NCBI GenBank assembly: GCA_937921305.1
Contig: CAKZSU010000006.1
Location: forward strand, 134,646 to 178,729
DNA length: 44,084 bases
Direction of reading: 5' to 3'
Source: an uncultured Patescibacteria group bacterium
GTDB taxonomy: Bacteria > Patescibacteriota > Microgenomatia > UBA10105 > UBA927
Part shown: positions 1-44,084 of the stretch, piece by piece
Numbering within the stretch: the stretch's first letter is position 1
Layout of the letters: each line of letters starts with the position of its first letter
Made by a program: the position numbers and the translations under genes
Notes under the pieces: generated by a model
What the model was told of the DNA's origin: nothing
The model's input: the letters and a program-made list of their open reading frames with translations, nothing else
Database searches by the model: none

Positions 1-18
1 GATCACAAATTGCTTCAT
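1..18 (-). CDS. 5' end of a further minus-strand gene (MKQFVI...), continuing out of the window; possibly another hydrogenase maturation gene
   Basis: Minus strand reads GGAGGATC-ATG-AAG-CAA-TTT-GTG-ATC; ATG at 18-16 overlaps the TGA stop of the HypA-like ORF (ATGA overlap) behind an SD-like GGAGGA. Only 6 codons visible, so product unknown. Confidence 0.5.
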
Positions 19-275
19 GATCCTCCTTTGTCTTCTATACGCATACGATCAACAAGAAGCGTTGTATCATCATTTATATAGTCGATCTCGATATGAGATC
101 CTTCGAATGGTGTTCCTTTAGCCAATTTCTCCCAATAAAACTGAAATGACGCTTGCTCTATTCCCGTTCCCGTGCCAGCGACAAGATAGATCGCAATAAC
201 GCGATTTGCTTTGCAATATTTTGCGTATTTATGAACTATTTTATATACTTCTCGAGCATAAGTCAGTTCATGCAT
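15..275 (-). CDS. hypA: HypA-like hydrogenase nickel insertion protein, short form without the zinc-finger region
   Basis: MHELTYAREVYKIVHKYAK...FQFYWEKLAKGTPFEGSHIEI matches the HypA N-terminal pattern (MHEL start, FxFYWE..KGT..EG); ends without CxxC motifs. ORF track starts at a TTG at 281. Confidence 0.7.
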   Translation of the reverse strand: MHELTYAREVYKIVHKYAKYCKANRVIAIYLVAGTGTGIEQASFQFYWEKLAKGTPFEGSHIEIDYINDDTTLLVDRMRIEDKGGS

Positions 276-301
276 AAGCAAATGATATAGTATACTAAAT
301 C

Positions 302-514
302 ATGTGTTTCTCCATCCCATTAAAAGTCTCAACAGTGCGAGGAAATATTGCCCGTTTAGAAAATGGACGCGAAGTGAATATAAAAGGAATAAGTGTTAAC
401 GAAGGAATGTATGTTCGAGTGGTAGGAACTATTGTTGTTGACACGCTTTCAGCAGAAGACGGAGAACGCATTCAACAGCTTATCAAAGATCTTTCACGAA
501 ACCATGACATATAA
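302..514 (+). CDS. hypC: HypC/HupF family hydrogenase maturation chaperone
   Basis: MCFSIPLKVSTVRGNIARLENGREVNI..: N-terminal MCxxIPxKV signature, 70 aa, in hydrogenase locus. Confidence 0.85.
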   Translation: MCFSIPLKVSTVRGNIARLENGREVNIKGISVNEGMYVRVVGTIVVDTLSAEDGERIQQLIKDLSRNHDI

Positions 515-1205
515 CGGCATTGCTCTCGCGTGTCGCTACGCGTATCCTCCAAATTCCCTTTCGCTTTGCGGACCTCCAAAGCGCGCGGAATTATGCTGGT
601 ACTCGTCAACTTATACACATGACAAAGGAACGGAAGAAATTCTTCATCAATTCTCAACGCTTTATCCGTATCTCTGCTTTATTGCAGGAGAAAATCATAT
701 CGCGGATCCATTTGATCGCCGCGTTGTTGAAGCGTATTGGATAGGCAATGATCTCCTTCAAAATATAAAGCGATTTGATTTCCTTCGATTTATTGACGAC
801 GCCCTCCGGATTCGTTTACCATCTGCGCAACGCCATATCGCTTACAGAGGATTGCCGCATCATGCGTTTCATGTGTTGCATATGTATAAAACAATCAATC
901 CAGACCACATCCATGCATTAGACGCGTGCATCATTCACTGGGGAAAGATTGTGAAACTTGCTCCCCCGCATATATTTGTAGAAACACAACCCCTCATCAT
1001 GAATCAACAAGAACGGATTGAGTTTGGACCAACAATGATCCGAAAACTTCACACGCAAGGAGACCGAGACACCCTTCTTGATCACCTCTCTATAGGTGAT
1101 TGGGTGTCTTACCATTGGGGATACATCTGTGAAAAACTCATGCCATATCAGTTGAGCAATCTAAAAACGTACACATATCACGCGCTTTCATTTGAAACGA
1201 TATGA
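504..1205 (+). CDS. conserved hypothetical protein associated with the hydrogenase locus
   Basis: Start MTYNGIALACRYAYPPNSLSLCGP overlaps hypC stop by 11 bp; in line with hypC and the protease-like gene. Tentatively resembles the DUF6390 family (from memory, unverified). Confidence 0.65.
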   Translation: MTYNGIALACRYAYPPNSLSLCGPPKRAELCWYSSTYTHDKGTEEILHQFSTLYPYLCFIAGENHIADPFDRRVVEAYWIGNDLLQNIKRFDFLRFIDDALRIRLPSAQRHIAYRGLPHHAFHVLHMYKTINPDHIHALDACIIHWGKIVKLAPPHIFVETQPLIMNQQERIEFGPTMIRKLHTQGDRDTLLDHLSIGDWVSYHWGYICEKLMPYQLSNLKTYTYHALSFETI

Positions 1206-1591
1206 AACCTCCCACTGTTCTTGTGTTAGGAAATCCACTGTGCGACTTTGATAATCTTCCGAAACGAATCCTTCCAGTGTTGAGGAAAGCATTCCCGCAT
1301 AGCACCTTTCTTCATTGGGATCCGACAGAAGAATTGCCGGAATCCATCTCAGATCATATCATTCTTATTGACACGGTCATCGGCATATCATCAATACAAA
1401 TATTCCATGATCTCAAACATTTCCAGTACCCGCCAAGAAATACCGCGCACGATTTTGACGCGTTTATTGCATTATCTCTTTTGAAAAAACTCGAAAAAAT
1501 TACACGAATCACGATTATCGGCGTCCCGCCTCATACCCCAACCCATTTGATTGTAAGAAAATGCGAAGCGCAACTCATGCACGGATCGTAA
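1202..1591 (+). CDS. hydrogenase maturation protease-like protein (HycI/HyaD fold)
   Basis: VLVLGNPLCDFDNLPKRIL...IILIDTVIG...NTAHDFD: GN..x..DN, DTV and an AHD motif resemble the protease metal-binding residues; overlaps upstream stop by 4 bp. Confidence 0.7.
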   Translation: MKPPTVLVLGNPLCDFDNLPKRILPVLRKAFPHSTFLHWDPTEELPESISDHIILIDTVIGISSIQIFHDLKHFQYPPRNTAHDFDAFIALSLLKKLEKITRITIIGVPPHTPTHLIVRKCEAQLMHGS

Positions 1592-2820
1592 GCGCGAACT
1601 ATTGATTCTATCTCGCGATGAAGTCGATCTTTTCCTTGATGTATATTTTGTTCAAGATACCTCCGTATGCTTTGTTCGATATGCACCTGATTCTGACCCG
1701 TTGGCACAACAATCTGAATATGATCAATACTACCTTTTTCGCTTAACACAAGACGATACATCAATATGCCTCGCGGCGCCTCAATAATCCCAACACCAGT
1801 ACCCGCTTTTCTCATAACTGTTTGCGGACGCTCCGGAACAATCACAAGATGACGCAAGATATCGATTGATCGATCAATCGAATGCAGTATTTCTATTGCT
1901 TGAGCAAGATTGTTATGAAAAATGTTCGTTGACGGAAACATTCGCAACGCGTCTTTCACATCTTGTTTCGTCCTCGGATGAAGCTTATCTTTGGCGAGAT
2001 TGATTCTCGCCAATGCCCCAGTCATGCACACACCATCGTCGAATATATATCCAGACGCATGAGAATAGGGAATCTCAACGTGCCGAATCGCGTTTACATA
2101 CTCCATCAGCGAATATGTTCTTCCCTCGCTTGTAAGAATATCACCATCTAAAAATGAATACTCATCATCAATTTTAGCTACATAGTTGGACACCCGATGA
2201 AGCGAAAAAGGGGATTCCGCAAGTCGTTGAATAAGCCGCATGACAGCTGGACGAATAGACTCCAACGACGCGATCATATCGGGAAAGCGATTTTGATCGG
2301 GAAGTTTGCTAAACCCGCCAATCACAGGATACGGCGCGTGAACGCTTTTTCCTCCTATATGCGCACTAAGCATGTTTCCAACCGCTTTTACTTGAAATGT
2401 GTCTTCGAGCAGTTGACGCTGATCGGGAATGCTCTCATCAAGCTCCAAGATATTATCAATCCCTAATATATCCGGAAGCGCAAAGACATAACAATGCAAC
2501 GCATGATCTCGAATCATTAATCCATAATTGATAAGTTTCCGAAGAAGCAGCGTTTGTTCTGAAGTGATCATCCCAAGAGCGTTTTCAACGGCTTGAACGG
2601 CGCAAAGAATATGGGCGTTGGAGCATGTGCCACATATTCTGCAACAAAGTTGCGGAAGCGCCATGATATCTTTTCCTCTAAGCGCTTGCGTATAAAATCG
2701 TTTATATTCCGTAATCGCAAATCGAACATCTTCCACTACGCTATCTTTTACTTTCACCGTTAGACGAGCTTTCCCCTCTATTTTTGCGAATTCCTGAATT
2801 GTCAAATCGAATGTTGACAT
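1531..2820 (-). CDS. [NiFe]-hydrogenase large (catalytic) subunit, group 3-like
   Basis: L1 motif RICGTCSNAH, catalytic EAPRG, L2 motif DPCMSCASH followed by a C-terminal extension FLTIKWVGV. ORF track start 2841; MSTFDLTIQEFAKIEGKA at 2820 preferred. Confidence 0.93.
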   Translation of the reverse strand: MSTFDLTIQEFAKIEGKARLTVKVKDSVVEDVRFAITEYKRFYTQALRGKDIMALPQLCCRICGTCSNAHILCAVQAVENALGMITSEQTLLLRKLINYGLMIRDHALHCYVFALPDILGIDNILELDESIPDQRQLLEDTFQVKAVGNMLSAHIGGKSVHAPYPVIGGFSKLPDQNRFPDMIASLESIRPAVMRLIQRLAESPFSLHRVSNYVAKIDDEYSFLDGDILTSEGRTYSLMEYVNAIRHVEIPYSHASGYIFDDGVCMTGALARINLAKDKLHPRTKQDVKDALRMFPSTNIFHNNLAQAIEILHSIDRSIDILRHLVIVPERPQTVMRKAGTGVGIIEAPRGILMYRLVLSEKGSIDHIQIVVPTGQNQVHIEQSIRRYLEQNIHQGKDRLHREIESIVRAYDPCMSCASHFLTIKWVGV

Positions 2821-2824
2821 AGCC

Positions 2825-3304
2825 TTAAGCGATAACGCCAAATTCTTTGAGATATTTGTTAAGTATGGTCAAAAAACCTTGCTCATTCATTGGACAGCCG
2901 GAAACATAGTCATCAACGGTCACGATATCAGCAAGTTTTTGCACCCTTTCCGCGTACGCAAAGCGAACAAGTAAAAATGCTATTTCATCTTGTTTTGCTG
3001 GATCAAAATCATTTCTCTGACCGGAAGGAAATCCGGAACACGCACAATTGCCGATCGCGACAAGTTTTTTGCTAACCGATCGAATCTGCTTGAGTTTTTT
3101 TTCTTGCTCTTTGCTTGTTATCGCGCCTTCAACAAACGCCACATCAAACGAATGCAACGATTCTTTTCTTTGCATCACAAGAATCGACCGAAAATCAATG
3201 ATCTGTTTCCATTCTTTGTAATGATCATTTAGAAGCTCTGTAAAGATAATCGTCGAATCTTCGCAGCAAGAAAATGAAAACCAACCGATGGAAAGTTTCT
3301 TCAT
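2825..3304 (-). CDS. [NiFe]-hydrogenase small subunit (20 kDa oxidoreductase subunit family)
   Basis: MKKLSIGWFSFSCCEDSTIIFTELLND...GNCACSGFPSGQRN...SGCPMNEQGF; directly upstream of the large subunit. Confidence 0.88.
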   Translation of the reverse strand: MKKLSIGWFSFSCCEDSTIIFTELLNDHYKEWKQIIDFRSILVMQRKESLHSFDVAFVEGAITSKEQEKKLKQIRSVSKKLVAIGNCACSGFPSGQRNDFDPAKQDEIAFLLVRFAYAERVQKLADIVTVDDYVSGCPMNEQGFLTILNKYLKEFGVIA

Positions 3305-3305
3305 G

Positions 3306-3376
3306 CTGCGGGACAGGGATTCGAACCCCAATTACCTGATCCAGAGTCAGGCGTCCTACCGTTGAACGATCCCGCA
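3306..3376 (-). tRNA. tRNA-Gln (anticodon CTG)
   Basis: Minus strand TGCGGGATCGTTCAACGGTAGGACGCCTGACTCTGGATCAGGTAATTGGGGTTCGAATCCCTGTCCCGCAG: 7-bp acceptor stem, anticodon loop CT-CTG-GA, GGTTCGAATC T-arm. CCA not encoded. Confidence 0.93.
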
Positions 3377-3380
3377 AAGA

Positions 3381-4220
3381 TTATTCTGGCAAGGAAATTA
3401 TACCATTGTCTCGACACTCAATTAACCCCTCCGAAATGAGATCATCAACAATACTCCGATGGAACACTTCATTTTTTCCATATTTCACCATCATTTCACG
3501 AATCAATCCTGTTTCGCTCCACGATCGATAGCGAAGATATTCGATTACCCTTCCTCGAAAGAACCGCCGAGATTCTCTAAATGGAATAGCACTCGTTTTT
3601 ACCGATTTTTCTCTTTTCTTTGCCTTTTCCTTTGCCGACACAATCGCGCCATAATCCATAAGGGCTTGATGCCATTCCCACGCTTTTCCTTTCGGAAGCA
3701 ATTGATCAGCGACAGATTGAATTACCGATTCTTTTTGAGAAACACCATGAAAGAAGAATTGTTCAATAATTTGACGAATATTTGTATCCACAAACGCTAG
3801 ATCTTGTTCAAAAGCGAAAACAAGTATTGCTCGAGTAGTGTATATACCCAATCCTGGGAACCGACGAAGTATTTGTTCTTCTCTTGGAAAGATTCCATTG
3901 TATTCTTGAACAATAATTTCCGTCGTTTTTTTTAAATACAACGCTCGCCGATTATATCCCATCCCTCGCCATACGCGAAGCACATCCCCAGCAGACGCGT
4001 TCGCCAATGCGAAAACTGTAGGAAAACAACACAAAAATTCCTCATATTTCGGCAATACCCGAGAGACTTGAGTTTGCTGAAGCATCATCTCAGAAACAAG
4101 AATTTTATATGGATCACGCGTGTTTCTCCATGGAAGATCTCGCTTATGCGTCTCCCACCACGAAAAAATATGTGTTTGAAATGAAACAATTTCTTCTTTT
4201 GAGAATACTATTTCCTTCAT
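3381..4220 (-). CDS. mutY: A/G-specific adenine glycosylase MutY-like, lacking the [4Fe-4S] cysteine motif
   Basis: RDLPWRNTRDPYKILVSEMMLQQTQVSRVLPKYEEFL, HhH-GPD region RFPGLGIYTTRAILVFAF...VDTNIRQII; after ALMDYGAIVS there is no C-x6-C-x2-C-x5-C. Confidence 0.85.
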   Translation of the reverse strand: MKEIVFSKEEIVSFQTHIFSWWETHKRDLPWRNTRDPYKILVSEMMLQQTQVSRVLPKYEEFLCCFPTVFALANASAGDVLRVWRGMGYNRRALYLKKTTEIIVQEYNGIFPREEQILRRFPGLGIYTTRAILVFAFEQDLAFVDTNIRQIIEQFFFHGVSQKESVIQSVADQLLPKGKAWEWHQALMDYGAIVSAKEKAKKREKSVKTSAIPFRESRRFFRGRVIEYLRYRSWSETGLIREMMVKYGKNEVFHRSIVDDLISEGLIECRDNGIISLPE

Positions 4221-4240
4221 TTGTAGTACAATACACTATC

Positions 4241-5101
4241 ATGAAATCAGGCGTTGTTGCAATCATCGGACGTCCAAACACAGGAAAATCCACGCTCATC
4301 AATGCTATTCTCGGTCAAAAAGTTTCGATTACTTCTCCAAAGCCTCAAACAACTAGATTCTCCATTCAAGCAATTTACACGGAAGAACGGGGAGAGGTCA
4401 TATTTATCGACACGCCGGGAATTTTTGGAAAAACATACGATCCGTTATCGAAAAAAATCAATCAACACGCTGAACAGATTGTTGAACAACACATAGATGT
4501 TTTGGTCTATATGATAGATCATACAAGAAAAAAAGACTTCGAAGAAAATAAAACGTTAGGGATTGCAAGAAAATTTACCGGACCAAAAATTCTTGTCATT
4601 AATAAAATCGATATTGACCATCCAAGTTACATTGTTCAATACAAATTCATGGAAGAAGAATTTGATACCGTTATACGAATTTCAGCGTTGAAAAAGAAAA
4701 ATATTCCGCTTCTTCTTGACGCGCTATTCGCAGAGCTTCCAGAGACATCAGAACATTTTGATATCCCCGAACAACCACATCCCGCATTTAATTTCACAAG
4801 CAAAACATTTATCGCGGAGCTTATCCGAGAAAAAGCGTTTCTGAAGCTTCGCAAAGAAGTGCCATACAAAATCATAACCATTGTGGATTTCATTGAAGAA
4901 CGAGAAAGCGGATCGCTTCATATCAAAGGCAGAATCATCACCAACGATGAACGATACAAATCAATGATCATCGGAAAAAACGGCGCGATGATTAAAGCGA
5001 TTAGCACAGCGACTCGAAAAGAACTAGAAGTGGCGACAAATAAACACGTGTATATCGAACTTCAAGTTGAAAACGACCCGCACTGGATGGACTACTTGTA
5101 A
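4241..5101 (+). CDS. era: GTPase Era
   Basis: GRPNTGKSTLINAILGQKVSITSPKPQTTR, DTPGIF, NKID, C-terminal KH domain IIGKNGAMIKAI. Start set to MKSGVVAIIG. Confidence 0.95.
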   Translation: MKSGVVAIIGRPNTGKSTLINAILGQKVSITSPKPQTTRFSIQAIYTEERGEVIFIDTPGIFGKTYDPLSKKINQHAEQIVEQHIDVLVYMIDHTRKKDFEENKTLGIARKFTGPKILVINKIDIDHPSYIVQYKFMEEEFDTVIRISALKKKNIPLLLDALFAELPETSEHFDIPEQPHPAFNFTSKTFIAELIREKAFLKLRKEVPYKIITIVDFIEERESGSLHIKGRIITNDERYKSMIIGKNGAMIKAISTATRKELEVATNKHVYIELQVENDPHWMDYL

Positions 5102-5102
5102 C

Positions 5103-6161
5103 TTATTCTATCCATTCCGGAGCAATAGCGGGAACATACGCTCGAAACTCAAAATCTCCCTCAAACACATACACCGGCTGAAGATATGTTTGCGGATCAA
5201 ACGAATCGTAATACGCAAGATATACATTCCGCACCACCGCTTCTTTCGCTCCATTCACAGGATATTTCGCGATATACCCTTGACCATTTTGAAGCTCTTG
5301 CCACGCTTGCCCCACAGGACGAAGAGAATATGTCGCAAACGTATCATAGTCAATAGGCCAGTAGGTATAAATCAATTCAAGAATACGTCGCGAAGAATCT
5401 CCAGACGGAGAAAAAAGCACCCGTATTTGTCCCTCATCTGAACTTTGCGTCACAACTGGAATCTTATTTACTGGACCTCGGAAGAAATCAACTCGCATCG
5501 CATCCGTATCTGCGATAGTTCTTATCGGAACAAGCGTATTTCCCACAAGCTTCAATAAAGTTACTTTCTGTTCTCCTGCCACGAAATCATCTTGATAGAT
5601 TCCAAGATTTTGAATAACTTTTACAGCTTCTTCTTTAATCGCATTTGGATTATCTAATTTACCCTCGGTAAAAACGCTAATGTCTTGCTCATACGCATAC
5701 CGAACAATGAAATTTCTCGAAACAATATCATATCGAATTGTTCTTAACACTATTTGCGGATCTCGAAAACGATATACTGTTCGACTTTCCTGAAATGGCG
5801 TGGGATCAAATTTTAATTTTTTCACAAAATCTTGCGCTTGCGTTATACCTAAAAGATTTGGCGTTCTCTTCGGCATAAAATATACCCTTGCAACATTTGG
5901 CATCGATGGGAATCCCCCACTGACTGTCTCAAGCGTCAACGAGATAGTCTCTTGGGAAGATTCAAGTGAAGCATTAAATATAATCGCCGGCAATTTCCCA
6001 AATGCGTGAGTCGGCGGAGGAGGCTTTGGAGGGAAAAGAATTATCCATACATTCAAAAATACAGCCCACAATATTCTTAAAAGAATATAAACGATAATCG
6101 CTATAATCCCCCAATTGATTGCTCTTCGGGTGTAATAAGCTGTTTCAGTGAGAGAAGCCAT
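5103..6161 (-). CDS. membrane-anchored conserved hypothetical protein
   Basis: 352 aa with one N-terminal TM helix (WGIIAIIVYILLRILWAVFLNVWIILF) and a Pro-rich PPKPPPPT linker; good -10 box 6 nt before ATG. Confidence 0.75.
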   Translation of the reverse strand: MASLTETAYYTRRAINWGIIAIIVYILLRILWAVFLNVWIILFPPKPPPPTHAFGKLPAIIFNASLESSQETISLTLETVSGGFPSMPNVARVYFMPKRTPNLLGITQAQDFVKKLKFDPTPFQESRTVYRFRDPQIVLRTIRYDIVSRNFIVRYAYEQDISVFTEGKLDNPNAIKEEAVKVIQNLGIYQDDFVAGEQKVTLLKLVGNTLVPIRTIADTDAMRVDFFRGPVNKIPVVTQSSDEGQIRVLFSPSGDSSRRILELIYTYWPIDYDTFATYSLRPVGQAWQELQNGQGYIAKYPVNGAKEAVVRNVYLAYYDSFDPQTYLQPVYVFEGDFEFRAYVPAIAPEWIE

Positions 6162-6250
6162 ATGTGTATTATAAACGAGATTTAATAAGATGAAGAATAG
6201 AAGAATATAATATTTTGATCGTAAGAAATAACCATGATAGAATCATTACC

Positions 6251-7645
6251 ATGACTGTTCGAACACGAATCGCTCCTTCACCTACAGGAAATGACCTCCA
6301 CATAGGAAACGCCTATACCGCGCTCATCAATTATGTGTTTGCAAAAAAATATCACGGATCGTTTATCGTGAGGATAGAAGACACAGACAGAACTCGATTT
6401 GTAGAAGGATCCGAACAACGAATTTTTGAGTCTCTCGGGTGGCTTAGGATTGAACATGCTGAAGGACCAGACAAAGGCGGTCCATACGCTCCATATAGAC
6501 AGTCAGAACGATTATCTCTCTATAAACGATACGCAGAAGATCTTGTTGAAAAAGGATTCGCGTATTATTGTTTTTGCACTCCGCAGCGACTAGAAGAAAT
6601 GAGAAAAGAACAAGAAGCTCGTCATCAACCACCGATGTATGACGGTAGGTGCAAACGTCTGACTCTTGAAGAAGCAAAACAACGCATACAAACAGGAGCT
6701 TCATATGTTATCCGATTGAATGTTCCGGACGAAGGAACAACAACAGTTCATGATGAGATTCGAGGAAATATTACATTCGAAAACAAACGCATCGATGATC
6801 AAGTATTGCTTAAATCAGACGGATACCCAACATATCATTTAGGCGTTGTGATCGATGATCATCTCATGAATATTACCCATGTGATACGAGGAGAAGAGTG
6901 GATTTCATCGACGCCAAAGCATATTCTTTTGTATCAATATTTTGGATGGACTTCCCCAGTATATGCGCACCTTCCCGTGTTGCGAAACCCTGATAAAAGC
7001 AAATTAAGCAAACGAAAAAATCCAGTATGGGTGTCACTGTATCGAGCGGAAGGATTTCTCCCCGAAGCGATGAAAAACTATCTCGCGCTCATGGCATGGG
7101 CGTATCCTGATGGAAGAGACATCTTTTCTCTTGAAGAGATGATAGAGGCATTCGATCTTTCACGGATTCAAACAACAGCGCCTATTTTTGACAGAGAAAA
7201 ATTATTGTGGATGAATGGACAGTATATTAAACGAATGGACAGCAATGAATTGGCAAAACGAATTTATGATTTTTTTCATGGATACTATCCGTACAATCAA
7301 ATACTCATCATTCTTCCATTGGTGAAAGAACGCATACGGACACTGAAAGAATTTGAGAATATCGCGCAATTCTTTTTTGAAGAACCGAAATGGCTTGAAT
7401 ATACCCTAACAAGCGATGATATCAAACCGCTTATTGACGCACTGGAAGACGCTCAGTGGACACATAAGGAGATAGAACGTCGTATTCGAAGAAAAGCGGA
7501 AGAATTAGGAAAAAAAGCAAAAGATATTTTTATGAATCTTCGCGTCGCAATCACAGGAAAAACCGTTGGGCCGCCGTTATTAGAATCATTAGAACTTCTT
7601 GGAAAAGAAGAAACATTGCGACGACTAACATCGATCATCAAATAA
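6251..7645 (+). CDS. gltX: glutamyl-tRNA synthetase
   Basis: TRIAPSPTGNDLHIGNAYTALINY (HIGH-type), RIEDTDR, SKLSKRK (KMSKS-type). Confidence 0.96.
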   Translation: MTVRTRIAPSPTGNDLHIGNAYTALINYVFAKKYHGSFIVRIEDTDRTRFVEGSEQRIFESLGWLRIEHAEGPDKGGPYAPYRQSERLSLYKRYAEDLVEKGFAYYCFCTPQRLEEMRKEQEARHQPPMYDGRCKRLTLEEAKQRIQTGASYVIRLNVPDEGTTTVHDEIRGNITFENKRIDDQVLLKSDGYPTYHLGVVIDDHLMNITHVIRGEEWISSTPKHILLYQYFGWTSPVYAHLPVLRNPDKSKLSKRKNPVWVSLYRAEGFLPEAMKNYLALMAWAYPDGRDIFSLEEMIEAFDLSRIQTTAPIFDREKLLWMNGQYIKRMDSNELAKRIYDFFHGYYPYNQILIILPLVKERIRTLKEFENIAQFFFEEPKWLEYTLTSDDIKPLIDALEDAQWTHKEIERRIRRKAEELGKKAKDIFMNLRVAITGKTVGPPLLESLELLGKEETLRRLTSIIK

Positions 7646-7664
7646 TAAAAAATCCAACATTTGA

Positions 7665-8633
7665 TTAGATGCCATACGATACCCACTGAAAGTTTTTGAA
7701 TACCCAGTCAATAAGGGCTGTTGTGTCGGCAAACCGATCTTGACTTCGCATTACTACAATAATCACTCGTCTTCCATCTCGTTCGACAAGCGTTACAAGA
7801 TTCTGTCCCGCTTCTTGCGTAAATCCTGTTTTTATTCCAGAAACTCCCGGCACTTTTCCTAATAATTGATTTGTTGTTTTTAATTTATGAAAAACTGTGT
7901 AATCAACATCTGACACTGTAATCTCTGGAATACTTACCATTTTTTTTATCAATGGATAGGTCAACGCCACCCTTGCAAGACGAGCAAGATCCTTTGCCGA
8001 CATCCTATGAGTTGACTCGTCCCACCCCACAACATTCGTAAACAATGAATGCTCAAGATAGATCGATCTCGCTTTCTCATTCATAACGCGAACAAACCCG
8101 TGATATCCTTCGGGATGATGAAACGCGAGTTGTTCCGCCGCGTCATTCCCTGATTGAATCAGAATTCCATATAAAAGATTTTCGACGGTAATTCGTTCGT
8201 TCAAAATTAATCTCATGAGCTGACCTCCCGCTGTTGATGGTTTTACGCTAACAATGTCTGACGGATCATACACATCAAGAGCTACCATCGCGGTCATGAG
8301 CTTTGTGGTTGACGCGGGAGGAAGAGGAATCGTCTCGTTTTTGGCATATAAAGAAACACCGGAACCATCATCAACAATATATACCGCATGCGCGGTAATT
8401 TCGCTTGGCGGTGGCGTTTGCGCAATATTCACAGGATACGGCGCTGGCGTTGGAATTGGAAGATGTTCCAGAGAACCAAACGATATCGACGGAAACGCGG
8501 TAACCGACCCTTGTCGCTCTTTTTGAGGAGAAATAAGAATCAATAAAGCGATAATAAAAAGAAAAATAACATATTCTCTTCGCTCAATCCACCAATACCG
8601 CTTTGATCGGAATAACCGGGACATACCTACCAT
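7665..8633 (-). CDS. dacA: D-alanyl-D-alanine carboxypeptidase (PBP5/6-like, S11)
   Basis: STTK (SxxK), SGND (SxN), KTGFT (KTG) motifs plus N-terminal membrane segment; alternative start at 8624. Confidence 0.92.
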   Translation of the reverse strand: MVGMSRLFRSKRYWWIERREYVIFLFIIALLILISPQKERQGSVTAFPSISFGSLEHLPIPTPAPYPVNIAQTPPPSEITAHAVYIVDDGSGVSLYAKNETIPLPPASTTKLMTAMVALDVYDPSDIVSVKPSTAGGQLMRLILNERITVENLLYGILIQSGNDAAEQLAFHHPEGYHGFVRVMNEKARSIYLEHSLFTNVVGWDESTHRMSAKDLARLARVALTYPLIKKMVSIPEITVSDVDYTVFHKLKTTNQLLGKVPGVSGIKTGFTQEAGQNLVTLVERDGRRVIIVVMRSQDRFADTTALIDWVFKNFQWVSYGI

Positions 8634-8644
8634 TATGCCATGAT

Positions 8645-10480
8645 TTATCGAGAGAAGTCTCCTACTATAGGGCGAGCGACTCGTTCAAGATCGTGAGGAT
8701 TCATCGCTATGGTTTTATCATGACGCCCCGGATTAAAGTAAATTCGTTCATTGTCTTTTATATGATCATCCATATAAAGAGGAATTGAAAACATGTGACC
8801 AAATGGAGGCACCGCTCCAATTTCAACGCCTGTCACGCGTTTTACTTCGTCTGGAGTTGCCATACGAAGATCTCGAATACCATACAGCGACTTAAGTCGC
8901 CTTATATCTATTTTTTTATCTCCCGACACCACCACCATAATCGGTTTTCCATCCGCATACATAAGAATCGCTTTGGCTCCTGTGGAGACAGGAACGCCGC
9001 GAACCTTCGCGGCTTCTTCCGATGTTTTCACTGGTTCATGATCAGAAACTGTGAAAGAAACAGCATGCTTTTTTAATTCATCGACAATCTGTTCAAAGAT
9101 CGATGCTGTCTTTTTTACAATCGCAATCCCTAATTCATCCAATTGTTCTTGATCAACCTCGTTTGGCGCGTCCATGACGCTAGTCATTCCTCCGGATGTC
9201 TGAGGAAACGCGACAACCTCTCGAAGGTACGGCTCGCCAGTAATTGTCATAAGAAGCCTCTCGATTCCATGAGCAAGCCCGCCATGCGGCGGAACGCCAT
9301 AAGAAAACGCTTCAAGCATATGTCCAAACTGCTTATATATTCGACCTTTGTCATATCCCATAATCTCAAACACCGCTTGCAACACTTCTGGTTCATGACT
9401 TCGAATGCTTCCCCCGCCAACTTCGTACCCGTTGCACACAAGATCATACTGCGATGTCAAAATATCCCCAATTCGCTCTTTGTTAAGAAGCCACGATTTA
9501 TGTTCTTCCTTTGGCATGGAAAATGGATTGTGCGTAAATGTCCAACCGCCTTCATTTGTTTTTTCAAAAAATGGAAAATCAATTACCCACGCAAAGGCAA
9601 GAATATTCTGTTTCTTTTCCTCCTCTGTCCGAAGATCGAATTTATCCGCGCCAAATTTTTCTATCGCCTCTTGATAAGTAAATATAGGAAATGGCTTTTG
9701 TTTTATGGTGTATCCAAGCGATTCAATGACGTACGTTATCATATTCTCGTCCATTGCCATGACATCTTCTCGAGTTACAAAACTCATTTCCAAATCAATC
9801 TGCGTATGCTCAAACCCTCGATCAGCCCGCAAATCTTCATCTCGAAGACATCGAGCGATTTGAAAATACCGTTCAAACCCAGCAACCATAAGCAATTGTT
9901 TATATTGTTGCGGAGACTGGGGAAGCGCGTAAAATGTTCCGGGGTGAAGACGCGACGGGACAAGAAAATCTCTCGATCCTTCTGGCGTTGATTTTGTCAA
10001 CATTGGCGTTTCTATTTCAACAAAATCGTGACGGAATAAGTATTGTCGCACAGCGTCAACAAACCGAGATCGAAGTCGAATATTTCGTTGCAACCGCTCC
10101 CGTCGCAAATCAAGATAGCGATATTTTAATCGAACTTCTTCAGAAATATTATAACCATCCGTATGAATAGGAAGCGGTAATTCTTTTGCATGGGAAAGAA
10201 TCGTAAGAGTCTTTATTTCAACTTCGACCATTCCTGTGGAAAGATGTGGATTAATCATATGGTTGGGACGTTTTCGAACAATACCTTCTACAGAAATAAC
10301 ATCTTCCGGGGAAACTTTTGAAAAAGACCTGTCTCCAACCAATTGAACAATCCCTGATCTGTCGCGAAGGTCGATGAATACGACACCTCCATGTCTTCGC
10401 ACTGAATTCACCCATCCTTGAAGCAATACGGGCTTCTCTATACGGGCCATTGTCTGTTTAGACAGATTACGATTTTGCAT
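8645..10480 (-). CDS. aspS: aspartyl-tRNA synthetase with a C-terminal YbaK/ProX-type editing domain
   Basis: OB fold GWVNSVRRHGGVVFIDLRDRSGIVQLV; class II motifs; GLAHGIERLLMTITG; residues after QLDELGIAIVKK (approx. 8645-9109) form TASIFEQIVDEL...EPVKTSEEAAKVRGVPVSTGAKAILM...EIGAVPPFGH. ORF track start 10525; MQNRNL start at 10480 lies behind TTGTCA-17-TAAAAT. Confidence 0.94.
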   Translation of the reverse strand: MQNRNLSKQTMARIEKPVLLQGWVNSVRRHGGVVFIDLRDRSGIVQLVGDRSFSKVSPEDVISVEGIVRKRPNHMINPHLSTGMVEVEIKTLTILSHAKELPLPIHTDGYNISEEVRLKYRYLDLRRERLQRNIRLRSRFVDAVRQYLFRHDFVEIETPMLTKSTPEGSRDFLVPSRLHPGTFYALPQSPQQYKQLLMVAGFERYFQIARCLRDEDLRADRGFEHTQIDLEMSFVTREDVMAMDENMITYVIESLGYTIKQKPFPIFTYQEAIEKFGADKFDLRTEEEKKQNILAFAWVIDFPFFEKTNEGGWTFTHNPFSMPKEEHKSWLLNKERIGDILTSQYDLVCNGYEVGGGSIRSHEPEVLQAVFEIMGYDKGRIYKQFGHMLEAFSYGVPPHGGLAHGIERLLMTITGEPYLREVVAFPQTSGGMTSVMDAPNEVDQEQLDELGIAIVKKTASIFEQIVDELKKHAVSFTVSDHEPVKTSEEAAKVRGVPVSTGAKAILMYADGKPIMVVVSGDKKIDIRRLKSLYGIRDLRMATPDEVKRVTGVEIGAVPPFGHMFSIPLYMDDHIKDNERIYFNPGRHDKTIAMNPHDLERVARPIVGDFSR

Positions 10481-10600
10481 ACTCTGGATACGTAGAATTT
10501 TAAATAAAAATGTATATATTGACAAGAATTATTTTTTTTCTTAAAATTTATCAGATTAATTTTTTATTCCTTGATACCTTAATAAATAATAAATCACAAT

Positions 10601-10867
10601 ATGAAAAAAGAACATCGAGAACATCTAGGAGGTAGAGTATCAGAAGAAAAAAGAAAACTATTAGCCAGATATGCCGAGGCTATTAAAACATATTTAATTG
10701 CACTTAATAAATTAGGTGTTGATCCAGAGAGTTTATGCAAATTAGCTGAGCTTCAATTTAAGATGTTACAAGAAAAAACACCAAGAAGAGATATAGAAGC
10801 TTTCTTGGAATCAGCAGCAGCAGCAGAAGAAGCAGCAGCAAAAGCAAAAAATAAGACTACTAGCTGA
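10601..10867 (+). CDS. small hypothetical protein with Ala/Glu/Lys-rich C-terminus
   Basis: 88-aa ORF in AT-rich DNA, charged helical composition; no recognised family. Confidence 0.5.
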   Translation: MKKEHREHLGGRVSEEKRKLLARYAEAIKTYLIALNKLGVDPESLCKLAELQFKMLQEKTPRRDIEAFLESAAAAEEAAAKAKNKTTS

Positions 10868-10913
10868 ATTAAAAAATAAAATAAAAAAGCAATAAGAAAT
10901 TAAAAAACTGAAA

Positions 10914-12578
10914 CTAAATCATATCCTTCACCTTTACTTCTAAAGAAGTAGAATTCTCCCATTCTGTTTCTTCAATACTATATGCGATACTCCGAATACT
11001 TTCCTGAATACCTGGCGCTCTAATTTGCTTACCCATCTCAAACCAAATCGCATTCAATGGTCGATCACTTTTGTCATGAGAAATTTTAAATTTAAGATGT
11101 TTTCCATCTGCTCCAACCTGTTTCATATCACGCACATGAACATTTCGAGAACAAAAGATCGGAGAAGGATTTCCCACCCCAAATGGCGCTAATTGCTGAA
11201 TTGCCTGATAGAGTTCTTTTGTCACATACCGCATTGGAAGCTCCATATCAATCGCAAGCGAAGGAATGCAAAGTTCGTCAGACAGAAATCTTTGAACGTA
11301 TTCCTCAAAAAATTCTTGAAATGCCGATATCTTGCTTGTTTCTATGCTAAAACCCGCCGCCATTGGATGCCCGCCGAGTTCAAGGAATAATGATCGAGCC
11401 TCGCGAAGCCCCTCAATAATATTAAAGCCGGGGATCGACCTCGCGCTTGCTTTGGAAACAGTCTCTCCTTTTGCTATAACAATTGATGGACGATAAAATG
11501 TCTCTACCAGCTTCCCCGCCGCCAACCCAATAATCCCCGGATTGTATTTCTCATCAGCAAGAATTAACACTTTTTTATCTTCATTCATTGAACGAACTTT
11601 ATCTACCGCGTCATTTGTCGTCTCAAGCGTCATATCTTGCCGCTCCTTGTTTATCGTCCCCAATCGCTTTGCCAATTCATGAGATCTTCGCTTGTCTTTT
11701 GTGCATAGCAATCGAAGGGCGTCCATCGCGTGATCAAGTCGTCCAAGCGCGTTTAATCGAGGAGCAATTATGTACGAAATATGATAAGGCCCAATATCTG
11801 CAGTATGTATTCCTGATTCAACAAGCATTGCTTGTATACCTGGACGACTACTTTTTGCAATTAATGGTAATCCATGAACAACGAATGATCGATTTATATC
11901 AATAAGAGGCAATAGATCTGCAACAATCCCGAGAGACGCAAGCGTTAAAAAATCATTCATAACAAAACGAAACGATGTGTCATCAAGAGTATCAGACAAT
12001 AAATGCTTCGCAACAAACCAAGCAACGCCAGCTCCCGATGTTTTTGTTGTATGAATAATTGTTGTATCTGGGAGATCTTCTGGTTTTGCGTGATGATCTG
12101 TGATCAGAACATCAATTCCCAATGACGCGGCGTACTCGACTTTTTCTTTTGCTGTTATCCCGTGGTCAACTGTTACAATCAGATCGACATCATACAACCG
12201 TTTTATCGCATCAATCCCTATGTGAGATAAGCCATACCCTTCTTCAACTCTGTGCGGAATATATGGCATAACCTTTCCGCCAAGGTTATGGATCGCTTCC
12301 CACATGATCGCTCCAGCGGTTACTCCGTCTGCGTCATAATCTGCGTACACAACGATTGATTCTTTTTTTTGTATCGCGACTTTTATTCGTTTCACACCTT
12401 CTAATAATTGTGAATTGTCAATGCCAAAATCACTGGAGGAAAAATCAAGAGGATGCATCGGAGAAAGGAACGCGTCTTTATTAAAGACTCCTCTATTTCG
12501 AAGAAGAATATCAATAATCATTTCAGGGTCATATCGTTCCAACGGTTCTTTATACGCAATATCCCATCGCTTCTTCAT
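10914..12578 (-). CDS. recJ: single-stranded-DNA-specific exonuclease RecJ
   Basis: VVYADYDADGVTAGAI, VDHGITAKEKVEYAASLGIDVLITDHH, GGHPMAAGFS. Confidence 0.95.
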   Translation of the reverse strand: MKKRWDIAYKEPLERYDPEMIIDILLRNRGVFNKDAFLSPMHPLDFSSSDFGIDNSQLLEGVKRIKVAIQKKESIVVYADYDADGVTAGAIMWEAIHNLGGKVMPYIPHRVEEGYGLSHIGIDAIKRLYDVDLIVTVDHGITAKEKVEYAASLGIDVLITDHHAKPEDLPDTTIIHTTKTSGAGVAWFVAKHLLSDTLDDTSFRFVMNDFLTLASLGIVADLLPLIDINRSFVVHGLPLIAKSSRPGIQAMLVESGIHTADIGPYHISYIIAPRLNALGRLDHAMDALRLLCTKDKRRSHELAKRLGTINKERQDMTLETTNDAVDKVRSMNEDKKVLILADEKYNPGIIGLAAGKLVETFYRPSIVIAKGETVSKASARSIPGFNIIEGLREARSLFLELGGHPMAAGFSIETSKISAFQEFFEEYVQRFLSDELCIPSLAIDMELPMRYVTKELYQAIQQLAPFGVGNPSPIFCSRNVHVRDMKQVGADGKHLKFKISHDKSDRPLNAIWFEMGKQIRAPGIQESIRSIAYSIEETEWENSTSLEVKVKDMI

Positions 12579-12605
12579 AGATTTATACAGTGTATAATAC
12601 CAACC

Positions 12606-13994
12606 ATGAGAACACTGCCTCAAGAGGTTCAAACTGTTCTTTCCACATTAAAAAACTCTGGATTCGACGCATATGTCGTCGGAGGATCTGTTAGAGATCT
12701 TTTGATGGGAAAAGAAACAAAAGGCTGGGACTTTACAACCAACGCAACGCCAGAACAAATTCTCTCTCTTTTCCCGGATAGTTTTTATGATAATTGCTTC
12801 GGCACTGTCGGTGTAAAAATTTACGAAGATCAAGAAAAAACGCATATAAAAGACATTTTTGAAATCACAACATTTCGAAGCGAACGTGGATACACGGATA
12901 ACCGACACCCAGATATCATCCACTGGGGGACACACATTGAAGACGATCTTGCTCGACGAGACTTCACGATTAACGCCATTGCGTATAATGGGGCAACATT
13001 CATCGATCCCTATGGAGGAAGAAAAGATATAGAAAAGAAAGTTATTCGCGCTGTAGGAAACCCAATCGATCGTTTTTCTGAAGATGCCCTCCGGATCATG
13101 CGTGCAGTTCGAATCGCCACGCAATTAGGTTTTTTTATAGAAGAACACACATTGGAAGCAATTCGCTCATCTGTTCATCTTCTTCAGAATATCTCCGCAG
13201 AACGTATTCGAGACGAATTGATGAAAATTCTCGCAAGCAATTATCCAGCTGATGGAACCCTCTTATTAAAAAATACTGGCATTCTTCAGATCATCATTCC
13301 AGAACTCCATGACGCATTTTCTGTCCCGCAGAAGAGTCCAAAAAGGCACCACATCTACGATGTTGGGACACACTCTGTGGAAGCATTGCGACACGCGCCG
13401 ACGACAGATCCAATTGTTCGTCTTGCGACACTTCTTCATGACATTGGAAAACCAAAAACATTTCACAAAGATAAATCAGGACTCATTACCTTTTATAATC
13501 ACGAAGTGATTGGAGCAAAGATTGCGAAAGATATCTGCCATCGTCTTCGATTGTCTAAAAAACAAACAGACACCGTTGTTACGCTTGTCCGATGGCATCA
13601 ATTTTCCGTTGACCCAAATCAAACCGATTCTGCGATACGACGATTTATTCGACGATGCGGGAAAGAGAACCTTGAGTATATGCTTGCGCTTCGCATCGGC
13701 GATCGGCTAGGAGGAGGAGCGCAGGAAACATCATGGCGTCTTGAACTATTCAAAAAACGACTTGAAGATGTTCAAAAACAACCATTTTCGATCAAAGACT
13801 TACAGGTGAATGGTCACGATGTGATGCGGATATTCAATATCGATCCGGGACCGACGGTAGGAAAAACACTGGAAACTCTATTTTCAGAAGTTGAACAAGG
13901 AATCCTTCCAAATGAACGAGAAGCGCTTCTCAAGAGAATACAGGAGCTTGCCTTATCTACTTCTTTGCTCGTTTCTTCAACAACAAAAACATAG
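12606..13994 (+). CDS. cca: CCA tRNA nucleotidyltransferase / poly(A) polymerase family with HD domain
   Basis: AYVVGGSVRDLLMGKETKGWDFTTNATPEQ, RRDFTINAIAYN, RFSEDALRIMRAVR, LLHDIGKPKTF. Confidence 0.93.
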   Translation: MRTLPQEVQTVLSTLKNSGFDAYVVGGSVRDLLMGKETKGWDFTTNATPEQILSLFPDSFYDNCFGTVGVKIYEDQEKTHIKDIFEITTFRSERGYTDNRHPDIIHWGTHIEDDLARRDFTINAIAYNGATFIDPYGGRKDIEKKVIRAVGNPIDRFSEDALRIMRAVRIATQLGFFIEEHTLEAIRSSVHLLQNISAERIRDELMKILASNYPADGTLLLKNTGILQIIIPELHDAFSVPQKSPKRHHIYDVGTHSVEALRHAPTTDPIVRLATLLHDIGKPKTFHKDKSGLITFYNHEVIGAKIAKDICHRLRLSKKQTDTVVTLVRWHQFSVDPNQTDSAIRRFIRRCGKENLEYMLALRIGDRLGGGAQETSWRLELFKKRLEDVQKQPFSIKDLQVNGHDVMRIFNIDPGPTVGKTLETLFSEVEQGILPNEREALLKRIQELALSTSLLVSSTTKT

Positions 13995-14820
13995 GAACAG
14001 CGACAAATGGCGACGAGTATGTTCCCGAAATCGTCCCAATGAGAAGCGCGACAGCAAACCATCGGATTGTTTCACCGCCAAGCAAGACAAGCGTGGTCAA
14101 CATAATGATAATCGTTACGGAATTCGCAAGAGATCGAGCCATTGTCTGCGTTACAGCGATATCAGCGATATCGTCTATCGTTTCATGCGATCCTCGCTTC
14201 GTCATCTCTCGAATCCTATCAAACACAACAATCGTATCATGAACCGAAAAACTCATTGTTGTTAATAACGCTGTAATGAATAATGTATCGACTTCAACAC
14301 TGCGCATTACCCCTAAAAGGGAAAATATCCCAAGTGTCACCAATAAATCATGAAGCAACGCGATAATCGCCGAAACACCGTAGAGCACATTCTTGAACGC
14401 ATACGCGACATACAAAAGAATACACACCACCGCGAAAACAGCAGCGATAAGCGCCTTCATAAGAAGCTCTCTTCCTAGAATCGGTCCAACCGTTTCATCC
14501 CGTAACAATTCAACAGATCCTCCTGATGTTTGCCGAAGATTATCCAATAACTCTTGAACTTTTTGACCTCCTTCTGGCTTCGCTCGAATGATAAATGTTT
14601 CAGCAGATTGTTGAATGCTTACCAACGGAAATGATACTGTTTGAGCAGACGATTCTATAGAATTTTTTGTTCCTGAAGAAAAAGAAATCTCTATAAGAGT
14701 TCCTCCGGTAAAATCGATTGACGGTCGCAATCCAAAGATGAGCAAAGAAATAACTCCTGGAATAATAACAAACGAGGAGATTAAAAAGCACATCTTGTGA
14801 AACTTGCTAAATCGTATCAT
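13957..14820 (-). CDS. secF: protein translocase subunit SecF
   Basis: SIDFTGGTLIEI, multi-TM SecF signature (SFSVHDTIVVFDRIRE); overlaps secD by 4 bp. Confidence 0.95.
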   Translation of the reverse strand: MIRFSKFHKMCFLISSFVIIPGVISLLIFGLRPSIDFTGGTLIEISFSSGTKNSIESSAQTVSFPLVSIQQSAETFIIRAKPEGGQKVQELLDNLRQTSGGSVELLRDETVGPILGRELLMKALIAAVFAVVCILLYVAYAFKNVLYGVSAIIALLHDLLVTLGIFSLLGVMRSVEVDTLFITALLTTMSFSVHDTIVVFDRIREMTKRGSHETIDDIADIAVTQTMARSLANSVTIIIMLTTLVLLGGETIRWFAVALLIGTISGTYSSPFVAVPMFLLLKKRAKK

Positions 14821-16217
14821 GAACGCTCCCTATATAACACGCGAAGGAATGTTCGCGTTACCACAATGCCAGTAAACAAGCTCACAATCACTCCCAACAA
14901 TAACGTAACCGCAAACCCTCGAACCATTCCCGATGTTGGAAAAAACGTCCAGTCAAACGGATTAAACAAGATCAAACAGGTAATGATCGTCGTTACATTC
15001 GCGTCTCGAATGCTATCCCATGCTTTGCCAAACGCATGCTCCAAGGCGATATGCCATGGCTTTCCCTTAAACTTTTCTTCTTTATATCGCTCAAAAATAA
15101 GAATATTGCTATCAACCGCCATACCCATCGAGAGTATAAATCCAGCAATACCAGGGAGCGTAAGTGTGATAGGAATTGCTCGATACAACGAGAAGGTAAT
15201 AAGACCATAGATTGCAAAACCCAAAACAGAAAATATTCCCAACCGTCCATACAACGCGATCATAAATCCAGAAACAAATACCAAGCCAATAATTCCCGCT
15301 CTCATGCTTTTTTCAACAGACTCCTTACCCAAACTTGCCTCAACCGCACGCTTTTCTATGACATCAATTGGAATAGGAAGCGCTCCTGCGTTTAACTGCG
15401 TAACTAAAAACTTTGCCTGATCTGTCGTAAATCCGCCTTGAATCACCGCTTCCCCGTTTGTGATCTCTTGATTGACTACCGGATTAGAAATAAGCATGCC
15501 GTCAAGAAAAATAGGAAGCGTTTTGCCAATAAGGCGTTTCGTCAGCTCCGCGAATTTTTTTCCTCCTTCTTCGGTAAATTGAACAGCAACAATAGGTTCG
15601 CCATTCTGCTGGCTATACTGAAGAAATGATCGCTTAAGATCTTTTCCTGTGAGACCAGTGGGTTTCGTGCCAAGAAAAAACGCGCTGGGAGAAGCAACCA
15701 TGGTAAGCTGAGCGTACGCGCTATCCGTTGCTAATCGTTCATCGATAAATTCGCGAAACTCAAGTTGCGATGTTTGCCCAATCACCGCCAACGCCTGCTC
15801 TGTTTCAGTAATTCCCGGCAGTTCCACGATAATTCGATACGAATTATTTGCGACAGAGGTTTGCACCAATGGTTCTGTCACGCCAAGAAAATTTACGCGT
15901 CGTTCTATGACGCTTTTTGCAGATTCAAGCGCGTTTTGCCGATCCGATGGATCAATGCCATTCATATTTGCCTCAAGCGTTACATGCGTTCCCCCAGCAA
16001 GATCAAGACCCAACTGTGTCTTAAATGTTCTTTGAATACGTATTCCCAAAAAATTAATATCTATGGATAAGGGGTTTATAATTCGATCGATTTTGATCGG
16101 TCCGATTGATACATTCAGTGGATATCCCTCGGGTAATACTAAAGGAATTACGACGACGATCAAAAGAAGAATTGCGAAAAAAACCCGAACGGATTGAAGG
16201 CGGATGTGATGATTCAT
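14817..16217 (-). CDS. secD: protein translocase subunit SecD
   Basis: LGLDLAGGTHVTLEANM, AVDSNILIFERYKEE. Confidence 0.96.
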   Translation of the reverse strand: MNHHIRLQSVRVFFAILLLIVVVIPLVLPEGYPLNVSIGPIKIDRIINPLSIDINFLGIRIQRTFKTQLGLDLAGGTHVTLEANMNGIDPSDRQNALESAKSVIERRVNFLGVTEPLVQTSVANNSYRIIVELPGITETEQALAVIGQTSQLEFREFIDERLATDSAYAQLTMVASPSAFFLGTKPTGLTGKDLKRSFLQYSQQNGEPIVAVQFTEEGGKKFAELTKRLIGKTLPIFLDGMLISNPVVNQEITNGEAVIQGGFTTDQAKFLVTQLNAGALPIPIDVIEKRAVEASLGKESVEKSMRAGIIGLVFVSGFMIALYGRLGIFSVLGFAIYGLITFSLYRAIPITLTLPGIAGFILSMGMAVDSNILIFERYKEEKFKGKPWHIALEHAFGKAWDSIRDANVTTIITCLILFNPFDWTFFPTSGMVRGFAVTLLLGVIVSLFTGIVVTRTFLRVLYRERS

Positions 16218-16224
16218 ATGGAGA

Positions 16225-16803
16225 TTAGCTTAATAAATCTTCTTCATCGCCAATAATCATGACTTTTGATCCAGACAAAATAGAAAGAACAAATGGATCT
16301 CTTCTGCTCTTTCTGAATTCGAATTCTTCTTCTGTCATCACCGTATAACCAACCTCAACGTGTCTTCGTGCTTCCTCGCCTTTAATCAATAACGCGAGCT
16401 CTGGAAGGACAATCGTCCCAACCATAAGAAGATCGACATCCGTGTTGCTTTTCTTGGGAAGTCCTTTCAAATATCTTCCAGAGATCATCGCATATTTAAC
16501 TTTTCCAAGTTTGTTTTTTTGACGGAGGATGTCCCCTCCAAGTCCCGCTGTTTTTCCGATGAGATACAACAATTCTGTGTATAACGGATATTCTTTACGA
16601 AATTGATAGACCAGTCGATTTCCTCGTTGCTCTTTTGAAAACATTCCACACTTTTCCATGTGGGCAAGCTCTCTGCGAACCGCGTTGATTTCTTCTTCCG
16701 TTTGTCTCACAATCTCTCGCACATGAAACATGTCATGAGGATTAAGAAGAAATAATTCTAAAATTTTTATTCGAACTCGAGAAAAAATAATGTCGTCTAA
16801 CAT
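16225..16803 (-). CDS. winged-HTH protein with a C-terminal nucleotidyltransferase-like domain
   Basis: N-terminal wHTH pattern (RVRIKILELFLLNPHDMFHVREIVRQTEEEINAVRRELAHMEKCGMF); ISGRYLKGLPKKSNTDVDLLMVG resembles an MNT-type NTase motif. Confidence 0.7.
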   Translation of the reverse strand: MLDDIIFSRVRIKILELFLLNPHDMFHVREIVRQTEEEINAVRRELAHMEKCGMFSKEQRGNRLVYQFRKEYPLYTELLYLIGKTAGLGGDILRQKNKLGKVKYAMISGRYLKGLPKKSNTDVDLLMVGTIVLPELALLIKGEEARRHVEVGYTVMTEEEFEFRKSRRDPFVLSILSGSKVMIIGDEEDLLS

Positions 16804-16841
16804 ACAAGATCATTGAAGGCAGAGGCAGCATTTTAATATCA

Positions 16842-18053
16842 TTAATATACAACTTCTGTGCCAATTGGAAGCATATCTATCCATAGTTGACCTCGCGTAA
16901 ATTCTATCTCTTTTCCTTTCGCATCAACAAATCGCGTTCTTGCGTTTCTGTTTGGTTTTGACCATACTCCTTTTATCGTTTTTCCGTCCTGGAAAATTAG
17001 AGCATCTCCTTTTCCAATATTTTCATACAACACATGGGCATGTTGATCCACTGACGGAGTATACTTTGCAAATTGCAAAATGACAACTTTTGGAGACAAC
17101 TGTTCATCAACTTCCAAATCTTTATGGGGAACACCTCCGGTAAATCGTTTATAACTATTTGTCTGTCTATCATATTCCCATCGAACGCCATATTTTTCAG
17201 CCATAGAAGCCCACGCGGAGTAAGTGATTACCTGCGATTCGCCTCGAGAGGCTTCTTTTAGACCATCTTTAAATTTCCACGAAACAAAATCTTTGTCCCA
17301 CGGAACGCCTTTCTCATCAACATTCGTCCATTTTCGCATTTGAGCGGCAAACTTCCACAGTCCTTCTGTTTCGCATACCATGGTATGCTCCCATGCCACA
17401 GGACGACCTAATCGCTCAGTGTTTCGATAACATACAGAGTACCGTGAACCGTCAACATCTTGTTGTTTGTATGGAAGACCAAATTGATCTAAATCTTTAA
17501 TCTTCCATTTGTCTATCGCGCAGAGCGCTTTCGCCCGTTCATCAACAGTGGGATCGTCGCATTTCCCAGCGCCGCCAACATGGTTATACAACGCGTCATA
17601 TTCAAGCACCCACGGAAGATAGTACATACGCGCGCTCCGCACGGGAGCAAGCATAAGATTTTGACCCGAAGCTCCGCAATAGAATATTCCTAAAAATCGT
17701 GTAATACCTCCCTCGGCAACAGCTTCATAGACCACATCCGCATGATACAATCCAGACTGTGGTCGAGATTCTTCGTGATTTTCTATCATCACAGCAAGCG
17801 GACGACGCTTGCTCCACGCTTCCTTTTCTTGTTTTGTGTAGAACATTCCGTTGATTGGACACTCCTCCGTTCGAGGAATAGATGGATCTATGACAAAATG
17901 TTTCTGCTTTGGACCGGGAGATGGAGATGACAACGTTGGCAATTCTGTCTGTTTCTGTTGAGGAAAGGCGCTAAACGCCGCATAGGAAAGACCAGTGGAA
18001 ATAAGATAAACGCTTATGCCGATAAACGTAAGTTTAAAGAAATTCCCATTCAT
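16842..18053 (-). CDS. DUF3048 (YerB-like) domain protein
   Basis: RPLAVMIENHEESRPQSGLYHADVVYEAVAEGGITRFLGIFYC...PVRSARMYYLPWVLEYDALYNHVGG. Confidence 0.88.
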   Translation of the reverse strand: MNGNFFKLTFIGISVYLISTGLSYAAFSAFPQQKQTELPTLSSPSPGPKQKHFVIDPSIPRTEECPINGMFYTKQEKEAWSKRRPLAVMIENHEESRPQSGLYHADVVYEAVAEGGITRFLGIFYCGASGQNLMLAPVRSARMYYLPWVLEYDALYNHVGGAGKCDDPTVDERAKALCAIDKWKIKDLDQFGLPYKQQDVDGSRYSVCYRNTERLGRPVAWEHTMVCETEGLWKFAAQMRKWTNVDEKGVPWDKDFVSWKFKDGLKEASRGESQVITYSAWASMAEKYGVRWEYDRQTNSYKRFTGGVPHKDLEVDEQLSPKVVILQFAKYTPSVDQHAHVLYENIGKGDALIFQDGKTIKGVWSKPNRNARTRFVDAKGKEIEFTRGQLWIDMLPIGTEVVY

Positions 18054-18124
18054 AGCAACGAGGACGATCAGTATTCATCTATGGTAAAGGACATTATTCT
18101 CTCTTGTCAATTATTGACAAAGGC

Positions 18125-18202
18125 GAAATATGTCTTTCTGAGAAGGAAAGATATTCTTCAAGCCTCTGCTAGATGTTGAAATGAACTCAGCATGACAAAA
18201 AG
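18125..18202. repeat. degenerate palindromic intergenic repeat, copy 1
   Basis: ...CTAGATGTTGAAATGAACTCAGCATGACA; reverse complement TGTCATGCTGAGTTCATTTCAACATCTAG resembles copies at 18249 and 38923. Confidence 0.5.
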
Positions 18203-18248
18203 AGAAAGTAATCTACTCTTCTAATCAACACTGTTTAATATCAAAATT

Positions 18249-18343
18249 ATCATACTGAATTTGTTTCAGAATCTTGAGACTACCAAGAAACAAGAAGCGG
18301 TTATTCCAATCTCTATAAGATACTGAAACAGGTTTACTATGAC
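18249..18343. repeat. palindromic intergenic repeat, copy 2, with ~27-bp imperfect inverted ends
   Basis: Left ATCATACTGAATTTGTTTCAGAATCTT (18249-18275) vs reverse complement of right arm GTCATAGTAAACCTGTTTCAGTATCTT (18317-18343). Confidence 0.65.
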
Positions 18344-18422
18344 AAAAATAATTTATAATTATCATATTTTATTGACATAGGGTGTCTTATCGTGATAGTC
18401 TTTTCACCACATCATTACTTCT

Positions 18423-18707
18423 ATGCCACAAAAAACAAAAAAACAAAAAATACAAAGCAAACAACGACGGATGACCATGAAACAACAAAATATTACTCAT
18501 GATGATATCCACAACACCTCTTTTAAGTCACCATCACATCAACCGATGACATCGCCAATAGTTTTTTCATTCAATCGGCATTCATCAAGTAACCAAACGC
18601 ATCAGATCGAAGATACTCTTTTCCCAGCGGAGCAAGAAATTACAAAAACGGTTATTGTAAGCGTTGCCACGATCGTCGCAGTTGTTCTTGTGTCATTTGC
18701 TCTGTAA
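18423..18707 (+). CDS. small hypothetical protein with a C-terminal transmembrane helix
   Basis: 94 aa, basic N-terminus, C-terminal TVIVSVATIVAVVLVSFAL; no family recognised, no clear SD. Confidence 0.5.
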   Translation: MPQKTKKQKIQSKQRRMTMKQQNITHDDIHNTSFKSPSHQPMTSPIVFSFNRHSSSNQTHQIEDTLFPAEQEITKTVIVSVATIVAVVLVSFAL

Positions 18708-18762
18708 TCATCCCTAAATATAAACACTTCTTTCGTTATTTAAAGCTGCAGAGACCTCTACA

Positions 18763-19485
18763 TTAAGGAGCTGGAGATGGTTCGGTGGTGCAAATAAAAT
18801 TTGATACATTATATGGACGTTGCCTTCCTGTTTCCTCGAAATATCCACAGGTAAAAGGATTATCAACTATATCAGATGGCGTTGGACGAACCGTAGGAGA
18901 CGATCCCGGTGTAATTGATAATGATACCGTCGGCGTTGATGTAATCGACATTCCCTGCGTTGGTGTCGGCGTGTTGGTGAAAACTGTGGGCATAGGGGTA
19001 TGTTGTGGAATATCTTCTTGTATCTGACGAATAAGTGTTGCGATATCATTGTTTTCCTCTTCTATCGGAATATAGAGTGTATGCGTTCCTTCGTCTGTTT
19101 CAACAACAATCGTCAAATATCTCCCGGAGGGATATCTTTGATGCTCAGCCAAATCTATTTGGGAAGCAAGCTGCATAAGACGAAGAATGTACTTTGGGTC
19201 AGGAGCTCGATATGCGTCCTTCATCTCTCCCCCGCATGTTTCATATCGTTGCACAACGCCATTTGGAAGAATGTCAAGACATGAATCGTCATTCTCCTGA
19301 ATAACTGTAATTCTTCGAATAGACCGCACATTTTGCGTTGCTGGAGGATCAGACGGTCGAACAAGCAATCGCTCAAGACCTTGATCGTGCTTTTTGCCGT
19401 AGTATTGGAGAATGCTATAGAGAAGGAAAAAAACCACTACAAGAATCAAAAAGAAAAAAAGAAGATATATCGATCGAATCCTCAT
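18763..19485 (-). CDS. membrane-anchored hypothetical protein with Thr/Pro-rich linker
   Basis: N-terminal TM, TPTPTQGMSITSTPTVSLSITPGSSPTVRPTP linker, C-terminal Cys-containing tail. Confidence 0.7.
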   Translation of the reverse strand: MRIRSIYLLFFFLILVVVFFLLYSILQYYGKKHDQGLERLLVRPSDPPATQNVRSIRRITVIQENDDSCLDILPNGVVQRYETCGGEMKDAYRAPDPKYILRLMQLASQIDLAEHQRYPSGRYLTIVVETDEGTHTLYIPIEEENNDIATLIRQIQEDIPQHTPMPTVFTNTPTPTQGMSITSTPTVSLSITPGSSPTVRPTPSDIVDNPFTCGYFEETGRQRPYNVSNFICTTEPSPAP

Positions 19486-19499
19486 GGATGCTTTATCAA

Positions 19500-19531
19500 A
19501 GAAAAGAACCTCTCCTCTAAATTGGAGAGGA
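19500..19531 (-). terminator. intrinsic terminator downstream of the pilin gene
   Basis: Minus strand CCTCTCC-AATTTAGA-GGAGAGG followed by TTCTTTTCTTT. Confidence 0.65.
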
Positions 19532-19559
19532 TCTCTTCTTTGAACGCGATCAACACATG

Positions 19560-19988
19560 TTATCGAACAACGGTAATATAGGTTCCCGGATTCAATTCGC
19601 TTGACGCGCTCGCGATAATACGCCCGCCTTGCCTAAAAATAATATATTGCGTATTTGCATCGGTTCCGTTTGACGGATCTCTCGGAATCGCGGCAATATA
19701 TGTCGGGACTAATACCGTAGATAAATTAACGCCAGACGTGCCAATATTTTGCGGCGTTGCTGTAATGATTGTTGGAATATCTCCGTTATTTTCTGACGCG
19801 TATTGATATAACGCATTTGTAATTCCATACAGATCCGCTCTTCGCTGCGTATCACGCGCCGACGCAAATTGTCTCCCCGGATTTACCGCCACCAATACAA
19901 CCGCCGCAAGAATTCCGATAATACCGATAACAACGAGAAGTTCGATGAGCGTAAATCCTCGCTGAGACATCTGTTTTATTGTCTGCAT
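19560..19988 (-). CDS. pilA: type IV pilin-like protein
   Basis: MQTIKQMSQRGFTLIELLVVIGIIGILAAVVLVAVNPGRQF prepilin signature; strong SD AAAGGGGGTGAG upstream of ATG. Confidence 0.92.
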   Translation of the reverse strand: MQTIKQMSQRGFTLIELLVVIGIIGILAAVVLVAVNPGRQFASARDTQRRADLYGITNALYQYASENNGDIPTIITATPQNIGTSGVNLSTVLVPTYIAAIPRDPSNGTDANTQYIIFRQGGRIIASASSELNPGTYITVVR

Positions 19989-20086
19989 GCTTCGCTCACC
20001 CCCTTTCTTGGATAGAACCACTTATTCATATCATGAGCGTAACAGATATATAAAAATATTGTCAATCATGGATCCTTCACCATGTG

Positions 20087-20299
20087 CTACTCTTGATTTC
20101 GTAATAATTTCACCGCTTTTGAAAGAGTTGAGTCGTCAATTAAAGAAGATCCTTTCGACAATTGTTTTTGCCCTCCATAAAGAATAATTAATGAGAAAAA
20201 AACAATCGCAATATTGACGACAAACCAGACGCCTAACCCTATAAAAAGGGAAAACCCAATCAATGTTTCCTTGTCAACTGGTGAACGGATTTTTGACAT
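20087..20299 (-). CDS. small membrane protein between pilO and pilA
   Basis: 70 aa, one or two hydrophobic segments (FSLFIGLGVWFVVNIAIVFFSLIILY), overlaps pilO 3' end by 26 bp in the same orientation. Confidence 0.6.
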   Translation of the reverse strand: MSKIRSPVDKETLIGFSLFIGLGVWFVVNIAIVFFSLIILYGGQKQLSKGSSLIDDSTLSKAVKLLRNQE

Positions 20300-20816
20300 A
20301 GAGTTTTATAAGCAGTGTAACATTCATATCTCCTTGAATTCCATTGAAATCCCCCATAGACAATGTCATCAATCTTGTCATATATGGAAGTTGCTCTAAT
20401 TCTTGAAGAAATGAGATAAGAGAATCTTTATTGGTAGTCAGCGTCACACGAAAGAGTAAAAATAACTTATCGCCTTCTTGTTGCGGCGACGAAGAAAAAA
20501 AACGAGCGGACACATTGCTTCCATGCTTTTTTGCGACATCTTGTAGTGTTTCCAAAAAAACCAATACATCTTCTTCCGAAGGAAACACAGCAAGTAAATC
20601 TTCTATATTATCTTTATAGGTAGCATAAATTTCCTCTGAAGAATTGATAATCGATTGATCTTGTTCAAGTTGCTTCTTTTGTTGTTGGAGCAAACGAATA
20701 ACATTCACTTGAGTTCGCAACACATAGAACAATCCAACATTGATCAACGCTATTCCTAAAAGGATCACGATAAGTCGCTCCAACGATGAATCAAGAAATA
20801 AAGATTTTTTTTTCAT
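20274..20816 (-). CDS. pilO: PilO-like type IV pilus inner-membrane assembly protein
   Basis: N-terminal TM, coiled coil, ferredoxin-like C-terminus (DVAKKHGSNVSARFF...VTLTTNKDSLISFLQELEQLPYMTRL); adjacent to PilM-PilN. Confidence 0.8.
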   Translation of the reverse strand: MKKKSLFLDSSLERLIVILLGIALINVGLFYVLRTQVNVIRLLQQQKKQLEQDQSIINSSEEIYATYKDNIEDLLAVFPSEEDVLVFLETLQDVAKKHGSNVSARFFSSSPQQEGDKLFLLFRVTLTTNKDSLISFLQELEQLPYMTRLMTLSMGDFNGIQGDMNVTLLIKLYVKNPFTS

Positions 20817-20817
20817 A

Positions 20818-22233
20818 CTATTCTTTCATCGTTACGGTAACAGAAAAAGAGATATCTGTCGAAGCTTCTAAGAGTGAGAGAGGAAAAGAAATTTTTGTAA
20901 ATTCGTTTGCGTTGTCAACATTCGACTTAAACTCCAATAACGCGTCTCTCGTTTTTGCGACGCCAGAAAGCGCAAACGATCGCTTGCTATCATCATAATC
21001 TATTTGCATTAGAGTTACATCTTTCGGAATTAAAGAAATAATCCTGTCAATTTTTTCTCGAGGAGTTTTTCTCATTGGGGCCAACGCAATGATTTGCTTC
21101 GCAATACTATTGATTTTTAACAAATTTTGAGAAGATTGCTGACTCGTCTCAACAATAAATGTTAATTGTTTTATCTCTCTTTCCAACTCTTGCTTTTGAA
21201 CAAGCAAAATAAGCAATACAAGAAGGACAAACACGCAATAGGATGCGGAAATAGAAATAGAACGAAATAATAGAGATCGATAGTACTGAATCTTTCGTTC
21301 TTTTTCATGAGATTCCTGCATCATGGGAGGGAGAAGATTGATAATGCTCTCTTGAGAAACATTGTGAATTTTCATTGAAGCGACTGCGTACGCCTTGTTG
21401 AATCGAGGATTTTTTATTGGCGTTGAAAGCGATTTCACAGAAAATGGCATTCCTTGAAACACCTGTGAATTTCCAAATTCCCCTGTCAACACAATATCCA
21501 ACACTTCCTCTGTAATAACACCCTTTTCTCTATAATACGAAACAATTTCTTGTATTGTTTGTTTTATATTTTGAATATATACCTCTGTAGTATCTCCTTT
21601 TGATACATGAATAATGGTAGTAAATAAAGACTGATCTCCTTCAACAAGCGTCACATACGCAAGAGTTCTTCCAATTTCCACAAGAATCGCTCGCTTATCT
21701 TTGGAAAGACCCAATAAATGACAAATTGTTGACGCATCTGGCTGAAGATTTAATGGTTTTAATCCCACAGACAATAACACGTTCACGATAGGATCTATTG
21801 TCTTTTTTTGAGAAGCGACGACGCTTACCACATATCTATCATTATTTTTTCGAAGAATTTTCCAATCAATATATATGTCATCCTGTGGGAATGGGAAGAG
21901 CTCTTTGCTTCGCCATATAATCGCCTCTGACAATTCTTCCGAAGAAAGGATCGGAAGTTCGATTTCTCGTGTATAGGCAAACACTTCAGGAAAAGTAACC
22001 ACAACATATGGCGTGATAAATTTCCCATCTGTTCGAAGTTTTTTTACTCCTTCTTGAAATACATCAGCTTTGGTTAATATTCCTTGACAAAATAATTCTT
22101 CTGGAAATATGACCTCTGCGGCGCATATTACTTCTCCTTTTTGATTAATCTGTGTACCATGAAGGGAAGTTTGATCTATAGAGAGTCCAAAAAAATCTCG
22201 TTTCGGAAGAATAATGTTAGGCAGGGATATCAT
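20818..22233 (-). CDS. pilM: PilM-PilN fusion protein, type IV pilus assembly
   Basis: PilM region (FFGLSIDQTSLHGTQI...SSEELSEAIIWRSKELFPFPQDDIYIDWKIL...AILVEIGRTLAYVTLVEGD), then TM plus PilN-like C-terminus (SASYCVFVLLVLLILLVQKQELEREIKQL...LIPKDVTLMQIDYDDSKRSFALSGVAKTRDALLEFKSNVDN). Confidence 0.88.
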   Translation of the reverse strand: MISLPNIILPKRDFFGLSIDQTSLHGTQINQKGEVICAAEVIFPEELFCQGILTKADVFQEGVKKLRTDGKFITPYVVVTFPEVFAYTREIELPILSSEELSEAIIWRSKELFPFPQDDIYIDWKILRKNNDRYVVSVVASQKKTIDPIVNVLLSVGLKPLNLQPDASTICHLLGLSKDKRAILVEIGRTLAYVTLVEGDQSLFTTIIHVSKGDTTEVYIQNIKQTIQEIVSYYREKGVITEEVLDIVLTGEFGNSQVFQGMPFSVKSLSTPIKNPRFNKAYAVASMKIHNVSQESIINLLPPMMQESHEKERKIQYYRSLLFRSISISASYCVFVLLVLLILLVQKQELEREIKQLTFIVETSQQSSQNLLKINSIAKQIIALAPMRKTPREKIDRIISLIPKDVTLMQIDYDDSKRSFALSGVAKTRDALLEFKSNVDNANEFTKISFPLSLLEASTDISFSVTVTMKE

Positions 22234-22278
22234 ATGTGATACATATTTATTGTAGCATGCGATATTATAAAAAGAGCC

Positions 22279-23592
22279 ATGAATAAAGGATTGACATTAA
22301 TCGAAACAGTGGTTGCAGTTGGTGTGCTCATCGTTTTTTTTGCTCTTGTCTTCTTTCTTCTCTATCAAATTCTTAATAATATTGGCTACGCGCAAATTCG
22401 ATCCGTCGGATTATCAATCGGACAAACACAGATAGAACTTATCCGCAATCTTCCGTACAACAGTGTTGGAACCATCGGAGGCATTCCTCCTGGTCCAATT
22501 CCTCAACAAGAACAAATCACAAGAAATACTCAAACATTTACCGTAAAAACCGATATTATTTATATTGACGATCCGTTCGATAATACCGCGCCAAACGATC
22601 CTATTCCATCAGATTATAAACGCGTTCGTGTGCAAGTGTCTTGGGGCGAAGCATATCCGTCTCGCATGCCCGTCACATTTGTCACAAATATTGCTCCAAA
22701 TGGCATAGAATCAAACCCGGGAGGAGGAACATTGTTTGTCCAAGTTATAAACGCGCAAGGAAATCCCGTGCCAAACGCGACTGTCCAATTTATGAATACT
22801 TCGGTCAATCCAGCAATCAATTACAACACATTAACAAATATGAATGGCAATGTTGTTCTCCCTGGCGCTCCCTCATGCGTTACATGTTATAAAATCACGA
22901 CGACGAAAGACGGATACTCAACAGACCGGACATATGGCACAGAAGAAGTCGCAAATCCTATTCTTCCACACGCGACAGTTATTGAAGGACAAGTAACCCA
23001 ATTAACATTTGCGATAGATCAAGTGGGAAGCATTCAAGTCAGATCATTTGGATCGCAAGCGAATGGGTATCCTCCTGTAGCAAATGTTCTTTTTACATTG
23101 AGAGGAAGCAAAATAATAGGGACAGATACAACTGATACTCCTGTCTATAAGTATAGCTATCGAACAAATACAGGCGGAGGAATGGTGAGCATCCCAAACC
23201 TTGAATGGGACAACTATACCATTGATTTATCAGATTCTCACTATACTCTTGCAGGATCAACACCAACCAATCCGATCACTCTCTCGCCCGGACAAAATAG
23301 GACTGTCGATATCGTCGTTGAACCAAAATATAACGCGTCGCTTTTGATTACATTAAAAGATCAAATGGGCAATCTTATCGGATCGGGATCAGCAAATATA
23401 AAAAATTCGATCAACACGATTGATAGTACGAAATTCACTCCTGCAAGCGGATCGCCTGACTACGGGCAACTGTTTTTTAATAATCTTCCCGTCGGACTCT
23501 ATTACCTTATTGCAAGCGCAACAGGGTATCAATCGGCGACAAGTTCTATGAATATTACGACCAACACGGAAACAACGCTTATTTTACAATGA
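22279..23592 (+). CDS. large prepilin-like protein with several carboxypeptidase-regulatory/Ig-like repeats
   Basis: MNKG|LTLIETVVAVGVLIVFFALVF prepilin-type N-terminus; repeats such as TLFVQVINAQGNPVPNATVQF, SLLITLKDQMGNLIGSGSANI, LFFNNLPVGLYYLIASATGYQ. Confidence 0.85.
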   Translation: MNKGLTLIETVVAVGVLIVFFALVFFLLYQILNNIGYAQIRSVGLSIGQTQIELIRNLPYNSVGTIGGIPPGPIPQQEQITRNTQTFTVKTDIIYIDDPFDNTAPNDPIPSDYKRVRVQVSWGEAYPSRMPVTFVTNIAPNGIESNPGGGTLFVQVINAQGNPVPNATVQFMNTSVNPAINYNTLTNMNGNVVLPGAPSCVTCYKITTTKDGYSTDRTYGTEEVANPILPHATVIEGQVTQLTFAIDQVGSIQVRSFGSQANGYPPVANVLFTLRGSKIIGTDTTDTPVYKYSYRTNTGGGMVSIPNLEWDNYTIDLSDSHYTLAGSTPTNPITLSPGQNRTVDIVVEPKYNASLLITLKDQMGNLIGSGSANIKNSINTIDSTKFTPASGSPDYGQLFFNNLPVGLYYLIASATGYQSATSSMNITTNTETTLILQ

Positions 23593-23596
23593 TACT

Positions 23597-24196
23597 ATGA
23601 GAGGATTTACCCTCCTTGAATTTATTCTTGCCATCTTTCTTTTTTCAAGCATCGTTGGATTTGTTTCCTTCTTTTTTATTTCATATCTTCAAACCTACTC
23701 TTTCTCTTTTGAACATCAACGAATTATCAATGAAGCGCAAGGAGGAATGACACAGATGATTCGAGAAATACGAAAAATCAGAAATGGAGACAATGGATCA
23801 TGGCCGATTATTCAAGCGGACGATTTCTCATTTGCATTTTATGCAGATGTCACGAATGATGGACGAACCGATAGAGTCAGATATTTTCTTGATGGAACAG
23901 AACTTAAACGAGGAGTCATTGAACCAACTGCAGTGCCTGTTTCCTACCCTCTTCAGAATGAAACAATTACCACAATTGCTCGATTTGTTCACGCAACATC
24001 ATCAGCAATATTTCGCTATTACAACGGCGATTGGCCGGGAGACACGATCAATAATCCCCTTTCTCCTTCTCAGCGAGTCCTCAATACGCGATTTGTGGAA
24101 GTTACGCTCACGATTTATCCACCTAGTCAATCTGTCACAAAACCATTTACGCTTTCAAGCGGCGTCACAATACGAAGCATGAAAACGAATTTATAA
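23597..24196 (+). CDS. minor pilin-like (prepilin-type) protein
   Basis: MRG|FTLLEFILAIFLFSSIVGFVSFFFISYL. Confidence 0.88.
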   Translation: MRGFTLLEFILAIFLFSSIVGFVSFFFISYLQTYSFSFEHQRIINEAQGGMTQMIREIRKIRNGDNGSWPIIQADDFSFAFYADVTNDGRTDRVRYFLDGTELKRGVIEPTAVPVSYPLQNETITTIARFVHATSSAIFRYYNGDWPGDTINNPLSPSQRVLNTRFVEVTLTIYPPSQSVTKPFTLSSGVTIRSMKTNL

Positions 24197-24206
24197 CAAT
24201 CAACAT

Positions 24207-25595
24207 ATGAGGAAATATCATAAAAAAATCTCAGAGGGAAGCATCTCAATACTTGTCCTCCTCTTCGGATTTATCGCGTCAATCGTTGTCGGAAGTCTCG
24301 CAGTTATCGCGAGCGTTCAATATAACAATTCAATACGGCTTGATGTGTACGAACGAGCGCTTAATATCGCACAATCCGGCGTTGAATATTACCGGTGGCA
24401 TCTTGCTCATGATCCTGTCGATTTTACCGATGGCACAGGAGGACCGGGACCGTATATCCATCAATTGCGAGATCCGTACGGAAATACCGAAGGAACATTT
24501 AGTTTGATGATTACGCCTCCAGCGTCCGGATCATCCATTGTTACCATCGAATCAACAGGATGGTTAAACAGCCATCCCGATATAAAAAGAAAAATTGTCG
24601 CGCGATACGGAATCCCATCTCTTGCAAGATTTTCATTTCTTCATAACGCCAATGTGTGGTTTGGCTCTGGAATCACCGTACAGGGAAAAGTTATGTCAAA
24701 TGGAGGTATTCGCATGGATGGAACGAACTTGTCAACAGTCACTAGTGCAAAAGCGACCTACACCTGCGGATCGGAAACTGGATGCAGTCCGCCCCAACAA
24801 CGAAACGGCATATGGGGAAACGGAGGACCGTCAAATCTCTGGCAATTTCCCGTACCTGCCATAGATTTTGCCAGTCTAAATGTCGATTTCAATACCATGA
24901 GAAGCAACGCGCAATCTCGAGGATTATATCTTGCTCCATCAAACGCGCTTGGTTACCAGATTATCTTTCAATCAAATGGAACTTACATTGTCCGACGAGT
25001 AACATCGGCAAACAATCAACGCGGGTATAGCGTAGAAAATGGATGCGAAAATCTTACACAACAAATAACCAATGAAACAACCATAGGAACATACACGATT
25101 GCGGAACGTCCCCTTATTTTTGCTGAAGACCATGTATGGGTAGAAGGAATCGTTAATGGAAAAGTGACAGTCGTCGCCGCACGATTTCCACTAAATGTCA
25201 ATTTTATGAATATCTGGATCCGAAACAGCATTACCTATATCTCAAAAGACGGACACTCAAATCTTGGACTATTCGCGCAAAATAATATTTATTTCGCAAA
25301 AGATGTGCCAAACAATTTTGAAATCAACGCGGCGCTTCTCGCGTCATCAGGAAGAATTATTCGACATAATTATAGATACAGCGGGTGCAGCAATTTTAGC
25401 AACGCAGTGAGAAATAGTCTAACTATTTACGGAGCCGTTATTAGCAATCAGAAATCTTACTGGAATTTTGGCACAGGTCCAACATCGGGATTCATCACCA
25501 GAAGCATCACGTATGATTCAAATCTTTACTTTGATCCTCCTCCATATTTTCCCGCCCAAGGAGCCTATGAATTCATCTCGTGGACAGAACAGTAA
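24207..25595 (+). CDS. PilX/GspK-like pilus accessory protein
   Basis: SEG-SISILVLLFGFIASIVVGSLAVIASVQYNNSIRLDVYERALNIAQSGVEYYRW; third in the pilin cluster. Confidence 0.75.
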   Translation: MRKYHKKISEGSISILVLLFGFIASIVVGSLAVIASVQYNNSIRLDVYERALNIAQSGVEYYRWHLAHDPVDFTDGTGGPGPYIHQLRDPYGNTEGTFSLMITPPASGSSIVTIESTGWLNSHPDIKRKIVARYGIPSLARFSFLHNANVWFGSGITVQGKVMSNGGIRMDGTNLSTVTSAKATYTCGSETGCSPPQQRNGIWGNGGPSNLWQFPVPAIDFASLNVDFNTMRSNAQSRGLYLAPSNALGYQIIFQSNGTYIVRRVTSANNQRGYSVENGCENLTQQITNETTIGTYTIAERPLIFAEDHVWVEGIVNGKVTVVAARFPLNVNFMNIWIRNSITYISKDGHSNLGLFAQNNIYFAKDVPNNFEINAALLASSGRIIRHNYRYSGCSNFSNAVRNSLTIYGAVISNQKSYWNFGTGPTSGFITRSITYDSNLYFDPPPYFPAQGAYEFISWTEQ

Positions 25596-25605
25596 TGCTT
25601 AAATC

Positions 25606-26826
25606 TTATCTCTTTCCTTGCATAGATTCTTGAAAATTCCCAACAACGCTGTATATTGGCGCGATGATTGAAAGAATCATTATTCCAACGGCAATACCAA
25701 CCAATAACATCATGATCGGTTCAATAATCTGCGTTAACCCTTTAACTTCTTCTTCAACTTCTTCTTCATAAAATGACGCAAGATCCGCCATTGTTTCATC
25801 AAGTGTCGCCGTCTTCTCTCCAGCGGCAACCATCTGAACAAACAACGAGGAAAACACTCCGGTTTCTTTGATCGCTGTTGACAAAGACTTTCCTTTTCGT
25901 ATTTCACTCGGAATCCGTTCACGCATAGAACGATATTGTTTCCATGTCAAAAGAGAAAATGATATCTCCAACGCTTCTGTAATCGGAACGGCACTTCGAA
26001 TAAGCGTGGAGAAAATTCGACAGAATCTTGCCAAATCAATTTTCTTAATTAAATTTCTTATGATCGGAATGTATCCTAAAAGTTTAATTATTCCATCTCG
26101 AAACGATCGCGTCTTCATTCCAAAAAAGAGCAATATAAGAAAGCCAATCGCTCCTAATACAATTGGAAACATGTACGAAGAAAGCGCAATCGACGCGGTA
26201 AACATCATTTTCGTAAAAAATGGAAGCGGAAGCGACAAGCTCAAAAATACTTTTCCTATTTGGGGCAGGATAAAGAAAAACATCAAAATTCCTATGCCAA
26301 TCATTGCAAGAAACACAATAGCAGGATACAACATTGCTCCTTTAATTTTTGATTTCAAACTGTGTTCAGATCGAAGCTCCACTTCTAAATAATGAAAGAC
26401 TTCCGAAAGTTTTCCGCTTACCTCTCCCGCTTTCATGAGCGTCAAAAAATACGCTTCAAAGACAGAAGGATATCGCTCAAAAATTACTGACAATGGTTGC
26501 CCCTGCTCTAATCCATATTCCATGTCGCTAAGAATTCTTTTCATGAGGGGATGTTTGGTCTCTCTTTTTAAGACATCTATTCCTTCAGAAAGAGAAAGAC
26601 CAGTCGAAAGCATAATGTGCATGTATCGACAGAAGGTAATCTTTTCTACTTCAGGAATGCTTCCGCCAATGAATGACCGCTCAACAATAGGCTTAATGAC
26701 CAACGGCGTAAGCATTTTGCCAGATAATTGATGCGCAACATCGTCTATGTTCTTTCCGGAGACAATGCCTTCAACAATATGTTTTTCTTTATCAATAGCT
26801 TTATAAGTGAAATTTGGCATAGGCAA
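25606..26826 (-). CDS. pilC: type IV pilus inner membrane platform protein PilC (GspF family)
   Basis: FTYKAIDKEKHIVEGIVSG...FCRYMHIMLSTGLSLSEGIDVLKRET...LMKAGEVSGKLSEVFHYL...MVAAGEKTATLDETMADLASFYEEEV. Confidence 0.95.
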   Translation of the reverse strand: MPMPNFTYKAIDKEKHIVEGIVSGKNIDDVAHQLSGKMLTPLVIKPIVERSFIGGSIPEVEKITFCRYMHIMLSTGLSLSEGIDVLKRETKHPLMKRILSDMEYGLEQGQPLSVIFERYPSVFEAYFLTLMKAGEVSGKLSEVFHYLEVELRSEHSLKSKIKGAMLYPAIVFLAMIGIGILMFFFILPQIGKVFLSLSLPLPFFTKMMFTASIALSSYMFPIVLGAIGFLILLFFGMKTRSFRDGIIKLLGYIPIIRNLIKKIDLARFCRIFSTLIRSAVPITEALEISFSLLTWKQYRSMRERIPSEIRKGKSLSTAIKETGVFSSLFVQMVAAGEKTATLDETMADLASFYEEEVEEEVKGLTQIIEPIMMLLVGIAVGIMILSIIAPIYSVVGNFQESMQGKR

Positions 26827-26831
26827 GATTG

Positions 26832-28505
26832 TTATTCACGGACAACACGAAGTACTTCCTCGATGCTTGTTAAGCCACTACTTGCTTTGCTTATGCCATC
26901 TTGCAATAACGAAACCATACCATATTGTTTTGCTAATTCGAGAATCTGCATTGTCGATTCTCGTTTTGCGATAAGATTCCGCATATCATCGGTAATTTCT
27001 ATAATCTCAAAAATTCCAATTCTTCCCTTGTACCCACGCATGCCACAATCTTCGCATCCGACGCTTTTATAAAATGAACGAGGAATATCTTGGTTTCCTA
27101 CGGATTCACGAAGAAACGAAAGCATGTCATCGGACAATTCAACGCGTTGAATGCACCGAGGGCACAACCGACGAACCAACCGTTGAGCAATCACCATCGT
27201 AAGTGTTGACGAAAGAAGAAATCCCTCCACGCCCATATCTAAAAAACGCGGAATAGCGCCTATCGCGTCATTTGTATGCAAAGTGGATAAAACCAAATGT
27301 CCGGTAAGCGAAGAATGAATTGCCATTTCTGCTGTTTCTTGATCGCGAATTTCCCCCACCATAATGACATCCGGATCGTGACGAAGAAGCGCCCGAAGAC
27401 CAGCGGCAAAAGTAAGTCCAGCTAATGGATTAATCTGAATCTGATTCACGCGCTTTATGCCATATTCCACCGGGTCTTCCACTGTGCATATTTTTACATC
27501 TGCCTTATTTAACATGGTTAAAATACTATAAAGCGTTGTCGTTTTTCCCGATCCTGTTGGTCCAGTCACAAGAATCAACCCATGCGGCTTCGTGATATTT
27601 CGTTTTACTATAGAAAGATTATTTTCTGTAAGTCCAAGTTCTTCAAATGATAACGGACGAGCAGATTCCGCAAGCAATCGAAGCACGACATTTTCCCCAT
27701 AAAACGCGGGCAGAATAGAAACACGAAGCGCAACATATTGCTCTTTCAATTTAAACTTGAATCGTCCATCTTGAGGAACTCGATGTTCATCGATTTTCAA
27801 AAATGAAAGAATTTTTATGCGAGCGACAATCCCAGCATGAATGTTCTTTGGCAAAGAAACAATATCATGAAGCATCCCGTCAATTCTAAATCGAACTAAA
27901 AATGCGTCTTCCAACAGTTCAAAATGAATATCTGACGCTCCTTCGGAAACCGCGTATTCAAGAATCGTATCGAGAATTCGAACAACAGGAAGATCTTTGC
28001 CAGAAGAAATTTCTCCTTGAATCGTTTTGCTTGCTTGAATATTTTCGTTAATAATAGATTGAAACACTTCTTTTATATTTTTTTTATATTGTCCGATCGC
28101 TTTCAAAATATCTTGCTTTCTTGCGTAATACACCCGCAATTGATATCCTGTCTTTCTTTTTACAAACTCTTTTGCCTCTAAATCCGATGGGTCTTCCATG
28201 GCAAGAGACAATTCCTCTCCTTCCAACGCAAAGGGAACAATATGAAAAGAAGATGCCGCTTCTTCCGGAATAACATTCAAAACACTGAGAGGAATCACTT
28301 TTCGAGATATATCAATGTACGGAACATGATAGAATTCAGCAATTAACCTTCCGATGATATCTTCTGTCAACAATCCTTGATATACCAATACATCTTGAAT
28401 ATCTTTGCCGAGCTCATGAGCAGACGATTCAGCGATCTCAAAATCTTTTTGAGAAACAAATCCAGAAGAGAGAATAATATCTCGAAACTGGGCAGCGGTA
28501 AACAT
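26832..28505 (-). CDS. pilB: type IV pilus assembly ATPase PilB (GspE family)
   Basis: GPTGSGKTTTLYSIL, EDPVEYGIKRVNQIQINPLAGLTFAAGLRALLRHDPDVIMVGEIRDQETAEMAIHSSLTGHLVLSTLHTNDA, zinc motif CPRC...CEDC. Confidence 0.97.
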   Translation of the reverse strand: MFTAAQFRDIILSSGFVSQKDFEIAESSAHELGKDIQDVLVYQGLLTEDIIGRLIAEFYHVPYIDISRKVIPLSVLNVIPEEAASSFHIVPFALEGEELSLAMEDPSDLEAKEFVKRKTGYQLRVYYARKQDILKAIGQYKKNIKEVFQSIINENIQASKTIQGEISSGKDLPVVRILDTILEYAVSEGASDIHFELLEDAFLVRFRIDGMLHDIVSLPKNIHAGIVARIKILSFLKIDEHRVPQDGRFKFKLKEQYVALRVSILPAFYGENVVLRLLAESARPLSFEELGLTENNLSIVKRNITKPHGLILVTGPTGSGKTTTLYSILTMLNKADVKICTVEDPVEYGIKRVNQIQINPLAGLTFAAGLRALLRHDPDVIMVGEIRDQETAEMAIHSSLTGHLVLSTLHTNDAIGAIPRFLDMGVEGFLLSSTLTMVIAQRLVRRLCPRCIQRVELSDDMLSFLRESVGNQDIPRSFYKSVGCEDCGMRGYKGRIGIFEIIEITDDMRNLIAKRESTMQILELAKQYGMVSLLQDGISKASSGLTSIEEVLRVVRE

Positions 28506-28509
28506 GAGT

Positions 28510-28881
28510 TTATTGTATCGAAAGATACGATTTTATTTTATTCACTAATTCTGTTGGAGAAATATTCGCTTTTACGATGAATTCATTCGCGCCAAGTTCC
28601 AACGCCCTCTTCATTTCTGACTCTTGCGCGAGATTTGAGTATACAATAATCGGAACCTGCTTCAACACATCATGGCGCCGAAGAGTTTCAAGGACACTGA
28701 ACCCATCCATCTTTGGCATCATAATATCAAGCAGAATAAGATCGGGACGCTCTTGCTCAGCAATTCTAAGTCCTTCTTCTCCATTACCTGCGGACAATAC
28801 TTTAAACCCATCGGCGACAAGCCTGGTTGTATAAATCTTTACGATTAATGAATCATCTTCTATAAGAAGGATCTTTTTCAT
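28510..28881 (-). CDS. CheY-like response regulator
   Basis: MKKILLIEDDSLIVKIYTTRL...PDLILLDIMMPKMDGFSVLETLRR...IIVYSNL; receiver domain only. Confidence 0.93.
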   Translation of the reverse strand: MKKILLIEDDSLIVKIYTTRLVADGFKVLSAGNGEEGLRIAEQERPDLILLDIMMPKMDGFSVLETLRRHDVLKQVPIIVYSNLAQESEMKRALELGANEFIVKANISPTELVNKIKSYLSIQ

Positions 28882-28902
28882 AAACATGTCTATCATACCA
28901 TA

Positions 28903-31035
28903 TTATGTCGCTATAGGAAGCGTGAAATAAAACGTTGAACCTTTTCCAATTTCAGATTCAAGCCAGATTTCACCCTCGAGTCCTTCAATGATTTTTTTAC
29001 AAATATATAACCCCAATCCTGTACCTCCTATTGTTTTTGTATAGTCGGTGCGAACTTGAGAATATTTTTTAAACAATAAATCAAAATGCTCTTTATGAAT
29101 TCCTGTTCCCGTGTCAGAAACTGATGTAACAACATATTTTCCATCAACGAAGCAACGAATCGTTACGCCTCCTTTTGATGTAAATTTAATAGCGTTCCCA
29201 ACAAGATTCACAAGAACTTCTCGAACTTTATCATCATCGCCAAACACGAGAGGAAGATTCTCTGAACTTTCAAAGTGAAGACGAAGATGTTTTTCATTTG
29301 CGCCAAACTCAAAATTTCTCAGAACATCAGCGATAAGAATATTTAAATTAATTCGAGAAATTGTAAAAGACAATGTGCCCGAATCTATCTTTGACGTGTT
29401 GAGTAGATTGTTGACGATACGAATTAACCGATCATTTTCATTGTACGCTGCGGTTAAAAAGTCTCTCGCTTCATCTGAAATCGACCCGGCATATCCTTCT
29501 AAAATTGTCGAAATAGATCCTTTTATCGCAGCCATGGGAGTTCGCAATTCATGTGCCGCAACAGATACGAACTCATCTTTTAATTTAATCAATTCCTGAA
29601 GCCTATTATTTGTTTCTTTCAATTCTTTTGTGGCTTTTTCTATCTCTCGTTGCAAATTTTCATTAAACTTTTTTATTGCCTCATACGATTGAGCGTTTCT
29701 AATAGCAACAGCGGCTTCATGAGAAACAATCTCAATCAACGCAATATCTTGGTTCATATAGCTTTCCCCAGATTGTTTAATTCCTAAAAATAAATATGCG
29801 ACACATTCGTCTCTTGTCTTGCATGGAGCAATAAGTCTTATACCATGTTGTCGCATATACTCTTTTGTGTCTGATTCTTCAAGCTCATCAAACAGAATCA
29901 ATGATTCTGTGTGCAAGCATTCACAATCTTCCTTTTTAAGAGAAGACATAAAATGTTTAGGGACAGCAAATATGCGAAAATAATGATTCTTTTCAGGGAT
30001 AACCAATGCTGATGAAGAAGGCTTAAGAACGGAAGAAAGTTCTTCAATTAATCGATGTGAGAGATCATCGAGGACAATTGTTGATGTGATGCTTTTTGTA
30101 ATATGAGCAATTGCGTCATCAATATCGTATGTATCTTTAAATAATAATCGGGCTGTTAATTTCTGAACTCTTTTTTTAATCCATTGAAATGATAAGGAAA
30201 TAAAAACAATGAAAGCGATAATCAACACTTGCTCTTCTGGACGAAGAGAAACCCCAAATAAGATTTTTCCAATCAAAACAACAACAAACGCATAAAATAA
30301 AGCAATCAATATAAGCATGAAGACATACGTAAAAGCTCGAAGAAGAAATATATGTAAATCGAGTAGTTTATGACGAACAATGGCATAACTGGTGAATCCG
30401 ACAAAGACAAGCGTGTATATCGGCAAAAGTCTGACAAAACTTGTAATATTTAAAAATATGACAAAAAACACATTCGTCAAAAGAATTGCAAAAAACATAA
30501 AAAACGCTCCCCAAAATACCGTCCATATTTGTTTTTTTTGTATTCCATTTGATCTGCGAAGTTTTCTTATAAGAACGAAAAACCCGCCTCCCAAAAAACA
30601 TATGGTATGAAGAAGAAACAACGGCATGCCATAACTAGGCGTTATTTGTATCTTCCCATCAATCACCTGAACAGATGAAAAAACACCATTCGTCAATATA
30701 AGAGGAAAAAGACAAATTGTGAATAAAAACAATAAAAATTTCCATGTAAATGGAATTACATCTCGAGCATTCGGAAATGTAATCATGAAAAGAGCAAAGA
30801 AAAAATTAATAAGAAGCGCGATGGTCATAACAATTTTTACCCAAAAAAATGCCATATTGTTATCAATTTGATTATTCGCGATTTCATTTGTTGCAATATA
30901 CAGTGCAACGCTCAACGAAAAATAAAAGAACATTCTATTTGTCGCGCTTCTCGGGTTTTTTATGAGGATGAAAACGCCAAGAATGCTATTTGCCAAAAAA
31001 GCGAGCACTACAATAAATGATACGATGATATCCAT
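28903..31035 (-). CDS. multi-TM sensor histidine kinase with GAF-like region
   Basis: About 8 N-terminal TM helices, HisKA AAHELRTPMAAIKGSISTILEG, HATPase boxes NLVGNAIKFTSKG, DTGTGI, GGTGLGLYICKKI. Confidence 0.93.
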   Translation of the reverse strand: MDIIVSFIVVLAFLANSILGVFILIKNPRSATNRMFFYFSLSVALYIATNEIANNQIDNNMAFFWVKIVMTIALLINFFFALFMITFPNARDVIPFTWKFLLFLFTICLFPLILTNGVFSSVQVIDGKIQITPSYGMPLFLLHTICFLGGGFFVLIRKLRRSNGIQKKQIWTVFWGAFFMFFAILLTNVFFVIFLNITSFVRLLPIYTLVFVGFTSYAIVRHKLLDLHIFLLRAFTYVFMLILIALFYAFVVVLIGKILFGVSLRPEEQVLIIAFIVFISLSFQWIKKRVQKLTARLLFKDTYDIDDAIAHITKSITSTIVLDDLSHRLIEELSSVLKPSSSALVIPEKNHYFRIFAVPKHFMSSLKKEDCECLHTESLILFDELEESDTKEYMRQHGIRLIAPCKTRDECVAYLFLGIKQSGESYMNQDIALIEIVSHEAAVAIRNAQSYEAIKKFNENLQREIEKATKELKETNNRLQELIKLKDEFVSVAAHELRTPMAAIKGSISTILEGYAGSISDEARDFLTAAYNENDRLIRIVNNLLNTSKIDSGTLSFTISRINLNILIADVLRNFEFGANEKHLRLHFESSENLPLVFGDDDKVREVLVNLVGNAIKFTSKGGVTIRCFVDGKYVVTSVSDTGTGIHKEHFDLLFKKYSQVRTDYTKTIGGTGLGLYICKKIIEGLEGEIWLESEIGKGSTFYFTLPIAT

Positions 31036-31134
31036 ATGCTTCTTCTAGCGTAACAAAAACATATTAAAAACACACCAGGAAAGCAAAGAAAGAAAATTCG
31101 GAGATAACCATTTAGTAATGGATAGAAAAATCCC

Positions 31135-32139
31135 TTAAAGATGAAACTTGTCTTTTAATTGTTGAATATATGCGTTACGCTGTTCTTGATGAGAATCAAG
31201 ATTGTATGAAGCGTCCAATAATTCATCAAGAGAAACAACATATCTTCCTGAACAAACATCTTCACCGAGACATATCTTTTTTATCGTTGTTGCCACAACA
31301 CCTCCAGCGATTGTCGCCGTCGCGCCAAGCTGAGGCCATGTCGGCAATGTTTCTCCTATTTGCACTATGGAAGCAAGCATTCTCTCGCTGTTATGATCAA
31401 ACCCCACAAGCTGAATGATGCATCGTCGTTTCTCATCTATTGAGAGCTTTTGAATATTTTTTATAATTTCTTCATCAATCCTTCCCAAAAACGGCTTCGG
31501 CATTGGATCTCTATCATATCGTTCAATATCAAGAATTACATTGTCTCCAACATCGGCAGCGCTTACCAAAGGAATTCTTTTCTTTTTTGCCATCATTCGC
31601 AAAAATACTTTTCCTTCGATATCATCAATTGCATCGATAATGCAATGGACTTCTGGATCATGAAACATTGTTTGCATATGAGAAACATCATCAAAATGAA
31701 TAACTTCAGCAAAAGGATTGATTTTAAGCAAAGTCTCTCTTACAACATTTACTTTTTTTCTTCCAACATCATCCCATCCACATCGCAATCTATTTAAGTT
31801 TGACGGATCTATCGTATCGGGATCCAAAATTTTTACCCTTTTTGCTCGCGACTCCATCATCCATGTGATAACAGCGTGACTCCCCACGCTTAACCCAAAA
31901 CATGCCACAATGAAATCTTGTAATCGTTTTTGCTCTTCAACCGTAATAAGATTTCTATTTCTCAATGTTGAAACAACAGTATAAACTTCTTCGTCTTCCT
32001 CAAGTTTTTTAAATCCACAAGCAATGTCTTGATCGCCAACATAATCATTGACGATCCGATCAAGAATGCTTCGCGAGTCTGAATCGACCATCGCGCTTTT
32101 TTGAAGATCTTTCATCAACGCAGAATATTTCGTTTTCAT
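31135..32139 (-). CDS. ThiF/MoeB/E1-like adenylyltransferase family protein
   Basis: ACFGLSVGSHAVITWMMESRAKRVKILDPDTIDPSNLNRLRCGWDDVGRKKVNVVRETLLKINPFAEV...CIIDAIDDIEGKVFLRMMAKKKRIPLVSAADVGD. Confidence 0.85.
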   Translation of the reverse strand: MKTKYSALMKDLQKSAMVDSDSRSILDRIVNDYVGDQDIACGFKKLEEDEEVYTVVSTLRNRNLITVEEQKRLQDFIVACFGLSVGSHAVITWMMESRAKRVKILDPDTIDPSNLNRLRCGWDDVGRKKVNVVRETLLKINPFAEVIHFDDVSHMQTMFHDPEVHCIIDAIDDIEGKVFLRMMAKKKRIPLVSAADVGDNVILDIERYDRDPMPKPFLGRIDEEIIKNIQKLSIDEKRRCIIQLVGFDHNSERMLASIVQIGETLPTWPQLGATATIAGGVVATTIKKICLGEDVCSGRYVVSLDELLDASYNLDSHQEQRNAYIQQLKDKFHL

Positions 32140-32142
32140 ACG

Positions 32143-33597
32143 TTATGCTGTTTTCTTTACTTTATTTAACGGAAAATATTGTTCATCGCTATGTTCATGA
32201 ACATGAATTATTGGATAAACTTTTTCTTTTAATGCTCCTAGAATATACGCATACTCCTTATTTAGTTTGCTCACTTCTTCAATGAAAACTTTCTGAATTC
32301 GTTTCATAAGATCAGCGCGCGGCGAAACATCTTTTTTCAATTCCACTCTGCAAACCAATACTTGTTGATGTGATTCATCTTCTTGAATTTCAAGCAAAAA
32401 TCTTCCAGAGATATATTGCTGAAGTTGTTCGTTATCAAATGCTTGCTGGACATGATCAACATAAATATTCGCTCCATACAGTTTAACCATAAACTTGCTT
32501 CTTCCAAACAGATATATCATGGGAAATTTCGGCAAGTCTATACTATGTGACGCAGAAAACAATCCCATTCGTTCTTGATCAACAACACCGCCCTCATCCT
32601 GAATATTATACCGAATCAACGGACACCCCATGTCTTTGGTAATAACAATCGTCCTTTCTTGACCTTCAAGATAAATCAACCGCGGATCAAAACAATATAA
32701 AGACGGCATTCTTGTGTCAGAAAAAAGATTTTCCCACGCGTGTTTTTCAAATACTTTCCTTCGTATCTCAATAGACTCTGGTGTTTCAAATCCCATCAAC
32801 GACGCGTCTGCCGATCCATACAAATTAATAATCGTTCGAGTGTGCGAATCGGCATGAATCATTCGAAGAAGATATGATCGCCATTGTTCAGTGATTCCTT
32901 GACCTGATCCCAATAATTTAATATGAAGCGACGAAAGATTAACATGTTGACGATCTGCTTCATCAATAATTTCCTTCAAAAATGGCGTGTGCCCGCAAAG
33001 AATTGTTTGATCAAATTGCGGAGATATGTCTCGAAGAATTTCGATGACATGATCTAACGAATATCCCGGCGTCATGATGGTCAAGGGATATCCCTTCCAG
33101 GAAACAAGATTCGCGCATGCAAGCGTAAATGTGCCAGCAATCCAATTTCCCATTGCAAAACCATTAATAAATAGCGTTCGCTTTTCATGAACAAAAAAAA
33201 TCGATCGAAAAATATACTCATGAATTTTCGCTCCATCTATCTCATGATTCAATGATCGCGGCCAATAATGTGCGCTTCCTGTTGTTCCAGAGCTTGTTGA
33301 AATCATCTGTACATCTTGATAGCTCCCATCCCACAGACGATCTCCTTCTGGATAGCGTTCTATATAATTTTCTTTAGATGTTTGAGGAATAGAAGAAAAA
33401 TCATTGATTGATCGAATCTTTGTATGATCAATATGATGAGATCGTAAAAACGCTTTATAGGCAGGGACTCGTTGTGCTGCTTCATGAAACAGTCGAAGCG
33501 CCTTTCTGGCTCCGATTTTTTGCATCACATCTTCGGGAGCATAAGGAGGAGCATTAAACCAATCAACGAGTCTCTTTTTATTCATCATATTTTCCAA
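32143..33597 (-). CDS. phenylacetate-CoA ligase-like (PaaK/ANL superfamily) adenylate-forming enzyme
   Basis: STSSGTTGSAHYWPRS (P-loop), INLYGSADASLMGFETPES, GCPLIRYNIQDEGGV, YLFGRSKFMVKLYGANIYVDHVQQAF. Confidence 0.85.
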   Translation of the reverse strand: MENMMNKKRLVDWFNAPPYAPEDVMQKIGARKALRLFHEAAQRVPAYKAFLRSHHIDHTKIRSINDFSSIPQTSKENYIERYPEGDRLWDGSYQDVQMISTSSGTTGSAHYWPRSLNHEIDGAKIHEYIFRSIFFVHEKRTLFINGFAMGNWIAGTFTLACANLVSWKGYPLTIMTPGYSLDHVIEILRDISPQFDQTILCGHTPFLKEIIDEADRQHVNLSSLHIKLLGSGQGITEQWRSYLLRMIHADSHTRTIINLYGSADASLMGFETPESIEIRRKVFEKHAWENLFSDTRMPSLYCFDPRLIYLEGQERTIVITKDMGCPLIRYNIQDEGGVVDQERMGLFSASHSIDLPKFPMIYLFGRSKFMVKLYGANIYVDHVQQAFDNEQLQQYISGRFLLEIQEDESHQQVLVCRVELKKDVSPRADLMKRIQKVFIEEVSKLNKEYAYILGALKEKVYPIIHVHEHSDEQYFPLNKVKKTA

Positions 33598-35266
33598 ACT
33601 CGTTAAATACTGCTTTTCGAAGCATCTCGTTTATTTTTCCTGATTCGATTTCTTGATAGATTCGCTCTATGTCTTGATTCAAAGGGCGTTCTTCTTTTAC
33701 ATAGGAAACAATCGAACGAATATATTCATACATTGGACGCGTCCTCGGAGAAAGCAGTGATACCCCTTCGCGAAGATCAACTGCTTGAGCAATCGCAATC
33801 GCGTTCATCGCCAAAGAATATCGCAAAACACGAAGTCCCTCCCACGCAAAAAGAGCCGATGTTAATGAATGTGGCGTTATATCTTGATTGTGCTCCTCAT
33901 GAATGCCAAACATCGTTGTCACGGGATTCGCCAACAACATTGAATACACATCGAACATTCCCGACTGAAGCTGAACTCCCTTAAACGCGCACTGAGAGAT
34001 TGCCGATGAATCAGATAAATTCGCGGGGAGACCATTATTTAAATGAGGATTTAATAATCGATGCAATTGACGATCATTTCGCTTAATCAATCTTGTGATA
34101 ATTTTTCTCATTATATCTATGACTTCCCCCATGTGCATGGCAAAAAAATTTCCTCCGCTGACCCATTGCCAAGGTTCTTCCCCATCGACAGCATGTTCTG
34201 GCGTTACCCATAATGGATTGTCAGACACAGAATTTGCGTTAATGGTGATCGTCTCCAATGCCCAAGCGAGAAATTCTCTATTCACCGCTTCCGATTGCGG
34301 CAAACATCGAAGACTATACGCATCCTGGACCGATACGCCTTTTGGACGTTCTTGTTGTCCCTGTAGTTCCTGATATGCAAGTTTGCTTCCATGAAGCAAG
34401 TAACGATAAACTTTTGCTACTTCTTGCTGGCCTCTATGCGGACGAACATTTCCAAGAAATGGATGAAATGGACGCGTGCTCCCTCGAAGAACTTCAACCA
34501 TCATCGCTCCCAACACATCTGCAATCAACTGAAGACGCAACACATCAACAGCAATAAGCGTCGCCGCTGCTGTTGAAAAATTGTCTCCATTAACTAATCC
34601 AAGTCCAGCTTTTGGATCCAATTCTAGCTTCGGAATCTTATGATGCTTCAATGTCGTTCTCGCTGGCTTTTTCTGTCCATCGGCATCCCACACAAATACT
34701 CCATCTAGCTGACGCGCCGCGCTTACCACCCTGCTATTATGAGCAAGATCGCCAGACGCGCCAAGACCTCCATATGCATTCACAACCGGAATGATATCTT
34801 TGTTGAGCATTTGACGAAAGATATCAAGATCGGAAAGCTTCACAGCGCTTACTCCATGCAACAACATATTCATGCGAATCACCATGGCGGCGCGAACAAC
34901 TTCTTTTGGCAATATCGGTCCCACAGTAACATCCGTATGAACAATACTTTTTGAAATTTTCTGAGCAAATAATATTCGATCACTCGCTTCTCCTTCATTC
35001 ACAACATGGCCAGCTCTTGCCCCATACCCTGTGTTGCATCCATAAACAGGAACACCATCAATGACATTTTGCATCATCCGTTGATATGATTCTTCCACCC
35101 TTTTTAAAACAATAGGATTATCAGTAAACTCAATAGGAATTTTCTGATGCGCGACAGCAATAATATCTCGAACATGAAGAGTGGTTCCATCTAAAATAAT
35201 AAGAAAAGGAGGTAGAGCGATATCACGATCAATCTCAATGAGCGTTTTTTCTTTATATGTGCTCAT
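33578..35266 (-). CDS. aromatic amino acid ammonia-lyase (HAL/PAL/TAL family, MIO enzyme)
   Basis: VYGCNTGYGARAG, GGLGASGDLAHNS (ASG triad), LGLVNGDNFSTA, VQDAYSLRCLPQ, SDNPLW, GGNFFAMHMG. Confidence 0.92.
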   Translation of the reverse strand: MSTYKEKTLIEIDRDIALPPFLIILDGTTLHVRDIIAVAHQKIPIEFTDNPIVLKRVEESYQRMMQNVIDGVPVYGCNTGYGARAGHVVNEGEASDRILFAQKISKSIVHTDVTVGPILPKEVVRAAMVIRMNMLLHGVSAVKLSDLDIFRQMLNKDIIPVVNAYGGLGASGDLAHNSRVVSAARQLDGVFVWDADGQKKPARTTLKHHKIPKLELDPKAGLGLVNGDNFSTAAATLIAVDVLRLQLIADVLGAMMVEVLRGSTRPFHPFLGNVRPHRGQQEVAKVYRYLLHGSKLAYQELQGQQERPKGVSVQDAYSLRCLPQSEAVNREFLAWALETITINANSVSDNPLWVTPEHAVDGEEPWQWVSGGNFFAMHMGEVIDIMRKIITRLIKRNDRQLHRLLNPHLNNGLPANLSDSSAISQCAFKGVQLQSGMFDVYSMLLANPVTTMFGIHEEHNQDITPHSLTSALFAWEGLRVLRYSLAMNAIAIAQAVDLREGVSLLSPRTRPMYEYIRSIVSYVKEERPLNQDIERIYQEIESGKINEMLRKAVFNEFGKYDE

Positions 35267-35334
35267 AATATTTTTTATATTGTATATCAAAATCAATATA
35301 AGTAAATACAACGTATTCAATATTGCTACTTTGA

Positions 35335-35340
35335 TATAAT
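35335..35340 (+). promoter_or_regulatory. -10 box of rnpB
   Basis: TATAAT ending 6 nt before the predicted 5' end of the RNA at 35347. Confidence 0.7.
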
Positions 35341-35346
35341 AGTATT

Positions 35347-35755
35347 GCCACCAAAACCCGATCCCTCACCTCTGGAAGAAAAATATCTTTTGGGGGAGGA
35401 AAGTCCAGACAGCACCATGGAGGGGACGGAACGCAAGTTCCGACTCGCGCAACATGCGAGATAGTGTCTTTATTGCGAAAGCGATGAAGAACGATTCCTG
35501 AATTGACAGGATGAGAGAGCCACAGAGACGAGCGAAAGCCTACGTCCAAACTTGGATATGGCTGACGAGTGAAACGAGTCTTCATATCAAAATTCCTTGA
35601 TATGAAGCATGGCAATCCCACCCGCTGCAACCGGCGAATTCATTGCAAAAATCCGATCCATGGCGGAGTCAATGAGAAGCATACGGGCATGAGAGAAATG
35701 AGGGGTTATTCACAATCGTGAAAAAACAGAATCTGGCTTACGAGGTTTTGGTGGC
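35347..35755 (+). ncRNA. rnpB: RNase P RNA
   Basis: GAGGAAAGTCCAGACAGCACC (CR-I), CACAGAGACGAG, GGCAATCCCACCCGCTGCAACCGGCGAATT, terminal TCTGGCTTACGAG; P1 helix GCCACCAAAACC pairs perfectly with GGTTTTGGTGGC. Confidence 0.95.
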
Positions 35756-36733
35756 GCTTTGACTAACTTGTTTCTTCGATAAAACATGCTCAATAATTAT
35801 CTGGCCGGTCACAACGATTGGAACGGCCAAAAACGCCCCCATAACACCTTCAAATCGAGAGCCAATCATAAACGCAATGATAACAACAACCGGAGAGAGT
35901 CCAACGCTTCGCTTCATAACTTGTGGAACAATAAGATGATTTTCTAATTGTTGAATAATAAAATATAAAGCTGCGACAGACAGAGCCAAAAGTGGCGAAA
36001 CAGTAAAAGCTATGAGAATCGCTGGAATGGCACTTAACAGCGGACCGACAATTGGTAAGATTTCAAGAATTCCCGCCAACACCGCAAGCGGCAATGCGTA
36101 ATCAACACGAAGGAAAGAAAGGCCAATATATGTTACTACCCCGATAATAATCATCAACAACGCTTGTCCTCTTGCCCACGCGCCCAGTTTTTCTTCTAAT
36201 TTTTGAATAATCACTGTTATATCTTCAGCCATATGTTTAGGGACCCACTGATATATAGTCAATGCCAAGTGATTTCTCCCTAAAAGGAAATAAAAAGAAA
36301 AGACAAAAATCGTAATAAAGGTAATAATATTATTCACAAAGCGAACACTAAACTCAAAAATATTTCGTGTTATTGGAGCCAACTGACTAGTTAAAAATCC
36401 TTGATCAATATTTAATGAGGGAAGGATTGTTTCTGCTATACGAGGAATTCTTTGAATCAACAATGTTCCTTGAGCAACAAACTGAGGAATAAAACTCCCA
36501 AAAAATGCAACAATAAACCCAATGAGAGCGATATATACAAACAAAATTGCCAACACTCTCGGAATTCTGTAATTCGTTAACCATTCCACAGATGGCCGAA
36601 TGGCAGTGGCAAAAATAAATGAGATAAAAAGAAGATAAAGGATGTCTCGAATATGAAGGACAATCCACACACCAACAAGAACTCCAAGAATAAGAAAAAT
36701 CGTCCTGGGAGCAATATCAACAGTTCTATGCAT
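35738..36733 (-). CDS. AI-2E family transporter (PerM/YtvI-like)
   Basis: Multi-TM; LAGILEILPIVGPLLSAIPAILIAF and NHLIVPQVMKRSVGLSPVVVIIAFMIGSRFEGVMGAFLAVPI typical of the family. Confidence 0.9.
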   Translation of the reverse strand: MHRTVDIAPRTIFLILGVLVGVWIVLHIRDILYLLFISFIFATAIRPSVEWLTNYRIPRVLAILFVYIALIGFIVAFFGSFIPQFVAQGTLLIQRIPRIAETILPSLNIDQGFLTSQLAPITRNIFEFSVRFVNNIITFITIFVFSFYFLLGRNHLALTIYQWVPKHMAEDITVIIQKLEEKLGAWARGQALLMIIIGVVTYIGLSFLRVDYALPLAVLAGILEILPIVGPLLSAIPAILIAFTVSPLLALSVAALYFIIQQLENHLIVPQVMKRSVGLSPVVVIIAFMIGSRFEGVMGAFLAVPIVVTGQIIIEHVLSKKQVSQSATKTS

Positions 36734-36738
36734 ATGAA

Positions 36739-37647
36739 TTAAGAGGAAGTATACCACATATAAATGATTCGTTTCATATCTTCTTTATATCCTTCCTGAT
36801 TAATACAAAACCACCGAATATTCTGTTGTTTTTTAAACCATACCAATTGTCTTTTCGCGTACTGAATTTCATGACGAATCCATAACGCTATTGCTTCATT
36901 CTTGTGCTCATCGCTTGGGCTTTCCATGTAGCACTTCCATTCTTTATATCCAATCGTATTCATGGCTGGAAGATCCCATGTATATCCCATGGCAAGCAAT
37001 TGTTGTATCTCTTCTATAATTCCCTTATGAACACGATCCATAACGCGTTGAATAATTCGCTCTAAGAGATATTCTCCATCCGCAGTAAGACCTATTTGTA
37101 GGGTGTCAAATGATCGACGGTGATATTTAATATGCCGATTTTGATTCTCTTGCATAATCTCTATTTTACGTATCAATCGGCGTGGATTATTTCTGTCAGA
37201 ATTATTCATCATTTCCAAAACACTCTTCGGAACCATTTGTTGTAGTTCTTGAACAGACAAGTTTGCCAAACGACTTCGCAACGATTCATTTCTTGGAATA
37301 TTCACCGTGTCTATCCCCTCAACAAGCGCTTTTATGTATAATCCTGTGCCTCCGACAACAATCGGAAGCGAATTTTTTCTTTGGATTTCATAAATCAGCG
37401 ATACTGCAAGACGAAGAAAATGAGCAACAGAAAACTCTTCATCGGGATTCACTACATCATATAAATGAACACTACCTTTTCCATCTTTCCCTGTTCCTAT
37501 ATCCATGCCTCGATATACTTGTCTTGAATCAGCACTTATCACTTCTCCCTGAAACTCGCGAGCAATTTCAAGTGCAAAGTTCGTTTTTCCTGTTGCTGTT
37601 GGTCCAGTGACAACAAGAAGTTTGTTATGGCTACCTATATGTTCCAT
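36739..37647 (-). CDS. miaA: tRNA dimethylallyltransferase
   Basis: VVTGPTATGKTNFALEIAREFQGEVISADSRQVYRGMDIGTGK, GGTGLYIKALVEG, YAKRQLVWFKKQ. Confidence 0.95.
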   Translation of the reverse strand: MEHIGSHNKLLVVTGPTATGKTNFALEIAREFQGEVISADSRQVYRGMDIGTGKDGKGSVHLYDVVNPDEEFSVAHFLRLAVSLIYEIQRKNSLPIVVGGTGLYIKALVEGIDTVNIPRNESLRSRLANLSVQELQQMVPKSVLEMMNNSDRNNPRRLIRKIEIMQENQNRHIKYHRRSFDTLQIGLTADGEYLLERIIQRVMDRVHKGIIEEIQQLLAMGYTWDLPAMNTIGYKEWKCYMESPSDEHKNEAIALWIRHEIQYAKRQLVWFKKQQNIRWFCINQEGYKEDMKRIIYMWYTSS

Positions 37648-38827
37648 TTCGAAGATTTGTTTTATTAATCATATCCTCAAGGATTTGCCATCGCCGCTTT
37701 TTTTCTTGATATGACACATCGTCTTTATACACTTTATGCGCAGCAGTCATGGGTCGATCGGAATACATCGCAATATACGCTTTAGAAAATCCCACTTTTT
37801 TACATAAATCAACCGTTTGTTGAAATTGTTCCTCTGTTTCTCCGCAAAATCCGACAATAATATCTGTGCTGATTGTCACGCCGGGAATGCGTTGCCGAAT
37901 TTTCTTTACCAATTCGATATACTCTTCTCTTGTGTACCATCGATTCATTTTTCGAAGCAACGCAGTATCTCCAGATTGGACAGGAAGATGAATATGTCGA
38001 GATATTTTTTTATTTCTTGCTATTGTTTCAATAAGATCGTCGGAAAAATCCCAAGGATTGCTTGAAATAAAATCGATCATTTCAATGCCATTAATATCGC
38101 AGAGCGTTTGTAAAAGATATGGAAACAATGTTGGAATTCTCAATCTTCCAAGATGTTTTACATATGTAACATGTTTTTGATCACCAGTATACGATGGAGA
38201 TTTTGGGAAAAATGTTTTCTCTGGGAGATCTCGGAGAACATGAACATTTTTTTCTCCAAGCAATAAATCAGCACCATACGAATTTACATTTTGACCGACA
38301 AGCGTAATACATCGATACCCTTGATTCGCAAGATCGCAAACTTCTCGAACGATATCATCAAATGGTCTGCTAATTTCTCTCCCTCGGGTAAAAGGAACAA
38401 CGCAAAACGCGCAAAAATTGTTGCATCCATTGGAAATTGGAACCCATGCGTGATCTCTGTCTGTTCGAATAGGAGCGTGATCGAATCCAACTTCTTCTAT
38501 GGGAAGAAATTCGTCAACCGCCGGCATTTTTTTTCGCAACGAATCTAACATCTTTCCTGTTTTATCTCGTACCGCCATACCCACCATGCATCCAGTAAGA
38601 ACGATTTTCATCTTCCTTCCTTTTTTCTTTTCTTCTGAGAGATTATGGATCACCCCATATACTCGATGCTCCGCTTTCGCGCGAATCATGCAAGTATTAA
38701 TTACTATATCATCCGCGTCGTCCATAAATTCAGCGCGGGTATATCCTCTTGCTTCATACAAAGACGCAATTCGCTCGCTATCCGCCTGATTTGCCGCGCA
38801 TCCAAATGTCTGAATAAAGTATTTCAT
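37631..38827 (-). CDS. miaB: tRNA-2-methylthio-N6-dimethylallyladenosine synthase (MiaB family), short form
   Basis: FIQTFGCAANQADSERIA, radical SAM NGCNNFCAFCVVPFTRGREISRP, HLPVQSGD, DIIVGFCGETEEQF; ends at LEDMINKTNLRNGTYR. Confidence 0.93.
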   Translation of the reverse strand: MKYFIQTFGCAANQADSERIASLYEARGYTRAEFMDDADDIVINTCMIRAKAEHRVYGVIHNLSEEKKKGRKMKIVLTGCMVGMAVRDKTGKMLDSLRKKMPAVDEFLPIEEVGFDHAPIRTDRDHAWVPISNGCNNFCAFCVVPFTRGREISRPFDDIVREVCDLANQGYRCITLVGQNVNSYGADLLLGEKNVHVLRDLPEKTFFPKSPSYTGDQKHVTYVKHLGRLRIPTLFPYLLQTLCDINGIEMIDFISSNPWDFSDDLIETIARNKKISRHIHLPVQSGDTALLRKMNRWYTREEYIELVKKIRQRIPGVTISTDIIVGFCGETEEQFQQTVDLCKKVGFSKAYIAMYSDRPMTAAHKVYKDDVSYQEKKRRWQILEDMINKTNLRNGTYR

Positions 38828-38922
38828 CATTGAAAATTTTACCAAAAAATTGATAGGAAAGGAAAAATTGCAAAAAGTAATCGTAGACTTTTGCATACCC
38901 TTACCATCTTCCGTCACTTGAT

Positions 38923-39012
38923 GCCATCATCCCAAACTTGTTTCAAGATCTAGGAAGAAATGAAGAAGACATTAATTTTTCAAACCGCCACTAGATGCTG
39001 ATCTCGACGAAA
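38923..39012. repeat. degenerate intergenic repeat related to the 18.1-18.3 kb copies
   Basis: GCCATCATCCCAAACTTGTTTCAAGATCTAG and inverted CTAGATGCTGATCTCGACGA. Confidence 0.4.
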
Positions 39013-39013
39013 A

Positions 39014-40036
39014 TTACTTCTTTCCAACAATGACACGGACATCGTAGGGAGCTGCTTCTGGAAGTGTTGTTTCAATTCTCCCAAGAGTGTAACCTTCTGA
39101 AAGATCTTCTTCCAGCATATCCCGAATTGCCAACTTTGATGATTTTACCAGAATTTCTGTTTCTTCATATGAATATGTTGATGCATTGCCAACATCAACA
39201 ACGGTATATCCTTTTTTTTCAAGAAATGATTTCATTTTTGACGCAGCCCCGACAACACCAGCTCCATTTTGCACTTGAATCTTTATATCTTTTTTATTGA
39301 CGGATACTGTTGGCGAAGGCGTTGGAGATGGTTTTGGCGTAATAGTAGGAGTGATTGACTTGTTCGAAACAACAGGAATAAACGATTGTTGATCAGTTCG
39401 TTGAGAAAAATTTGTGAAGAGAACTAATCCCCCGCCAACGCCAATCGCTATCGCAATCATGGTAATCGCCCACAATAAAAACCCTCTCGTTCTTCGTTGT
39501 TCATGAATTGTAATCTCAGGCATGACTCCGTCGGAACTCTTTCCAAAAAGCTCGGCCACTGTTTCTTTTCTTTTCTCTTCCGAACGCCATGATTGTTCCT
39601 CTTTATTTTCTAACGGTTGAACACTTTTCTGAGGATGACTATTTTCTTCTTCAGATGGAACAATATTTTCTTTTTGGTCTGTTGAATCAGAATATTCATC
39701 TTGATTCGATACAAAGTATCTTTCTTGATAGTTTTGATATTGCATACGATTTTGGATCTTATGTTCCAACTGATCCAGCAATGTTTCACGCAATTCCCGA
39801 GACAACTCTTCTTTAAGCTCTTGTTTCAGTTCTTTTTTAATTCTCTCTCGAAGATCTTCGATATTGTCTTGAGATTGTTGATCTGGGGAGATTACTTGCT
39901 CTTTCTCTTTTGGTTCTTCCATAACGAGCTCTACCACTTGCTGAAGAACCGGCTTTTGTCCTGCATCTTCGGATTCTTTTTCTGAATCAACAATAATTGT
40001 TGGAGAAAATGACGCTCGCTTTCTTTTTATTGCCAT
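39014..40036 (-). CDS. membrane protein with cytoplasmic coiled coil and C-terminal LytR_C-like domain
   Basis: Central TM (GFLLWAITMIAIAIGVGGGLVLFTNF), PTPSPT linker, IKIQVQNGAGVVGAASKMKSFLEKKGYTVVDVGNA...VRVIVGKK. Confidence 0.8.
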   Translation of the reverse strand: MAIKRKRASFSPTIIVDSEKESEDAGQKPVLQQVVELVMEEPKEKEQVISPDQQSQDNIEDLRERIKKELKQELKEELSRELRETLLDQLEHKIQNRMQYQNYQERYFVSNQDEYSDSTDQKENIVPSEEENSHPQKSVQPLENKEEQSWRSEEKRKETVAELFGKSSDGVMPEITIHEQRRTRGFLLWAITMIAIAIGVGGGLVLFTNFSQRTDQQSFIPVVSNKSITPTITPKPSPTPSPTVSVNKKDIKIQVQNGAGVVGAASKMKSFLEKKGYTVVDVGNASTYSYEETEILVKSSKLAIRDMLEEDLSEGYTLGRIETTLPEAAPYDVRVIVGKK

Positions 40037-40061
40037 GACTATAGTATATAAAGATGAAAAA

Positions 40062-40110
40062 TAAAAATACAATAAGGAAATCCCTAAAATTTCATAGGAT
40101 TTCCTTATTG
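40062..40110 (-). terminator. intrinsic terminator of the HU gene
   Basis: Perfect 14-bp inverted repeat CAATAAGGAAATCC / GGATTTCCTTATTG (13-nt loop), followed on minus strand by TATTTTTATTTTT. Confidence 0.8.
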
Positions 40111-40128
40111 CAATAGAAGCGCTTTTGT

Positions 40129-40401
40129 TTAGCGAACAATCTTTTTCAACGCTTTTCCAGCGGTGAATCCCGGCGTTTTTCTCGCAGGAATATTTATTCT
40201 TTCTCCTGTCTGAGGATTTCTCCCAGCTCGAGATTTTCTTGATCGCACCATAAATGTTCCAAACCCCGTAATAACGACTTTATCACCTTTTTTCAAAGAG
40301 TCTGTGATCGTTTGAAACATAACAGTTACCGCTTCTCTCGCAGCTTTTGCGGTAAGATTTGTTTTTTTCGCAACGACCTCAATTAGATCAGCTTTGGTCA
40401 T
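40129..40401 (-). CDS. hup: HU family DNA-binding protein
   Basis: MTKADLIEVVAKKTNLTAKAAREAV...GDKVVITGFGTFMVRSRKSRAGRNPQTGERINIPARKTPGFTAGKALK; SD AGGAGGTGA. Confidence 0.96.
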   Translation of the reverse strand: MTKADLIEVVAKKTNLTAKAAREAVTVMFQTITDSLKKGDKVVITGFGTFMVRSRKSRAGRNPQTGERINIPARKTPGFTAGKALKKIVR

Positions 40402-40528
40402 ATCTATTTCACCTCCTTCTGGACAGAAATATATATCGCTCTATCAATCTGTGTTTATAAAAAGATTGATATATTAAGAACTATAAAGGAATGTAGAAAA
40501 ATTAGATTGATATGTCAAGAAGGAACAA

Positions 40529-42034
40529 TCACTTTGCTGTTTCGCATACGCGAAGTTCGCGAATCACTGTGATTTTAATCGATCCTGGATAGGTAAGCTT
40601 CTTTTCGATCTCTTCTTTGATTTCGTACGCCATAATAGTTGCCGTCGCGTCATTTACCTTTCCGGGGTCAACCGCAATTCGAAGTTCTCTTCCTGCTTGG
40701 TAGGCAACCACTTCTTTCACTCCCTCGTGAGACTTTGCGATTTCCTCAAGGTCTTTCAAACGCTTCACATATTCATCATAATTTTCATATCGAGCGCCAG
40801 GACGACTGCCAGATATCGCATCGGCGATATAAACAATCATTGATTCAATCGACGTAAATGGCGTATCTTCATGATGTTGCGCCACACAATCGATAACTTT
40901 TTGTGGAATATTATACTTTTTAAGCAGTTCGACCCCAAGCTCGATATGATTTCCTTCTTTATCCATAATAACTTTCCCAATATCATGCAACAAACATCCA
41001 AGACGAACGACATTAACGTCCGCACCAATTTCTCGAGCAATCGCGATACCAATCTTCGTCTCTTCAAGAGTATGAGTAATCATATTCTGACCATAGGAAT
41101 ATCGATACTTAAATCGACCTAGCAACGCAACAATAGGTGCAGGCAAGTTGTAGACGCCAACAGCATGACACAACTTCTGTCCTTCCTCAAACATGATTCG
41201 CTCAATATCTTTTTTTACCTGCTCAACAATCTCTTCAATCCTCGCCGGTTGAATTCTGCCGTCTTTCATCAATTTTTCTAAAGCAACCCTCGCGATTTCC
41301 CGTCGAACAGGATCAAATGAAGAGAGACGAATAACCCCTTCTTCATCAAGGTCAACATCTACTCCTGTCGCCATTTCAAACGATCGAATATTTCTTCCTT
41401 CCTTTCCGATAATTCGTCCTTTTACGTCTTCATCCGGCACTTTCACAACCGACACCGTATATTCCGGCACATAGTCTGTTGCTCCATGCTTCATCGCTTC
41501 AACAAGAATTTCTCTTGCTTTATCTTCCGCTTCCTCTTTCGCCTTTGCGACAGCTTCTCGAATTTCCTTTGCAATCTCTTCTTTCAGTCTCGCTTTTACT
41601 GCTTGAAGAATTGTTTCTTTTGCTTCTTCTCTGGTGAGATTTGCGACGCGCTCCAATTTTTCAACATGTTCTTCTTTTAATCGCTCAATATCTCTTCTTG
41701 TCTGCTCTATAAGCTCCTCGATGTCTCGAAGCCTTCCCTCTTTTTCTTCTAACGCTCCCTCTTTTCGATCAATGTATTCAAGTTTTTTTCTTGCTTCTTC
41801 TTCCGCTTCTCGTCGAATACGAATCGCTTCGTCTTTTGCTTCTAAAATAATTTCTTTTGCTTTTGCTTGCGCAATTTTCATCTCAGCTTCTATGTCTAAA
41901 GAGGCAACTTTTTCCTCGGTCGCAGTAGGGATAGACCCCACAGAAGGCACTTGATGAGAAATTTTTTGGTTTTTTCTTGGAACTGGCTTTTTCGTCTTCA
42001 CCAATCCGCTTAATGTTTTTAATACATCAAACAT
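40529..42034 (-). CDS. rny: RNase Y without the usual N-terminal transmembrane segment
   Basis: Long charged coiled coil, KH VKGRIIGKEGRNIRSFEMATGVDVDLD, HD LLHDIGKVIMDKEGNHIELG; SD AAGGAGGA. Confidence 0.95.
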   Translation of the reverse strand: MFDVLKTLSGLVKTKKPVPRKNQKISHQVPSVGSIPTATEEKVASLDIEAEMKIAQAKAKEIILEAKDEAIRIRREAEEEARKKLEYIDRKEGALEEKEGRLRDIEELIEQTRRDIERLKEEHVEKLERVANLTREEAKETILQAVKARLKEEIAKEIREAVAKAKEEAEDKAREILVEAMKHGATDYVPEYTVSVVKVPDEDVKGRIIGKEGRNIRSFEMATGVDVDLDEEGVIRLSSFDPVRREIARVALEKLMKDGRIQPARIEEIVEQVKKDIERIMFEEGQKLCHAVGVYNLPAPIVALLGRFKYRYSYGQNMITHTLEETKIGIAIAREIGADVNVVRLGCLLHDIGKVIMDKEGNHIELGVELLKKYNIPQKVIDCVAQHHEDTPFTSIESMIVYIADAISGSRPGARYENYDEYVKRLKDLEEIAKSHEGVKEVVAYQAGRELRIAVDPGKVNDATATIMAYEIKEEIEKKLTYPGSIKITVIRELRVCETAK

Positions 42035-42208
42035 ATACTCCTCCTTTTCATTGAAGAACAAACAGAAGCATGATGCGAAGCAATAAACGGATTACGATCC
42101 GCTCGACTTTGTACGAATAGATAGAAAAGTTAAAATAACGGTAATATCTCTATGGGTACAAAATTTGTACATATGTCTGTTGTTCTTCAAAGATGCAACA
42201 ATTATCTT

Positions 42209-42751
42209 CTATGATGATTTATCTCTTTTATTGTACGGAGTTTTACACCATTCGTCAACCAAAGAAGAAATAACATGAGAAGAAAATCCTCTTCGAAGCA
42301 AAAAACCATAAACTTTCTTTCTGCACTTATCAATTGGAAGCAAACGATATTGATTTCCTCGTTTTCCTAACGCATGCCTTGCGAAAGCAATCTCGTCTTC
42401 GGCATAACAGTCTTGAAAATATTTTCTTGTATGATCGATACCATCATCATCATCATCAGAAAGACCTCTTTCACGAAGTTCACGAATAACCCGTTCAATC
42501 CCCCGCTTTTTTACGCAAACGGAAAATGAGACATATGTTTCAGCGAATTTTCTATCATCGATATATCTAAGCGATTCCAATCGATCTATAACGGAAACAA
42601 TCTGTTCATAGGATAAATGGAATTTTCGAGCTTTTGTTATTAACAATTCAAGAAGTTCTTTTTTGCTTCTACCTCGAATGGCAAGCAATCGCAACGCGTA
42701 ATGAAAAAGCTCTTGCTCAAGATCATTTTTATCATTCTTCATGAGCTTCAA
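42209..42751 (-). CDS. recX: regulatory protein RecX
   Basis: [22 protein letters not shown]...[22 protein letters not shown]...[13 protein letters not shown]; overlaps recA 3' end. Confidence 0.88.
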
Positions 42752-43781
42752 TACCTAATGAAACTTTTGCTCCGCCTCGACCAGATTTAATCATCGCCCA
42801 AATCTCGTCTGTTAATTCTTTCGCAAGTTTCGCGTTTTCTTTCAAGGCAAATTTCACTGACTCTCTTCCTTGCCCGATTGTTTGCCCTTTGTATTTAATG
42901 AATGATCCTGATTTTGTTAGAATTCCAAATTCTAACGCGACATCGATTACTCCGCCTTCTTTGCTTATGCCGTCATGCATTACATCGTATTCCGCAATCC
43001 GGAACGGAGGAGCGACTTTATTCTTCACCACGCGAATGCGATGCCTTCCGCCAATTACTTTATCTCCTTCTTTGAGGCTTTCTATTTTTCTTGCGTCAAG
43101 ACGAATGCTTGCGTAAAACTTCATCGCAAGACCTCCCGGCGTTGTCTCCGGATTACCAAACATAACGCCGATTTTTTGACGAAGTTGATTGGTAAAAATC
43201 ATAACGGTTTTTGATTTTGAAACAACAGCGGTTAATTTTCGAAGCGCCTGCGACATAAGACGCGCTTGAAGCCCGATCATGCTATCTCCCATTTCGCCCT
43301 CAATCTCCGCGCGAGGCGTTAACGCTGCAACAGAATCTACCACGATAATATCAATCCCTCCGCTTCGAATAAGCGTTTCTGCAATTTCCAACGCTTGTTC
43401 ACCTGTATCGGGTTGCGATATGAGAAGATCGTCAAGCTTTACCCCTAATGTCTGCGCCCAAACCGGATCTAACGCATGTTCGGCATCGATAAATGCCGCA
43501 ACGCCTCCTTGCTTTTGTGCTTCCGCTATACAAGAAAGACACACTGTTGTTTTTCCTGATGCTTCTGGACCATAAATTTCAATAATTCTTCCTCGCGGGA
43601 ATCCTCCAACGCCTAACGCAATATCAATTGGAAGAATACCTGTGGAAATAACCTCTAATCCCGCTCGAGACGCCTGCTCGCCAAGACGCATGATTGAACC
43701 TTTACCATACTGTTTTTCTATTTGCTCTATGGCAAGACGAATAGCTTGAAGTTTTTGCGCGTTTCCGTTATTGTCAACCAT
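42732..43781 (-). CDS. recA: recombinase RecA
   Basis: [78 protein letters not shown]. Confidence 0.98.
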
Positions 43782-43873
43782 GCTTTCCTCCTCATTTCTG
43801 TATATATTTTCTTGTATTTTTTATTGCTTCATCATTACATAAAACATGCTAGAATACAAGGGAGAAGGTTCAC

Positions 43874-43950
43874 CGGGGTGTGGCGCAATTGGCGAGCGCA
43901 CACGCATGGGGTGCGTGAGGTTAGCAGTTCGAGTCTGCTCACCCCGACCA
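43874..43950 (+). tRNA. tRNA-Pro (anticodon GGG), CCA encoded
   Basis: CGGGGTG/CACCCCG acceptor stem, anticodon stem-loop CACGC-AT-GGG-GT-GCGTG, T-arm AGCAGTTCGAGTCTGCT, ACCA 3' end; extended -10 TGCTAGAAT at 43847-43855. Confidence 0.93.
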
Positions 43951-44084
43951 AATGCAACTTTTATCATTTCTGGGGGAAAAGGCTTGCTCGCCTCGCCTTC
44001 GGCTCGGCTCGCTTCGCAAATTTCCTTATATTTTGGGATTAAATCAAAAGGATGGACAAAATCAAAAATTATACTTCTATCCAG

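Follow-up and report, generated by a model that had tools for sequence, protein, structure and literature searches.

To what end an aromatic amino acid ammonia-lyase, a PaaK-like ligase and a ThiF-like protein are encoded side by side in a member of the Patescibacteria, a phylum of reduced genomes, is the question raised by this locus. The whole 44,084-nt stretch carrying it was analyzed (the window; all coordinates are positions in it). The results suggest a small cyclised compound as the probable product, made from an aromatic amino acid by a conserved gene set that is adjoined by a membrane sensor kinase of its own.

The original prediction had placed three genes on one strand, and all three open reading frames were indeed found on the minus strand. 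The first encodes a TAL-like MIO aromatic amino acid ammonia-lyase (33578..35266; PF00221, 366 bits), which is 562 aa long from its ATG and would be 18 aa longer from an alternative TTG start (35320). It is followed by a PaaK-fold ANL ligase, spanning 32143..33588 from the first ATG, and by a ThiF/E1-like enzyme (31135..32139; PF00899, 69 bits), so that the family assignments made earlier hold. The 20-bp overlap described for lyase and ligase is obtained if the ligase starts at a possible TTG (33597), whereas with the first ATG it measures 11 bp; the spacing of 3 bp between ligase and ThiF gene was confirmed. Further along the same strand, separated by gaps of 99, 6, 4 and 5 bp, lie the genes of a histidine kinase (28903..31035) with an N-terminal 7TM region (HisKA_7TM), a weak GAF-like region, HisKA and HATPase_c, of a receiver-only response regulator (28510..28896; PF00072, 97 bits), of a PilB-type ATPase (T2SSE with MshEN; 26832..28505) and of a PilC-type platform protein (T2SSF; 25606..26826). 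Adjoining this pilus locus, a prepilin-like protein without Pfam match (MRGFTLLEFILAIFLF; 23597..24196, plus strand) was detected by motif scan. Kinase and response regulator, as well as a flavin oxidase encoded in most relatives, had not been part of the earlier description.

Relatives whose proteins are about 25-65% identical keep the same gene arrangement, a conservation far beyond chance. The ligase was found in 57 of 389 Patescibacteria genomes, and together with ThiF in 43 of the 389 (Fisher 1.7e-42), the two lying within 3.5 kb of each other in 41 of the 43. This co-occurrence supports the proposal that lyase, ligase and ThiF genes form one functional unit and disposes of the concern that they rarely meet in related genomes; rather than an oddity in a genome-reduced lineage, as first supposed, the cassette is widespread in this phylum. 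For the contig scan, five ligase sequences were used as query, since an alignment of 40 was too diverse. The cassette was not recovered from other phyla: none of 71 ligase loci of methanotrophs, Nitrosomonas, Xenococcaceae and actinomycetes had an adjacent lyase, ThiF, oxidase or 7TM kinase, and a Nonomuraea ligase match in a plasmid collection likewise had no cassette partners beside it. A viral origin was also considered and set aside, as patterns that detect close relatives only revealed no relative of the lyase among viral contigs.

Downstream of the synthetic genes and on the same strand, a 7TM histidine kinase is encoded in 39 of 42 cassette loci, and this genetic linkage of a membrane sensor kinase to synthase genes extends over 27 families. 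HisKA_7TM kinases are present in 170/389 Patescibacteria genomes, many without linkage to ThiF; in trees of the 7TM regions, the cassette kinases form clades separate from the unlinked ones. For the five window-type loci, the branching of the ThiF tree and the kinase tree was identical. The kinase is therefore co-inherited with the synthetic genes, and it is kept even where the type of synthase changes: a FeeM/LuxI-fold N-acyl amino acid synthase adjoins ThiF in 9 of 20 ThiF-kinase loci without ligase and is found in none of 48 ligase loci, and so often takes the place of the ligase where the latter is missing. We propose that the kinase is the sensor of the pathway product. In the window lineage, type IV pili are probably the target of the signalling, with PilB as a possible output; the pilus linkage belongs mainly to the window clade, where prepilin genes begin at most 4 bp from the kinase stop in two loci (L080, L082).

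The co-occurrence of ligase and ThiF and the position of the kinase support the reading that the locus both makes and senses a small signal derived from an aromatic acid, a proposal that we consider evenly poised. The biosynthetic evidence would be identical if the oxazolone or N-acyl amino acid were a secreted metabolite, membrane-active, antimicrobial or host-acting, and the kinase regulated the operon or sensed something unrelated, for example envelope stress. Metabolite clusters often have a regulator next to them. Moreover, related compounds, the N-acyl tyrosines of Stieleria, have been reported as antimicrobial, and oxazolones have been linked to stress (PMC12856293). However, one and the same kinase class accompanies nearly all loci, tracks the synthase in the tree and outlasts its replacement, and the cassette neighbourhoods show no conserved gene for export or immunity, which makes a secreted metabolite with an unrelated kinase rather unlikely.

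If a signal is made, its aromatic part would be provided by the lyase. Window lyase and its orthologues in L080-L083 (55-65% identity) share the motif GGLGASGDL, and alignment showed in it the MIO-forming Ala-Ser-Gly triad expected from the original prediction. At the position of AvPAL F107, which governs ring-binding selectivity, alignment to AvPAL placed a His in all five window-type lyases; this position corresponds to RsTAL H89. Tyrosine is predicted as the most likely substrate of the window lyase. Histidine degradation, the obvious unrelated pathway, was rejected because the window genome has no urocanase (PF01175) and because the NQD motif of the lyase reads NQDI where the HutH-like enzymes of L001, L002 and L004 have the HAL signature NQEDHVS. 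Across relatives, the first slot is filled by enzymes of unrelated families, namely two lyase types, a ScyB-like dehydrogenase or an aminotransferase, and in L075 the dehydrogenase is fused to the ligase. Since families that deaminate amino acids swap here, the slot is likely to have a deaminase role, and the swaps and the fusion fit the suggested order of deamination followed by adenylation. In 14/42 loci the two upstream genes do not include a recognised deaminase.

The ligase has no Pfam match and reached 42.8 bits against NCBIfam PaaK, whose equivalog cut-off is 646.3. Its AlphaFold2 model (pLDDT 88.8) matched PaaK crystal structures best (Foldseek E 2e-22, TM 0.63-0.69) and further ClxA and GH3, and it is therefore predicted to have a PaaK fold. 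Enzymes of the PaaK type normally make CoA thioesters, and a coumaroyl thioester is the chromophore of PYP. The ligase might thus use scavenged CoA to form an aryl-acyl-CoA or a protein-bound aryl ester, serving as chromophore or cap for the sensor in a PYP-like photoreception, while ThiF would act on a separate substrate. Dephospho-CoA kinase (CoaE) was absent from all 28 ligase genomes and a 4'-phosphopantetheinyl transferase (PF01648) from all 37 genomes checked, so that a CoA- or carrier-bound product is unlikely and direct amide formation is favoured; 7/9 synthase-type genomes lack CoaE as well, and CoA could therefore still be scavenged. Keto-acid-yielding deaminases (dehydrogenase, aminotransferase) occupy the same first slot, the kinase has no PYP domain, and ThiF and oxidase would be left unexplained. 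Taken together, photoreception by a CoA-derived chromophore appears improbable. The absence of the transferase, of ketosynthase or carrier genes among the annotated neighbours and of the PYP domain likewise rules out a PYP, flexirubin or aryl polyene cluster, in agreement with the earlier view that no known pigment or PYP cluster is present.

For the ThiF protein, the best NCBIfam match was NF005901 (Rv1355c family) with 194 bits over the ThiF half, which is below a cut-off of 476 bits set for the full fusion; a ThiF-oxidase fusion in L057 reached 452 of the 476 bits. GLSVG, D106, N116, R117, K129, D169 and D172 were invariant in six ThiF relatives, D169 being a putative counterpart of the TrzS adenylation residue Asp217. 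The fold was matched best by AclA and further by ThiF, MccB and PaaA. The protein groups with oxazolone-forming cyclases of the Rv1355c (TrzS/OxzB/TyzB) group rather than with carrier-activating E1s and may be a carboxylate-activating cyclase, so that the earlier idea of an acyl transfer to a thiol or carrier, already disfavoured by the missing CoaE and transferase, was not borne out. A nitroreductase-type flavin oxidase is encoded in L081, L083 and most other loci, sometimes fused, and together with ThiF appears to represent the oxazolone synthase family (OxzB, TyzBC, TrzS); this match, including the L057 fusion, supports an oxazolone chemistry. For TrzS, TyzB and TyzC, the substrates are N-acyl aromatic amino acids and the products oxazolones (PMC12856293, PMC10404671). 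The window genome has neither the flavin oxidase nor the acyltransferase of the N-acyl amino acid synthase type (PF13444), and the product there could therefore be no more than a saturated or non-oxidised compound. That the cassette instead modifies a peptide or protein such as a pilin, with the aryl-acyl group placed on an amino group and ThiF acting on the C-terminus, would suit the structural neighbours MccB and PaaA, which act in this way on peptides, and the prepilin genes directly after the kinase in L080 and L082. It is very improbable, as the clustered neighbourhoods, covered down to ORFs of 60 aa, contained no recognisable gene for a precursor peptide, the oxidase and the alternative N-acyl amino acid synthase point to amino-acid-sized substrates and only the window clade shows a link to pilins.

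For the favoured signal, we infer chemical steps, kinase ligand and pilus output as follows. Deamination of an aromatic amino acid, tyrosine most likely, by the lyase would yield an aryl-acrylate. The PaaK-fold ligase would adenylate this acid with ATP and couple it with the amino group of another amino acid, so that an N-aryl-acryloyl amino acid results. ThiF would then adenylate the remaining carboxylate and cyclise the compound to an oxazolone (azlactone), which in most relatives, though not in the window, may be desaturated by the flavin oxidase. The adjacent 7TM kinase would sense the product and signal via the response regulator, in the window lineage probably to type IV pili.

Parts of this scheme are known from other systems. 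A ThiF-like cyclase of this family is also encoded in oxzAB (Pseudoalteromonas), tyzACB and trzAS (Mycobacterium), oxazolone biosynthesis clusters that share the nitroreductase-superfamily flavin oxidase with most cassette relatives; in both cases the building blocks are expected to be aromatic amino acids. These clusters use an N-acyl amino acid synthase, whereas the cassette has a deaminase and an ATP-dependent ligase, and unlike them it includes the 7TM kinase. In quorum-sensing systems such as CqsA/CqsS, LqsA/LqsS and PhcB/PhcS, signal-synthesis genes also have as neighbours a response regulator and a histidine kinase that spans the membrane several times; their synthetic enzymes are unrelated to those of the cassette, for which linkage suggests the receptor role. 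RpaI (4-coumaroyl-HSL) couples an aryl-acrylate to an amino-acid-derived group for a signal, as the cassette would, but is a LuxI-type synthase using a CoA thioester, in place of which the cassette has an ANL ligase, in genomes that do not make CoA. That an amide can form independently of CoA has a precedent in ClxA (closoxazole, Clostridium), which adenylates an aryl acid and joins an amine (PMC12519233) and has a PaaK-like fold with 16-17% identity to the window ligase over the fold alignment.

What is known of communication in Patescibacteria comes mostly from predictions that start from established quorum-sensing families (PMC7567580). Bernard et al. 2020 proposed small-molecule signalling there, including LuxI-family homologues, from a search for such known families only; neither ThiF nor a histidine kinase turned up in a text search of that paper, in which "lyase" refers to LuxS (PMC7567580). 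In a literature search lying mostly outside subscription journals, no description of this gene set in Patescibacteria was found, and within that literature the signalling system looks previously undescribed. The function of bacterial oxazolones has been called a major unresolved question (PMC12856293). As gene order ties a putative oxazolone-type pathway to one kinase class in 27 families, a candidate receptor can be named, which, if true, would be the first for oxazolones. With pilB, pilC and prepilin genes adjoining, the putative signalling would have an output that can be read. In genomes unable to make CoA, deamination and an ATP-dependent ligase in place of an acyl-CoA-dependent synthase suggest how a genome-reduced lineage could keep small-molecule chemistry. 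It is tempting to speculate, though we hold this as tentative, that CoA-free chemical communication extends throughout the Patescibacteria, with aryl-acyl amino acid or oxazolone signals made from amino acids and ATP alone and each sensed by a co-inherited 7TM kinase, and that one lineage thereby controls type IV pili and perhaps its attachment to a host.

The three minus-strand genes of the cassette lie where the original prediction had placed them, as borne out by ORF positions, and their families, i.e. a lyase (33578-35266), a PaaK-fold ligase (32143-33588) and a ThiF/E1 relative (31135-32139), were confirmed by family searches and structural models. Family search assigned the lyase to the MIO enzymes (PF00221). 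In the alignment the position of AvPAL F107 is occupied by His, a TAL-type residue, and NQD is found in place of the NQEDHVS of HutH-like lyases from related genomes. Lyases of this HutH-like kind, with E below 1e-168 to PF00221, were detected outside the cassette in four further genomes from the family of the window (L001-L004); the three that were read carry a TSG and not an ASG triad. The window ligase gave no Pfam match. Its AlphaFold2 model (26-sequence alignment, pLDDT 88.8) best matched PaaK1, PaaK2 and a PaaK-like ligase of Bacteroides, with E about 1e-22 to 1e-21 and TM values of at most 0.69. ClxA, an amide ligase, and the GH3 acid-amino acid synthetases of plants ranked lower. The ThiF/E1-like model, which has a pLDDT of only 75, matches AclA, ThiF, MccB and PaaA.

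ThiF is followed on the same strand by genes for a histidine kinase of the 7TM type (28903-31035) and a response regulator that consists of a receiver only (28510-28896), and then by pilB and pilC, with successive gaps of 99, 6, 4 and 5 bp. The lyase is most likely the first gene of the run, since the region directly upstream of it matches a divergent class A RNase P RNA (35350-35756, plus strand). This RNase P RNA scores 60 bits (E 8e-18), where the gathering score is 100, and escapes a gathering-score scan.

The ligase was found in 57 of 389 Patescibacteria genomes and strong ThiF matches in 46. At E below 1e-30 the counts were 55 for the ligase, 46 for ThiF and 43 for both, 41 of the latter with the two genes no more than 3.5 kb apart (Fisher 1.7e-42 for co-occurrence among genomes that are not independent, the inspected loci coming from 27 families). 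In 39 of 42 wide loci the kinase is encoded downstream, on the same strand and at a distance of no more than four genes, the exceptions being L041 and L044, near contig ends, and L069, where it is six genes downstream. Comparison of PF16927 with ligase coordinates showed that at least 33 genomes carry a HisKA_7TM match no more than 5 kb from the ligase. The gene-level facts on the cassette are firm. Solo genes closely related to the ligase (33-37% identity; L085-L159 except L093, L112, L131 and L132), which lack conserved neighbours, were seen in methanotrophs, Nitrosomonas, Xenococcaceae and actinomycetes.

When a tree was built from the 7TM region, cassette kinases stood mostly apart from unlinked ones: the five window-type kinases (window and L080-L083) formed one clade (100/99), and 32 others one group free of unlinked kinases (93/86). 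As the five branch identically in the ThiF and kinase trees, synthase and sensor are, judged by these phylogenies, co-inherited in the window type. Linkage points to the kinase as a putative sensor of the product.

Of 42 loci, 10 have a lyase in the first slot, ahead of the ligase, 14 a dehydrogenase of the Glu/Leu/Phe/Val type (including the only distantly similar L068) and 4 an aminotransferase, while in 14, L075 among them, no such enzyme was recognised there. L075 encodes a natural dehydrogenase-ligase fusion of 847 residues (8322-10865, plus strand). The first-slot dehydrogenase is nearest to the tryptophan dehydrogenase ScyB (257 bits, cut-off 600). For the lyase type that differs from the window's, the nearest is the tyrosine ammonia-lyase FlxA (586 bits, cut-off 700). 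The two lyase types occur at separate places in the ThiF tree, which suggests that they were recruited independently. Amino acid deamination is therefore taken as the step common to the first-slot enzymes, the substrate being apparently aromatic.

Around ThiF matches in genomes lacking a strong ligase hit, or a ligase next to ThiF, 20 more loci were inspected. In most of them a 7TM kinase adjoins ThiF, and in nine ThiF has a neighbour with the FeeM N-acyl amino acid synthase/LuxI fold, compared with none of 48 ligase loci (p 3e-6). Mainly because ligase and synthase replace each other, we propose an N-acyl amino acid as the product of the ligase. The ThiF-synthase-kinase triplets, with no ligase next to ThiF (L191-L196, L202, L203 and L206), are a candidate for a second signalling system, in which the sensor is of the same class. 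A third version, ThiF with a methyltransferase-like protein and a 7TM kinase, was seen in L204, L207 and L208, with no ligase or acyltransferase beside them. CoaE was detected in none of 28 ligase genomes and a PF01648 PPTase in none of 37 genomes tested (10 of 14 control genomes were positive in each search), which makes a CoA- or carrier-bound product unlikely. Since CoaE is also missing in seven of nine synthase-type genomes, use of scavenged CoA is a possibility.

In most loci ThiF is followed by a nitroreductase-superfamily protein resembling Acg/Rv3131 and the C-terminal half of Rv1355c, and in L057 the two are fused (452 bits to the Rv1355c model). Rv1355c is TrzS, by which N-acyl tryptophan is cyclised and desaturated to oxazolones; TyzB and TyzC perform the same steps on N-acyl tyrosine (PMC12856293, PMC10404671). 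Within the window clade the oxidase is kept in L081 and L083, and none lies beside ThiF in the window, L080 or L082; the window assembly (0.97 Mb, 97% completeness) contains neither a nitroreductase-family match nor a relative of the L081 oxidase. Some cassettes include an HsaD/BphD-like alpha/beta hydrolase (L055, 3631-5532, minus strand, fused to the flavin oxidase; L063, 7350-8234, minus strand), which could serve in oxazolone ring opening or product release. From its enzyme families we infer a chemistry that likens the cassette to an oxazolone cluster in its working. It is not classed as one because two defining features of the known clusters are missing, namely the acyltransferase, absent from the cassette everywhere, and the oxidase, absent in the window.

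Pilus genes were found in few loci outside the window clade, and the pilus link is therefore a property of the window lineage. Here pilB, pilC and a prepilin gene are nearby in the window, a prepilin gene starts no more than 4 bp from the kinase stop in L080 and L082, and a pilin-like (PilX-like) protein, recognized only by eye and without a Pfam hit, lies downstream in L081 and L083. Taken together, the cassette is a conserved and probably co-transcribed unit that would both make and sense a small molecule derived from an aryl acid.
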